A stretch of DNA of 58,879 nt, from assembly GCA_029238175.1 (NCBI GenBank), contig JAQWGO010000112.1, positions 1 through 58,879 on the forward strand, in the 5' to 3' direction. Position 1 is the first letter of the stretch, and each line of letters starts with the position of its first letter. The translations under genes were made by a program, and so were the position numbers. The stretch is from Henriciella sp. (lineage in GTDB: Bacteria > Pseudomonadota > Alphaproteobacteria > Caulobacterales > Hyphomonadaceae). The notes under the pieces are model-generated. The model saw only the letters and a list, made by a program, of their open reading frames with translations. It did not search any database and was not told the origin of the DNA. Positions 1 to 58,879 of this stretch are shown here, piece after piece.

Positions 1-2401
1 GATCACCGACAACATACTCAAGAATGTAAGTCATATCCATCGCAAGAGAGAATTCGTTATCTCCCATGTCCCAGACATTCTCGGCACGAATATCAATACC
101 AGAGGTTTCGATATCTGGACCGTTTACCACATTCGTTGAAATCCGAGAGATTTCATTTGCTTGGTTGAGACCATCATTATTGTTGTCTGTGAACGTGATG
201 CGGCTGATGATTCCATCATCATCCGTCGTCGCAGTTCCAAGAGCCGCAATCGCAGCTCCAACAATGCTAGACTGCTCTTCAACGATGATCGGATCAGAGA
301 AGTCAAAGCTATAATAGTCAATAGAAGCATTGAAATTGCCGTTTTCGAATAGACCACCAACATTGAAGCTGAAGGCTGATTCTGGCGCTAAGTTCGGATT
401 ACCAAACTGATCAACCGCTTTAAACGCTGATGTTGGCGCAACAAACTGTAGCGTTGTTACTGTACCAGAAAGCTGGTTCAGTGTTGGCCCACGGAACGAT
501 GTCTGTGCGTTACCGCGCAAAGCAAAGTTATCGTTGATCGTCCACTTACCCGCAACTTTCGGGTCAAATGTCGAGCCAACTTCACCGCCGTAATCTTCGA
601 AACGTGCTGCAACCTGCAGATCGAGATTATCGAAGAGTGGGATTTGAAGCTCACCAAAGAGCGCATAGATCGTTTGATCTTCATCCGCTGAATTCGTACC
701 AGCCAGGAATGAGAACGGACCTGTTCCACCAAGGCCTGGTGTCACAGCAAGGTCGGTCAAATCACTCGGATCAACCTTATACGTTTCACGACGAACCTGC
801 GCACCAGCAGCCCAACCAACAGAACCGCCAGCAGCCTGAACATTACTCTGACCTGAGAAGACGCCGTCCAAAACAAGCAAGCTTGTATCGCTAGTCGTTT
901 CAGTTGGGTCAGTTAGCCAATCTGCAAGGGCGGCAGAGTTTTCAAGCCCTGCAACATAGCCTGGGTTTACGGCACCCGTGATAGCGCTTGACTGAATCGC
1001 GTTCGAGAATGGGTTGTAATACTCACAACCGCCCTGCCCGGCGACAGCTCCCGCATTTGGTGTACCTGTAATCTGATCAGCACAAAGACCGAAGCCGTTG
1101 AGCGCTGCAGAGAGGCCACCAACATAAGTATCGTTTGTCAGGCGGTAGCCTTCAACAGTCGAATAAGTCGCGGCAAAGTCATAGTTCACATCATTGCTGA
1201 GTGTACCGTTATACGATCCAGAGAATGACCATGCATCATACTCACGCGAACCTTCTTGCGCGCCGCCAGTACCGGGGAAACCACCCCAACCGAACGTACG
1301 ACCAATGAACAACGCAGGCGCACCGGTGAATGCTCCTGGATTATCGGCTTGATACTGCAGGTAACCTGGGTGCGCTGATGGCACAACTTGACCTGTAAGA
1401 GCCTGAGGCGGGTAAGACGGAGATGTCTTCCACTCAGGCACATCAATATTAGAGTAGAGAAGCTCTAGGTGCAGATCGCCGCCATTAATTTCACGATTAT
1501 ATTCCGTGAAAACTTTCAGCTGCTCTTCTTCCTCAACCAGATTATCAAACTGGGTAAACTGGAAGCGGCAGAATGGAGCAAGTGTACCACCGAGAGCCGT
1601 ACAACCAGCAGCATCGCTTACTGGTGCGCCGTTACCAAGATCAACATAATAACCCGGGTTAGAGAGGGATGAGAACCCGCCGACTGGATTGTCGGCAAAA
1701 GACGAAATCGCCCAATCTTTCTCGAGCAGCGGCACCTCTGTACGCTTTTGATACTCAACTGTTGTTACCCAGTTATAGTTATCGCCTTGCAAGCCGTACT
1801 GACCTGACAAGCGGTAATCACCATCAGAGCCATCAAACTGCGAGTACTCTGCAGAGAATTCAAACCCATCAACATCGTCGCGTGTGATGAAGTTCACAAC
1901 ACCAGCAATCGCATCCGAACCGTAAAGCGCCGCGGCGCCATCTTTCAGAACTTCCAAACGGCCAATCGCGGCAGATGGAATGTTGTTTGTGTTGACGAAT
2001 AGCTGAGCCTGCTCACCAATTCCATATGGGTGGAATGTCTGGCGACGTCCATTAAGCAGAACCAAAGAACGTGCAGGACCAAGGCCGCGCAAGTTGATGT
2101 TCGATGTGCCTTCGAGACCATTCGATGCAAACTGGTTAGTCTGACCATCTGAACCAGACGAAACACCAAGGTTTTTGATCAGGTCAGTAATCGTTGGATT
2201 ACCCTCAAGCTTCAAATCTGCAGCCGTTAATACGTCGACAGGCAGCGCAGCATCTTCTGGCGTGCCCGGGATAAATGAACCCGTTACCGTAACGACGTCC
2301 AGTTTACGATCATCATCTTCGGCATCCTGTGCCCATGCAGATCCACCGGCCGCGAGCGCGGCGAGGGATGCACTGAAAATCAGTTTTCTTCCAAGCGTCA
2401 T
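1..2401 (-). CDS. TonB-dependent receptor, 3' end beyond the window
   Basis: This encodes an outer-membrane TonB-gated transporter; the substrate cannot be told from sequence. The start is ATG at 2399-2401 behind a strong GGAGG site. A signal peptide follows (MTLGRKLIFSASLAALAAGG, ending near AWAQ). Next comes a TonB-box-like stretch (DVVTVTG), then the plug domain with NINLRGLGPARSLVLLNGRR and an IGRLEVLKDGAAALYGSDA segment. The frame stays open to base 2, giving about 800 residues; the final barrel strands lie outside the window. Plug features match the large receptor subfamily (often 900 or more residues) common in Hyphomonadaceae and sphingomonads, often linked to peptide or glycan uptake. 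It is divergent from the receptor at 2840. I am confident of the family, not of the ligand. Confidence 0.9.
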   Translation of the reverse strand, partial: MTLGRKLIFSASLAALAAGGSAWAQDAEDDDRKLDVVTVTGSFIPGTPEDAALPVDVLTAADLKLEGNPTITDLIKNLGVSSGSDGQTNQFASNGLEGTSNINLRGLGPARSLVLLNGRRQTFHPYGIGEQAQLFVNTNNIPSAAIGRLEVLKDGAAALYGSDAIAGVVNFITRDDVDGFEFSAEYSQFDGSDGDYRLSGQYGLQGDNYNWVTTVEYQKRTEVPLLEKDWAISSFADNPVGGFSSLSNPGYYVDLGNGAPVSDAAGCTALGGTLAPFCRFQFTQFDNLVEEEEQLKVFTEYNREINGGDLHLELLYSNIDVPEWKTSPSYPPQALTGQVVPSAHPGYLQYQADNPGAFTGAPALFIGRTFGWGGFPGTGGAQEGSREYDAWSFSGSYNGTLSNDVNYDFAATYSTVEGYRLTNDTYVGGLSAALNGFGLCADQITGTPNAGAVAGQGGCEYYNPFSNAIQSSAITGAVNPGYVAGLENSAALADWLTDPTETTSDTSLLVLDGVFSGQSNVQAAGGSVGWAAGAQVRRETYKVDPSDLTDLAVTPGLGGTGPFSFLAGTNSADEDQTIYALFGELQIPLFDNLDLQVAARFEDYGGEVGSTFDPKVAGKWTINDNFALRGNAQTSFRGPTLNQLSGTVTTLQFVAPTSAFKAVDQFGNPNLAPESAFSFNVGGLFENGNFNASIDYYSFDFSDPIIVEEQSSIVGAAIAALGTATTDDDGIISRITFTDNNNDGLNQANEISRISTNVVNGPDIETSGIDIRAENVWDMGDNEFSLAMDMTYILEYVVGD

Positions 2402-2839
2402 GTAATTCCTCCGTTGTTTCTGTCGGCGGCTCTATCGGCCGACGTTCAGCACCTCCAACCTTAAGCAGTGGTGATTGGGTGGAAAGGGGGAAAACATACT
2501 GCACCGCAGCAAAAAATACTGACAGCGTTAGCCATTGGCGGGGCAACATCCCTAACAAATTCGTGTAAGTGAAAAATTTCTGCACAACAATCGCACGATA
2601 GTGGGCATTTTATTTCTCTTTCCTCGCGTAAAAAGCTGACGATTCGTCGTGTTCGCTAACGCAGCATTCTGATCGCGATTAGCGATAACGAAGTTGCAAA
2701 ATAGCCACACTCATAATGAGTTTTGTATTTCATATCGCCTATTAGAAAAGAATGCCTAATTATCGGGCTCGGCTAACTAGAGTTACGGCAAACGTAACCA
2801 TCCTCATCAACGCAGAAAAAACCTCCTGGGAGCGAAAAT
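2402..2839. promoter_or_regulatory. Divergent intergenic region between two TonB receptors
   Basis: This 438-base gap holds no credible gene; the short ORFs in it lack ribosome-binding sites. It must contain both divergent promoters. Visible symmetric elements are: GTCGGC (2422-2427) against GCCGAC (2438-2443), in the leader of the leftward gene; TCGCTAA (2653-2659) against TTAGCGA (2679-2685); and a 13-base palindrome, ACTCAT-A-ATGAGT, at 2709-2721. The last two lie upstream of the rightward gene and are candidate operators for an unknown regulator. I see no cobalamin riboswitch core and no Fur box. Confidence 0.4.
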
Positions 2840-5158
2840 TTGTCACTAAGAAAACTAGCTGTATCAACGGCATCACTTGCTGTTGCCCTATCAGTGCTGC
2901 CTGCATTTGCTCAAGATGTAGAAGACCAAAACGCGATTGATCGCGTGCTTGGCAAAGTCACTGTCACCGCAACAAAGAAAACAGACGTCGAAGACGTTCA
3001 GGCCGTACCGGCTTCCGTAACCGCTTTTAACGCGGCTAAGATCGACGCCCTTAAAGTGCGTGATCTACAAAGCCTGTCATTCACAACACCAAACGTTACG
3101 CTGGATGACATTGGAACTTCACGCGGTACCGCCAACTTCCAAATTCGCGGCTTAGGCGTGAACTCATCAATTCCTTCGATTGATCCAACTGTCGGCGTCT
3201 TCATTGACGGCGTATATCTGGGTGTGAACAACGGCGTCGTCTTCGACATGTTTGACCTTGATAGTGTCGAAGTTCTTCGCGGCCCACAGGGTTTGCTTTT
3301 CGGTCGCAATACGACCGGCGGCGCAATTGTCGTCAATACTGGCAATCCAACGGACGAATTCCGTTACAAGTTACGTGCAGCCGTTGAAGGCCCTGTCGAT
3401 GATGGTCGCGGCGGCGTGAACAGTTATCTGCAAGGCGTCGTGTCTGGCCCAATTGTTGAGGGCAAGCTGAACGGTAAGATCGGTGCGTATTTCAACAATG
3501 ACGAAGGTTACTTCAAGAACCTCGCCAATGGAAACAATCACGGCGAAGCTGAAACCACGATCATTCGCGGTGCTTTGGAATGGTTCGCCAATGACGACCT
3601 TACATTCCTTGCAAAGCTAGAGCGCGGCGAAACGGACGCTGACGGCCCAACGGCTCAAAACCGTGGCATCTATGATCGTAACAGCTTTGATTTCGCGATC
3701 GACAATGAAGGCTTCATTGAGAACGAAGTGCTGCTCGGCTCGCTACGTACTGATTATGACGTAGACTTCGGCAATGGTACAATCACCAACATCTTTGGCT
3801 ATCGTTCTTACGAAGCCACGACAGACGGTGATATTGATGCAACGCCACTCTTCCTGTTCCACTCAGCAACTGAGTTTGATCAGGAACAAATCTCTAACGA
3901 GTTGCGTTATAACGGGCAGTTCGGCGATGCGAATGTGACAACTGGGATCTACTATTTCCAGCAAGACATCCTCTATACCGAGAACCGTTCTATTCCCTCT
4001 GATCCACGCGGCCTTTACTATGGCGGCGGCGACCAAGAGCATACGGTCTTCGGCCTGTTCGGACAGGTTGATTATGATGTCACCGACAAGCTAACGCTGA
4101 CGGCTGGCCTGCGCTATTCAGAAGAAGAAAAAGACGTCGCAATCACCTATGTTCAGCCGCGCGCTGAATGTTCGGTACTTGATGGCAACTGTCCTACGAC
4201 TGGAACCAACCCGATCACTGGCGACAATAACGGCTTCACGGACAGCGATGACTGGTCAAACTGGACACCAAAAGTTGGCTTCCAGTATTTCGCCGCTGAT
4301 GCGACGCAAGTCTACGGTAACTATACAAAGGGCTTCCGCTCAGGTGGTTACAACTTCCGTATCACCGCACCTGGTGCATTTGAGGCGATTTTCCCGGCCG
4401 GGGATAGCCGCGCCTTTGACGAGGAAGAAGTCGATAGTTTCGAAATCGGCATCAAGCATGAAACTGACGATGGACGCGGCCAAATCAACGCTGCCGTGTT
4501 CTTCACAGATATTCAGAACATGCAGCGCGAAGTTAATGCCTCAAGCGCAACCTCCGGCGTCGTTCAAACCATTCTGAACACAGCCGATGCAGAGATTACG
4601 GGCTTGGAGATTGAGGGCCGTTACGCCGTAACTGATAACTTCTTGATCACCGCAAATATCGGCTTGATCGATGCTGAATATCAGTCTGTCCTGTTCGATA
4701 TCTCCGGTGACGGTGTAATCGACGGCACGGACCTGTCATTGGCGCTACCACGGGTGCCAGAGACAACGTTCGGCATTGGCGCTCTCTATGACGCAGATAT
4801 TGGTAAGTACGGTAGCCTTGTTACCCGTGTGAACTATGCCAACCGCGATGAAGTTGCTTACACAGACAGCAACTTTGGTTGGATCAACGAAGCTGAAATG
4901 ATTGATGCTGACTTGACCTGGAACACGCCATATGAAGGCCTCTCCGTGTCACTTTATGGCCGGAACCTGCTTGATGAAGTTCAAGCTGGCGGCGACACGC
5001 AGTTGCCATTCGGCGGTAATGTCGCGGCGCTCGCTCCAGAAGGTGAAAACCGCGCAAACGGTGTGAATGCACCATTTGATTCAAACCCAGCAGCCGGAAC
5101 CTTCTCCCCATTAAAAAAAGGCCGTCTTGTAGGCTTGGAACTAACGCTGTCTTACTAA
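2840..5158 (+). CDS. TonB-dependent receptor (772 aa)
   Basis: This is a complete outer-membrane TonB-dependent transporter. It starts at TTG (2840), supported by GGGAG seven bases upstream and by the signal peptide that follows at once (MSLRKLAVSTASLAVALS, ending PAFAQ). The TonB-box-like segment is GKVTVTATKK. The plug domain shows FQIRGLGVNSSIPSIDPTVG, the DSVEVLRGPQGLLFGRNTTG signature and GGAIVVNTGNP. The barrel ends in LELTLSY, with the terminal aromatic residue needed for BAM recognition. This subfamily (plug with VFIDGVYLG) is widespread in Hyphomonadaceae and sphingomonads with varied, mostly unknown ligands. A strong terminator follows at 5182. The leftward receptor at 2401 may share its regulation. 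Confidence 0.92.
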   Translation: MSLRKLAVSTASLAVALSVLPAFAQDVEDQNAIDRVLGKVTVTATKKTDVEDVQAVPASVTAFNAAKIDALKVRDLQSLSFTTPNVTLDDIGTSRGTANFQIRGLGVNSSIPSIDPTVGVFIDGVYLGVNNGVVFDMFDLDSVEVLRGPQGLLFGRNTTGGAIVVNTGNPTDEFRYKLRAAVEGPVDDGRGGVNSYLQGVVSGPIVEGKLNGKIGAYFNNDEGYFKNLANGNNHGEAETTIIRGALEWFANDDLTFLAKLERGETDADGPTAQNRGIYDRNSFDFAIDNEGFIENEVLLGSLRTDYDVDFGNGTITNIFGYRSYEATTDGDIDATPLFLFHSATEFDQEQISNELRYNGQFGDANVTTGIYYFQQDILYTENRSIPSDPRGLYYGGGDQEHTVFGLFGQVDYDVTDKLTLTAGLRYSEEEKDVAITYVQPRAECSVLDGNCPTTGTNPITGDNNGFTDSDDWSNWTPKVGFQYFAADATQVYGNYTKGFRSGGYNFRITAPGAFEAIFPAGDSRAFDEEEVDSFEIGIKHETDDGRGQINAAVFFTDIQNMQREVNASSATSGVVQTILNTADAEITGLEIEGRYAVTDNFLITANIGLIDAEYQSVLFDISGDGVIDGTDLSLALPRVPETTFGIGALYDADIGKYGSLVTRVNYANRDEVAYTDSNFGWINEAEMIDADLTWNTPYEGLSVSLYGRNLLDEVQAGGDTQLPFGGNVAALAPEGENRANGVNAPFDSNPAAGTFSPLKKGRLVGLELTLSY

Positions 5159-5181
5159 GACGAGTTTGAATACGAATTGGG

Positions 5182-5211
5182 AAGGCGGCCTGAATGGGCC
5201 GCCTTTCTTTT
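5182..5211 (+). terminator. Rho-independent terminator after the TonB receptor
   Basis: A 9-bp perfect stem, AAGGCGGCC (5182-5190) with GGCCGCCTT (5197-5205), has a 6-base loop and is followed by TCTTTTT. It overlaps the in-frame upstream extension of the selO reading frame, which argues against selO starting at 5177. Confidence 0.9.
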
Positions 5212-5239
5212 TATGTCGATCAAAGCCATATGGTCGGGC

Positions 5240-6649
5240 ATGATCGAAACGCCTCCAATTACCGAAATCGCCGACCTGTTTTCAGATCCAGCTGAGCCCG
5301 CAGATTTCCCGGAAACGACCCTACGGTTTCGTAACCAACGCGCTGCCGAATCTGTCGGTCTAGGCAATCTTTCTGATCAAGCATGGATCGATCATTTTGC
5401 TAGGTTTGAACCGCTGCCGGGAAACATGCCTGGCCCGCGCGCAATGCGTTATCACGGCCACCAGTTTCACGTATACAACCCTGACCTTGGCGACGGGCGC
5501 GGATTTTTGTTTGCCCAAGTTCGCGATGACAAAAACCGCCTGCTCGATCTCGGTACAAAAGGCTCAGGGCAAACGCGCTGGTCGCGGCAGGGCGACGGCC
5601 GCCTAACGTTAAAAGGCGGCCTCCGCGAGGTTTTGGCGGCATCATATCTCGAGGCCATGGGTGCAAATACATCGAAGATTTTCAGCCTGGTTGAGACGGG
5701 TGAGGAGCTGCATCGCGGCGACGAGCCCTCACCAACGCGGTCCGCAGTGATGACCCGGCTAAACCATAGCCATATCCGCTTTGGTACGTTTCAGCGCGCC
5801 GCCTATCACGACGATACAGAAGGCATGGCCCTTCTGATCCGGCACATAATTAAGCACTATTATCCTGAGTGCGCTGACGAAGATCTTGGCGCAGCCACAA
5901 CGGCTTTGTTTGAACGGATGACAGAGGCTACAGCCAGAATGATCGGCCAGTGGATGGCGATTGGCTTCGTGCACGGCGTGATGAACACGGATAATTTCAA
6001 CATAACCGGTGAAGTGTTTGATTTCGGGCCTTGGCGCTTCCTTGCAAAGAGCGACCCAAATTTCACTGCCGCGTATTTCGACCAGCAAGGCCTCTACCGC
6101 TTCGGGCGACAGCCGACACAAGGTCTTTGGGCGCTGCAGCAACTCGGCGGCGCGATGAGCCTTGTTGCTGACACTGACGCCCTTTCAGAAGCCATGAAAG
6201 CCTATGAGCCAGCTTACCAGCAAAGCTTCGCGGGCCACACGCTGGCATTGCTTGGGCTGGAAAGCAGCGACACGCTTCGGGAAGACCTTCTATTCCTGCA
6301 AAACTTTTATGGCTGGATGACCGAGTCGCAGGCCAACTGGAGCCAGACTTTCTTTGACTGGTTCTGCGGCAAGGAAAGTGAAAAGCGCGCCGCGAATAGC
6401 CCGCAATCACATCTTTATTCAGAAGCGAGTTTCGAGCCCGTTCGCGCAATCCTGATGAGCAGAACGCCCCTACGCCCAGAGCGCTTGAAAGCGCCGTACT
6501 TCCAGCGCCTAACACCGGCGCATCTGGAAGTCGATTTGGTCGAAACATTATGGGCCCCGATCGCCGAGCAAGACGACTGGGGCCCATTCCAACAGCACCT
6601 TGACCTTATCGACCAAGCTCGGCTGGCTTATGACTGGAGCGGGCGATGA
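5240..6649 (+). CDS. selO: Protein adenylyltransferase SelO (YdiU/UPF0061)
   Basis: SelO is a pseudokinase-fold enzyme that transfers AMP from ATP to Ser/Thr/Tyr of target proteins and is linked to redox stress. Family motifs are clear: LDLGTKGSGQTRWSR (nucleotide-binding Lys), LTLKGGLREVLAA (conserved Glu), RSAVMTRLNHSHIRFGTFQ (paired Arg), HGVMNTDNFNI (metal-binding Asn) and FDFGPW (DFG-like Asp). The frame opens at 5177 inside a terminator, so I place the start at ATG 5240 (MIETPPITEIADLF); ATG 5213 is an alternative, and neither has a strong ribosome-binding site. The C terminus ends YDWSGR and lacks the Cys-x-x-Cys/Sec tail seen in many SelO proteins. The 3' end overlaps the oppositely oriented merC-like gene by 22 bases. 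Confidence 0.9.
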   Translation: MIETPPITEIADLFSDPAEPADFPETTLRFRNQRAAESVGLGNLSDQAWIDHFARFEPLPGNMPGPRAMRYHGHQFHVYNPDLGDGRGFLFAQVRDDKNRLLDLGTKGSGQTRWSRQGDGRLTLKGGLREVLAASYLEAMGANTSKIFSLVETGEELHRGDEPSPTRSAVMTRLNHSHIRFGTFQRAAYHDDTEGMALLIRHIIKHYYPECADEDLGAATTALFERMTEATARMIGQWMAIGFVHGVMNTDNFNITGEVFDFGPWRFLAKSDPNFTAAYFDQQGLYRFGRQPTQGLWALQQLGGAMSLVADTDALSEAMKAYEPAYQQSFAGHTLALLGLESSDTLREDLLFLQNFYGWMTESQANWSQTFFDWFCGKESEKRAANSPQSHLYSEASFEPVRAILMSRTPLRPERLKAPYFQRLTPAHLEVDLVETLWAPIAEQDDWGPFQQHLDLIDQARLAYDWSGR

Positions 6650-7011
6650 ATAGACCAGCGTAAGATGTGACCAACACTGAGGAAGAGAGCGCCGCTTACA
6701 GTCAATATCGTCTCGAAGTCATGGAGAGGCTCAACGAAGGCTCCCAATGTCAGGCCCAACACACCCAAACTTAACAGCGATATAATCATGCCCGCCTGCT
6801 TTTGTCGTCTGACAGCCCACGCCGCACTGACTGCCAACGGCGCAGCGAGTGCCACCAAAACCTGATGAATAATCTCAGACTGCAAACTATGCATTGTTGC
6901 AGGCAGAACAGATAAAACGAGCGGCAAAGCTAGGCAGTGGAGCATGCAGAGCCCCGACAGCGACACCGCAGAAATATCTACGGCGCCTTGCACTGAACGC
7001 GCTCGGCGCAT
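6628..7011 (-). CDS. MerC-domain inner-membrane protein
   Basis: A 127-residue protein with about four hydrophobic segments, matching MerC-domain proteins in size and in the first-helix motif SGLCMLHCLALPLVLS, whose Cys-x3-Cys pair can bind a soft metal ion. Its ATG (7009-7011) overlaps the TGA of the upstream receptor gene as TGATG, so translation is probably coupled. MerC was named for mercury uptake, but many chromosomal copies sit beside zinc-type TonB receptors and are thought to take part in zinc or other metal transport. There is no merA, merT, merP or merR here, so mercury resistance is unlikely. Metal specificity is inferred from context. Confidence 0.75.
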   Translation of the reverse strand: MRRARSVQGAVDISAVSLSGLCMLHCLALPLVLSVLPATMHSLQSEIIHQVLVALAAPLAVSAAWAVRRQKQAGMIISLLSLGVLGLTLGAFVEPLHDFETILTVSGALFLSVGHILRWSIHRPLQS

Positions 7012-9080
7012 CAGAATGCCACCCGCAAACCGACCCGGAAATTCTGTCCCGGCGCAGGGGCAACATCTTTCAGAACGGACGTTGCGTAACGCACCTCTTC
7101 GTCCGTAACGTTTCGGGCTTCGATGAAGGCTTCTGTACCATCAGCGCCGAAGCCGAAGTCTGAGAGATCAACCTCGCCGCGTAGATTCAAGACGGTATAG
7201 CCGTCGGTCGCAAACTAGCCGGCACCCGGATCATCTTGATCACCGGCAAACGTTACATCGCCGCCAATCTCCCAAGCGCCCCATTCTGCGCTTGCACCAG
7301 CATTCAATGTCACCGGGGGTATAAACGGCACATTCCCGCCGCCATCCAATTCCGCTTCAACAAAGTCGACGCTGGCATCAAAGGTCCATTCTGCACTCAG
7401 CGGTCCATCGATAACTGCCTCACCGTAGATTTCACCACCAATGAAAGAGGCGTCTTCTTGAGTTACAAGGAAGACAGGTAATTCGTCCAACTCGCGGCCA
7501 TCTGGCGCTAGGTAGATGAAGTCCGTGAACTCCGTCGCGAACAGGTTCGCGCCAACACTCAGAGTATCGTTGCTCCAGCGCGCGGTACCCTCAAGATCAA
7601 GGCCTTTTTCTTTATCTAGAAACCTGCTCCCGATCTCATACTGCTCTGTCGCAAGGTGAGGGCCATTCGCGAATAGTTCGCTCTCATTAGGCGCACGTTC
7701 GGAGTAAGAGGCCTGCGCCCCAAAGAACCACCCACCTTCAAAGTGACGGTGCGCGCCAAACGATCCGCTCACCAGATCGAACCCAGCTTCGCCATTCACC
7801 GTATTATCAAGCTCGACGCGCTCAAGACGTGATCCGAACTCAATACCAAATCCGTTATCCCATTCGCGCGTCTGATATAAAAACGCGGCAACGCTTTCAG
7901 TGGTTGTTGGCGTAATGAACGCTTCTTCACCGAACGCGATAAGCTCTTTATCCAATATCTGAAGACCGATCGCACCGTTCAACTCTCCAAACGCCGTGCC
8001 GGCTTCCAAGCGCGCCTCAAAACCATCTGTCTCATAGACAGTCCCAGCTTCGCCTGGAGCCTCGAACTCGGCATGCTCATAGTCAACGAAAACCAAAGAC
8101 CCGCGAACACTCGTTAGGCCTGCCTCACCCAGCTCAGTACCGCCCCGAATTTCGACGCGCGTTTGCTCAAGGTCGATGAACGGAGACTCTTCTTCCTCGT
8201 GATGCTCTTCCTCGTCGTGATCCTCGTCTTCATGCTCTTCATGGCCGTGACCCGGCAAACCATACTCAGATGTCTGCTGACGAACCGAAACGCCGAAGAA
8301 TGACGTGTCACCAACCCAGCTCAAACCTGCGCTGAATGTCTGTGTGTCTACAAAGGAATTTTCGAGTACGCCTTCGCCGCCCTCCTCTTCCTCATGCACT
8401 TCACCTTCAGCCTCTTCAGCCGCGATCAAGGCCGTAGATTCAGACCCGCCTGGAATTTCATAATCACCGAAATCGCGCTGCGATGCGCTGAGGCTGAACA
8501 CGAAAGGTCCATTTACGAACTGCGCTTTGCCCGCAAGCTCCGTACCTTCGTTCACACTATTGTAAGCCGAGAAAAGATCGGCGGAAAATGGCTCGGCTGG
8601 CAGCTCTTCAGCGATCAAACCGTCAATCACATTCACGACACCGCCAATGGCTTGCCCACCATAGGCGAGGGCTGCTGGACCGCGCAAAATTTCGATCTTC
8701 GTCGCATCAATTCCATCTGCACTAACCTGATGATCTGGCGAAGCTGCTGAGGCATCAATGACGCCTATGCCATTGGTCAGCACCTGAACACGCTCCGCCC
8801 CAAGCCCGCGCAAGACCGGACGGCTAGCACCCTGCCCGAAGAACGTGGTTGAAACACCAGGCTGGCGGTCAAGTGTGTTTCCAAGACTGGCTTCTAGGTT
8901 CTCAAGTAGCTCTTCACGATCAATCGACGTCGCATTGCCGATCAGCTCGTCTGCGCTGCGGTCAGAACCGGGGATTGTTACGAAAACTGTATCTGCAATC
9001 AGAGGTGCCTCAGCGTCTTGGGCATATGCGGACGCCGCACCGACTGTCAGGCAAAGGAGAGGGAGGAAACGAAGCTTCAT
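7011..9080 (-). pseudogene. ZnuD-like TonB receptor with an in-frame amber stop
   Basis: An outer-membrane receptor of the zinc/heme (ZnuD) type. The signal peptide is MKLRFLPLLCLTVGAASAYA; the plug has LGNTLDRQPGVSTTFFGQGA, RPVLRGLGAERVQVLTNGIG and KIEILRGPAALAYGG. Two loops are rich in His, Glu and Asp (around residues 225-240 and 275-300), typical of zinc-capturing receptors. The open frame 7215-9080 (621 aa) ends at TAG 7215-7217, yet the same frame continues for 67 more codons (from FATDGYTVLNLRGEVDL) to TGA at 7011-7013 and ends RVGLRVAF, an intact last barrel strand with terminal Phe. One substitution from GAG or CAG would explain it. Without readthrough the product lacks its last strands and should not fold. 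This is either a very recent pseudogene or a sequence error. Confidence 0.85.
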
Positions 9081-9096
9081 GACCGAATTCCATTAT

Positions 9097-9111
9097 TGTT
9101 ATGTTATCACT
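9097..9111 (-). promoter_or_regulatory. Candidate Zur operator upstream of the ZnuD-like gene
   Basis: On the plus strand the bases read TGTTATGTTATCACT, an imperfect dyad matching 12 of 15 positions of the Zur-type pattern TGTTATANTATAACA (pattern from memory). It begins 17 bases upstream of the receptor start codon, where a repressor would block transcription. A Zur site fits a zinc-uptake receptor plus MerC operon. No zur gene lies in the window. Confidence 0.45.
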
Positions 9112-9158
9112 TTATGTTTCGACCCGCTCATAACAGGCTCATAGAATAAATGTCAAAC

Positions 9159-9196
9159 AGAAAAAGAGCGGCCCTCCCTTCTGGAGCGCCGCTCTT
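9159..9196 (-). terminator. Terminator of the 9310-10248 gene
   Basis: Perfect 9-bp stem AAGAGCGGC (9164-9172) with GCCGCTCTT (9188-9196). Read on the minus strand it is followed by TTTCTG, continuous with the U-rich end of the stem, and lies about 115 bases after the leftward gene that ends at 9310. Confidence 0.75.
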
Positions 9197-9309
9197 CATT
9201 GTGTCCCTGATGCATGGCCATTAGCCCTGATCGTGGAAAGGGGATGAAACACTAATCAAGGCGCGTTTCAGACCGCTTTCAGGAACCAAACCTTCAGCTT
9301 CTCAGCAGG

Positions 9310-10248
9310 TTATTTCTGACCGCCCTTGGCAGTTTTCGGTGCCGCTTCAAGCGGTTGCCCTTTGAGGCTATCTTGGCGCGCCCAGTCGCTGGCGCGGCGA
9401 CGTGGAACCACGCCTTCCTTAGCAGCAGGGCGAGCTTCCGCTGAGCGACGTTCTACTTTCGCTACAGTTTCTTGCATCTTTTCCAGCACCGCTTCAGCTT
9501 TCACAGGCTCGATAACGACTTCAGGAGCTGGCGCTGGCTTGGCAACAGGCGCTGATGGACGAACGGATGCGTTGAAGAACAAATCCCAGTACTTAGAGAA
9601 GACCTTCTGGCGGCCCTGCAATGTTCGCAGGTTCTTCACCTCAGAGTTTGACGTCAGCTTGGCGCCTTCAATACGAACACGGTTTTCTTGGCGAACATAC
9701 TGAACGAAACCATTGTAACGACGCGCTGCGGCTTTGTTCATTTCAAACTGAATCTCGCCAACGCCCTCGCGCTTGCCATCCGCTCCATCGGACAGAGAGT
9801 TGCGGTGCTTATAGGTCATGAACGGCCACTCAAGCTTAGAGAACTCAATCAGCGTGTTGCTCTCAACTTCGAGATTTTCGTTCAAGCTGTAGCCTGAGAA
9901 AATAAAGCCTTTACCATCAGGCTGGATGTCGATCACGGACAGGCGCTTGTGATCTTCACCTTTTTCAGACTGCAGCCATGTGCCTTCGAAATAGTATTTG
10001 CCGAGGATCATCCGGCGGACGCTGTTCAAACGGAACAGACTTGGAAAAATTGCTTCTGTCATTGCCAGCCAGAACACGACCATGACCGTCACGGCTCCAG
10101 CAAGCGACCCCCACATTGCAATGCTACCAGCTTCTGTTGACGCCTGAATGGCGCTTGCGAACTGTGGACCTATTAGGGCCAATACAGATAATATGGTGGC
10201 AGCCGAAACCGTGTTCGACACCAACCCAAAACGTGAGTACGGGTTCAT
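9310..10248 (-). CDS. Unknown two-TM protein with a beta-rich cytoplasmic domain
   Basis: Not recognised as a named family. The 312 residues divide into an N-terminal pair of hydrophobic helices (about 12-35 and 43-67), a central domain (about 78-215) with many short beta-prone strands (GKYYFEGTWLQSE, RLSVIDIQPDGKGFIFSGYS, VGEIQFEMNKAAARRYNGFV), and a low-complexity tail rich in Pro, Ala, Lys and Arg. Two TM helices followed by a beta-barrel-like domain is the layout of Cap15-type CBASS effectors, but there is no CD-NTase, protease or other defence gene nearby, so this is only architectural likeness. The upstream region holds two CtrA-type boxes, one oriented toward this gene. The start ATG follows GGAGAGGGGATA. 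A terminator lies downstream. Confidence 0.6.
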   Translation of the reverse strand: MNPYSRFGLVSNTVSAATILSVLALIGPQFASAIQASTEAGSIAMWGSLAGAVTVMVVFWLAMTEAIFPSLFRLNSVRRMILGKYYFEGTWLQSEKGEDHKRLSVIDIQPDGKGFIFSGYSLNENLEVESNTLIEFSKLEWPFMTYKHRNSLSDGADGKREGVGEIQFEMNKAAARRYNGFVQYVRQENRVRIEGAKLTSNSEVKNLRTLQGRQKVFSKYWDLFFNASVRPSAPVAKPAPAPEVVIEPVKAEAVLEKMQETVAKVERRSAEARPAAKEGVVPRRRASDWARQDSLKGQPLEAAPKTAKGGQK

Positions 10249-10308
10249 TATCCCCTCTCCTTTAGCTCATTGATTTTATTGGAAACTCGGAGGCTTCTGC
10301 GCTCCTCA

Positions 10309-10342
10309 GTTAACGTTTTATTAAGCTTAACAAGGGGTTAAC
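10309..10342. promoter_or_regulatory. Two CtrA-type boxes (TTAA-N7-TTAAC)
   Basis: Box 1, on the minus strand, is TTAA-N7-TTAAC spanning 10324 to 10309. Box 2, on the plus strand, is TTAA-CAAGGGG-TTAAC at 10327-10342. Both match the full CtrA consensus of Caulobacterales and related alphaproteobacteria and lie between the divergent genes at 10248 and 10520. CtrA is the cell-cycle master regulator. Box 1 lies 61 bases upstream of the 312-aa protein's start codon, a sensible place for control. Confidence 0.6.
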
Positions 10343-10354
10343 TCAACGCCCAAT

Positions 10355-10385
10355 AGGTTAACAAACTGCGCGCTTTTGTTAACCT
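10355..10385. repeat. 11-bp perfect inverted repeat containing GTTAAC
   Basis: Arms AGGTTAACAAA (10355-10365) and TTTGTTAACCT (10375-10385) flank the 9-base spacer CTGCGCGCT. Each arm contains the palindrome GTTAAC, so protein-binding half-sites recur four or more times between 10309 and 10385. There is no T-run, so a terminator is unlikely. It is probably an operator or further CtrA half-sites. Confidence 0.6.
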
Positions 10386-10519
10386 CTTGAGAACGAAAAC
10401 CGACCAAACTATTAACATTGGTTGCATCCCCAACTGCTTCGCTGCGCCGCAGCATTTTGCCGTGACTCTTATAGGGGGGTGACCTAGATTGAGATCATAG
10501 AACAGTTGGAGGAACGGTC

Positions 10520-12205
10520 ATGGACGGAATGGCAGATGTTAAAGCAAGCGCGGTGATTGAAAATCTGACCGCCACCCTGACCGAAGCAATATCCGCTGCT
10601 GATACTTATAAGTCAGCCCTACGCACCAAGATTGATGCGATCCTTGCGCCGGAAGGCAAAGTCGACCGCAAAGCCTTTGCTGCCCACCAACATATTGCCC
10701 ACGGCTTTGCGTGGATCGTCACAACGATTGAGACCCTACGCGAAACCGCCAATTGGGCCATTCGTCTCGAAGAAGAGAGCAAGTTTGGAGAGATTGAAGC
10801 CCTCCTGACCCAAATCCTGTTTTCTGAATACCTCGCCCAGCTTGCGACTGGCGTTGCCATGAACCAAGGCGAGGTGATCCGTCCTCACGAGCTTGGCACA
10901 GCAACTGAAGCCGCCGCGCTTGCATCGGCACCCGCCGTCCAAACCCTCATCACGCTGGGCAAAAGCCCTGCCGCGATGGCCGCCGCTGCGACCCACCTGC
11001 CAGACAGCCTCTCACGCGCCACCGTAGAGAATACGGGCGAAGACGAAACAATGACGATGATCCGCGATCAGTTCCGTCGCTACACCGATGACAAGATCGT
11101 TCCATACGCCCACGAATGGCACCTCAACAATGACTATATTCCAATGGATGTGGTGAATGAGATGGCAGAGCTTGGCGTCTTTGGCCTCACTATCCCGGAA
11201 GAGCATGGCGGCCTCGGCATGGGCAAAACGGCCATGTGCGTCGTTTCCGAAGAACTCTCGCGCGGTTATATCGGCACCGGCTCCCTCGGCACACGTTCAG
11301 AAATCGCAGCTGAACTTATTATCATCGGCGGCACACAAGAACAAAAAGAGAGATACCTCCCTGCCATTGCATCTGGTGAAATCTTGCCAACCGCTGTCTT
11401 CACCGAACCCAATACAGGCTCCGATCTCGGCTCTCTACGCACGCGCGCTGTGAAAGATGGTGAGACCTACAAGATCACGGGCAACAAGACATGGATCACC
11501 CACCCGGTCCGCGCTGACTTGATGACGGTTCTCGCCCGCACAAATCCAGAAACCACTAATTTCTCTGGCCTCTCAATGTTCTTGGCGGAAAAGCCGCGCG
11601 GCACTGACGAGACACTATTCCCAGCCGACGGCATGACCGGCGGTGAGATTGAAGTCCTCGGCTATCGTGGCATGAAGGAATACGAAATCGGCTTTGATGA
11701 ATTTGAAGTCCCCGCTAAAAACCTGCTCGGTGAAACCGAAGGCATGGGCTTCAAACACTTGATGGAAACGTTCGAGTCTGCGCGCATCCAAACGGCCGCG
11801 CGCGCTGTTGGCGTCGCCCAATGCGCCTTAGAACTCGGCCTGCAATATGCGCTGGACCGTAGCCAGTTTGGCCAGCCCATCTTTAACTTCCCGCGCGTAT
11901 CAAACAAGCTTGTGATGATGGCGGCTGAGCTGATCGGCATTCGCCAGCTCACCTATTTCTCTGCGCGTCAGAAAGATAATGACAAACGCTGCGACTTAGA
12001 GGCTGGCATGGCCAAAATGCTCGCCGCCCGCGCCGCATGGGCCGCCGCTGACAACGCCCTGCAAATCCACGGCGGCAACGGCTTCGCCCTAGAATACCCA
12101 ATCAGCCGCGTCCTACAGGATGCGCGTATCCTGAACATTTTCGAAGGTGCTGGCGAAGTTCAAGCAATGGTCATTGCACGGCGGGTTATGTCAGAGGCGA
12201 ATTGA
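10520..12205 (+). CDS. mcd: (2S)-methylsuccinyl-CoA dehydrogenase
   Basis: A 561-residue acyl-CoA dehydrogenase with an N-terminal helical extension of about 165 residues. That length and layout are typical of Mcd, which oxidises (2S)-methylsuccinyl-CoA to mesaconyl-CoA in the ethylmalonyl-CoA pathway for acetyl-CoA assimilation. FAD and substrate motifs include FGLTIPEEHGGLGMGKTAM, FTEPNTGSDLGSLRTRAVKD and ALQIHGGNGFALEYPISRV. The catalytic Glu is near 542 in ILNIFEGAGEVQ. GGAGG ends seven bases before ATG 10520. Other genes of the pathway (ccr, ecm, mcl, mch) are absent from the window. A plain acyl-CoA dehydrogenase is the alternative, but the extension argues against it. A terminator follows at 12291. 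Confidence 0.85.
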   Translation: MDGMADVKASAVIENLTATLTEAISAADTYKSALRTKIDAILAPEGKVDRKAFAAHQHIAHGFAWIVTTIETLRETANWAIRLEEESKFGEIEALLTQILFSEYLAQLATGVAMNQGEVIRPHELGTATEAAALASAPAVQTLITLGKSPAAMAAAATHLPDSLSRATVENTGEDETMTMIRDQFRRYTDDKIVPYAHEWHLNNDYIPMDVVNEMAELGVFGLTIPEEHGGLGMGKTAMCVVSEELSRGYIGTGSLGTRSEIAAELIIIGGTQEQKERYLPAIASGEILPTAVFTEPNTGSDLGSLRTRAVKDGETYKITGNKTWITHPVRADLMTVLARTNPETTNFSGLSMFLAEKPRGTDETLFPADGMTGGEIEVLGYRGMKEYEIGFDEFEVPAKNLLGETEGMGFKHLMETFESARIQTAARAVGVAQCALELGLQYALDRSQFGQPIFNFPRVSNKLVMMAAELIGIRQLTYFSARQKDNDKRCDLEAGMAKMLAARAAWAAADNALQIHGGNGFALEYPISRVLQDARILNIFEGAGEVQAMVIARRVMSEAN

Positions 12206-12290
12206 GCTAGGGCGATAGCGGACGAGTAACAAAACAAAAGACTCTCAAGAGAGAGGCCACAAGCTATCAATGAAGGGGATCGATAGTTGC

Positions 12291-12322
12291 AAAGCCCGGT
12301 GCGCAAGCGCCGGGCTTTTTTT
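12291..12322 (+). terminator. Terminator after mcd
   Basis: Stem AAAGCCCGG (12291-12299) with CCGGGCTTT (12310-12318), followed by a run of T. It lies between mcd and the convergent RDD gene. Confidence 0.9.
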
Positions 12323-12327
12323 CAGTA

Positions 12328-12942
12328 TCAGAACAAGGCCACTGCCCGCGTACCACCCACACGGTCCCACCAATACTCACCTTTAAAAGAATCCGCTTCC
12401 TTCACAAACCAGCCCCAAAAAAACACTGTGGCCAATGCAACGTATCCAGCAAACATTCCAAGTATATAACGCTGCGCATCCGAGGCATCTGATGAGTCCA
12501 TAGTTTTATACCCCATCACATAATGTCCTAAGGTCGAACGCTGCAATCTTTTGTGAACCCAAAAGTAGCCCAGAAAAGATACCCAAACGCCTATGCCAAC
12601 GAATATGTTGAACCCTGTAGACTGCAGCAATTCTAAAACTTCCTCTGGTCCGCGCAGGCGACCTGTAAACAGCCATGCCGTGCAAACGCTCATTGTAAGA
12701 ATCAAACCAATACTTCCAGCAAGTGATACTTGGTAGTCGATGCAGAACGCTAAAAAGCGCCTCCAGATATTAACTGGTTTCGTTCGGTCCCCGTTCTGCG
12801 CCTTCGGCCGCCAAAAGATGCACAAGACGCCAACAAAGCTAGCAATCCCAAGCGCTAACCAATTGCCATAGGGTAGGTATTGGGAAACAACAAAACCTAC
12901 TAATGCAGCCAGAAGGATGAGAAAAACGGCTGGCCTACTCAC
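12328..12942 (-). CDS. RDD-family inner-membrane protein
   Basis: A 204-residue membrane protein with about five hydrophobic helices. The RDD signature is visible as NIWRRFLAFCIDYQVSLAGS, with the Arg and the helix Asp, and later STLGHYVMGYKTM, the second conserved segment of the family. RDD proteins have been tied to ion transport in a few cases, but most are uncharacterised. Its start overlaps the stop of the upstream YeeE-type gene by four bases (12939-12942), so it is the last gene of a three-gene leftward operon. Whether it works with the permease halves is unknown. Confidence 0.75.
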   Translation of the reverse strand: MSRPAVFLILLAALVGFVVSQYLPYGNWLALGIASFVGVLCIFWRPKAQNGDRTKPVNIWRRFLAFCIDYQVSLAGSIGLILTMSVCTAWLFTGRLRGPEEVLELLQSTGFNIFVGIGVWVSFLGYFWVHKRLQRSTLGHYVMGYKTMDSSDASDAQRYILGMFAGYVALATVFFWGWFVKEADSFKGEYWWDRVGGTRAVALF

Positions 12943-13346
12943 CCCCGAACGACCTTCGCCCCGATTAATCCCACCAACATCGCCACCACAAAGGCCAACA
13001 CCTCAGCGCCGCCAAAGCTGAGCGCCGTTAAAGCTGGTCCGGGGCACAGGCCGACCAGTCCCCATCCTGCGCCAAACAGGACTGCACCGCCCATTAAGCT
13101 GGTATCAATCTTGCGATTTTCTGGCACATGAAAGCGCGTTTCAAACGCTGGTGACTTGGCCCGCCAGACAAGGCGATATCCAATTCCCGTAACGACCAGG
13201 GCCGCGCCCATAACCAGCGCTAAAGATGGGTCCCAATTCCCAAACACATCCAGAAACGCAATAACCTTTGCCGGGTTGACCATTTGCGACAGGATCAGGC
13301 CAAACCCAAATACCAAACCGCTTAGCAATGCTGCAAAAATCTTCAT
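12939..13346 (-). CDS. YeeE/YedE-family permease half (C-terminal type, DUF6691-like)
   Basis: A 135-residue membrane protein with about four helices. Recognisable features are FGLILSQMVNPAKVIAFLDV, WDPSLALVMGAALVVTGIGY and GLVGLCPGPALTAL, the CPGP cysteine being conserved in YeeE/YedE transporters. These proteins move thiosulfate or related reduced sulfur species across the inner membrane. The family is often split into two half-size proteins encoded side by side, as here; the partner begins one base upstream. The usual neighbours BigR and persulfide dioxygenase are absent, so the substrate is inferred from family only. Confidence 0.82.
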   Translation of the reverse strand: MKIFAALLSGLVFGFGLILSQMVNPAKVIAFLDVFGNWDPSLALVMGAALVVTGIGYRLVWRAKSPAFETRFHVPENRKIDTSLMGGAVLFGAGWGLVGLCPGPALTALSFGGAEVLAFVVAMLVGLIGAKVVRG

Positions 13347-13347
13347 C

Positions 13348-13776
13348 TCACGCCCCCATCACAAGTGGGCGGATCAGCGCAACAACGGCCATTCCAGCAC
13401 CCATAAAAATCAAAGTCGCGACGATAGACCGGGGCGACAGACGGGAAATACCGCAAACACCATGCCCGCTGGTACAGCCGCTACCGATCCCCGTACCAAC
13501 CCCAACCAGCAGGCCGCCAATCACAATCGCCGGCCAATCGGGCATACCCTCAACCTTCGGAGCTTGCCCGCCAAACGCCGTCCAAACAAATGGCGACACA
13601 ATCAGACCGCCAACAAAAACGGCGCGCCAAATCCGCTCACTATTCTCACCCGCCAGCGCACCGGAAACAATACCGCTAATTCCGGCAATCCGCCCATTCG
13701 CCGCCATAAGAATGACCGCGGCAAGCCCAATCAGACCGCCCCCAATCAAAGCACTTATCGGTGTAAAATTTTCCAT
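13348..13776 (-). CDS. YeeE/YedE-family permease half (N-terminal type)
   Basis: The 142-residue partner of the gene just downstream. The signature segment GIGSGCTSGHGVCGISRLSP carries the conserved Cys residues that pass thiosulfate or persulfide through the channel; GGGLIGLAAVILMAANGRIA is the first helix. The start ATG follows AGGGAGC, and a TATAAT hexamer lies 30 bases further upstream. The stop (TGA) is one base from the ATG of the next gene, so the two halves are made together. The exact sulfur substrate is not shown by the sequence. Confidence 0.85.
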   Translation of the reverse strand: MENFTPISALIGGGLIGLAAVILMAANGRIAGISGIVSGALAGENSERIWRAVFVGGLIVSPFVWTAFGGQAPKVEGMPDWPAIVIGGLLVGVGTGIGSGCTSGHGVCGISRLSPRSIVATLIFMGAGMAVVALIRPLVMGA

Positions 13777-13805
13777 GCGGACTGCTCCCTGTTTCCGAAC
13801 TGAGG

Positions 13806-13811
13806 ATTATA
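13806..13811 (-). promoter_or_regulatory. Possible -10 box for the permease operon
   Basis: TATAAT on the minus strand, 30 bases upstream of the first permease ATG. No clear -35 with standard spacing was found, so this is weak support for a promoter here. Confidence 0.3.
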
Positions 13812-14020
13812 GATGGCCAACCTTGCCTGTATTCGCAACACTAGGCCACAAACACCTCGACGGAAAGCTTACGCATCTAGGCTCCCTCCATTCCGAACGA
13901 CGCTCTCTCACTAAACAAAACTTAATTGACCCACTCATTGCTCAAGGGTTGAGTGACGAAAATACAAATGCAGCAACCGTGAAAACAGTAATAAATATAT
14001 TCGATTTCTGAAATCAGGCC

Positions 14021-15337
14021 ATGACCATGAAAATCCAAAAATTTGCAGCCATTATTGCTGTAGTTTTGTTTAGCTCCTTCTGGATGAATTCAGCAATTGC
14101 TCAATCAAACAGCGAATCTATCATATTACTCAATGCAAGGCTGATAGATGGTAATGGCGATACCCCCAAAGAAAACGTATCGATCCTTATCCAAGATGGC
14201 ATAATCAAGACGATCTCCGATACCCCCATCAGCTCAAAAACCACGAGAGTCATCGATGTCGCGGGAAAGACAGTTATGCCCGGCCTCGCTGACATGCATA
14301 TCCATATCACCTCCAGCTGGGACGGAGATGGCTTCAACCTGCTTGGCTATAAAGAACAATTGAATGCTATGCTTTACGCTGGGGTCACGCAAATCCATCA
14401 AGAAATAGAATCGGGTCGCTTGTCCGGGCCTCAATTTTTATACTTAGGGCCGCTAGTCGATGGCCCAGACCCAAACTGGCCAGATATCTCTTATTCACTG
14501 GCGTCTCAGACACAGGCCAGTCGAATTGTGAACCATCTGCACAAGAGCGGCGTGCACGGGGTGAAAGCCTATGGCGGCCTATCTAGCCCAGAAGTTCGAT
14601 CCCTTATCCATGCCGCGCGTGAAGTTGACTTGCCTGTCTTTGTCGATCTTTGGGTTCGAATTGGCGCAGAGCATATCATAACATCGGGTCTTCGTGGCTT
14701 GGCTCACCCTCCACGCCGCGTGACCCCTGAAATCCTGACTACAATGAAACAACGCGATGTGTATGTCATGACGACTCTTTCGGGATATGAATCCATCCTG
14801 AGATTTAAGGAACGTGGTCTTCTAGATAACCCACTCATAGACTCAACAATTGCGCCTGAACGCCTGAGCAGAATGCGAGCTGTCGCTGGCGAAGATTTGA
14901 CCGATGGAGAGAAAGAAGAGTACGGGTGGCGGCGCGAATTTCTAGACCAGATGATGGATCATATTCGGCAAGTTCACGAAGCGGGCATTCCGGTCGTCGC
15001 GGGCACGGATGGCCCAACCAAAGGTGTGTTCCTCGGCGAAGGGCTCCACCGCGAGCTTGAGCTTTTAGTTGAAGCAGGCCTGACTCCACTAGAAGCCATA
15101 AGCGCGGCGACACGCAACGGTGCGATGATGATGAAAGCAGAAGATGAATGGGGAACCATCGAAGCCGGAAAACGCGCGGACCTGCTAGTTATCGATGGCC
15201 GCCCAGATCAAACAATTTCAGACACTCGAAACATTGTGACAGTGATTCAGGCCGGACGCCTGATTGATCGTAATGACCTAAAGTCCCGGGTTATTGATAG
15301 CAAAGATGTCCACGATTTCGTACCGACAGAAAACTAG
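14021..15337 (+). CDS. Secreted metal-dependent amidohydrolase
   Basis: A 438-residue amidohydrolase-superfamily enzyme with an N-terminal signal peptide (MKIQKFAAIIAVVLFSSFWM, cleavage near AIAQ), hence periplasmic or exported. Metal-ligand motifs are GLADMHIHIT (His-x-His), HGVKAYGG (candidate carboxylated Lys), GLAHPPRR (His) and VVAGTDGPT (Asp). The C-terminal small domain has the usual WGTIEAGKRADLLVIDGRP. Family members hydrolyse cyclic amides, dipeptides or organic esters; the substrate here is unknown. ATG 14021 and ATG 14027 both precede the signal peptide. No operon partner: the next gene is convergent, seven bases away. Confidence 0.85.
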   Translation: MTMKIQKFAAIIAVVLFSSFWMNSAIAQSNSESIILLNARLIDGNGDTPKENVSILIQDGIIKTISDTPISSKTTRVIDVAGKTVMPGLADMHIHITSSWDGDGFNLLGYKEQLNAMLYAGVTQIHQEIESGRLSGPQFLYLGPLVDGPDPNWPDISYSLASQTQASRIVNHLHKSGVHGVKAYGGLSSPEVRSLIHAAREVDLPVFVDLWVRIGAEHIITSGLRGLAHPPRRVTPEILTTMKQRDVYVMTTLSGYESILRFKERGLLDNPLIDSTIAPERLSRMRAVAGEDLTDGEKEEYGWRREFLDQMMDHIRQVHEAGIPVVAGTDGPTKGVFLGEGLHRELELLVEAGLTPLEAISAATRNGAMMMKAEDEWGTIEAGKRADLLVIDGRPDQTISDTRNIVTVIQAGRLIDRNDLKSRVIDSKDVHDFVPTEN

Positions 15338-15344
15338 GCACGCA

Positions 15345-16940
15345 TCATTCCAGCAAACCACTTTGGCGCAATATCGCTAGCGCGGGCTCAAGGTGATCCT
15401 GATACTGCTTCCAACGCCCTATTGCCGACTTATAGATCGGCTTTCGAACTTGCGCGACGCTCGCTGTTGCGACAGGGGCTGCATTGTTCTGAAAGTCCAA
15501 GCAATCTTGCTCAAATGGCAATCCACAATGCGCTAAAAGTCGCCGTATTTCATTCTCAGGCTGATCGACCAATCGCTCGTAATCCATCACAGTAAACCGA
15601 GATGATGGAAGAGCTCGAACATAGACGTCTACCAATTCGTTGAATGCAACGACATAGTTCGCCAAGATCTCCAAATCATAGGCATATCGATAGTGAATTG
15701 CGCTAAGCTCAAACAACTGACGATAGATGCTCAAAACGCTATCGGCAGGATGGCGACGCAAGCAGACAATGCGCGCAGTAGGTATGGCTGCGAGAATTGC
15801 AGGTGCGAACATGACGTTAATTGGCATCTTATCGGTGAACCTCTCATCGCCATCCAAAATGGCCTCGATCCTGTCTCGATACAAATCACCGATAGCAAGC
15901 ATATCTGTGCCCGGAGCTTTCAAGAGCATGTTCGCATCGACGATATCTGTTCCGCCACCGCCTAATTGCTCGTGAAAGCTTGCCGCAAACTCCGTACGTT
16001 CTCCGGCAGAAATCATTTCAGAGTGACTCGATAAAATCCGATCAATCAACGTGGTCCCGCTGCGTGGCAAACCGACAATGAAAATTGGGCCTTCAGCAGG
16101 CGTGTCAATGTCATATTCCAATGTCTTGGCAAGTGACTTGGCCGCCGCATAACTAGCTAGATCTTTTTTCTGTCGATTTGGGATATGCGGAAGGATGAGG
16201 GACTTCCCCCTATCCAGCCACGTCATCATGGCGGCCGAATCCCCCAAATCCCCGTAAACTTTCGCAAAGGCATGGGCGATGTTTAGCCCGCCCTCAAGAT
16301 CCTTTGGGTGGCGCTCCCGCCATGCGATCTCTAGCGGTTCTAGGTCATTCTTGTCTGGTGTCTGGGTGCGGATCAAAGTCAGGTGCACTCGCGCTTGAGT
16401 ATAGCTTGGGGCCAGATTGAGTGCGGTTAAATAGGCGCTCTCGGCCCCATCAAAGTCACCCATGAATTGAAGCGTCGATCCTAGGTTAAAAAACACTGAT
16501 GGGTCTTCGGGGGCAACTTCAGATGCTTTGCGATAGAACAATGCGGCATCCGCATGCCGATCTAGCCGGCTCAATGTCGCACCAATAGACGATAGAGTGT
16601 ATCCGTCTTTGGGGTTCAACCGACGTGCAACATCTATGCTCTGCAAAGCCTTTTTAGGCATGTTCAAATTCGTAAAACATCTCGCCAGTTGAACATGCGG
16701 TCCCGGTTCGGGGTGCCCTTTTTCAATTGCAACTTCAAACAGCTTCATCGCCCGCATGAAATCATGGTGCTCATAGGATATAACGCCCATCACATAATAG
16801 GCGTCTGGGGTATCGGCATTCTTTTCAATGATTTGACGACAAGCTGTATGCGCTTCGCGATAACGTTTCTGACCAAGCAATTGCCGTTCGTCATGCAAAG
16901 GTGCAAAGGGGTGCTGAGGCAATGGACTCATCTCCGACAT
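15345..16940 (-). CDS. TPR-repeat protein with a C-terminal sulfotransferase domain
   Basis: The N-terminal half (about residues 15-235) consists of tetratricopeptide repeats, for example AYYVMGVISYEHHDFMRAMK and PSVFFNLGSTLQFMGDFDGA. The C-terminal half is a Sulfotransfer_3-type domain. The PAPS 5'-phosphosulfate loop is IFIVGLPRSGTTLIDRILSS (about residue 290) and the 3'-phosphate segment is ARIVCLRRHPADSVLSIYRQ. It should transfer sulfate from PAPS to a protein or glycan. The frame extends to TTG 16988, but ATG 16940 (MSEMSPLPQ) is the more natural start; neither has a strong ribosome-binding site. It follows priA on the same strand. PAPS would come from the cysD-cysNC products nearby. The acceptor is unknown. 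Confidence 0.82.
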   Translation of the reverse strand: MSEMSPLPQHPFAPLHDERQLLGQKRYREAHTACRQIIEKNADTPDAYYVMGVISYEHHDFMRAMKLFEVAIEKGHPEPGPHVQLARCFTNLNMPKKALQSIDVARRLNPKDGYTLSSIGATLSRLDRHADAALFYRKASEVAPEDPSVFFNLGSTLQFMGDFDGAESAYLTALNLAPSYTQARVHLTLIRTQTPDKNDLEPLEIAWRERHPKDLEGGLNIAHAFAKVYGDLGDSAAMMTWLDRGKSLILPHIPNRQKKDLASYAAAKSLAKTLEYDIDTPAEGPIFIVGLPRSGTTLIDRILSSHSEMISAGERTEFAASFHEQLGGGGTDIVDANMLLKAPGTDMLAIGDLYRDRIEAILDGDERFTDKMPINVMFAPAILAAIPTARIVCLRRHPADSVLSIYRQLFELSAIHYRYAYDLEILANYVVAFNELVDVYVRALPSSRFTVMDYERLVDQPENEIRRLLAHCGLPFEQDCLDFQNNAAPVATASVAQVRKPIYKSAIGRWKQYQDHLEPALAILRQSGLLE

Positions 16941-17015
16941 TTGTACATCATTCGTCTGTCCTATGCAGTTCGCAAGCAGCCAATACAAGCTGTTATACGG
17001 CCGAAGGCTAAGACG

Positions 17016-19178
17016 TCACAAGAAACTATAAGGATCAATATCCGCGCGAACGCGCGCTGCGCTCGGCAGTTTCAAGACTTTCAGCCACGCTGCCATATAA
17101 GCCGATAAGTCTACTTCACGCGGCGATGTGATAAGGAACCGCGTGCGATACCGGCCTCTTAGTACACCAATTGGCGCTGGCGCCGGGCCATACACTGTTA
17201 CACCCTCGCCGTGCGGTGCCGACTTTCCGGCAAGCAAGCCAATCTCTTTACTCATATTCGCGTCAGTAGCCGACAAGATCAGTGCGGCCATGCGCCCAAA
17301 GGGGGGTAGCAACAGCTCTTCGCGTACATCGCGTTCTATTTGCAGGAACCCATCCCGGTCACCGGCGGCTAGTGCCTGCATTGCCGGATTATCAGGCTGA
17401 TAGGTCTGAACCAGCGCTTTTCCCGGCCGCTCCGCACGGCCTGCACGACCTGCGACTTGTGACAGAAGCTGATAGGTCCGCTCGCCCGCCCGCAAGTCAC
17501 CTCCCTGCAAACCGCTATCGGCGTCCACAACGCCAACCAATGTCAGATTGGGGAAGTTGTGCCCTTTGGCGACAATCTGTGTGCCGACAAGAACATCAAT
17601 TTCGCCCGATGCCATACGCTCAACGATTCCCATCGTCTCAGCACCGCCATGCGCCGTGTCAGAGGAAAATATCTCAACCTTCGCATTCGGCAGTAAAATG
17701 CGAACTTCTTCGGCAATGCGTTCCACGCCCGGACCAACCCCCATCAGTGAGTCTTTCGCGCCGCATAGAGGGCAATTATCCGGCTTTGCCATCGACCATC
17801 CCGTTAAATGACAGACCAAGCGATTGGAATAGCGGTGCTCCGTAAGCCAGCTTTCAGTTCCTGGGCTCTTCAACCGCTCGCCGCAGGATTTACAAATAAC
17901 CAAGGGCGCATAACCCCGGCGGTTCAGGAATAGGAGGCTTTGCTCACCAGCCTCCTTGGTCGCAACCAAGCCACGCTTTAAGACTGGCGATAACCACTCC
18001 CCCTTTTCGGGCGTATTGCTGCGCATATCGACCAGATACATATCCGGCAGACGCGCCGCACCCGGCCGCGCAGATAGTTTTAGCCGCTCATAACGCCCCG
18101 CTTCGGCATTGACGACAGTCTCAAGCGCCGGGGTCGCAGAGGCGAGAATTACCGCAGCACCCTCCATTTTTGCACGCATAACCGCCATGTCGCGCGCGTG
18201 ATAGGTGACGCCTTCTTCCTGTTTGAAGCTGGTATCATGCTCTTCATCAACGATTATGAGTTTCAGGTTTCGGAAGGGCAGGAAGAGAGCCGATCTTGCA
18301 CCAGTAACAATTCGCGCCCGTCCGTGCGCCGTTTCCCGCCAAGTGCGTCGCCGCTCAATATCACTAAGTGACGAATGCCAAGGCGCTGGCCCTGCCCCGA
18401 AACGGTCCTCAAACCGCTCCAACACAGCTTGCGTCAACGCAATCTCAGGCAACAACACCAAAATTTGGGCCGTGGGATCCTTAGCTAACGTCTCTGCAAT
18501 CGCTTCGAAATAGACTTCCGTTTTTCCAGACCCGGTGATCCCGTCCAGCAAGAATGGCTTGAAGCCTCCATCAATCACGGCCTGTCTCAACGTCTTTCCT
18601 GCCGCACTTTGTTCGGGGGTTAAATCATGCCCGCTCAAAGTCGGGTCAGGGGCCGGAAACGCCAGATCGGTCGCCACTTTATCAGCCTTTAAGCTCCCCG
18701 CTTCAACCAGACCTTTTATGACAGAGCTTGAAACATCCGCCTCTCGGGCGAGGTCTGCTGCACTTGCTGGACCAATCGCCTTTGCGGCATCCAGCACTTT
18801 CTCCCGCGCGGGTGTCATCCGGTTGGTGCGATGTCCGGTTAAATCATAAACGGTTTGGGTGGGTGAGGCTGCTAGTCCGCCGCGCGATCGCAATGCCATT
18901 GCAAGCACTTGGCCAGCACCAGCCACATTGTACCGCGCGCAAAAAATAATGAATTGCCGCATCGCGGCTGGCATTGGGGGCGTTGGAAAGACACTCACGA
19001 CCGATTTCAATTCTCTCTCGGTTTGATCGTCAACGATCTCCCAAACCACACCTGTACGCTCATGCTTGCCCAATGGCGCACGCACGTAAGACCCGACCTC
19101 AATCTGCAATCCATCCGGAATGGCATAATCAAATGGTTCGGGCAGCGGCATAGGAAAAAGGATTCGGGCCGTTAGCAT
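17016..19178 (-). CDS. priA: Primosomal helicase PriA
   Basis: PriA restarts stalled replication forks as a superfamily 2 3'-5' helicase. The 720 residues have the usual order: N-terminal DNA-binding domain (FPMPLPEPFDYAIPDGL), Walker A LLDGITGSGKTEVYFEA (about 215), DEEHD box, a zinc-binding insertion, and the helicase C lobe (VGTQIVAKGHNFPNLTLVGV, QVAGRAGRAERPGKALVQTY). In the zinc insertion the pairs CKSC and CPLC are present, but the other site is degraded: residues normally Cys-x-x-Cys read SPGT, and the usual CHxC reads CHLT. One of two zinc sites is therefore probably lost. The start follows GAGGGGG. It is divergent from xerC, a common alphaproteobacterial arrangement. Confidence 0.95.
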   Translation of the reverse strand: MLTARILFPMPLPEPFDYAIPDGLQIEVGSYVRAPLGKHERTGVVWEIVDDQTERELKSVVSVFPTPPMPAAMRQFIIFCARYNVAGAGQVLAMALRSRGGLAASPTQTVYDLTGHRTNRMTPAREKVLDAAKAIGPASAADLAREADVSSSVIKGLVEAGSLKADKVATDLAFPAPDPTLSGHDLTPEQSAAGKTLRQAVIDGGFKPFLLDGITGSGKTEVYFEAIAETLAKDPTAQILVLLPEIALTQAVLERFEDRFGAGPAPWHSSLSDIERRRTWRETAHGRARIVTGARSALFLPFRNLKLIIVDEEHDTSFKQEEGVTYHARDMAVMRAKMEGAAVILASATPALETVVNAEAGRYERLKLSARPGAARLPDMYLVDMRSNTPEKGEWLSPVLKRGLVATKEAGEQSLLFLNRRGYAPLVICKSCGERLKSPGTESWLTEHRYSNRLVCHLTGWSMAKPDNCPLCGAKDSLMGVGPGVERIAEEVRILLPNAKVEIFSSDTAHGGAETMGIVERMASGEIDVLVGTQIVAKGHNFPNLTLVGVVDADSGLQGGDLRAGERTYQLLSQVAGRAGRAERPGKALVQTYQPDNPAMQALAAGDRDGFLQIERDVREELLLPPFGRMAALILSATDANMSKEIGLLAGKSAPHGEGVTVYGPAPAPIGVLRGRYRTRFLITSPREVDLSAYMAAWLKVLKLPSAARVRADIDPYSFL

Positions 19179-19246
19179 TCCCCCTCAATAGCAGAGCCCG
19201 CAGACGCGGAAACCCATCATTAAGCATCATAGCGCACACTCTGGTC

Positions 19247-20143
19247 ATGGGATTACTCGACGGCTTCCTGAATTATGTGCAGCGTGAACAGCGCCACGCC
19301 GACAATACAGTCGAAGCTTATCGCAGTGACCTCTCTGAATTCTTCGGATTTTTAAATGTGCACCTTGGCGATACACCTAGCATTAGGTCCTTCGCGCAAT
19401 TGCAAGCGCGGGACATTCGCGCCTTCCTCGCGCATCGCCGCCGAGACGGACTGGCCGATGCCTCAATCGCAAGATTGCTTTCAGCGATTAAGAGCTTTTA
19501 CAAATGGCTTGATCGCGCGCACGGTGTTGAAAATCCAGAAATTGCGTTCCTAACGGGCCCCAAAAAGGCGAAACGCCTGCCCCGCCCAGTTTCACAGGTG
19601 GCTGCAAAAGACTTGCTGGAACAAGCCGAAGCCATTCAAGCTGAGCCATGGATTGCGGCCCGCGATGTCGCGGCCCTAAGCCTAATGTATGGCGCAGGCT
19701 TGCGTATTTCCGAAACACTCGACCTTCCTGGCGACATGAAGACCCCACCGCAACGCCTGCGCCTAAAAGGCAAAGGCGGCAAAGTTCGTATCGTCCCGCT
19801 GATCCCAGCCGTCGTTGATGCCATGACTGAATACGCAAACCTCTGCCCCTACACGATGAGGAAAGACACGCCTTTCTTCTTTGGTGCACGGGGCAAGAAG
19901 CTTCAGGCACCTGTGCTACGTAAACAGGTTCAGATTCTTCGCGGAACGTTGGGCTTACCAGAAACAGCCACACCGCACGCACTAAGACACAGTTTCGCAA
20001 CCCATCTATTAGCCAATGGCGCGGACCTGCGCGCAATCCAAACACTACTGGGGCATGCAAGCCTATCGACAACTCAAGTCTATACAGGCGTTGAGCCGGG
20101 GCATCTTCGCAAAGTTCACGCGAGCGCGCACCCACGCGGTTAG
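19247..20143 (+). CDS. xerC: Tyrosine recombinase XerC
   Basis: A site-specific recombinase that, with XerD, resolves chromosome dimers at dif. At 298 residues it has standard XerC/D length. The SAM-like core-binding domain covers about 1-90. Catalytic residues are seen in GAGLRISETLDL (Arg), LKGKGGKVRIVPL (Lys), TPHALRHSFATHLL (His-x-x-Arg), LLGHASLSTTQVYT (His and the nucleophile Tyr). XerC rather than XerD is inferred from the divergent neighbour priA, a frequent alphaproteobacterial pairing. The ATG lacks a strong ribosome-binding site. Confidence 0.88.
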   Translation: MGLLDGFLNYVQREQRHADNTVEAYRSDLSEFFGFLNVHLGDTPSIRSFAQLQARDIRAFLAHRRRDGLADASIARLLSAIKSFYKWLDRAHGVENPEIAFLTGPKKAKRLPRPVSQVAAKDLLEQAEAIQAEPWIAARDVAALSLMYGAGLRISETLDLPGDMKTPPQRLRLKGKGGKVRIVPLIPAVVDAMTEYANLCPYTMRKDTPFFFGARGKKLQAPVLRKQVQILRGTLGLPETATPHALRHSFATHLLANGADLRAIQTLLGHASLSTTQVYTGVEPGHLRKVHASAHPRG

Positions 20144-20399
20144 GCTCAAGAATGAGGATTCCTGAGTTTGGAAGCTATGGCCTTATTAGTTTCATGCATA
20201 ACTACATTTATTTGATTACCGTGTAAAACATGCATAAAATAAACTTTGAGGTCGCGTTTAGATCAATTTACCCGCGATTCTTATCTAATCGGTCTCAGGT
20301 ACAGCGATTTTACGGTCACGATGAAGCAGAGCTAAGGCTATTAGGCAGTTGTGTAATCAACACCTTTTCCCTATGTGAGGGGTCGTTTCAGGGAAACCG
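20144..20399 (+). promoter_or_regulatory. Leader region of the cysD-cysNC operon
   Basis: A 256-base AT-rich gap without a convincing gene. The direct repeat CATGCATAA occurs at 20193-20201 and again at 20229-20237, a possible regulator site. I do not see a SAM-II riboswitch or a terminator for xerC. The promoter of the sulfate-activation operon should lie here. Confidence 0.35.
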
Positions 20400-21314
20400 A
20401 TGGGGCCGCTTGTGTCTGACCTAACCCACCTCGACCGGCTAGAAGCCGAGTCTATACATATTATGCGCGAAGTTGCTGCCGAGGCTGAAAACCCGGTGAT
20501 GCTATATTCTGTTGGTAAAGACAGTGCAGTCATGCTGCATTTGGCGATGAAAGCCTTCTATCCAAGCGTACCGCCATTTCCATTGATGCATGTCGATACG
20601 ACATGGAAGTTCAGTGAGATGATCAAGTTTCGCGACCGCAAGGCCGCTGAAATTGGAATGGACCTAATCGTTCATTCAAATCAGGAAGGCATTGACGCAG
20701 GTGTTGGCCCGTTCACACACGGTTCCGCTGTCCATACCGACATCATGAAGACACAGGGCCTGATACAGGCTCTGGATAAGTACAAGTTCGACGTCGCCTT
20801 TGGCGGGGCTCGCCGTGATGAAGAAAAATCGCGCGCGAAAGAACGGGTCTTCTCCTTCCGTACCGCTGAACATCGCTGGGATCCGAAAAACCAACGTCCC
20901 GAACTATGGAACGTTTACAATGCGCGCATCCGTAAGGGTGAGAGCATTCGTTGCTTCCCAATCTCGAACTGGACCGAACTTGATATCTGGCAATATATCC
21001 GCCGCGAACAGATTGAGATTGTGCCTCTCTACTATGCTGCGAAGCGCCCGGTGGTTGAGTGGGAAGGTAGCCAGATCATGGTTGACGATGAGCGGATGCC
21101 GGAAGAGCTACGCAAAACCGCTGTCGAGAAATATGTCCGTTTCCGTACACTCGGCTGTTACCCGCTTACCGGAGCAGTCGAAAGTGAAGCTGACACACTC
21201 GAAGAAATTATTCAGGAAATGCTGCTGACCACGTCATCAGAGCGTCAGGGGCGGACAATTGACCGCGATCAGGCCGCTTCGATGGAGAAGAAGAAGCAGG
21301 AGGGTTATTTCTAA
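20400..21314 (+). CDS. cysD: Sulfate adenylyltransferase small subunit CysD
   Basis: CysD, with the GTPase CysN, makes adenosine 5'-phosphosulfate from ATP and sulfate. The 304 residues show the PP-loop motif [54 protein letters not shown] and the C-terminal [16 protein letters not shown], all typical. ATG 20400 follows AGGG; GTG 20412 ([14 protein letters not shown]) is an alternative and closer to the usual N terminus. The stop overlaps the first base of the cysNC ATG (TAATG), so the subunits are translationally coupled. Confidence 0.96.
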
Positions 21315-23221
21315 TGTCACACCAGTCCGACCTGATTGCTGACGATATCAATGCATATCTAGAAGCTCACGAAAACAAATCACTGCTACGGTTCATCACA
21401 TGCGGAAGTGTCGATGACGGCAAGTCCACCCTCATTGGACGTCTGCTTTACGATTCAAAGATGATCTTCGAAGATCAGCTTGAAGCCCTCGAAAGCGACT
21501 CAAAACGTCACGGCACCCAAGGCGATCAAATCGACTTTGCTTTACTCGTGGACGGCCTCGCCGCGGAGCGCGAGCAAGGCATAACGATTGACGTTGCTTA
21601 TCGCTTCTTCTCAACAGATAGACGCAAATTCATTGTCGCTGATACGCCGGGACATGAGCAATATACGCGGAACATGGCGACGGGCGCATCTACAGCTGAC
21701 CTTGCGATTTTGATGATTGATGCCCGCAAAGGCATCCTGACCCAAACGCGCCGCCACAGCTTTATCGCCAGCTCGCTTGGCATTCGCAAGCTCATCCTGT
21801 GCATCAACAAGATGGACTTGGTTGAATATGACGAGGCAGTTTTCAATAATATTGAACAAGACTTCCTTGAGTTTGCGAACGAGCTAAATGCCGGGATTGA
21901 GATTCAAGCGATCCCTGTATCGGCCCTCGCTGGCGATAACATCACTAGCATTTCCGACAACACACCTTGGTACACAGGCCCTAGCTTGATGGAGTATCTT
22001 GAGACGGTTCCTGTTGGCGATGAACGTAAAGCCGCACCATTCCGTATGCCCGTTCAATGGGTCAACCGCCCGAACCTCGACTTCAGAGGCTTCTCAGGCC
22101 AAATCGCATCCGGCAGCATTAAGCCGGGCGACAAGATCAAAACTCTACCAAGCGCGAAGGAAACTACAGTCGAACGCGTCGTCGTTCACGGCGGTGACCT
22201 CGCAGAGGGGATTGCAGGCCAGTCTGTGACCCTAACCTTTGCCGACGAAGTCGACACGTCCCGCGGCGACGTCATATGCGCAGCGAATGATCCAGCTGAA
22301 GTGTCAGACCAGTTCCAGGCTCGCATCCTTTGGATGTCTGATGACGCAATGCTTCCCGGTCGACGCTACCTTCTAAAAACCGGCGCGAAGACTGTAACTG
22401 CGCTTGTTTCAGGCCTGAAGTACCGCATCGACGTCAATGACCTTCAGGATCGCCCAGCCAAGACTTTGAACTTAAACGAAGTTGGTGTTTGTACGCTCAG
22501 CCTAGATCAGGCCATCGCTTTCGATCCGTATGATGTGAATCGCGAAACGGGCGGTTTCATTCTAATCGATCGCCTCACCAACAATACAGTTGGTTTGGGC
22601 ATGCTGGACTTCGCGCTGCGCCGGGCTGGCAACATCCACTGGCAAGCCTTGGATGTGGATCGCGAAACGCTCGCGAGCCAGAAAGATCAGAAACCAGCCG
22701 TACTTTGGTTCACCGGCCTTTCAGGATCTGGTAAATCAACTATCGCAAACGCGTTGCAGAAGAAGCTGTTTTCAATGGGCAAGCATACGTTTGTGCTAGA
22801 CGGCGACAATGTCCGTCACGGCCTCAACCGGGATCTCGGATTTACGGATGAAGATCGCGTAGAGAACATTCGCCGGGTCTCTAGCGTTGCTAAGCTGATG
22901 ACAGATGCGGGCCTAATCACATTAGTCAGCTTCATCTCACCATTCCGTTCAGAGCGCCGAATGGCACGCAACCTAATGAGTGAGGGTGAGTTTATCGAAA
23001 TTCACGTCGATACACCTTTGTCTGTCGCAGAAGAGCGTGATGTTAAAGGTCTCTACAAACGTGCGCGCGCGGGTGAGATCAAGAACTTCACGGGCATCGA
23101 CAGCCCTTATGAAGCACCTAAAGACCCTGAAATCACCATCGACACAGTCAACAACACGCCAGAGTCGGCGGCTGATGAGATTGTGCGTTGGATGGAAGCT
23201 AAAGGTCTGCTTGACGCCTAA
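21314..23221 (+). CDS. cysNC: Bifunctional CysN/CysC: sulfate adenylyltransferase GTPase and APS kinase
   Basis: A 635-residue fusion. Residues about 20-440 form the CysN GTPase: [20 protein letters not shown] (G1), [14 protein letters not shown] (G3), LCINKMDLV (G4), then two beta-barrel domains. Residues about 455-635 are an APS kinase domain with [37 protein letters not shown] and [16 protein letters not shown]. The complex makes APS and phosphorylates it to PAPS, the sulfate donor for sulfotransferases and for assimilation. The fusion is common in Proteobacteria that also make sulfated polymers. A perfect 10-bp terminator follows at 23246. Confidence 0.96.
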
Positions 23222-23242
23222 AGACCTGCGTCAGACTATTCT

Positions 23243-23560
23243 TTAGCGGGCGGTGGCTTTGTCACCGCCCGCTTTTGGTTTTCGGGTCAAGTGTTCCGCG
23301 TATGCGTCAATCACATCGATATCGCCGTCGGCCAGAACTTTGCCTTTATCGAGCACAATTGCGCGATTGCAGGACCGACGCAGCATCCCCTCTTTGTGGG
23401 TGGCGAGGATCAAGATTTGGCTACGCTCGATCGTGCCGGCTAATCGCTCTTGCGCGCGTTCTGCGAAGCGGCGATCCCCTGCGCCGATCCATTCATCCAT
23501 TATGATAATATCTGCGGCAACAGAAGTTGTAATCGCAAACCCTAAGCGAAGTGAGTGCAT
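23243..23560 (-). pseudogene. C-terminal remnant of a polysaccharide-export ABC ATPase (Wzt/KpsT type)
   Basis: Only 105 codons remain, against about 220-270 for a full ATPase of this class. Present are RLGFAITTSVAADIIIMDEW (the Walker B region and catalytic Glu), GAGDRRFAERAQERL (D-loop equivalent), ILILATHK (H-loop) and the tail NRAIVLDKGKVLADGDIDVI. The Walker A, Q-loop and signature motif are missing: going upstream, the frame continues as a non-homologous string to a stop at 23627-23629. No membrane permease partner is near. The 3' end doubles as the cysNC terminator. It cannot be a working ATPase. It points to a lost O-antigen or capsule export operon. Confidence 0.75.
23246..23276 (+). 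terminator. Terminator of the cysD-cysNC operon
   Basis: Perfect 10-bp stem GCGGGCGGTG (23246-23255) with CACCGCCCGC (23263-23272), followed by TTTTGGTTTT. It occupies the last codons of the leftward remnant gene ending at 23243. Confidence 0.9.
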
Positions 23561-23762
23561 TCGCGCACGTAACCTGATAATCCGCCATTCTTCGAATGGT
23601 CTGCAAATAAAACAAACCGGGCAAGTTTAGTAAGCTGTACTTATTGGATCAGTGCGCCCTTGAATCAAGCTATCACATGGCTTAACCCGACCCAGACGCT
23701 ATGGCGGCTTGAACACATACCGAGTTTCAGCCACACCACTAAATTCTTAGAGCAAATCGCTT

Positions 23763-23957
23763 ATGGAGCCCGTCGAAATGTCACAGAAAACCCTTATCAG
23801 TGCTTCCACATATGGACGGTCTAGCCCTGCTCAGCTGCAATTGGTGCGTGATAATGGATACGAGATTTCCGACAACCTGTCTGACCACTGCCTAAGGCGC
23901 GAAAGCATTCGCGTGCAGATTCACGGCATGGCCGACCTGAAAGCACAAGGCGTCTAA
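23763..23957 (+). pseudogene. N-terminal remnant of a phosphoglycerate-dehydrogenase-like gene
   Basis: A 64-codon frame, or 59 from the second ATG at 23778. The segment KTLISASTYGRSSPAQLQLV followed by RDNGYEISDN resembles the first strand, helix and strand of D-isomer-specific 2-hydroxyacid dehydrogenases (phosphoglycerate-dehydrogenase type), but the rest of that roughly 300-residue enzyme is absent and the C-terminal part does not match. It ends two bases before the cysQ start, so translation through it might feed ribosomes to cysQ. The homology is judged by eye from a short stretch. Confidence 0.45.
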
Positions 23958-23959
23958 AG

Positions 23960-24700
23960 ATGGCTCAATTTGCCCACGAACGCGCCCTCGCTGAAACCGC
24001 GGCTAGAAAAGCTGGCGAAGCCCTCGCCGCGCGCGGAGATGCTTTCGTGGGTATCGATAGCGCCGAAGGCCGCGATATCAAACTTAAGGCTGATAAGGCC
24101 GCAGAAACGATCATTATCGAAATCCTGTCTGGCGGATCGGACTATCCTATTCTTTCAGAAGAAACCGGATGGACCGCTGAAGAAGGCGATATCTGCTGGG
24201 TCGTGGACCCTCTTGACGGTTCAGCAAACTATAACAAAGAAATTCCGTTCTGCTGCACGTCGATCGCGTTGGTCAAAAATGGCGATCCTGTTGTTGGCGT
24301 CATCTTCGATTTCAATCATGATGACCTTTATAGCGGCGAAGTTGGTGATAGTGCGACACTGAACGGATCACCAATGTCAGTCAGTAAGGTTGCTGAGAAA
24401 AACCAATCCATCCTGTTTACGGGCCTTCCCCTCAAAGGTGACTTCTCAGCAGAAGCACTCGGTGCGATGGCCGCTGACTTCGCCAATTGGAAGAAAGTCC
24501 GCATGATGGGTACGGCAGCAACATCAGTTGCCATGGTCAGTTGCGGAAAGGCTGAACGCTACCATGAGATTGGCATCATGATTTGGGATGTTGCAGCTGG
24601 CTGCGCGCTCGTCAAAGCCGCCGGTGGACGCGTGACAATGACTGAAGGTCCGCTTGATGAGCCTAAAACGGTCACCGCCGATAACGGCCTGTTCGACTAG
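23960..24700 (+). CDS. cysQ: 3'(2'),5'-bisphosphate nucleotidase CysQ (inositol monophosphatase fold)
   Basis: CysQ removes the 3'-phosphate from PAP, the inhibitory by-product of sulfotransferases and PAPS reduction, and can also act on PAPS. The 246 residues carry the metal-binding signatures ILSEETG, WVVDPLDGSANYNKEIPF and IMIWDVAAGCALVKAAGGRV. An inositol monophosphatase or histidinol-phosphatase role is possible within the superfamily, but proximity to cysD-cysNC and a sulfotransferase favours CysQ. The TAG stop shares the palindrome CTAG with the stop of the convergent cupin gene. Confidence 0.82.
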   Translation: MAQFAHERALAETAARKAGEALAARGDAFVGIDSAEGRDIKLKADKAAETIIIEILSGGSDYPILSEETGWTAEEGDICWVVDPLDGSANYNKEIPFCCTSIALVKNGDPVVGVIFDFNHDDLYSGEVGDSATLNGSPMSVSKVAEKNQSILFTGLPLKGDFSAEALGAMAADFANWKKVRMMGTAATSVAMVSCGKAERYHEIGIMIWDVAAGCALVKAAGGRVTMTEGPLDEPKTVTADNGLFD

Positions 24701-25140
24701 ACTTCAGGGCGCCAGTTTTTTGTCGCCATTTCAAACCCTGAAAACTCAAAACCGGGCGCAACGATACAGCTGACCAGCGTCCAAGCCCCTAGGCTTTCTG
24801 CGGTCTGCCAATGCTGAGCTGGAACCGTAACCTGAGGGCGCTGTCCTGATCGCAAGTCTGGGCCAAGGGTATGGGCTTTTGCGCCTTTCCCGTCGGCTGG
24901 AGACAGCGTAAGCGCCAACGGCCCGCCAGCATGCCACAACCAATGCTCATCTGCATCAACCCGGTGCCATGCGGATATCTGATCGGCTTGCAAGAGATAG
25001 TAAATCGCCGTGGAAGCTGCGCGATCGTCGCCTTCGGTTCGGTACGTCTCCGCATAGTGCCCCCCCTCTGGATGAGGCTTCATACCCAGCATGCGAATAA
25101 TCTCATTCGCACCTAAATCCCCAGCTCTGGCGAAGCTCAC
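24697..25140 (-). CDS. Cupin-domain protein (DUF985/cupin_5)
   Basis: A 147-residue single-domain cupin. Family hallmarks are LGMKPHPEGGHYAETYRTEG, STAIYYLLQ, SAWHRVDADEHWLWHAGGPL (cupin motif 1 with His and Glu metal ligands), QRPQVTVPAQHWQTAE and CIVAPGFEFSGFEMA. The biochemical role is not established; related proteins have been proposed to bind sugars or metals. It starts at GTG 25138-25140, directly after the TAA of gloB (25141-25143), so it is the second gene of a gloB-cupin operon. Confidence 0.85.
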   Translation of the reverse strand: MSFARAGDLGANEIIRMLGMKPHPEGGHYAETYRTEGDDRAASTAIYYLLQADQISAWHRVDADEHWLWHAGGPLALTLSPADGKGAKAHTLGPDLRSGQRPQVTVPAQHWQTAESLGAWTLVSCIVAPGFEFSGFEMATKNWRPEV

Positions 25141-25902
25141 TTAGAAATTGTCCTTGCGACCACGAATCTCGCCGAACGTCGCAACCGGATCACCGGGATG
25201 TCCCATCGCCGCTTGCAGCGCTGGATCGTCTGCTCTCAGAAACGGATTAGTCTCCAACTCCCGCGCAAGACTCATTGGAACAGTTGGTTCACCGCGGCTA
25301 CGTTTGTCGTCAATCTCATTGATATAGGCTTTTAGCGCGGCATTGTCCGGATCTACCGTTTCAGCAAATCGTGCATTCGCCTGCGTATATTCATGCGCGC
25401 AATGAAGTGTGGTCTCTGGGGGCAGAGATTTAATCATCTGCATAGAATTCCACATCATCGTCATATCGCCTTCAAAGACGCGGCCACACCCCAGTGCGAA
25501 GACTGCGTCCCCCACGAAAGCGTCTTTCGTCTCCGGCACGAAATATCCAATGTGGCCAAGCGTATGACCGGGAACATCAAACACATGCACCAGATAACCA
25601 CCAATGGCGATCTGATCGCCGCCGCGCGCTTGAACCTCAATCCCGGGGATCTTTTCTGCCTCGCCAGCAGGGCCTGTGATCCTCGCACCTGTCGCTTCCT
25701 TAATCTTCAAGTTTCCACCCGCATGGTCTGGGTGCCAGTGCGTATTTAGGATCCCGGTAATCACCCAGCCAAGCTTTTCAGCTTCGGCAAGATATTTGTC
25801 CGCATCGGGCGTATCGATGGCGAAAGTGGCTCCAGAATCTGCGTCATGAACAAGATAGCCATAATTATCATTCAGGCAGGGGAATTGATGTATGCGCAAC
25901 AT
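25141..25902 (-). CDS. gloB: Hydroxyacylglutathione hydrolase (glyoxalase II)
   Basis: GloB hydrolyses S-lactoylglutathione to lactate and glutathione, the second step of methylglyoxal detoxification. At 253 residues it has family length. The metallo-beta-lactamase motif NTHWHPDHAGG is at about 53-63, followed by VPGHTLGHIGYF, FVGDAVFALGCGRVFEGD and the C-terminal substrate-binding segment (REIETNPF-like RELETNPFLR). The start ATG at 25902 is divergent from the methyltransferase gene at 25947, a pairing often seen in alphaproteobacteria. Confidence 0.95.
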   Translation of the reverse strand: MLRIHQFPCLNDNYGYLVHDADSGATFAIDTPDADKYLAEAEKLGWVITGILNTHWHPDHAGGNLKIKEATGARITGPAGEAEKIPGIEVQARGGDQIAIGGYLVHVFDVPGHTLGHIGYFVPETKDAFVGDAVFALGCGRVFEGDMTMMWNSMQMIKSLPPETTLHCAHEYTQANARFAETVDPDNAALKAYINEIDDKRSRGEPTVPMSLARELETNPFLRADDPALQAAMGHPGDPVATFGEIRGRKDNF

Positions 25903-25946
25903 GGTACCATCTCAGATAAGTAAAATAAGAAAGTAGTAAGAGCCAC

Positions 25947-26786
25947 ATGCGCCAGTCCGCGGCAACCCTCGAAGCCTTTTATGCCTCAAAACTGGGGCAA
26001 AAAGCGGCTGATCGTATCGGTGAACGCCTGACCGACCTTTGGGGGCCAGGCAACGGACAACGCATTCTGGGGATAGGCTATACAAGTCCGCTGCTGCCGC
26101 TGTGGCAAACTACAGCACGCGCCTGCATTGGTGTTGTTCCAGAGGAAATTGGCGAAACCAGACTTTCATCTGAACGCGGGCAAAGCCTTTGCCACGCCCC
26201 CGAACACCGCCTTCCCTTTAGCGAAGGCATGTTCGACAAAATCCTACTCATGCACGCGCTAGAGGAAGCTGAAAGCCCCCGGCAACTCCTACGCGAAGCA
26301 TGGCGCGTCATGGCTCCGGAGGGCCGCATCGTTGTTGCCGTCACCAACCGCCGCAGCCTTTGGTCCCTCAATGATGCCGAACCATTCGGACATGGCCGCG
26401 CATGGACACGCCGGCAGATGGTGAACTTCCTCAATGATAGCCTTTTCCAAGTGACCGCTAGCACAACTGCTGTCCATATGCCGCCAGTGAATTGGCCAAT
26501 CGTCACCGCAGCGGCCAAATCATGGGAACAAGTTGGCGAGTTTATCACGCCCGGATTAGGCGGCGTTGTCCTCGTTGAAGCGGTTAAGCACCTCTACGCA
26601 AAACCCGGCGGCGGTGCAGGCGCGCCTGTGACCCAAGCCGTAAAGGCAGGCAAGAAAAGCACAGTTCTGCCCAGAAAGCTGGCATGGCAAGAAAAGACGC
26701 CCAAACCGCAGGACTCAGCGATTGACGCAGCCCTGCCACACGATACCTGTACATTTGAAACACCTACTGGAGCTGGGAAATCATGA
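25947..26786 (+). CDS. Class I SAM-dependent methyltransferase
   Basis: A 279-residue methyltransferase-fold protein. The SAM-binding glycine motif is degenerate (RILGIGYTSPLLPL), but HRLPFSEGMFDKILLMHALE and LREAWRVMAPEGRIVVAVTN are typical later motifs of the methyltransferase_11 group. The last 70 residues are a Lys/Pro-rich tail. The substrate is unknown. It is divergent from gloB and overlaps the P-II gene by four bases (ATGA), so the two are translationally coupled. Homologues next to gloB are a recurring feature in alphaproteobacteria. Confidence 0.75.
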   Translation: MRQSAATLEAFYASKLGQKAADRIGERLTDLWGPGNGQRILGIGYTSPLLPLWQTTARACIGVVPEEIGETRLSSERGQSLCHAPEHRLPFSEGMFDKILLMHALEEAESPRQLLREAWRVMAPEGRIVVAVTNRRSLWSLNDAEPFGHGRAWTRRQMVNFLNDSLFQVTASTTAVHMPPVNWPIVTAAAKSWEQVGEFITPGLGGVVLVEAVKHLYAKPGGGAGAPVTQAVKAGKKSTVLPRKLAWQEKTPKPQDSAIDAALPHDTCTFETPTGAGKS

Positions 26787-27127
26787 AACTCGTTACAGCC
26801 ATTTTCAAGCCAAGCCGTCTTGATGCGGTCATTGATGCGCTCGGTGAAACCGGGGTTTCTGGCCTAACCGTGTCCGAAGTTCGTGGATACGGCCGCCAGC
26901 AAGGCAAGACCGAAGTTTACCGCGGTGCGGAATACGAAGTCCGCCTTCTGCCAAAGGTCAAAGTCGAGGTGGCATGTTCAGCCGCGGACGCTGAACGCGT
27001 CGTAGAAGCAATCTCTACATCAGCTAACACAGGCACAATCGGTGACGGTAAAGTCTTCGTTCTTGATCTGGAAAGCGTTGTTCGCATCCGTACAGGCGAG
27101 CGTAACGAGCAAGCCATCGGCAGCTAA
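26783..27127 (+). CDS. glnB: Nitrogen regulatory P-II protein
   Basis: P-II proteins sense ATP/ADP and 2-oxoglutarate and control AmtB, GlnD/GlnE and other targets. The 114 residues align directly with E. coli GlnB: the T-loop GKTEVYRGAEY contains Tyr51, the uridylylation site; GDGKVFV carries Lys90; and RIRTGERNEQAI is the C-terminal signature. Position 85, Lys in E. coli GlnB, is Thr here. It is coupled to a methyltransferase rather than to glnA or amtB; an amtB lies 20 kb away at 47150. Whether it is the GlnB or GlnK type cannot be settled from sequence. Confidence 0.9.
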   Translation: MKLVTAIFKPSRLDAVIDALGETGVSGLTVSEVRGYGRQQGKTEVYRGAEYEVRLLPKVKVEVACSAADAERVVEAISTSANTGTIGDGKVFVLDLESVVRIRTGERNEQAIGS

Positions 27128-27194
27128 AGCAGAACTAATCTGGTCGGAGTGGTGCTCCGCCTCTTGATTTTCCGCGTGCTTCCCGGCACGTGAC

Positions 27195-27215
27195 CATGCT
27201 CAGACATGGAGCATG
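27195..27215 (+). promoter_or_regulatory. Hairpin over the hisC ribosome-binding site
   Basis: CATGCTC (27195-27201) and GAGCATG (27209-27215) form a 7-bp perfect stem with a 7-base loop. The only good ribosome-binding site for hisC, GGAG at 27208-27211, lies at the loop-stem junction, with ATG at 27218. Such a fold could lower or regulate translation. Confidence 0.4.
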
Positions 27216-27217
27216 TG

Positions 27218-28297
27218 ATGACAGGGCCTAAGCCACTACCGAATATCCTTGAGATTACGCCATATAAAGGCGGCCAATCGCTTGAGAATGCGCATAAACT
27301 GTCCTCGAATGAGAACCCACTCGGTTGCAGCCCTTTGGCGTCAGCAGCTGTAGAGCGTGCTGCCAAGTCACTCGAACTCTATCCTGATGGCTCTGCTGCT
27401 GCTTTGCGCGAAGCGATCGCTAAAAAATATGGGCTAGATGCCGAACGCATTGTTTGCGGCTCTGGCTCAGACGAAATTTTCCAACTTCTCGCCCGGGCCT
27501 ATTTGCGCCCCGGCGACAATATTGTGCAGTCTCAGCACGGCTTCCTTGTCTACCGCCTTGTCGCCCAACAATCAGGCGCAGAAACACGTAGCGCACCTGA
27601 AAAAGATCTGACCGCTGATATCGATGCGATGCTGGAACTTGTCGACGAAAACACCAAGATCGTTTTCCTCGCCAACCCAAACAATCCAACGGGCACCTAT
27701 ATTCCCTACTCTGAGGTCAAGCGCCTGCACGAAGGTCTACCAGAAGACGTCCTTCTTGTACTGGACGGCGCATACGCAGAATACGTTCACAATAATGACT
27801 ATAGCGCCGGAATGGAATTAGCAGGTGAAATGCCGAATGTGCTAGTCACGCGGACATTCTCAAAAATTCACGGCCTCGCCGCGCTTCGCTTAGGCTGGGC
27901 CTATGGTCCAGAGAGCGTTATCGACGCCATCCACCGCACACGCGGTCCTTTCAATGTGAATGCCGTTGCGCAAGCTGCCGGGATTGCCGCGATAAATGAT
28001 GAAGCTTTCCAAGCTGCCTCAGTCGCGCACAATGATGCTGAACTCCTTCGCGTCAGTGCAGCCGTCGAAAAAGCAGGCTTCAAAACATATCCAAGCGTTG
28101 GCAACTTCGTCTTGATCCGCTTTCCAGAAACGCCAGGCCGGACCAGCGCTGAGGCCGATGCCTTCCTGCGCAAGAATGGCATCGTCATTAGAAATGTCGC
28201 GGTTTATGGTCTGCCCGATTGCTTGCGCGCCTCTATCGGCACGGTTGAACAGAATGATCAGATGATTGCCGCGTTTGAGGCTTTCGCGAAAAGCTAA
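27218..28297 (+). CDS. hisC: Histidinol-phosphate aminotransferase
   Basis: A PLP-dependent class I/II aminotransferase that makes histidinol phosphate; in operon with tyrA it may also act on aromatic keto acids. Motifs include KLSSNENPLGCSP, GSGSDEIFQLLARAYL, LANPNNPTGTY, LDGAYAEYV and the PLP-lysine segment TRTFSKIHGLAALRLGWAYG. The frame opens at ATG 27206, but the better start is ATG 27218 (MTGPKPLPN), six bases after GGAG. The TAA overlaps the tyrA ATG by one base. hisC-tyrA pairs are common in alphaproteobacteria. Confidence 0.92.
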   Translation: MTGPKPLPNILEITPYKGGQSLENAHKLSSNENPLGCSPLASAAVERAAKSLELYPDGSAAALREAIAKKYGLDAERIVCGSGSDEIFQLLARAYLRPGDNIVQSQHGFLVYRLVAQQSGAETRSAPEKDLTADIDAMLELVDENTKIVFLANPNNPTGTYIPYSEVKRLHEGLPEDVLLVLDGAYAEYVHNNDYSAGMELAGEMPNVLVTRTFSKIHGLAALRLGWAYGPESVIDAIHRTRGPFNVNAVAQAAGIAAINDEAFQAASVAHNDAELLRVSAAVEKAGFKTYPSVGNFVLIRFPETPGRTSAEADAFLRKNGIVIRNVAVYGLPDCLRASIGTVEQNDQMIAAFEAFAKS

Positions 28298-29238
28298 TGG
28301 GTGACAACGCGTTCAATCGTATTGCCATTATCGGCATAGGCCTGCTCGGTTCTTCAATCGCGCATGCGGTAAAGTCCTATGGCGGGGCTGATGAAGTATT
28401 GCTTTGGGACGCCGACACAGATGTCAGGGCGCGGGCCTCACGCGTCGTACCGGGGCAAGTCACAGAGACGGCAAAACAGGCCGTATCGAACGCTGATTGT
28501 GTAATCCTATGTACGCCCGTCGGTGTACTTGCCAGTGTCACCGCTCTGATCTCACCTGACCTTAAAGCTGGCGTCATACTCACCGATGTAGGGTCTGTGA
28601 AAGACAAAGCCGCTAGCGATATGTCCGCCAATGCTCCGGTGCACGCCCATGTTATTCCGGGTCACCCAATTGCGGGCACCGAAAAATCTGGACCCGAAGC
28701 AGGCTTTGCCAGCCTATTCCACGACGCATGGCATATTCTCACGCCGCTAGAAGACCACACTGAAGAATATCTAGCAGCTGTAGATACTTTAGAAGCTTTT
28801 TGGAAAACATTGGGCGCGAAAGTCGAAACGATGGATGCGGCGCGCCATGACCGCGTATTGGCCATCACGTCTCACCTCCCTCACCTGATCGCCTATAATA
28901 TCGTCTCTACGGCATATGACATGGAAAGCATCGAAGATGGCGAAGTCGTAAAATACTCCGCCGGTGGTTTTCGCGATTTCACACGTATTGCGGCCTCTGA
29001 TCCAACCATGTGGCGCGATGTTTTCCTGACCAATAAAGATGCGGTTCTCGAAACACTGGGGCGCTTCAGCGAAGATTTAGCCGCCCTTCAACGCGCCATA
29101 CGCTGGGGCGACGGCGATACGTTGATGAAAGAATTCACGCGCGCGCGCGGCATTCGCAAAGCGATTATCGACGCCGGCCTTGATACAGACGAAGCTGATT
29201 TCGGCAGACGCTCTAACGATAGTTCAGAGAAAAGCTGA
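28297..29238 (+). CDS. tyrA: Prephenate/arogenate dehydrogenase
   Basis: This oxidatively decarboxylates prephenate or arogenate in tyrosine biosynthesis. The 313 residues begin with a Rossmann motif, IAIIGIGLLGSSIAHAV, followed by ILTDVGSVKDKA, HVIPGHPIAGTEKSGPEAGF (the conserved catalytic-His region) and DRVLAITSHLPHLIAYNIV. There is no chorismate mutase or ACT domain. It is translationally coupled to hisC by TAATG. The choice of substrate and cofactor is not evident. Confidence 0.93.
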   Translation: MGDNAFNRIAIIGIGLLGSSIAHAVKSYGGADEVLLWDADTDVRARASRVVPGQVTETAKQAVSNADCVILCTPVGVLASVTALISPDLKAGVILTDVGSVKDKAASDMSANAPVHAHVIPGHPIAGTEKSGPEAGFASLFHDAWHILTPLEDHTEEYLAAVDTLEAFWKTLGAKVETMDAARHDRVLAITSHLPHLIAYNIVSTAYDMESIEDGEVVKYSAGGFRDFTRIAASDPTMWRDVFLTNKDAVLETLGRFSEDLAALQRAIRWGDGDTLMKEFTRARGIRKAIIDAGLDTDEADFGRRSNDSSEKS

Positions 29239-29239
29239 A

Positions 29240-29400
29240 CGGGCGACGCTCCCCTTAAAAACGCCGCCCATCCTTGTGCCTAATCGGAGCAAGGCACCTT
29301 CGCGCGTGGAGATGTGGCGCACCTACGGACAGTGCTGTGGGTCTCCTTCGCGGTCGGACGCCAGCTTCAGAATTGACTGCAATCAACTCTTCAGCCCCCC
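29240..29400. ncRNA. Candidate structured RNA or attenuator region
   Basis: The gap after tyrA has several nested dyads: GGGCGACG against CGCCGCCC (29241-29270), GTGCC against GGCAC (29277-29298), and an extended one: GGAGA (29309-29313), GCAC and GTGC arms inside, closing with TCTCC (29342-29346), with matching 6-base internal loops TGTGGC and TGTGGG. The first may end the tyrA mRNA. The rest resembles a folded small RNA, but no Rfam family was recognised and the strand is uncertain. Confidence 0.25.
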
Positions 29401-29512
29401 GTCCTGCATTCTGTGTTAAAGAACCTAACCTGAATGAACTGCGTGTAATGCGTTGGCAGGCGTTCATGTTGGTTGGCCTATGTTCATATTCAGGCGATCG
29501 TGGAGGAAACAA

Positions 29513-29989
29513 ATGAAACAAAGGCACATCTTTTTTGCCGCCTTGGCAGGCCTATTTGCAACAGCATGCACAACCGTAGAGCTTGAAGCGATATCCGCAG
29601 GATTAGCGCAAGGTTTGGCCGAAGCGTCCTATGATCTGAACACTCAACAATACGGATATAACCCAGCTTATTCGGGGCCGTATTATGCGCCCACGGGTTT
29701 CTCATCATATTCCGGGTGGCCCACGACCTACTCATACGGCCAATATGTCGGCGCGTTTAGCTGCTCACATACCGGAGATTTCTACACTTGCGATAGCGAC
29801 GGAGATGGCTTTGCAGACATGTATGGCAACTCAAGCACAGGCTCATTCTCATCGTCTCACCTTCGGGTGAATGGCCGCGGCAAAGCGTTCACATGGGATA
29901 GCGCGTGCGGATGCTGGGAACGTGAGCCTGCTTATGATGGCCCGCGCACAGGGCGCCACAAAAACTATAGAGATTACGACTATGATTAG
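29513..29989 (+). CDS. Lipoprotein with an EF-hand-like loop
   Basis: Not a family I recognise. The start is ATG 29513 after GGAGG, giving 158 residues. A lipoprotein signal is clear (MKQRHIFFAALAGLFATACT, Cys in the ATAC lipobox). The middle is rich in Tyr, Ser and Gly. The motif CDSDGDGFADMYG fits a calcium-binding DxDxDG loop. The C-terminal part has three more Cys residues and an Arg/Tyr/Asp-rich end. It overlaps the next lipoprotein gene by eight bases, so the two are probably co-expressed envelope proteins. Confidence 0.7.
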   Translation: MKQRHIFFAALAGLFATACTTVELEAISAGLAQGLAEASYDLNTQQYGYNPAYSGPYYAPTGFSSYSGWPTTYSYGQYVGAFSCSHTGDFYTCDSDGDGFADMYGNSSTGSFSSSHLRVNGRGKAFTWDSACGCWEREPAYDGPRTGRHKNYRDYDYD

Positions 29990-30443
29990 AGCGATCTTAC
30001 TCTCCAGCTTAGCGATTGGCTTATCAGCTTGCGCAACAAGCACGCCTTATGGCGCCGCCGCACGTGAAGGCGCTAAAGGCTACGCCGTGCAACCGATTGA
30101 GAACAATCGCTTCCGCGTGTCCTACCGCGATAATGACGCTGAAACGGCAAGAACCAGAGCTTTGCGCCGCGCCGCAGAGGTCACGCTAGAAAACGATGCT
30201 GAATGGTTTCAAGTTGTGAACGCTTACGATGATGAATTCAGCCAAGACCGTCGCGGCGGCTCTTCGGGTTCACGTGGCAGATCAAGTGTCGGCGTGGGTC
30301 TAGGGATCAGTCTTCCCCTTGGCGGCGGAAACTCTGGCCCGGTCACGCACGTGATAGAGATTTTGACCGGAAGCGGCGATAAACCTGCGAATGCACGCAT
30401 CTATGACGCAGAAGATGTCGTCATGAACCTAACCGGACGCTAA
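29982..30443 (+). CDS. Lipoprotein of the CC0125/CC1285 type
   Basis: A 153-residue predicted lipoprotein starting at ATG 29982 (MIRAILLSSLAIGLSACATS, lipobox LSAC). The central segment NRFRVSYRDNDAETARTRAL followed by RRAAEVTLENDAEWFQVV matches a small lipoprotein family named after Caulobacter loci; function unknown. A Gly/Ser/Arg linker follows, then a beta-rich end. The start lies inside the last codons of the previous lipoprotein gene. The longer frame from 29871 overlaps that gene heavily and lacks a signal sequence. Confidence 0.7.
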   Translation: MIRAILLSSLAIGLSACATSTPYGAAAREGAKGYAVQPIENNRFRVSYRDNDAETARTRALRRAAEVTLENDAEWFQVVNAYDDEFSQDRRGGSSGSRGRSSVGVGLGISLPLGGGNSGPVTHVIEILTGSGDKPANARIYDAEDVVMNLTGR

Positions 30444-31153
30444 GCCGGAATTTCCTCACCCGCCCAATCGAACGCCTTGCCACTATCGCCGGGCGTCAGA
30501 TGACCGATGACGTCCAGTAAATAGCCCGCCGACTGCGCCGGGGTAAACAATTTTTTATCTGGGACATTTCCCTGAAATGGTTCAGATAGGCCTGTATCGA
30601 CTGTCCCGGGATGCAGTCCAACCGCAATAAAGTCTTCATTTCGCCGGGACTGTTCAATCGCATAATTTCTGATCAGCATATTCAGCGCTGCTTTAGATGC
30701 ACGATAGGCATGCCACCCGCCAAGCCGATTGTCCGAGATCGATCCCACCCGGGCAGACAAGGCAGCAAAGACCGCGCGCCCTTGGCGCGGCATGATCGGT
30801 AAAAAGTGCTTCGCAACCAGACCCGGCCCAAACGTATTGATTTCAAAAATCCGGTTAAACGATGCCATGTCCTGATGCCGATACGACTTTTCTGGCTGCA
30901 AACTGCCATCTGAGAGTAGGCCCGTTGCCACAATGACAAGGTCCGGCACGCCAGCTGCTTTGATCGCCGCAGCCGCTTTTGCGATACTGTCTTCATCCAG
31001 AATATCAATTTGGCCAGCCTGTATTTTTGGATGCGATCCTGCAGCACCCGACCGGGAGAGCGCATGCACAATTTCAACATCACGCTGATTTGCCAGCGCG
31101 CTAACTAAAGCTGCACCTATACCGCCCGTTGATCCAATAATAACTGCCCGCAT
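30440..31153 (-). CDS. SDR-family oxidoreductase
   Basis: A short-chain dehydrogenase-like protein of 237 residues from ATG 31153 (MRAVIIGSTGGIGAALVSAL); AGGAG seven bases upstream fixes this start. The cofactor loop is GSTGGIGAA; the catalytic region has SARVGSISDNRLGGWHAYRA, then SKAALN, giving Ser and Tyr-x3-Lys. Subfamily features (EINTFGPGLVAKHFLPIM, VGLHPGTVDTGLSEPF) resemble the CsgA/C-factor-like group. The substrate is unknown. The stop overlaps that of the convergent lipoprotein gene. Confidence 0.85.
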   Translation of the reverse strand: MRAVIIGSTGGIGAALVSALANQRDVEIVHALSRSGAAGSHPKIQAGQIDILDEDSIAKAAAAIKAAGVPDLVIVATGLLSDGSLQPEKSYRHQDMASFNRIFEINTFGPGLVAKHFLPIMPRQGRAVFAALSARVGSISDNRLGGWHAYRASKAALNMLIRNYAIEQSRRNEDFIAVGLHPGTVDTGLSEPFQGNVPDKKLFTPAQSAGYLLDVIGHLTPGDSGKAFDWAGEEIPA

Positions 31154-31207
31154 AATAATACTCCTGCTCACGACAGGAATTAGAACGACCGCGCAGGATA
31201 CAAGCCT

Positions 31208-31744
31208 TTAAACGCGCAATCCCGTTTTCCCGCGAAAAATAGTCAGCAAGTCCAGCTGCGCCTCTAACGGCTCACCTTCCGCTTCAGAGACAGCAACCAG
31301 CATACTGTCCATATCAACGATCTGTTTCGGCCCCATGCCAGATGTGTTCTGAATAAAATCAGTCATTCGCGTCATAATCGCATGGTTCGTGCCGGCATCG
31401 CGGGTCAACCATCCGGCCTGCGCGATCAATTCATCTGCATCTCGCTCTGTGAAGTCGAAATGATGCATAATCTCACCACGGATTGCGGCTTGTTGGTTTT
31501 CCGTCAACGGCCCGCGCGCCATTGCAACCTCCAACATCAAAATTGTCGCCGCCTCTCTTGGATCATCCACGACATCAAGACCACCTTTGCCGCTACGATG
31601 CTTAAACATCATTCTACGCGGCAGGTTCACAACTGATTCGGCCACCTTGCGACCATCCTTAGCAACATCGCCAAGCATTTTCAGACGCCAGTACCAGACA
31701 GCGACAAACCCAATAATTCCGATCAGAATACCAATGATATGCAT
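31208..31744 (-). CDS. TerB-like membrane-anchored protein
   Basis: 178 residues: an N-terminal hydrophobic helix (MHIIGILIGIIGFVAVWYW), a basic linker, then a TerB-like helical domain with DPREAATILMLEVAMARGPL and IRGEIMHHFDFTERDADELI. TerB-type domains occur in tellurite-resistance and membrane-stress proteins, some binding metals through acidic helices. No other ter genes are near, so tellurite resistance should not be inferred. It is upstream of and co-oriented with the SDR gene (54-base gap). Confidence 0.65.
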   Translation of the reverse strand: MHIIGILIGIIGFVAVWYWRLKMLGDVAKDGRKVAESVVNLPRRMMFKHRSGKGGLDVVDDPREAATILMLEVAMARGPLTENQQAAIRGEIMHHFDFTERDADELIAQAGWLTRDAGTNHAIMTRMTDFIQNTSGMGPKQIVDMDSMLVAVSEAEGEPLEAQLDLLTIFRGKTGLRV

Positions 31745-31823
31745 CTGTTTCCCTCAGTTCCTCTATCGTACTGCGAACGCTCACACGGTTGAAGCAAAAA
31801 GCAATCACTGCCACATTAATTAT

Positions 31824-32189
31824 ATGAACCAAAAAGAGCATAATACATTTTGTCAAAGCCTGCCCGCAACATCGCATGTGGTTCAGTGGGGCAATTCCGA
31901 TGTCTGGAAAGTTGGCGGCAAAGTCTTTGCTATCGCTGGGTGGGGCGAGGCTGATGTGTTCGACGTAACCTTCAAGGTCTCACCCCTGTCATTCGATATC
32001 CTCAAAGACCAACCGGGTTTGCGTCCAGCCCCCTATCTCGCCTCGCGCGGGATGAAATGGATCCAGCATTACGCCCTGCCCGGTTTGAATGATGAAGACC
32101 TAAAAGCCTATATAAAGGAAAGCCACCGGCTTGTGGCCGATGGCTTGTCCAAGAAAAAGCAAAGAGAGCTTGGCTTACTTAACGATTAA
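31824..32189 (+). CDS. MmcQ/YjbR family protein
   Basis: 121 residues with the MmcQ/YjbR fold, related to the CyaY-like double-wing DNA-binding superfamily. Conserved stretches are VVQWGNSDVWKVGGKVFAIA, VTFKVSPLSFDIL, APYLASRGMKWIQHY and ESHRLVADGLSKKKQRELGL. The role is unknown; DNA binding is assumed from fold only. I chose ATG 31824 because it gives the normal family length; the frame extends upstream without homology, and no clear ribosome-binding site precedes the ATG. The TAA is nested with the stop of the convergent PQQ dehydrogenase gene. Confidence 0.82.
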   Translation: MNQKEHNTFCQSLPATSHVVQWGNSDVWKVGGKVFAIAGWGEADVFDVTFKVSPLSFDILKDQPGLRPAPYLASRGMKWIQHYALPGLNDEDLKAYIKESHRLVADGLSKKKQRELGLLND

Positions 32190-34372
32190 GGCGTTTCATC
32201 GCTAATCGCCGCATCGATACCCTCTGAATTGTGCGCCTGTTGAACGACATAGGCGCGAATAGACTCAATCTCGTCTTCCGACAGAACATCGGCGAATGAG
32301 ACCATGCCGATCGATTGCAGGTTACCGTCCGCGACAACGCCTTTCCAAGCCTCTGGGCTTGATGCGTAGCTCGACCAGCGTAGATCGGGCAGCACGCCTG
32401 CACCAACCGCAAACGGGCCATGACAAACGGTACAGTTACGCGCGTATTGAACTAAGCCCTCTGCAAGCTGCGCTTCATTGCCAAACTCTTCGGTCTTCGG
32501 CGTGCGATCCACAAGTGGCACATCAATGTCCGCAATCACCTGATCCCCGCCCAGCTTGAAGGTCACAACCTTACCAACCGAAGGCGGCACAGCTTGAGGC
32601 GCGGCAACCCCACCTGCTGAAAGCAAGTAGGCCGAGCCCCATCCGGTCGTAATCGTCACATATTGCTCACCGTCAATCGCAAAAGTACCCGGGCCAGAAG
32701 CGGCGCCTGATTTAACATCATGCACCCACAATTCTTCACCAGTGGCAGCATTATAAGCTGCAAACTCGCCATTCAGTTTACCCTGAAAAACGACACCGCC
32801 AGCGGTCGACAGAACCCCGCCATTCCACGGCCCCTCATGCTCTACCGTCCAGCGCGCCTCATTGGCGACCGGATCCCAGGCAATCAAGCGCCCTTTCAGA
32901 CCTGACCGAAGGAATTTGAACACCTCACTTGGAATAATCGGAGGAACCTCAGCTGCGAAATCTGCACCTGTATTCCACTTTGTTGAATTCTCTTGAAAGC
33001 GTGGATCCTCGGCATAGGCCTGCGGTATTTCCTGCGCCGGAATATAGGCGAGACCAACGTCAGGATTAAACGCCATCGGGTGCCAGTTATGGCCGCCCAG
33101 CGGTCCTGGCGTCTGCAAGTATGGAATTTCAGCATAACGCGCTTCAGGCACCTCAATCGGTCGCCCTTCTGCCGTCAATCCTGTAGTCCAATTCTGGGGA
33201 ACGTACCCCGCGCCCTTAATGAACTCACCCGTGGCTGCATCAATGACATAGAAATAGCCATTCTTAGGCGCCTGCATAACAACGCGCCGATCTGCACCGC
33301 CCTCACCGAGAGGTAAGTTCGCGAGGATCAGTGTTTGTGTGGCTGTATAATCCCAATTATCTCCGGGCGTCGTCTGGAAGTGCCACTTATAAGCGCCCGT
33401 ATCCGCATCAACTGCCACGATAGACGACAAGAATAAATTGTCCTTACCCGATGGATCGCGGAAAGTTTGGTTCCATGGGGAGCCATTACCAACCCCAAAA
33501 ATGACAGAGTCATTTGCTTCGTCATAGATGATGGAATCCCAGACGGTTCCGCCGCCACCGGCGTCTTTCCACTCACCCTCTTCACCCCACGTAACATTCC
33601 CAACTTGTTCAAAAGCCGCATCAGAGGCCGCCCCATCAGGCTCCTTGTTTGGATTTGGTACGGTGTAGAACCGCCAAACCGTCTCGCCCGTATTCACGTC
33701 ATAGGCTGAGACATAACCGCGAACACCCAGCTCAGCGCCGCCATTCCCAATCAGAACTTTCCCATCAACAACGCGCGGCGCGCCCGTAATCGTATAAGGC
33801 CGAGATTGGTCAACTGTCACCTTGGACCAAATAACCTCACCTGTTTTGGCATCCAACGCCTGAACTCGGCCATCAATCACTCCAAGGAACAGCTTGCCTT
33901 CATAAACGGCAACGCCCCGGTTCACGACATCACAACACGCATTCACGCCAACGGCGCGGTCAACATCCGGATCATGCACCCAAATCTCTGCACCCGTTTT
34001 GGCATCCAGTGCATACACAACAGACCAAGCCGAAGTCACATACATGACGCCGTCAACCACGATTGGGGTCGACTCAACACCGCGTGACGTGGCTAGATCA
34101 TACGTCCATGCCACCCCTAGGTCGCCAACGTTTTCCGCACTGATACTGGTCAGTAGAGAATGTCGCTGCTCATCATAGGTGCCGCCATAAGACAACCATT
34201 CTTCAGGCGTCTGATCAGCATTCAGCAAGCGCTCATCAGTAACATTCGCGAACTTTTCTGGTTCTGGGGTATCGGTCGTCGTGGCCTCTTGCGGGCCTCC
34301 GCACGCCGATAGAACGATAGCAGATATAGCGGCCAAAGCCGCTAACTTTAAATGCTTCTTGGGCGTTTCCAT
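32186..34372 (-). CDS. PQQ-dependent alcohol dehydrogenase with cytochrome c domain, predicted lipoprotein
   Basis: A quinohemoprotein of about 728 residues. The first 600 or so form the eight-bladed PQQ propeller; the vicinal Cys pair NACCDVVNRGVAVY (about 144) and GDNWDYTATQTLILANLPLG are diagnostic. A cytochrome c domain at the end has ARNCTVCHGPF (heme site) and a possible Met ligand in SIGMVSFADV. It oxidises alcohols or aldehydes in the periplasm and passes electrons to its heme. The start is ATG 34372 after GGGAGGCG. The leader METPKKHLKLAALAAISAIV ends LSACGG, a lipobox, so it is probably membrane-tethered. No PQQ biosynthesis genes are in the window. Confidence 0.9.
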   Translation of the reverse strand: METPKKHLKLAALAAISAIVLSACGGPQEATTTDTPEPEKFANVTDERLLNADQTPEEWLSYGGTYDEQRHSLLTSISAENVGDLGVAWTYDLATSRGVESTPIVVDGVMYVTSAWSVVYALDAKTGAEIWVHDPDVDRAVGVNACCDVVNRGVAVYEGKLFLGVIDGRVQALDAKTGEVIWSKVTVDQSRPYTITGAPRVVDGKVLIGNGGAELGVRGYVSAYDVNTGETVWRFYTVPNPNKEPDGAASDAAFEQVGNVTWGEEGEWKDAGGGGTVWDSIIYDEANDSVIFGVGNGSPWNQTFRDPSGKDNLFLSSIVAVDADTGAYKWHFQTTPGDNWDYTATQTLILANLPLGEGGADRRVVMQAPKNGYFYVIDAATGEFIKGAGYVPQNWTTGLTAEGRPIEVPEARYAEIPYLQTPGPLGGHNWHPMAFNPDVGLAYIPAQEIPQAYAEDPRFQENSTKWNTGADFAAEVPPIIPSEVFKFLRSGLKGRLIAWDPVANEARWTVEHEGPWNGGVLSTAGGVVFQGKLNGEFAAYNAATGEELWVHDVKSGAASGPGTFAIDGEQYVTITTGWGSAYLLSAGGVAAPQAVPPSVGKVVTFKLGGDQVIADIDVPLVDRTPKTEEFGNEAQLAEGLVQYARNCTVCHGPFAVGAGVLPDLRWSSYASSPEAWKGVVADGNLQSIGMVSFADVLSEDEIESIRAYVVQQAHNSEGIDAAISDETP

Positions 34373-34482
34373 AAAGCGCCTCCCTTGTTTCCTCACATCC
34401 GACAGCTTCTTCGAGCCGTTCGTTAGTGTTTAGAGTATGGAAAACGATGCCCCTGTCGAGGGCAGACGCTGGGTAAGGTGGA

Positions 34483-35883
34483 TTAACTCCCGGAACGCTC
34501 AACCGGTGTACGAGCCGCTAAGCGCGAGACCCGGCGCTCAATTTGGGTAATGATGCCAGACGCAACATCTAACTCAGATGCTTTCTCAATACCCTCAAGA
34601 CCCGGCGATGAATTCACCTCCAAAACCATTGGGCCATCTTTCGATTGCAAAATATCAACGCCTGCAACATTCAACCCTAGAACCTTCGCCGCCCGGACCG
34701 CTGTTTTGCGTTCTGCCACGCTCAATTTGACTGCAAGCGCTGCGCCGCCACGGTGTAGATTTGAACGGAACTCACCCTCAGCCGCCTGACGCTTCATTGC
34801 CGCAATAACCTTGCCGCCAACGACAAGACAGCGAATGTCTGCGCCCGCTGCCTCTTTGACAAAATCTTGGATAAGGAAGTTTGCGTCTAACCCGCGAAAG
34901 GCATCAACAAGGCTTTCAGCCGCCTTCTTCGTCTCAGCCAGAACAACCCCTTTGCCTTGCGTCGAAGATAATAGTTTCAAAACGACTGGCGCTTGGCCAA
35001 CAAGATCAACAAGATCTTTCGTGTCCTTAGGTGAGTGTGCGAATGCCGTAACCGGCATACCAATACCGGCTCTGGCCAAAAGCTGATGGGAGAGCAGTTT
35101 GTCACGCGATCGACCGATCGCATCGGCCTCGTTCAAACACCATGCCCCTGTGGACTGAAACTGGCGCAGCACAGCCATGCCATACTCCGTCATTGACGCG
35201 CCTATGCGAGGAATGATGGCGTCATACTGGGGAAGAACCCGTCCATCATAGTGAACTTCAGCTCGCTCTCTCTCGACCCTTAAATAGCACCGCGATGTGT
35301 TGATCGCATCAATCGTATGCCCGGCCCCGATCGCAGCCTCCATGAGACGAGATGATGAGTAATTATTGGGTTCCCGTGTTAATATTGCGATCTTTAGGCT
35401 TTGCTTCTCCGCGGCTGCTTTTTGCGACTCTTTCGAGTACAACCCATAAGAAAGCTCACCCTGCACAAAGCTTCTATTCGGCGCAATCAAGGCATCTTCA
35501 CCAATCGCTGACCGACCCAGCAACATCCGGTAACTCATCGTCTCGCGATTAGTCAGTGTAATCTGAATACGCTTTCGAACCGATCCAATGACCATATCCG
35601 TGGCGATGACGGGACGGGTCTCAGTTTGCCCGTTCGAGCTGGTAACTTCCCGATCATCGATGATCGGGGCCTCACAAACGCGCTTTAAACGTGGCCGGTC
35701 TGGTGACGGACGTATTGTAAACCTAACATGTTCCACACCGTCAGCATCGCGAAAGCGCTCAACATCATCTGCGTGCAATGCCGATGTACGTGCGCCCGTG
35801 TCTACTTTAGCTTTAAGTGCAGCAAGCCCTAGGTCAGGCAGCGATAGCCACTCCTCCCATCCCAATTCAAGACGTGTACTCAT
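34483..35883 (-). CDS. RimB-RimK fusion: retropepsin-like protease domain plus ATP-grasp ligase
   Basis: About 466 residues. Residues about 5-150 form a RimB-type domain (ATP-dependent zinc protease family, retropepsin-like), with [19 protein letters not shown] and [20 protein letters not shown]. Residues about 165-455 are a RimK ATP-grasp ligase: [80 protein letters not shown] and [17 protein letters not shown]. RimK adds glutamates to the C terminus of ribosomal protein S6; RimB modulates it in pseudomonads, where the genes are separate. ATG 35883 is preferred over GTG 35892 because AGGTG lies six bases upstream. The fusion suggests the two activities work together. Confidence 0.85.
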
Positions 35884-35944
35884 GTCAGGCACCTAAAGCG
35901 TGTTTGGGCCATTTGAACCAATCTCAGCGAAGCACAAGCAGTTT

Positions 35945-36826
35945 TTATGCACTCGCGGTAAGCAAATCAGCCTGCGCCGCATCAATCGCGGCCGCTATAA
36001 TGCCATGCCACTCGCCGCGGCTACCTGCTTCGGCACTTCCGGACGGAAACGTGACAGAACGCGAGGCATTCACACTACCGCCTTCGCGTCGATTTCCGCC
36101 ATCCTTGGCCGGACCGAAGCCCGCCATCGCTTCGGTTGCGCCTGCGCCCTGCGCCCCATAGCCCGGCACCAAGAACAGGGCGTCAGGTGCCAAATCGCGC
36201 AAATGCTTAGCTTCATCTGGTCCGGTGGCCCCGGTCACAAGCATAAGCCCAGACCAACCACTGTCACCCTTCAGCCGTTCCATCATAGGGGCGAGGCTCT
36301 CTACTACGCGCGCATAAAGCGGCGCGCCCTCAAGGTCGCGTGCCTGATAATCAGCGCTGCCCGGGTTACTTGTTCGAGCAAGAACGATCACGCCTTTGCC
36401 AGATTCCTCTGCAGTACGAACATGCGGCTCCAATGTATCCAACCCCATGTACGGGTTCACCGTCAGGGCATCACACTTAAACGGCGCATCGGCAGCTAGG
36501 TAAGCGCTCGCATAACCCTCTGCCGTCGACCCAATATCGCCGCGCTTGGCATCCATGAGCACGATCAATCCTGCTTCAGTCGCAACATCGCAAACATGCG
36601 CCAGTGCTCGCATGCCTTGCCAGCCATGACGCTCAAACAGGCCAGCTTGCGGCTTCACGATCCCTGCACGCCCGGCGACGGCGGCCACAACAGCTTCGCC
36701 CCAAGCCGCCAACCCGTCTGGCGTGTCGCCGCCAAATAGGTCGGGAATACGTCCGCGATGAGGATCGATCCCAACACAAAGCGGGCCATGCTTACGTGTT
36801 GCCGCGATCAGTCTGTCAGCAAACAT
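35945..36826 (-). CDS. pyrF: Orotidine 5'-phosphate decarboxylase (type 2)
   Basis: PyrF makes UMP from OMP, the last step of pyrimidine synthesis. The 293-residue length and GLIVLMDAKRGDIGSTAEGY motif (Asp-x-Lys-x2-Asp catalytic array) are those of the type 2 enzyme. Other conserved parts are LCVGIDPHRGRIPDLF, DALTVNPYMGLDTLEP and LFLVPGYGAQGAG. It follows a serine protease gene with a three-base gap, in a leftward group with a DUF350 gene. Confidence 0.94.
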   Translation of the reverse strand: MFADRLIAATRKHGPLCVGIDPHRGRIPDLFGGDTPDGLAAWGEAVVAAVAGRAGIVKPQAGLFERHGWQGMRALAHVCDVATEAGLIVLMDAKRGDIGSTAEGYASAYLAADAPFKCDALTVNPYMGLDTLEPHVRTAEESGKGVIVLARTSNPGSADYQARDLEGAPLYARVVESLAPMMERLKGDSGWSGLMLVTGATGPDEAKHLRDLAPDALFLVPGYGAQGAGATEAMAGFGPAKDGGNRREGGSVNASRSVTFPSGSAEAGSRGEWHGIIAAAIDAAQADLLTASA

Positions 36827-36829
36827 CGC

Positions 36830-37651
36830 TTAATCCTCTACGCTGCAAGCAACTTTCACCACTTGCAGATTGCGACGCGCATAGTCTGCCTCACGGCCAT
36901 AAGTGTCAGGTGAAAAGCTGCGCGGGCGATCGCCCAAAAGATCAACGCCGGATGCTTTAATGAAGTTCGCGACAGAGTCGGGAGAAGCCGTATAAATGCG
37001 TCCGCGCCTGACACTCTCAGCGACAATGACGCCTCTAACGCGGCCCGTTTCGTCATAGACTGGCCCACCACTGAGCCCGCCTAGCGACCCCATTAGCCCG
37101 CGCGTACGGCCTGTCTCAGCCCACGCCAAAACAGATTCGCTGCTCTGCCGGTTTCCTCTTGAGATCATATTTGAACGCGCCATGAGCCGCGAAGCCGCTT
37201 CGCCGGGCCGCCCCTGCGGATAGCCCACATGGTAACCGTAGGTGCCAATCCGCAGCTCAGAATCGGTATCTAAAGCGACCGGGCTTGGGCTTTGACTTGT
37301 CTCAATTATCGCCAAGTCATTACCCGCCGAAACGGTAACAGACGTCGCCTTCACATATTGCCCCGGCGCAACGAGCAATGAAACTTCACTACAGCCATCA
37401 ACCACGTGTCTAGCCGTCAGCCATTGACCTTGATCATTTACCGCAAAGGCCGTTCCAACACCGCTGCTAGGCGCCGTGACTTGCACCAAAACACGTTCAT
37501 CGAACGCAGATACAGGCGGCAACATCGCCCCTTCCTGAGAGATTGCCTCAGGCGGCGGCGGCGGTGCATCGTCGTTGGAACCCGAAAAAATAACCCATAG
37601 CACAACGCCTAGAGCGAGACCGTAGACAACCCAGTCTGGAATCCACTTCAT
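36830..37651 (-). CDS. Membrane-anchored trypsin-like serine protease
   Basis: 273 residues with one N-terminal TM helix (VVYGLALGVVLWVIF), a Pro-rich linker, and a trypsin-like S1 domain facing the periplasm. The triad is visible: LTARHVVDGCSE (His), AGNDLAIIETS (Asp) and GGLSGGPVYDETG (Ser). There is no PDZ domain, unlike DegP or DegS. It may be a stress or quality-control protease. It is followed three bases later by pyrF and preceded by a DUF350 membrane gene. Confidence 0.85.
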   Translation of the reverse strand: MKWIPDWVVYGLALGVVLWVIFSGSNDDAPPPPPEAISQEGAMLPPVSAFDERVLVQVTAPSSGVGTAFAVNDQGQWLTARHVVDGCSEVSLLVAPGQYVKATSVTVSAGNDLAIIETSQSPSPVALDTDSELRIGTYGYHVGYPQGRPGEAASRLMARSNMISRGNRQSSESVLAWAETGRTRGLMGSLGGLSGGPVYDETGRVRGVIVAESVRRGRIYTASPDSVANFIKASGVDLLGDRPRSFSPDTYGREADYARRNLQVVKVACSVED

Positions 37652-37666
37652 AGCGCTGCTTTGCTC

Positions 37667-38098
37667 CTATATCCGGCCAATATTCGGATCCCACAGACCC
37701 GCAGCCAAGATCATCGCCACGGCAAGCTTGGAGGCAATCAAGACTATCGCCGCGCCAGCTTCGTCATTTTGAATTCTCTGCGGAATGTCACGCAGGATCA
37801 TATCAATGATTCGATAGGTCAAAAGCTGCAGCAGCAAAGACACTGCGCCCCAAATCAACAGATCCAAATATGTAAGGCTAGAGGCCAAGCATGATGCAAT
37901 CGGTATAGCCAAACCAACAATCGCACCCGCCAGCGCGAGACCTGCAGCCCCATTCCCGCCGCGCACCAAGGCTAACTCTTTCCAAGGCGTCAGTAGGATA
38001 TAAATCGTGCTCGCCAGCAGCAGTAAAACGCCCGCCGTACTCGTCATTAGAAGGAAATCAGGAAAGCCCTGCCGGAAGGATTCTAACGTTGCCGTCAT
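37667..38098 (-). CDS. DUF350-family inner-membrane protein
   Basis: About 143 residues with four predicted TM helices, for example MTSTAGVLLLLASTIYILLT and LALAGAIVGLAIPIASCLAS, the layout of DUF350/UPF0719 proteins. Function unknown. The frame opens at GTG 38113; ATG 38098 (MTATLESFRQGF) after GAGAG is the better start. It is first in a probable DUF350-protease-pyrF group. Confidence 0.78.
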   Translation of the reverse strand: MTATLESFRQGFPDFLLMTSTAGVLLLLASTIYILLTPWKELALVRGGNGAAGLALAGAIVGLAIPIASCLASSLTYLDLLIWGAVSLLLQLLTYRIIDMILRDIPQRIQNDEAGAAIVLIASKLAVAMILAAGLWDPNIGRI

Positions 38099-38177
38099 AT
38101 TCGACTCTCTCACCTATGCTCCCACCCATGATTGGTCTAACCATGCCTTGTGATGCGCTCAAGACGGAAGGTTGATT

Positions 38178-38960
38178 ATGCTTCAAGGAAAAACAGCTTT
38201 GGTGACAGGCTCGACAAGCGGAATTGGCCTCGGGATCGCGAAAGCCTTAGCAAAACAAGGCGCTGACATTGTTCTGAGTGGCCTCGCCAGTGATGCAGAA
38301 GCAGACGCATTAAAATCCGAACTTTCTGATAGTTTCGGCGTGAGGGTCGGTTTTTCGGGCGCAAACCTCACCGACCCCGACGCGATCGAAGGTATGATGG
38401 GCTATGTGGCACGCGATTTCGGCGGCGCAGATATCCTCGTGAACAATGCCGGCGTGCAGCATGTTGCGCCAATTGAAGACTTTCCGGTCTCGCGCTGGGA
38501 TTTGATTATTTCACTCAACCTTTCGGCTGCCTTTCACACCACACGTATGGCGATTTCAGGCATGAAGGAAAAAGGCTGGGGCCGCATCATTAACACCGCT
38601 TCGGCCCACGCACTCGTCGCTTCACCTTACAAAGCCGCTTATGTCGCCGCAAAACATGGCATCGCGGGTCTAACTAAAGTCGTCGCACTCGAAGGTGCCG
38701 AACACGGCGTACGCTGCAACGCCATCTGTCCCGGCTATGTCTATACACCGCTCGTAGAAGGTCAGGTTGCCGATACAGCTAAAGCCCGCGGCATGACTGA
38801 AGAAGAAGTGAAACGCGACGTCCTTTTGGCTGCCCAACCAACAAAAGAGTTCGTCACCACTGAACAGATTGGCGACATGGCTGTATTCTTATGCTCGGCT
38901 GGCGGCGCGAGTATGAATGGTTCAATCATTCAAATGGATGGCGGTTGGACCGCACAATAA
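38178..38960 (+). CDS. bdhA: 3-hydroxybutyrate dehydrogenase
   Basis: An SDR that interconverts D-3-hydroxybutyrate and acetoacetate with NAD, used in PHB breakdown. Subfamily-specific residues are abundant: LVTGSTSGIGLGIAKALAKQ, NNAGVQHVAPIEDFPVSRWD, RIINTASAHALVASPYKAAY, VAAKHGIAGLTKVVALE and CNAICPGYVYTPLVEGQ. The catalytic Ser, Tyr and Lys are in place. The true start is ATG 38178 (MLQGKTALV), six bases after GGAAGG. The next gene follows after 13 bases. Confidence 0.92.
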   Translation: MLQGKTALVTGSTSGIGLGIAKALAKQGADIVLSGLASDAEADALKSELSDSFGVRVGFSGANLTDPDAIEGMMGYVARDFGGADILVNNAGVQHVAPIEDFPVSRWDLIISLNLSAAFHTTRMAISGMKEKGWGRIINTASAHALVASPYKAAYVAAKHGIAGLTKVVALEGAEHGVRCNAICPGYVYTPLVEGQVADTAKARGMTEEEVKRDVLLAAQPTKEFVTTEQIGDMAVFLCSAGGASMNGSIIQMDGGWTAQ

Positions 38961-38973
38961 AAAGGCTGATCAA

Positions 38974-39891
38974 ATGACAAGGCACACGCAGGCGCAAGTT
39001 GATGAGTGGCGAAACGAAGGCGCTATCCTATTGGATCAGTTTCTAACACCGGATGAAATCAAGCCGTGTTTCGATGACATGCGTGCCCTTTATGGCAAGC
39101 GCACACCGGATCAGATGGTTGAACGCAAGGATGACCATCACGGACAGGTCGGCACATTCAGCATGGATCAATTCCGAAACAATGAAGACATGCCGTTCGA
39201 CTGCTCACCGGCTCTAAACTTGCTTGGCCTAAGTCCCACCCTCATCGCGATGGCCAAAGACGCGCTAGGCACCGATGATGTCCGCCTCTACCAATCCCAT
39301 ACATGGGCCAAATATACCGGAACTGCAGATTATGAGCAGCCGTTTCATTGCGACTTCAAAAACCACACGCTGACCGTCCCATCTGAAGACGCGATCGGTC
39401 GCACGATAAACTTCATGATTTATCTCACCGACGTGACAGAAAACCACGGCGCGATCTCTTATGTGCCATTGTCAGACAGCGACCCGATCACGGGACCGAA
39501 TCGCGAGATGTTCTTGGACACTGATATCGAAACGCAGCATCGGCTCAAACAAGTCGAGAAACGCGGCGTTGGCAAAGCAGGCTCAGTTTTTGCCTATGGC
39601 ATTGATGTCTATCATCGCGGCATGAATCTAACTGTTCCGGATGGATGCAGGTACACACTCACTGCCAGTTATAAGGCTGCTGGAAATGATATGATCGGCT
39701 GGTCGGCTTGGCCGCATTCTTTCATGAAACCTTGGCACCTATTGATTGACAATGCCGATCCAGAACAGTTGGCCTGCCTAGGTATTCCTAGGCCTGGAGA
39801 TCCATTCTGGACACCAAGAACCATTGAACGCGCAAAGCTACGCTGGCCGAACTGGAACATGGACCCATACGAACATCGCACACGGGCCTGA
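38974..39891 (+). CDS. Phytanoyl-CoA dioxygenase (PhyH) family protein
   Basis: A 305-residue Fe(II)/2-oxoglutarate oxygenase. Iron ligands are seen in EQPFHCDFKNHTL (His-x-Asp) and GIDVYHRGMNLTVP (distal His); the following RYTLTASYKAA supplies the 2-oxoglutarate Arg. PhyH enzymes hydroxylate varied small molecules such as fatty acyl-CoA, ectoine or antibiotics; the substrate is unknown. The start is ATG 38974 (MTRHTQAQVDEW). It probably shares a transcript with bdhA, 13 bases upstream. Confidence 0.82.
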   Translation: MTRHTQAQVDEWRNEGAILLDQFLTPDEIKPCFDDMRALYGKRTPDQMVERKDDHHGQVGTFSMDQFRNNEDMPFDCSPALNLLGLSPTLIAMAKDALGTDDVRLYQSHTWAKYTGTADYEQPFHCDFKNHTLTVPSEDAIGRTINFMIYLTDVTENHGAISYVPLSDSDPITGPNREMFLDTDIETQHRLKQVEKRGVGKAGSVFAYGIDVYHRGMNLTVPDGCRYTLTASYKAAGNDMIGWSAWPHSFMKPWHLLIDNADPEQLACLGIPRPGDPFWTPRTIERAKLRWPNWNMDPYEHRTRA

Positions 39892-40056
39892 GCCTAAATG
39901 ATTCTGAATGTTATTATGTCCGTACACGTACGATACGCGGCGATCTCTGCGGAATAAATAACATATCCTTTGGCGGAAAAGGTGTTGATTGCTGAGTTCT
40001 CTTCGCCTAGCGAGCACCCAACACTGGCGGGTCGCCGGGTTGCTTGAGAGACTGAC

Positions 40057-41097
40057 ATGACGCTTGCTGGCTATGAAGTTTTCGCAATCATTGGGTTTTT
40101 GTTCGCGGCCTACGCCGTGATTGCCAACGATTCCATTCAAACGCTGGGGACGTTCTTAGCGTCAAACTCGCATAGACCTTGGTGGGTGCTTTGGTTGTTC
40201 GCGGCTGGAATCATGGTGGCTGCGCTTTTGTTTCAGCTATTCTATGGCGGCGACATTGCTGACGGAAAACTAAACAAACTCCCCTATCCTGAAGGTGGCA
40301 TTAAGTGGTGGCACGCTTTGCCGCCGCTGGTCCTCCTGTTTCTAACGCGCTTTGGCATCCCGGTATCAACAACCTTCCTCGTCTTAACAGTCTTTGCCCT
40401 TTCAGGTGGCGCTGAGACGGATGGTGTGATGACAAAAATGCTCATCAAATCGCTAACTGGATACGTCGTTGCGTTCGCAACCGGAGCCCTGATTTGGCTC
40501 GCGATTTCCCGCATATGGGAAGGCTGGGTTGGCCGCACACGTGACGATGATGAGCGGCTGCACCCAATCTGGACCCTGTTCCAGTGGTCAACAACAGGTT
40601 TCCTTTGGTGGACTTGGCTACTGCAGGACTTTGCCAACATCTTCGTATTCCTACCACGTACACCAGTCCTAGACGCCGATGGCGCGGTCACGGCGATGAC
40701 ATTTGCCCCAGCATCCATCATATTCGGCACTGTCGTGATGGTCTTGATGATGGCGTATATTTTTAGAATGCGCGGTGGTGGAATTCAGAAAATCGTTCTG
40801 TCAAAAACCCACACGACAGATATTCGCGCTGCGACGATTGTTGACCTGATCTACGCAATTGTCCTGTTCTATTTCAAAGAACTGAACGACGTTCCAATGA
40901 GCACAACATGGGTCTTCCTAGGCTTGCTTGCTGGACGCGAGATGGCGATCTCTCTTGTCACCGCATTACGCGAAAAAACAGACGCCTTCAAAGATGTTGG
41001 CAGCGATGCAGGCAGAGCCTTTATTGGCCTTCTGATCAGCGTCCTCCTCGCCGTTGGCGTTCCATATATCGCGACGGGAATTCTGCCGAATTTCTAA
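40057..41097 (+). CDS. Divergent PiT-like membrane transporter
   Basis: 346 residues with about eight TM helices. Two inverted-looking halves carry PiT-like motifs: YAVIANDSIQTLGTFLASN with GIPVSTTFLVLTVFALSGG in the first, and KELNDVPMSTTWVFLGLLAG in the second. The phosphate permease family normally has GANDVANA and PVSTTH motifs, so this is a distant relative rather than a standard PitA. Phosphate, sulfate or another anion are possible substrates. It is monocistronic, with ATG 40057 and a strong terminator after it at 41124. No phoU-like partner gene precedes it. Confidence 0.6.
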   Translation: MTLAGYEVFAIIGFLFAAYAVIANDSIQTLGTFLASNSHRPWWVLWLFAAGIMVAALLFQLFYGGDIADGKLNKLPYPEGGIKWWHALPPLVLLFLTRFGIPVSTTFLVLTVFALSGGAETDGVMTKMLIKSLTGYVVAFATGALIWLAISRIWEGWVGRTRDDDERLHPIWTLFQWSTTGFLWWTWLLQDFANIFVFLPRTPVLDADGAVTAMTFAPASIIFGTVVMVLMMAYIFRMRGGGIQKIVLSKTHTTDIRAATIVDLIYAIVLFYFKELNDVPMSTTWVFLGLLAGREMAISLVTALREKTDAFKDVGSDAGRAFIGLLISVLLAVGVPYIATGILPNF

Positions 41098-41123
41098 GAA
41101 CGCCACAAAATACAAACAATAAA

Positions 41124-41154
41124 AAAAGCCCCGCACGCCATGTCCGGGGCTTTT
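41124..41154. terminator. Bidirectional terminator between the PiT-like gene and purA
   Basis: Stem AAAAGCCCCG (41124-41133) with CGGGGCTTTT (41145-41154). A T-run follows on the plus strand (CTTTTT), and an A-run upstream gives a T-run on the minus strand, so it can end both convergent genes. Confidence 0.9.
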
Positions 41155-41175
41155 CTTTTTTACCAAACCGTCGGG

Positions 41176-42474
41176 CTAACCGCGTTCGAATGGATCGCGC
41201 ATCAAGATGACATCTTCGCGTTCCGGAGATGTCGAGACGAGCGCGCAGGGCTTGCCTACAAGCTCTTCAAGGCGGCGAACATATTTAACAGCCTGAGCCG
41301 GCAAATCGTTCCAAGAGCGCGCGCCGCGTGTCGAATCTGACCATCCGGGCATGCTCTCATAAACGGGCTTCACCTTGGCTTGGGCCGCAGCGGTTGCTGG
41401 CAGGTAATCCATGACCGCGCCGTCGACGTCATAACCAACGCAGATTTTCAGTTCGTCCATACCATCAAGCACATCCAGCTTCGTTAGCGCGATACCGTCT
41501 ACGCCAGAAACCGCGCAGGCTTGGCGTACCATAACCGCATCGAACCAGCCGCAGCGACGCGCACGGCCCGTAACGGTACCAAATTCATGGCCGCGCTCAC
41601 CCAAACCCTGACCGACTTCATCAGTCAGCTCTGTGGGGAACGGCCCTGCGCCAACGCGGGTCGTATAAGCTTTTGCCAATCCAAGCACATAAGAAATCGC
41701 GCGAGGGCCAAGACCCGTCCCGGCTGAGGCCTGACCTGCGACCACGTTTGAAGACGTTACGAATGGGTATGTCCCATGATCAACATCAAGCATAACGCCC
41801 TGCGCACCTTCAAACAGGATACGGCGACCAAGTTTCTCACTCTCGCCAAGAACTTTCCAAGCGGGGCCCGCAAAGGCCAAGACTTGCGGCGCAATCTCCA
41901 ACAATTGAGCCTTGAGTGCAGCGGCGTCAGGGGCTTCCAAGCCCAAACCGATCCGCAACGGCGCGTGATGCGCAATCAAACGCTCCAGCTTTTGATCCAG
42001 CGCCTCTTCGTCAGCCAAATCAGCGACACGGATGGCCCGGCGGCCAACCTTATCTTCATAGGCTGGGCCGATGCCGCGTTTCGTTGTGCCAATCTTCGCG
42101 CCGTCGCTGGCTGCGCCTTCGCGCGCCGCGTCCAAATCTTTATGCCAAGGCAAGATCAAACATGCTGTTTCAGCAAGCAAAAGATCATCCGGCGTCAAAT
42201 TGATGCCAGCCTTCGCCATACCCTCAAGTTCGGAAAGTAATTGCCAAGGGTCCACGACGACACCGTTACCAATTACGGATAATTTCCCGCCGCGAACGAC
42301 GCCTGAAGGCAATAGATTCAGCTTATAAACTTCGCCATCGATAACCAGTGTATGGCCTGCATTATGTCCGCCTTGAAACCGGGCAATGACGTCTGCGCGA
42401 TGCGACAGCCAATCAACAATCTTGCCTTTACCTTCATCACCCCATTGGGCGCCGACAACGACTACACCTGCCAT
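41176..42474 (-). CDS. purA: Adenylosuccinate synthetase
   Basis: PurA joins IMP and aspartate using GTP on the way to AMP. From ATG 42474 the product has 432 residues, the family length. AGGAG sits ahead of this ATG. The frame runs 44 codons further upstream without homology. Motifs: [75 protein letters not shown] and [12 protein letters not shown]. It stands alone on the minus strand. Confidence 0.97.
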
Positions 42475-42623
42475 GTTTGAAACTCCTTTGGCGGAACCGC
42501 CGCCACAGACCCCGTTTGGCTCGTAAAAGCAAGAGGCAGGTCGCGGCAAATACGACTTAAATCGATAAAATTGCACCGATTGGTTTATCCGTATCCGAAC
42601 AAACATTTGTTATCTCAGCGATT

Positions 42624-43451
42624 ATGAGGGCACCGAATTTACTCCAAACACCAGCATGGTTGCGCATGTCTGCAGCAATTGCAGGCGCGGCGCTATGCGT
42701 ATCGCTTCCATCAATCAGCGGCGTCATTGACCGCCCGCACTATAAAGTCGACGGAATGGTGATCGTTTGGGCCGCGGATTCAGGCGGCAACACGCCGATC
42801 GCGTCTGACTTTATTCTAGAAGACGGCGGCGCGAATACCGATCTGATCAGCACGGACGTCCATACGGTCGTCACCGGAACACTTGATGCGTTAGATGAGA
42901 GCTTTGCCGATGGTTACGGTGCCGCGTTGCGGATACAGCGTCCGGGGCAAAACACGCGCCAGGGCGACCGTTTCACATCCGCCGATGATACGCTGAACGC
43001 ATTCGAAATTCGCAATAATACTGATGTTCGAACTATTCGTAGTGAAATCGAATCTAGCTTTTTCGTTGCTTCAAACAAAGCATTCAACATCGACGTTGTC
43101 GCCAGCAGCCTTGGCGACCCGGCTGACCTAAATCTAATCCGGCTCCGCATGCGTCTTGATAGAACAGGTACTGACGGCGGACTTTCCTACGGAACATCTG
43201 CGCAGTTCCCCCATTCCGGCAACAGCAACACAGCGGGCCTGCAATGGACGAACTATCGCCGTCTGTCAGCCATCACGACAAACCAGGATATATTCCGCGG
43301 AAACCGCCGCACGGCTGCGAGTGTTGGCACAATCGCTGACCAGTCCGTCCGCTTCGATCTCGATTACCGCTGGAACACCGGCAATATCGACCTCAGTGAA
43401 GGTACTTTCGATGTAGAGGCGCAGGTCGACTACACCGTCTACATTCCGTAA
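42624..43451 (+). CDS. Secreted protein of unknown function
   Basis: Not recognised. 275 residues with a probable signal peptide (a charged start, then MSAAIAGAALCVSLPSISG). The mature part is beta-strand prone and rich in Asn, Thr, Asp and Arg, without Cys, for example DGMVIVWAADSGGNTPIASD, DDTLNAFEIRNNTDVRTIRS and FDVEAQVDYTVYIP at the end. The pattern suggests an extracellular or periplasmic beta-sandwich, perhaps a surface or fimbria-like subunit, but this is speculation. It is divergent from purA (149-base gap); its stop abuts that of the convergent acyltransferase gene. Confidence 0.6.
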   Translation: MRAPNLLQTPAWLRMSAAIAGAALCVSLPSISGVIDRPHYKVDGMVIVWAADSGGNTPIASDFILEDGGANTDLISTDVHTVVTGTLDALDESFADGYGAALRIQRPGQNTRQGDRFTSADDTLNAFEIRNNTDVRTIRSEIESSFFVASNKAFNIDVVASSLGDPADLNLIRLRMRLDRTGTDGGLSYGTSAQFPHSGNSNTAGLQWTNYRRLSAITTNQDIFRGNRRTAASVGTIADQSVRFDLDYRWNTGNIDLSEGTFDVEAQVDYTVYIP

Positions 43452-44339
43452 TTAGTTGAAAATCGCTGGCGGCTTAGCAACGAACTTCGCTTCGGCGCGG
43501 GCGATTGCAGACTGCATATGTTCGGGCGCCATGCCATAAGTCTGCTCTCGCAAGAATGCCATTAAGTCGTGGCGTTTACCTGCCCCGGCTAAATCATTTG
43601 CCGCGATTGTCTGGCCAATATGAACTGGCATAACCGTGCCGATGCGCCGCTTCACTTCCCGGAAGACTAAAGCAAGACGAAGCTCAATCGACATATGGCT
43701 TGCCCATTGAAACAGGCGGGAGTTTTGACCTTCAAAGAAAATCGGCGTCACAGCGGCGCCGCTGCGGGTGATCAGCTTCGCGGTGAATGGCTTCCACGCA
43801 TCATCAACAGCCGCCTTCTCAAACGGCGTGGGTGACGTCGATACGCCGCCCGCCGGAAAGACGATGATACATTCGCCATTCTTCAGTCGCTCAAGGCTCT
43901 CTGCCCGTGTCGCTATGTTCGTTTTTTGCGCCTCTTTCGTGCGCGCAAAATCAATCGGCAATAGCCAATCACTCGCCTCAGGCGCACCATCCAGAACGGC
44001 ATTCGTCAAAACTTTGAAGTCTGTTCGACGCAGCGAGATAAGCCATGAGATAAGCAATCCATCCAGAACGCCGAATGGATGGTTTGCAACAACAACAAGC
44101 GGTCCGGTGGCCGGAATTTGCGCCAAATGACCTGCATTGAATTGCACGTCTAGCTCGAGCAGCTTCACCGCCGCCGCAAAAAACGGCTCATGCGCCAGAT
44201 CAGCCCGGTATGTCTCATATAATTTTTGAAGCGTCGGCTGGCCCGATACTTTTTCAATCGCCCGCACCATGCCCCGTTTAAAAGGATGCTCGAAATAGGG
44301 CGCGTAAGAAAGCTGCGGCGTTTCAGTCATGAATGACAA
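43452..44339 (-). CDS. Lysophospholipid acyltransferase family protein
   Basis: 295 residues of the PlsC-like acyltransferase superfamily. Motif I is VVVANHPFGVLDGLLISWLI (His-x4-Asp); FPAGGVSTSP takes the place of motif III, FPEGTR. Such proteins acylate lysophosphatidic acid, lyso-ornithine lipid or similar acceptors at the inner membrane face. The acceptor is not evident. The gene stands upstream of nothing co-oriented except the J-domain gene, which ends 36 bases before its start. Confidence 0.82.
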   Translation of the reverse strand: MSFMTETPQLSYAPYFEHPFKRGMVRAIEKVSGQPTLQKLYETYRADLAHEPFFAAAVKLLELDVQFNAGHLAQIPATGPLVVVANHPFGVLDGLLISWLISLRRTDFKVLTNAVLDGAPEASDWLLPIDFARTKEAQKTNIATRAESLERLKNGECIIVFPAGGVSTSPTPFEKAAVDDAWKPFTAKLITRSGAAVTPIFFEGQNSRLFQWASHMSIELRLALVFREVKRRIGTVMPVHIGQTIAANDLAGAGKRHDLMAFLREQTYGMAPEHMQSAIARAEAKFVAKPPAIFN

Positions 44340-44375
44340 AATGGTGCCGTTTTACAAAACTGACAAGAAAACAGG

Positions 44376-44993
44376 TCAGTCCTTCATCAAACCGGCGGCT
44401 TTGAGTGTTTTACCTGCACGGATAACACGGGCCAGTTTATCTTCTGAAGAGCGATCCCCACCATTTGAATCCGGGTGGAAACGACGCACATATTCTGCGT
44501 AGCGCGCGCGGATCTCTGGCGACTTCGCGTCCGCACCCAGATCCAACTCGCCAAGCGCTTTCTTTGCGACACCCGTTGCCGAACGTTGGGCGCGGCGAAT
44601 ATCTTTCGCAGACGCTTTGCCATCAAAAAAGTCGCCGCCTTTAAAGGTCCGCGGATCAATTTTGTTGGCAGCTTTATTCTTGCCCATCGGGCCGGTGCCC
44701 ATCTTCCACGTCGACTTGAAACCGTAGCGGGCATTCTCATGGAAAGCCTTCAGCTGGTCATCCGTCATCGTGTCAAAGAAATTGAAGCTGCGATTATATT
44801 CTGCAGCATGGCGCTGACAGAAATAATGCTTGCCGTCCCCAAACCGCATCGGGGCTGGAAACTTCCCTTCCAGGTCGCAGCTATCATGCTCGCAAACGCG
44901 ATTCTGCTCAGCAGCAGCCTTCGACTTTTCATCGGCAGGAGGTTTAATCCTCATGTCCATGAACTTGGGGCGGTATTTATAATCTTCACTCAT
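44376..44993 (-). CDS. J-domain (DnaJ-like) protein
   Basis: 205 residues. The J-domain is at the C terminus: LGELDLGADAKSPEIRARYA with YVRRFHPDSNGG, containing the essential His-Pro-Asp that activates DnaK. The N-terminal 140 residues contain Cys/His pairs (RVCEHDSCDLEG, YFCQRHAAEYN) that could bind zinc. This C-terminal-J layout occurs across Caulobacterales and Rhizobiales; the client is unknown. It is divergent from bolA, with a 44-base gap. Confidence 0.85.
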   Translation of the reverse strand: MSEDYKYRPKFMDMRIKPPADEKSKAAAEQNRVCEHDSCDLEGKFPAPMRFGDGKHYFCQRHAAEYNRSFNFFDTMTDDQLKAFHENARYGFKSTWKMGTGPMGKNKAANKIDPRTFKGGDFFDGKASAKDIRRAQRSATGVAKKALGELDLGADAKSPEIRARYAEYVRRFHPDSNGGDRSSEDKLARVIRAGKTLKAAGLMKD

Positions 44994-45037
44994 CAGCAGA
45001 ACTCCATATAGGTTTCGTTCGAAAGAGGCCAGAACTT

Positions 45038-45298
45038 ATGCTCAGATCACAGCGAATACATGACAGTTTGACGCAAGAATTCGCGCCAACGCAATTGGAA
45101 GTGGTAGACAATAGTCATCAGCATGCCGGACATGCGGGCGCCAGCCCGGAAGGCGAAACGCATTATGCAGTGAGAATTGTTGCTGACGCGTTCAAGGGCA
45201 TGAACCGTGTCGCGATGCAGCGCGCTATAATGGACGCGTTAAAGCCAGAGTTTGATACCGGACTCCACGCGCTATCGATCAAAGCCAGCGCGCCATAA
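45038..45298 (+). CDS. bolA: BolA-family protein
   Basis: 86 residues, the usual BolA size. The fold-defining segments are LEVVDNSHQHAGHAG (with the Fe-S ligand His in pairing with glutaredoxins), ETHYAVRIVADAFKGMNRVA and ALKPEFDTGLHALSIKA. BolA proteins act with monothiol glutaredoxins in iron-sulfur and iron regulation, and affect cell shape in some bacteria. A J-domain gene divergent from bolA is common in alphaproteobacteria. Confidence 0.93.
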   Translation: MLRSQRIHDSLTQEFAPTQLEVVDNSHQHAGHAGASPEGETHYAVRIVADAFKGMNRVAMQRAIMDALKPEFDTGLHALSIKASAP

Positions 45299-45356
45299 TG
45301 CTGCGATAGGTTTCATTAAGCCCTCTTCGATAAGATATCGGCTAATGGAGGGCGCC

Positions 45357-45779
45357 ATGCAGGCCATCTCAAGACAGCATCATTCGAATGAAAGCGACGG
45401 CACAACCGTCCGCATTGCCGCGACTCCAGACCAAACTTGGGCACTTGATGCCGACTATCTGTATAAACGTCTCGAAGTTCTGAAACCGCTCGGATCTCAC
45501 TATGTGAACCGGATTTGGATGCTTGATCTGATATCAGACATTCTTTTAGTTTCAGGCGTCCTATCGACTTTCTTTGTCGTTTGGTGGGCGTGCATTCCGC
45601 TTGTCGGGTTTGGCTGCCTGCAACGGGTCGCCAACCGCCGAATGGCCGGTGAACTTGCTGGAAAAGCGGCTCAGGAATCTACCGACGCGTTCTTATATCT
45701 CTATAATTCTGGTGCACTCTGGCTAGAGCGCCCTACCAGCCCTGCATCCGATCGGGCACGCCGTCTTCAGTCGCGCTAG
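45357..45779 (+). CDS. Unknown small membrane protein
   Basis: 140 residues from ATG 45357, which follows GGAGG by five bases. A central hydrophobic stretch (ISDILLVSGVLSTFFVVWWA then CIPLVGFGCL) gives one or two TM helices. The N-terminal part is polar (TTVRIAATPDQTWALDADYL), the C-terminal part a probable amphipathic helix. I recognise no family. The last 47 bases overlap the 3' end of the convergent hydroxylase gene. Confidence 0.5.
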   Translation: MQAISRQHHSNESDGTTVRIAATPDQTWALDADYLYKRLEVLKPLGSHYVNRIWMLDLISDILLVSGVLSTFFVVWWACIPLVGFGCLQRVANRRMAGELAGKAAQESTDAFLYLYNSGALWLERPTSPASDRARRLQSR

Positions 45780-46959
45780 CCTTGCGCGCCAACATCCGGC
45801 GCAGCGGTGAAAATTTGGATGCTGCGAAAAGTCCTAAAGACCGAAATGGCTTCGTCAGCGTTGAATCGTTCGAAAACAGCCGATCAATCCCGTCCAAAGC
45901 CAAAGCCGTAGACGCACCATCAAACTTACGCGCCTGACTATAGCGTTCTAGCATCAATGCAGATCCGATTTCGCCGCCAATCCGCAAAGTGTCCTCAACA
46001 ACCTCAATCAAGGCAGCAACATCGCGGAACCCCTGATTCAGCCCCTGCCCGGCCAGCGGGTTTACCCGGCGAGCTGCATCGCCCACCAAAGCTGTTCGCT
46101 CTCCCGTAATCTCAGTCGCAAGCTGCAGTATAAGTGGATAGGATCCTGCCTCACCTTCAATTTCCATATGCCCGGCAAACGCACTAAACTGGGCATTCAG
46201 CTCTGCTTCGGCATCTTTAGTTGGCATTGCAGCAAGCGCTTCGGCCGCACCCCGCTTCATATACCAAGCTAAATTGGCGCGATCACCCTTTAGCGGAAGC
46301 GTCGCAAACGGCCCGTCAGGCGTAAACAATTGCCGCGCAATACCCTCATGCGGTTTTTCCAGTTTCACATTCGCTGTGAAGACGGACTTCTCATAATCGC
46401 GTCCTTCGACTGGAATGCCCAAAGCATTGCGAACCGGAGAGTTCATACCGTCGCAGCCAATCAACAGCCGCGCCTTTAGAGTCTGACCGTCTTGGAGAGA
46501 AATACGCACATGACCAGCGTCCATCTCTACACTTTCAAACAAAGCAGGCGCAAACCGCTGCAGCGAAGTCTCGCACGCCATGGCATCGTCCAAAGCTGCC
46601 TGTAACGGCTCAGCAGTGACCATATAGCCTAGTGTTTCATCTGGATCGGGCGACGCTAAATCAGTTTCCATAAACAAAACCGATGGGCGGCCGAACCAAT
46701 GCGTGCCGCCATCAATCGCCTCAAGCCCATGCAAAGGCTGGCTGACATCGCCCAAAGCCTCCGTGACGCCAATCGAAGCCAGCAAATGCCAACTGCCCGT
46801 CACAATTGCGAAGTTACGGCCATCCTTACGCGGTTTGGCCTCAGGATCACGTGCATCAATGACCGCTACTAGCAATCCAAGACGCGCCAGCGCCACAGCA
46901 AGCGCCGCCCCCGTTGGGCCAGCACCTACAATCGCCGCATCGAAAATCTTATCAGACAT
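45733..46959 (-). CDS. UbiH/UbiF/COQ6-family FAD-dependent hydroxylase
   Basis: A 408-residue flavoprotein monooxygenase for ring hydroxylation in ubiquinone biosynthesis. Motifs: FDAAIVGAGPTGAALAVALA (FAD ADP-binding), LLIGCDGMNSPVRNALGI (DG motif) and TALVGDAARRVNPLAGQGLN (GD motif), followed by NQGFRDVAALIE. The start is ATG 46959 (MSDKIFDA) near TAGGAG; the frame extends 29 codons upstream without homology. Alphaproteobacteria have varied Ubi hydroxylases (UbiH, UbiF, UbiI, UbiL, UbiM), so the ring position is not assigned. It is divergent from amtB. Confidence 0.88.
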   Translation of the reverse strand: MSDKIFDAAIVGAGPTGAALAVALARLGLLVAVIDARDPEAKPRKDGRNFAIVTGSWHLLASIGVTEALGDVSQPLHGLEAIDGGTHWFGRPSVLFMETDLASPDPDETLGYMVTAEPLQAALDDAMACETSLQRFAPALFESVEMDAGHVRISLQDGQTLKARLLIGCDGMNSPVRNALGIPVEGRDYEKSVFTANVKLEKPHEGIARQLFTPDGPFATLPLKGDRANLAWYMKRGAAEALAAMPTKDAEAELNAQFSAFAGHMEIEGEAGSYPLILQLATEITGERTALVGDAARRVNPLAGQGLNQGFRDVAALIEVVEDTLRIGGEIGSALMLERYSQARKFDGASTALALDGIDRLFSNDSTLTKPFRSLGLFAASKFSPLRRMLARKASATEDGVPDRMQGW

Positions 46960-47149
46960 ACTCCTACCTAAGATTTTGCCCCGGCCGGGTCCATGCCTGA
47001 CAGACAAACGGGCGTTTGGGTCGCAGTCTGCACGAATCTTGGTCATTCTGTTTTTCGCAGTGCAGCATTATCCCGTTAATACTGGCGTAACTTTGTGCAG
47101 AACGCTTCACTCATAGGGTCAATGAATCAAAGCTGCGGGAGTAACGGGC

Positions 47150-48505
47150 ATGAAAAAATGGACAACAATGGCAATGCGGGGGGCAGCCTTGCTCCCGGTT
47201 GCAGCACTGGCGGGGGCAACCGCCTTTGCCCAGGAGGCGCCATCTGCAAGTGATATCAGCGCTTATGTGGATAGTTCTTACTTATTCCTCATCGGTGGCC
47301 TGATCGTCATGTTCATGGCGGCTGGCTTCCTCTGTTTGGAAGTCGGGCTCGTTCGCTCAAAGAACGCGTCGATGCAGTCTCTGAAAAACATTTCACTCTT
47401 TTCTGTCGCCGGACTGATGTTCTGGCTGGTCGGCTACAACATGGCCTACCCTGCCAATACTATTCTTGATGGACTGATCGGCGTGCCGTCCTTTATCTGG
47501 GCTGGCGAAGAAGATCTCAGCGTCGGCTACGCAGCCCATTCTGACTGGTTCTTCCAGATGGTGTTCGTGGCGACGGCTGCGTCAATTGTTTCAGGCACAG
47601 TCGCTGAACGCATCAAGCTATGGCCTTTCCTGATCTTTGTGGCTGTTCTAACGGCCTTCATCTACCCAATCGTTGCCAGCTGGGAATGGGGCGGCGGTTA
47701 CCTCGATACAAAATGGGGCTTCTCTGATTTCGCGGGCTCGACGCTTGTTCACTCTACGGGTGGCTGGGCAGCGCTCGTCGGTGCAATCATTCTAGGACCA
47801 CGCGCCGGCAAGTATTTCGGTGGACGCGTCAATCCGATGCCGGGATCAAACATCCCAATGGCTGCGCTCGGTACATTCATCCTTTGGTTCGGTTGGTTCG
47901 GATTCAATGGTGCGTCACAGCTAGCGGCTGGCACGTTCGATGACATCAATGCAGTGGCGAAAATCTTCGCAAACACAAATATGGCTGCAGTCGGCGGCGT
48001 ACTTGCGGCGATGGCCTTCACAGCGATCCTGTATAAAGGTAAAGTCGATCCAACAATGGCCTTCAATGGCGCAATTGGCGGCCTCGTTTCAATCACAGCA
48101 GAGCCACTCGCCCCAAGCATGGGCGGCGCGGTTGCGATCGGCGCGGTTGGCGGGGTTCTTGTTGTTCTATCAGTTCCACTGCTCGACAAGCTGAAGATTG
48201 ATGACGTTGTTGGCGCCATCCCGGCCCACCTTGTATGCGGCATCTGGGGCACGATCATTGTTGCTGCGTCTTATGGCAACACGTTCATGCCACCTGCAGC
48301 AGACGCTGAAGGCGCAATCGGCGTGAGCTATGTTGGACAGCTCGTCGGCATTCTACTGACAGCAGTGTTTGTTGGCGGCTTCTCGGCAGGCGTCTGGATG
48401 CTCCTGAAATTAACGCTCGGCATTCGTGTCAGCGAAGAAGACGAACAACTCGGTCTCGACCGCGCGGATACAGGTGTCGAAGCCTATCCAGAGTTCGCGT
48501 CTTAA
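47150..48505 (+). CDS. amtB: Ammonium transporter
   Basis: An 11-TM trimeric ammonia channel of 451 residues with a cleavable signal peptide (MAMRGAALLPVAALAGATAF). Signatures include DSSYLFLIGGLIVMFMAAGF, DFAGSTLVHSTGGWAALVGA (the first pore His), FILWFGWFGFNGASQLA and VGAIPAHLVCGIWGTIIVAA (the second pore His). P-II normally blocks it from the cytoplasm, but the only P-II gene here is at 26783, away from amtB. GGGAG precedes the ATG. Three hairpins follow. Confidence 0.95.
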   Translation: MKKWTTMAMRGAALLPVAALAGATAFAQEAPSASDISAYVDSSYLFLIGGLIVMFMAAGFLCLEVGLVRSKNASMQSLKNISLFSVAGLMFWLVGYNMAYPANTILDGLIGVPSFIWAGEEDLSVGYAAHSDWFFQMVFVATAASIVSGTVAERIKLWPFLIFVAVLTAFIYPIVASWEWGGGYLDTKWGFSDFAGSTLVHSTGGWAALVGAIILGPRAGKYFGGRVNPMPGSNIPMAALGTFILWFGWFGFNGASQLAAGTFDDINAVAKIFANTNMAAVGGVLAAMAFTAILYKGKVDPTMAFNGAIGGLVSITAEPLAPSMGGAVAIGAVGGVLVVLSVPLLDKLKIDDVVGAIPAHLVCGIWGTIIVAASYGNTFMPPAADAEGAIGVSYVGQLVGILLTAVFVGGFSAGVWMLLKLTLGIRVSEEDEQLGLDRADTGVEAYPEFAS

Positions 48506-48515
48506 CCACCATTTT

Positions 48516-48624
48516 CTGAGCGCTGGACCTCCCTCTGGCGCTCAGAATGCTCGCTTCCTTTCTTCCAAGAGGAAGCGTTTCCTCCCAACTAGATCCCCCG
48601 GTCATTCGTGGCCGGGGCTTTTTT
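48516..48624 (+). terminator. Three tandem hairpins after amtB, the last a terminator
   Basis: Hairpin 1: CTGAGCGC (48516-48523) with GCGCTCAG (48538-48545), perfect 8 bp. Hairpin 2: CGCTTCCT (48552-48559) with AGGAAGCG (48570-48577), perfect 8 bp. Hairpin 3: CCCCGG (48596-48601) with CCGGGG (48612-48617), then CTTTTTTT. Hairpin 3 is a Rho-independent terminator; the first two may protect the amtB mRNA end or belong to a 3'-derived small RNA. Confidence 0.75.
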
Positions 48625-48716
48625 TGTTCAAAACATGACCGTTAGCGCCGCTTTAAGGCCTCCTATGTAATTTCATTCTTGGTTCAGAACGTCCGACACA
48701 ATCCGGAGTGTAGATT

Positions 48717-51113
48717 ATGGCTAATAGTATCGCAGAAGCGCCCCAGATGAGAGAAGTCTCAGATCCGGTTTGGCGGATCATAACTGGCACGGCCGCTTTT
48801 GCTGTTGGCGTCTTCATTTGCGGCAGTGTTGGGTCATATGATCCTGCCGACCCGAGCTGGAACGCAGCGACCAGCCGTGAGGTTCAAAATCTGTTCGGCG
48901 CTGGCGGGGCTGTTTTCGCAGACGTTATGCGACAGCTTCTGGGATGGTCAGCTTGGGTGGCGGGTCTCGCACTTATGATTGGCGGCGCGATGCGCGCTGT
49001 GCTGATCGGCGCACCTAAAGTCCGCCGCTGGCTTCTCGGCATGCTGTTTGTTCCGCTCTCGGCGGCCTGCTTTGCGGCATGGCCTGTTCCGACATCCTGG
49101 CCGCTCCGCGCTGGCTTGGGCGGCATCATTGGCGATAGCCTACACAATCTGGCCGTCATGCCATTCAAAGCCCTGCTCCTGCCGATGCCAGAACTACTTT
49201 CTGGCCTCTTGGTCGGCGCACTTGCGCTTGTTTGCGCCTTCAGCGCCCTCGGTTTCCGCCGCGGGGACGCAAAGCTTCTGCAAGCAGCCGCTGCAAAATC
49301 CAGCGCACGCGCAGCACACAAAGCTAAAGGGCTAAGCGGCATCTTTGGTGGCATTCTAAAGCGCAAAACCTCAAGCGAAGCAGACGAGTACGGCATGCGC
49401 CCATCTGACTTTTTTGGCGCTGACCGCAGTGAAGATACAGAAACGCGCATCGAAACGGGCCAAATGGCGCGTGAAACCATCGAGCATGACATCTATGATG
49501 AACAAGAGGTCGAGGATTTAGGTCCCACCCCAGCCTTAGCGACCCGAACGCCCGCCGCAAGACCTCAAACACGCATCAAGAAAACGCGCCGATCTCGCAG
49601 TTCGAAACTGCCGCCCATCGATCTGCTGCAATTGCCAGAAGAGCGCCGCAACGATGTTGATGAAGACGCCCTTCTGGTGAAGGCCACCCGCCTCGCCGAA
49701 GTGCTGCGCGAATTTGGCGTTCGTGGCCGCATCCGCGAAGTTCGCCCCGGCCCTGTTGTTACATTGTTTGAACTAGAGCCCGCCGCTGGCGTAAAATCGG
49801 CCCGCGTAATCTCACTTGCTGATGATGTCGCGCGCTCGATGAGCGCTGTATCAGCCCGTATCGCCGTCGTACCGGGTAAGAATGCAATCGGCATCGAGCT
49901 TCCAAATGATGGCCGGCAGACCGTTTTCCTCCGGTCGCTGCTTGATCATGACGCCTACACAAAAACCAAAGCCGTCCTGCCGATGGCATTGGGTGAAGAT
50001 ATTGGCGGCACACCAACCGTTGTTGAGCTGGCAAAGATGCCTCACCTGCTAATTGCGGGCACAACTGGCTCTGGTAAATCTGTCGGCGTCAACGCGATGA
50101 TCTTGTCACTGATTTACAAGCTTACGCCTGAAGAGTGTCGTTTCATCTTTATTGACCCGAAAATGCTGGAACTCAGCATCTATGAAGGCATCCCACATCT
50201 ACTCAGCCCCGTTGTAACGGATCCGAAAAAGGCTGTCCTCGCCCTACAATGGGCCGTGCGTGAAATGGAAATGCGCTACGAGCTTATGTCGAAAGCTGGC
50301 GTGCGTAATCTAGCAGGCTTCAACAAGAAGGCTGAAGAATACCGCAAAAAAGGCGAGCACATGACCCGCAAAGTCCAAGTGGGCTTTTATGATCGCGGCA
50401 AGCCGAACTACGAAACCGAAATCCTACCGCTGGAGCATATTCCCAACCTCGTCATCGTTGTGGACGAGATGGCCGACCTGATGATGGTGGCAGGTAAAGA
50501 GATTGAAGGCTGCATCCAACGCCTCGCCCAAATGGCGCGTGCCGCAGGCATTCACCTTATCACCGCAACACAGCGTCCATCCGTCGACGTTATTACGGGT
50601 ACGATTAAGGCCAACTTCCCAACCCGTATCTCTTACATGGTCACCACCAAGATCGATTCGCGCACAATCTTGAACGAACAAGGCGCTGAACAGCTACTCG
50701 GCATGGGCGATTTGCTGTATCAGGCCGCTGGCGTGAAAACGAAACGCTGTCACGGCCCATTCGTGTCGGACGAAGAAGTACAAGCCGTAGTTGACTGGCT
50801 ACGCGACAATGGCGGTGAGCCGGATTATAATCCAGAAGTCCTCGAAGAACCTGAAGAAGGTACAGGCAGCGCCATCATGGATGCGATGCTCGGCACCTCA
50901 ACAGGCGACAAGAACGAAGACCTCTATGCCCAAGCCATGCAGGTCGTCATCCGCGATAAACGTGCCTCAACTAGCTATATTCAGCGCCGCCTGAAGATCG
51001 GTTATAATAAAGCCGCCACGCTTATCGAACGTCTTGAGGAAGAAGGGGTCATTTCAGCCCCCAACCATGCGGGCAAAAGAACGATTCTACAGAAAGGTGA
51101 GGGTGGGGCGTAA
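48717..51113 (+). CDS. ftsK: DNA translocase FtsK
   Basis: FtsK couples division to chromosome segregation and XerCD recombination. The 798 residues comprise four N-terminal TM helices (about 22-170), a charged linker, the alpha/beta motor with Walker A LLIAGTTGSGKSVGVNAMIL (about 445) and Walker B VIVVDEMADLMMV, and a winged-helix gamma domain at the end (STSYIQRRLKIGYNKAATLI) that reads KOPS sequences. ATG 48717 is preceded by CCGGAG. The linker is short compared with E. coli FtsK. Confidence 0.96.
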   Translation: MANSIAEAPQMREVSDPVWRIITGTAAFAVGVFICGSVGSYDPADPSWNAATSREVQNLFGAGGAVFADVMRQLLGWSAWVAGLALMIGGAMRAVLIGAPKVRRWLLGMLFVPLSAACFAAWPVPTSWPLRAGLGGIIGDSLHNLAVMPFKALLLPMPELLSGLLVGALALVCAFSALGFRRGDAKLLQAAAAKSSARAAHKAKGLSGIFGGILKRKTSSEADEYGMRPSDFFGADRSEDTETRIETGQMARETIEHDIYDEQEVEDLGPTPALATRTPAARPQTRIKKTRRSRSSKLPPIDLLQLPEERRNDVDEDALLVKATRLAEVLREFGVRGRIREVRPGPVVTLFELEPAAGVKSARVISLADDVARSMSAVSARIAVVPGKNAIGIELPNDGRQTVFLRSLLDHDAYTKTKAVLPMALGEDIGGTPTVVELAKMPHLLIAGTTGSGKSVGVNAMILSLIYKLTPEECRFIFIDPKMLELSIYEGIPHLLSPVVTDPKKAVLALQWAVREMEMRYELMSKAGVRNLAGFNKKAEEYRKKGEHMTRKVQVGFYDRGKPNYETEILPLEHIPNLVIVVDEMADLMMVAGKEIEGCIQRLAQMARAAGIHLITATQRPSVDVITGTIKANFPTRISYMVTTKIDSRTILNEQGAEQLLGMGDLLYQAAGVKTKRCHGPFVSDEEVQAVVDWLRDNGGEPDYNPEVLEEPEEGTGSAIMDAMLGTSTGDKNEDLYAQAMQVVIRDKRASTSYIQRRLKIGYNKAATLIERLEEEGVISAPNHAGKRTILQKGEGGA

Positions 51114-51328
51114 ATCCCCACATCCCTAATAATTGTCGGCAACCCCACTCGATAGCGGCTCATGATTACAGCGTCCGCGCGATTCCGTCGCAGATTGAGC
51201 CCATCCGACATGTTGTCAGCCCGGAAACAAGGTGCTACGTGCCCCCTCAAGTTACGGAAGAGGTGCATCCCGCGCCGACTTTCTTATTCGTTTTATCGGG
51301 CTTTGCCCTCCAGCTGACGGACGATGAA

Positions 51329-53430
<2,102 letters not shown>

Positions 53431-53461
53431 GTTTTAACTCACGACCGGGAGCCGCTACCAC

Positions 53462-56112
<2,651 letters not shown>

Positions 56113-56124
56113 GACTAATATTCT

Positions 56125-56146
56125 CTGACCCGCTACGGCGGGTCAG
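56125..56146 (+). promoter_or_regulatory. UNCG-type hairpin between atpD and atpC
   Basis: CTGACCCGC (56125-56133) and GCGGGTCAG (56138-56146) form a perfect 9-bp stem closed by C-UACG-G, a member of the very stable UNCG tetraloops. No T-run follows, so it is not a standard terminator. It may shield the mRNA from exonucleases or lower atpC output to match F1 stoichiometry (three beta to one epsilon). Confidence 0.6.
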
Positions 56147-56170
56147 GTATTCCCCACGAAAGCGTGCGAC

Positions 56171-56578
56171 ATGTCTGACAAACTACACTTCTCTCTCGTA
56201 TCTCCCGCCCGTGAGCTTTTCTCCGGCGAAGTTGACCATGTCATCGCGCCCGGCACAGAGGGTGAGTTTGGCGTTCTGGCCAAGCATGCACCTTTCATGA
56301 CCACACTTAAAAACGGCGTTGTACGCGTTCTTGATGGCGGCGACACGACGATGCGCCTGTTCGTTCGTGGCGGCTTTGCTGACGTGACCTCTACCGGCCT
56401 GACAATTCTTGCCGAAGAAGCCGTAAACCTTGACAGCATTGAAGCTGAACAGGTTCAAAAGGATATGGACGCCCTGCGCATCGAAATCCTCGAAGAAGGC
56501 AAAGACAGCGGCAAGCACGAAGCCTTAGAAGAGCAGTATAGCTACCTCGAAAGCCTCAAAGCGGCTCTACTCCACTAA
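56171..56578 (+). CDS. atpC: ATP synthase F1 epsilon subunit
   Basis: 135 residues. The N-terminal beta-sandwich is complete: LHFSLVSPARELFSGEVDHV, IAPGTEGEFGVLAKHAPFMT and LFVRGGFADVTSTGLTILAE. The C-terminal helical part is short and acidic. Epsilon sits on gamma and inhibits ATP hydrolysis in many species. It is last in the operon, 58 bases after atpD, behind a stable hairpin. Confidence 0.95.
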   Translation: MSDKLHFSLVSPARELFSGEVDHVIAPGTEGEFGVLAKHAPFMTTLKNGVVRVLDGGDTTMRLFVRGGFADVTSTGLTILAEEAVNLDSIEAEQVQKDMDALRIEILEEGKDSGKHEALEEQYSYLESLKAALLH

Positions 56579-56648
56579 GCAATTCTAAAATTTAAAATAT
56601 TCGCGGCGCTTTCAAATGGGGCGACGAATGCGTGTTTTTATGCTTAAT

Positions 56649-56667
56649 TTGTCCTGTGGAGGGACAA
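56649..56667 (+). promoter_or_regulatory. Hairpin over the ribosome-binding site of the next gene
   Basis: TTGTCC (56649-56654) pairs with GGACAA (56662-56667); flanking TTAA on each side extends the dyad with a one-base bulge. The ribosome-binding site GGAGGG (56658-56663) lies in the loop and stem, ten bases before ATG 56673, so folding would hide it. Confidence 0.4.
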
Positions 56668-56672
56668 TTAAC

Positions 56673-57365
56673 ATGAATACAATACTCGCAATTCAATCAG
56701 CTCTGGTCGGTGCAGGATATAATCCGGGGCCCGAAGATGGCATAATCGGCCGCCTCACTTTGAAGGCTGTAGACCAATATCGTAGTCAAATGGGCCTACC
56801 GCCTGGCGGCATTGATCAGGCTCTCATCGATAGTCTTATTCTAAGTAACCCGCCCGCGCCGCCAGCGAGCGAAGCGGCTTGGTTTTCAATGGCCTGGCGC
56901 AATCTTGGGCAACATGAAGCTATTCACAATCAAAAATTATCGCGCTTTCTCAGGTTTGATGGAAACACTTTAGGTGACCCGTCGCAGCAGCCTTGGTGCG
57001 GTGACTTTGTCGAAACATGCCTCGCGATCGCGCTGCCCGATGAAACAATGCCGATTTCACCATACGCGGCTCAAAGCTGGACAAGGTTTGGCATCGATAT
57101 CACTGAAACGGGCCCACGCCTCGGCGCAGTTATGGTATTTTGGCGCGGCAGTCCTAGCAGCTGGAAGGGCCATGTCGGCTTCTACAATGGTGAAACCGAT
57201 GACAGTTACAGCATACTCGGCGGAAATCAGAGCAACCGCGTCAGCATCACACGCATAAAGAAGGAACGCCTCTTATCCATTCGCTGGCCAGAAAGCTTTC
57301 CATATGCTGGCGCTGCGCCCCGTACCGTCGTGACCAGCGGTGAAATTTCCACCAACGAGGCTTAG
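56673..57365 (+). CDS. Peptidoglycan-binding protein with a TIGR02594-type (NlpC/P60-like) domain
   Basis: 230 residues from ATG 56673. Residues 1-55 are a PG_binding_1-like domain: ILAIQSALVGAGYNPGPEDG with IIGRLTLKAVDQYRSQMGLP. The rest resembles TIGR02594 cysteine-peptidase-like proteins: QQPWCGDFVETCLAIALPDE (candidate catalytic Cys), RLGAVMVFWRGSPSSWKGHV (candidate His) and YSILGGNQSNRVSI. It is probably a murein hydrolase. There is no signal peptide, so export would need a holin or another route; such proteins are often phage-derived, but no other phage genes are near. It lies 94 bases after atpC and may have its own AT-rich promoter. Confidence 0.75.
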   Translation: MNTILAIQSALVGAGYNPGPEDGIIGRLTLKAVDQYRSQMGLPPGGIDQALIDSLILSNPPAPPASEAAWFSMAWRNLGQHEAIHNQKLSRFLRFDGNTLGDPSQQPWCGDFVETCLAIALPDETMPISPYAAQSWTRFGIDITETGPRLGAVMVFWRGSPSSWKGHVGFYNGETDDSYSILGGNQSNRVSITRIKKERLLSIRWPESFPYAGAAPRTVVTSGEISTNEA

Positions 57366-57366
57366 C

Positions 57367-58155
57367 CTACCCAAAAACCGTAATCGTCTGGCGCCCGATC
57401 AAGATTGGCTCGCGCTTGCTGTTCCACAATGTCATCGCCTGACTGCTATAGCCATTCGTGGCTGTATCGGCTGTATGCAGCGCAAAGAACCAACCTTCTT
57501 CGGTTGTGATGTCCTCTGTCAGAAATTCTGCCATCCACGTCATGGAACTAATCGGCGCGGGCGTTTTCAGCATCGACAATGCCGCAGGAGGCGGCGCGTC
57601 AGCAAGCGCTAGGATGGCTGTTGCATCCATTGGCGCAGCTTGATCCTTGTGGCGCATCCATAGGCCGATAGAGCGTTTGTCAGAGCCCGTAATCGGGGCG
57701 TCGCCAAGCACGCCCTTCATATTAAAATTGTTTGTAAATCCCGGCCGCCGGCCTTCGCGAAAAAATGACGGCGCGTCATTTGGGCCGGGCACGTCAGGCA
57801 TCGCAATCTCTTGAAAATCAAGGCTGCTCTCACGTGCCTTACCAAAGGCAAAAACGCATTGGGCGGCAAAACCCTGCTCTTGGGTCATATCCACGGTGAC
57901 AAAGGCCGTATTTTTGCCGCGCCGCAATAGGGTCGGCTTCAGCGATACATCCCCGCCGCTTGGCCCCACAAATGCGACCTGCGCAGAGCGTAGTGGCAGA
58001 TCATCCACCAAACCCCGCGCCGCCTCTAAACATAATGCCGCTGTCAGCCCGCCATAGGTTGTACGCCCCTGCATCCAATCGGGCGAAACACTCGCCTCAA
58101 CCCGCCCATCATCGCCGCGCTTCAGCCCTGCAAGCAGTTCAGTATATGTTGTCAT
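57367..58155 (-). CDS. TesB-like acyl-CoA thioesterase
   Basis: 262 residues from ATG 58155 after GGAG. Two hotdog-fold halves: N-terminal SPDWMQGRTTYGGLTAALCL with SAQVAFVGPSGGDVSLKPTL, and C-terminal MDATAILALADAPPPAAL with SSMTWMAEFLTEDITTEEGW. This is the thioesterase-like 4HBT_3 group. It hydrolyses acyl-CoA; chain preference is unknown. The frame extends 66 codons upstream without homology and would overlap the VOC gene, so the shorter start is chosen. It is co-oriented with the VOC gene (80-base gap). Confidence 0.82.
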   Translation of the reverse strand: MTTYTELLAGLKRGDDGRVEASVSPDWMQGRTTYGGLTAALCLEAARGLVDDLPLRSAQVAFVGPSGGDVSLKPTLLRRGKNTAFVTVDMTQEQGFAAQCVFAFGKARESSLDFQEIAMPDVPGPNDAPSFFREGRRPGFTNNFNMKGVLGDAPITGSDKRSIGLWMRHKDQAAPMDATAILALADAPPPAALSMLKTPAPISSMTWMAEFLTEDITTEEGWFFALHTADTATNGYSSQAMTLWNSKREPILIGRQTITVFG

Positions 58156-58235
58156 GTGATATCTCCGGGAGGATGTTTTGCGTGATATAGGCATAGATCC
58201 AGCAACGCCAATCACTCCCCCCACGTCACATACCG

Positions 58236-58622
58236 CTACTGAGTTGACCCAGTGGCTGCCTGAACGTTGCTCGAAAAAACAATCTTGTTTTTGTCCAGAT
58301 CTCTCACATAGGCAGAAAAGCGGGGTCCGCGTTGATTTGGCTGCCCCTCGCACGTGCCGCCCAGTTCAAGCGCTTTGTGATAGTGCTGTTCCACTTTCTC
58401 CGAGGCATCAAAGGTGAACCCAACCATTGTGCCATTGCCATTGGTCGCTGGCTCTTCGTTAAACGGGATAGCCACCGCAAACGTAAAATCTTTGCCCTGC
58501 CAAAAGGTCATGCGCTCAGTCGCAAAAACTTGAGCAAACTCATCTTGCGCGAACAATGCGTCGTAAAACGCGATAGAGGCGTCCATATTGCTTGTACCAA
58601 GTACGAGATAATCCATTTTCAT
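58236..58622 (-). CDS. VOC-family (glyoxalase/bleomycin-resistance-like) protein
   Basis: 128 residues with paired beta-alpha-beta-beta-beta modules: MDYLVLGTSNMDASIAFYDA in the first half and NGTMVGFTFDASEKVEQHYH in the second, with PRFSAYVRDLDKNKIVF near the end, where such proteins carry a metal-ligand Glu (here Asp/Asn-Lys replace the usual DPDGN-x-E). The ligand or reaction is unknown. Two starts, ATG 58622 and ATG 58616, are equally good. Confidence 0.82.
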   Translation of the reverse strand: MKMDYLVLGTSNMDASIAFYDALFAQDEFAQVFATERMTFWQGKDFTFAVAIPFNEEPATNGNGTMVGFTFDASEKVEQHYHKALELGGTCEGQPNQRGPRFSAYVRDLDKNKIVFSSNVQAATGSTQ

Positions 58623-58879
58623 AATTTGGCGCCTTTAAATCTAAGGATTGAACTCAATTCTCTGGCGGGCGCGCAACGTATCGCCGTCAACGCGCCTCAC
58701 CTGAAACGCCCCCCTACGAAATCGCTCCTGTCAGTTTCTGACAAGAGCCCCGAGTTCACGCTAATTCGGGCCGTTGCGAGCGCCGACGACTTCAAGGCGC
58801 GAACTTCAAACACCCCTCAAAAAGAAAGCCCGCACCTTTCGGTACGGGCTCAATTATTTCTTTTAGCCCCGCCGATAAG
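58623..58879. other. Right-edge intergenic region
   Basis: I see no gene in these 257 bases. They contain a 15-base palindrome TGTCAG-TTT-CTGACA at 58729-58743 (possible operator or small hairpin) and the terminator below, which probably belongs to a leftward gene beyond the window. Confidence 0.4.
58819..58850 (-). terminator. Terminator of a gene beyond the right edge
   Basis: AGCCCG (58827-58832) pairs with CGGGCT (58845-58850), continued inside by ACC with GGT past one mismatch, loop TTTC. On the minus strand it is followed by TTTCTTTTT, so it ends a leftward transcript. Confidence 0.65.

Follow-up and report, generated by a model that had tools for sequence, protein, structure and literature searches.

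When a single in-frame stop codon breaks a bacterial gene that is otherwise intact, it may mark a recent loss of function, an error in the sequence or a stop that is in fact decoded, and the question raised by the locus described here is which of these applies to a gene for a ZnuD-like TonB-dependent receptor in Henriciella sp. The window, that is the whole stretch of 58,879 nucleotides that was analysed, is one complete contig (C155) of a draft genome of 181 contigs and 2.85 Mb that is 95% complete. A sequence-only reading of it had placed an amber codon 67 codons ahead of the natural end of the gene, and this is borne out: the frame runs through 621 sense codons, TAG at codon 622 and a further 67 sense codons ending in RVGLRVAF before the natural TGA, with no other in-frame stop in its 689 codons. 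The features concerned are the following.

9080-7011, minus strand: gene for the ZnuD-like TonB-dependent receptor, a frame of 689 codons plus stop, broken at codon 622
7217-7215, minus strand: in-frame amber codon TAG (codon 622), a sense codon in 29 of 29 aligned relatives
7014-7214, minus strand: tail of 67 codons following the TAG, encoding, by prediction, the final three strands of the barrel with the C-terminal Phe (identity, pN/pS, fold model)
7013-7011, minus strand: natural stop TGA, whose final base also begins the merC ATG (TGATG)
6628-7011, minus strand: merC-family gene, 127 amino acids (Pfam PF03203, 77 bits)
9098-9110, minus strand: putative Zur-box-like element GTGA-N5-TAAC, one mismatch against the core GTTA-N5-TAAC, beginning 30 nt 5' of the start codon
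8187-8249, minus strand: His/Glu/Asp-rich stretch, residues 278-298, which aligns with the region of the His-rich stretch in ZnuD

A second TonB-dependent receptor gene lies nearby on the plus strand (2840-5158), with a SelO-family gene downstream of it in the same orientation (5177-6649).

The Pfam barrel match spans the TAG and reaches residue 639 (profile position 423 of 436), the NCBIfam ZnuD match continues past it to residue 689 (profile position 685 of 685), and all 67 codons of the tail can be aligned with the 29 relatives, at 57-90% identity. Because the profile matches cross the TAG and the tail aligns in this way, the open frame beyond the stop is not there by mere chance. In the search of family genomes the window receptor is the sole copy with an internal stop among the matches listed.

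Identity and predicted structure of the receptor

Plug and beta-barrel domains are both present in the receptor (PF07715, 58 bits; PF00593, 83 bits), and the NCBIfam ZnuD profile NF038289 is the top scorer of 17 families, with a full-length match of 316 bits over residues 6-689. This score falls under the curated cut-off of 950, and for that reason the gene is named ZnuD-like here and is not filed as ZnuD. The best solved relative by sequence is ZnuD of Neisseria meningitidis (163 bits). The fold was modelled from the read-through protein together with five relatives, at moderate confidence (mean pLDDT 62), and with this model as query Foldseek placed ZnuD chains at ranks 1-4, the match to 4rdr having TM scores of 0.72/0.71. 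The proposal that this is a zinc-type receptor is upheld in so far as the gene is ZnuD-like and has a Zur-box-like element, and is weakened by its failure to reach the ZnuD cut-off; a zinc receptor is what we infer the gene to encode. No other clear ZnuD-like gene was found in the draft, and so no clear second receptor of this kind that could stand in for the first (against the ZnuD profile the runner-up scores 41 bits). A ZnuA-family protein was not found in the 95%-complete draft either, in a search that also gave none in a Caulobacter control, and zinc uptake across the inner membrane may depend on some other system.

From residue 165 onward 22 strands were counted by eye in the model, the four-residue pieces at 472-475 and 480-483 being left out, and the site of the stop, residue 622, falls between strands nineteen and twenty in a loop modelled with low confidence. 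A product of 621 residues would, on this model, lack strands twenty to twenty-two as well as the terminal Phe. Outer-membrane proteins are recognised by BAM through their last strand. Such last-strand recognition is described as current dogma in an excerpt of PMC10945584. Since the truncated receptor lacks its C-terminal strand according to the model, it should, in view of this biology, fail to assemble. The earlier suggestion that the TAG, if real, removes receptor function is thus expected from the predicted loss of three strands, the C-terminal one included.

Conservation on either side of the stop

The family search covered 105 genomes including the genome itself and gave a match at 1e-40 in 99 of them and none in six; the closest copy is 72% identical to the window receptor. 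The alignment set consists of copies from 29 of the 98 other matching genomes, namely those with loci retrieved. A search of genome contigs gave 10 loci, of which L039 and L040 repeat family-search records, judging from their equal coordinates, and stand outside the 29; L041, L042 and L044 entered the alignment behind the fold model and no other comparison. Codon 622 specifies Glu in 12 of the aligned relatives, Gln in 10, Ser in six and Leu in one, and judged from the alignment it is a variable site, yet one that is sense in every relative aligned.

The statement that the downstream part is undamaged was confirmed. Against the five copies L010, L011, L014, L018 and L021 the tail is 86.6-89.6% identical, as compared with 60-72% for the 242 residues that precede it, and against more distant copies the tail and the barrel are conserved about equally. 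In nine chosen comparisons, which represent eight distinct copies since L039 repeats L012, the tail has pN of 0.075-0.121 versus a near-saturated pS of 0.705-0.876. At the 19 tail positions that are invariant in the 29 relatives the window copy does not differ once; over residues 30-689 it differs at three of 201 otherwise invariant positions, and each of the 29 relatives differs at between none and seven. The 198 retained invariant codons contain 443 nonsynonymous sites, and with zero changes after the stop the neutral divergence since that event would be less than about 0.7% per site (95% bound), if the stop is real; were all three deviations taken as later than the stop, arithmetic gives a limit of about 1.7%. 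As the tail is conserved like functional sequence and deviations are few, the whole gene, tail included, was under constraint until very recently.

These figures bear on the view that the gene is an old pseudogene, or that it has undergone an adaptive truncation and the shortened receptor is in stable use. The gene can be lost, as the family genomes without a match indicate, but relative to the closest copies conservation of the tail is no lower than that of the preceding barrel and the frame has acquired no second stop, and a cut ahead of the last three strands would, according to the fold model, remove the C-terminal strand. Long-standing decay and adaptive truncation are both regarded as hardly credible. 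What speaks for a null allele of very recent origin is that the stop is absent from the relatives and that there is as yet no sign of relaxed constraint. An erroneous TAG, or one that ribosomes read through, would leave the tail just as conserved.

Readthrough and suppression

A suppressor tRNA or programmed readthrough that decodes the TAG would give full-length receptor at a reduced level, and purifying selection on the tail is in keeping with this, as are the argument, in excerpts of PMC7918605, that a bacterial gene with an in-frame stop is in many cases no pseudogene, and the suggestion made there that readthrough is frequent. Recoding of TAG throughout the genome is ruled out, as TAG terminates 122 of 350 sampled open reading frames (at least 100 codons each, in a sample of 387 kb). 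A second in-frame stop occurs within 10 codons downstream of TAG in 42 of 122 cases, of TAA in 49 of 153 and of TGA in 26 of 75, with no enrichment of back-up stops after TAG relative to the other two. None of the 28 tRNAs found in the draft has a CUA anticodon, and a relaxed threshold added one fragment of 15.7 bits only; the set is incomplete, tRNAs for Trp and Ile being missing from it as well, which leaves some room for a suppressor. Passages of PMC9481147 put the measured basal readthrough of UAG at 0.01% for Pseudomonas putida and at 1 in 20,000 for P. aeruginosa, in neither case above 0.01%, and imply a value of about 0.02% for E. coli. The stop is moreover found in none of the 29 aligned relatives and in no other match among those listed. 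Decoding of the TAG is on balance improbable. A particular form of it, in which the species keeps the amber codon as a low-level readthrough switch that throttles the receptor and, by way of the start codon overlap, MerC as well, and the suppressor tRNA is among those missing from the set, is very improbable. The initial reading had offered three options for the stop, and of these a very young mutation or an error agrees with the conserved tail and the undamaged remainder of the gene, while a suppressed stop, together with the suppressor tRNA that was to be looked for, is disfavoured.

Sequence error and a survey for other internal stops

The main rival to a recent null allele is a base error or a mixture of strains in the draft, with the gene intact in the organism. 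This is a serious possibility, although a clearly less likely one. The assembly is a draft in many contigs, and the rest of the gene, the operator-like element and the overlap with merC are all intact. The same gene has frame changes in four other family genomes, and these may in part be sequence errors too. The four are L105 (G063), L106 (G051), L107 (G077) and L108 (G047); two of the changes sit in His/Glu-rich stretches, the one in L106 adjoining a directly repeated 13-mer, and slippage or assembly error is likely at the changes within such stretches. The counterargument, a weak one, is that nonsense errors seem infrequent, since 387,279 sampled bases yielded no further case in which an internal stop was shown to break a recognised family.

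The sample comprised the window and 20 further stretches, or about 14% of the genome. A codon-based survey of it gave 63 raw candidates for internal stops, with weak discrimination; its automatic step recovers 5055 of 7000 planted stops (72%), measured on the same open reading frames as those behind the codon model. Thirty-six of the 63 candidates were looked at, one of which is the receptor TAG, eight being scanned with Pfam and 27 judged by eye from overlap of open reading frames. In none of the eight does the best family stretch shown cross the stop. Three have different families on either side, and so are neighbouring genes, and one has two TadE-family stretches that were read as two neighbouring genes. 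In three more just one side has a family, and the remaining candidate (L086:17874) is without any match, these four being less firmly settled. At L086:17874, on the minus strand, a TAG separates two segments in one frame, of 139 and 86 codons, whose codon usage is coding-like and which match no family.

The most likely reading

The locus is best read as carrying a very recent nonsense change that inactivates the receptor, and we consider this probable, if well short of certain. The change would be of very recent date and would have hit the sole clear ZnuD-like receptor gene of the draft. Translation would stop at codon 622, given ordinary termination at UAG, and the 621-residue product, without the C-terminal Phe strand that BAM recognises, would fail to assemble and be degraded, as the fold model and the biology of outer-membrane proteins lead one to expect. 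The strain would then be without this presumed route for zinc, and any translation of the overlapping merC that is coupled to that of the receptor may be lost. Pressure from phage or bacteriocins as the driver of the change is speculation, and a look at the literature for nonsense mutations in receptors that confer resistance to phage turned up nothing specific. The event is an ordinary nonsense change of the pseudogene type. Its value is for annotation: the gene should provisionally be entered as a ZnuD-like receptor with a probable null allele of very recent date, and should not be cited as a case of recoding. Beyond that it has little significance.

The Zur-box-like element and the overlap with merC

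Of more use than the nonsense codon itself is a by-product of the comparison, the overlap between the receptor gene and merC. The natural stop had been said to overlap merC as TGATG, and this proved correct. The merC start lies about 200 nt beyond the TAG, the same one-base overlap being present in all 11 of the aligned relatives in which merC is directly downstream (L010-L019, L021). All 11 also have a Zur-like core upstream of the receptor gene. Across the 30 copies, with that of the window included, the 150 nt upstream contain GTTA-N5-TAAC, with no more than one mismatch, in 15 and lack it in the other 15; in 300 mononucleotide shuffles the core appeared in 1.3 copies on average and in five at most. 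An identical 13-mer is common to the window and nine of the 29 relatives. The arrangement suggests that receptor and merC may form one zinc-responsive, translationally coupled pair, and it hints, in these 11 relatives, at a role for the MerC-family protein in the handling of zinc. The term 'MerC family' was not found in the literature looked up. Apart from the window merC, the draft has no MerC match. No merC match lies within the 1.5 kb flanks in 18 of the 29 aligned relatives, and in the 16 other genomes of the genus with a MerC match it is beside the receptor in 10 and elsewhere in six, which speaks against a fixed tie between the two genes.

Comparison with known systems

Bacterial genes with in-frame stops, as treated in excerpts of PMC7918605, resemble the window gene in having one such stop in a sequence otherwise under purifying selection, and differ from it in that the stops there occur in at least two species, whereas the window stop is seen in one genome. 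Parallels with ZnuK, ZnuL and ZnuM of Caulobacter crescentus concern regulation: passages of PMC4176598 describe these as Zur-repressed TonB-dependent receptors and report Zur boxes found with GTTA-N5-TAAC. The window receptor is likewise alphaproteobacterial and has its putative GTGA-N5-TAAC 30 nt ahead of the start; the likeness rests on this upstream motif, and control of the window gene by Zur is a prediction. In structure the closest comparison is with ZnuD of N. meningitidis (PDB 4rdr, 4rdt, 4rvw), which shares with the window receptor the plug, the barrel and a His-rich stretch in the same region, and from which the window receptor differs in being only 24% identical to it in the fold alignment and in carrying a TAG at codon 622.
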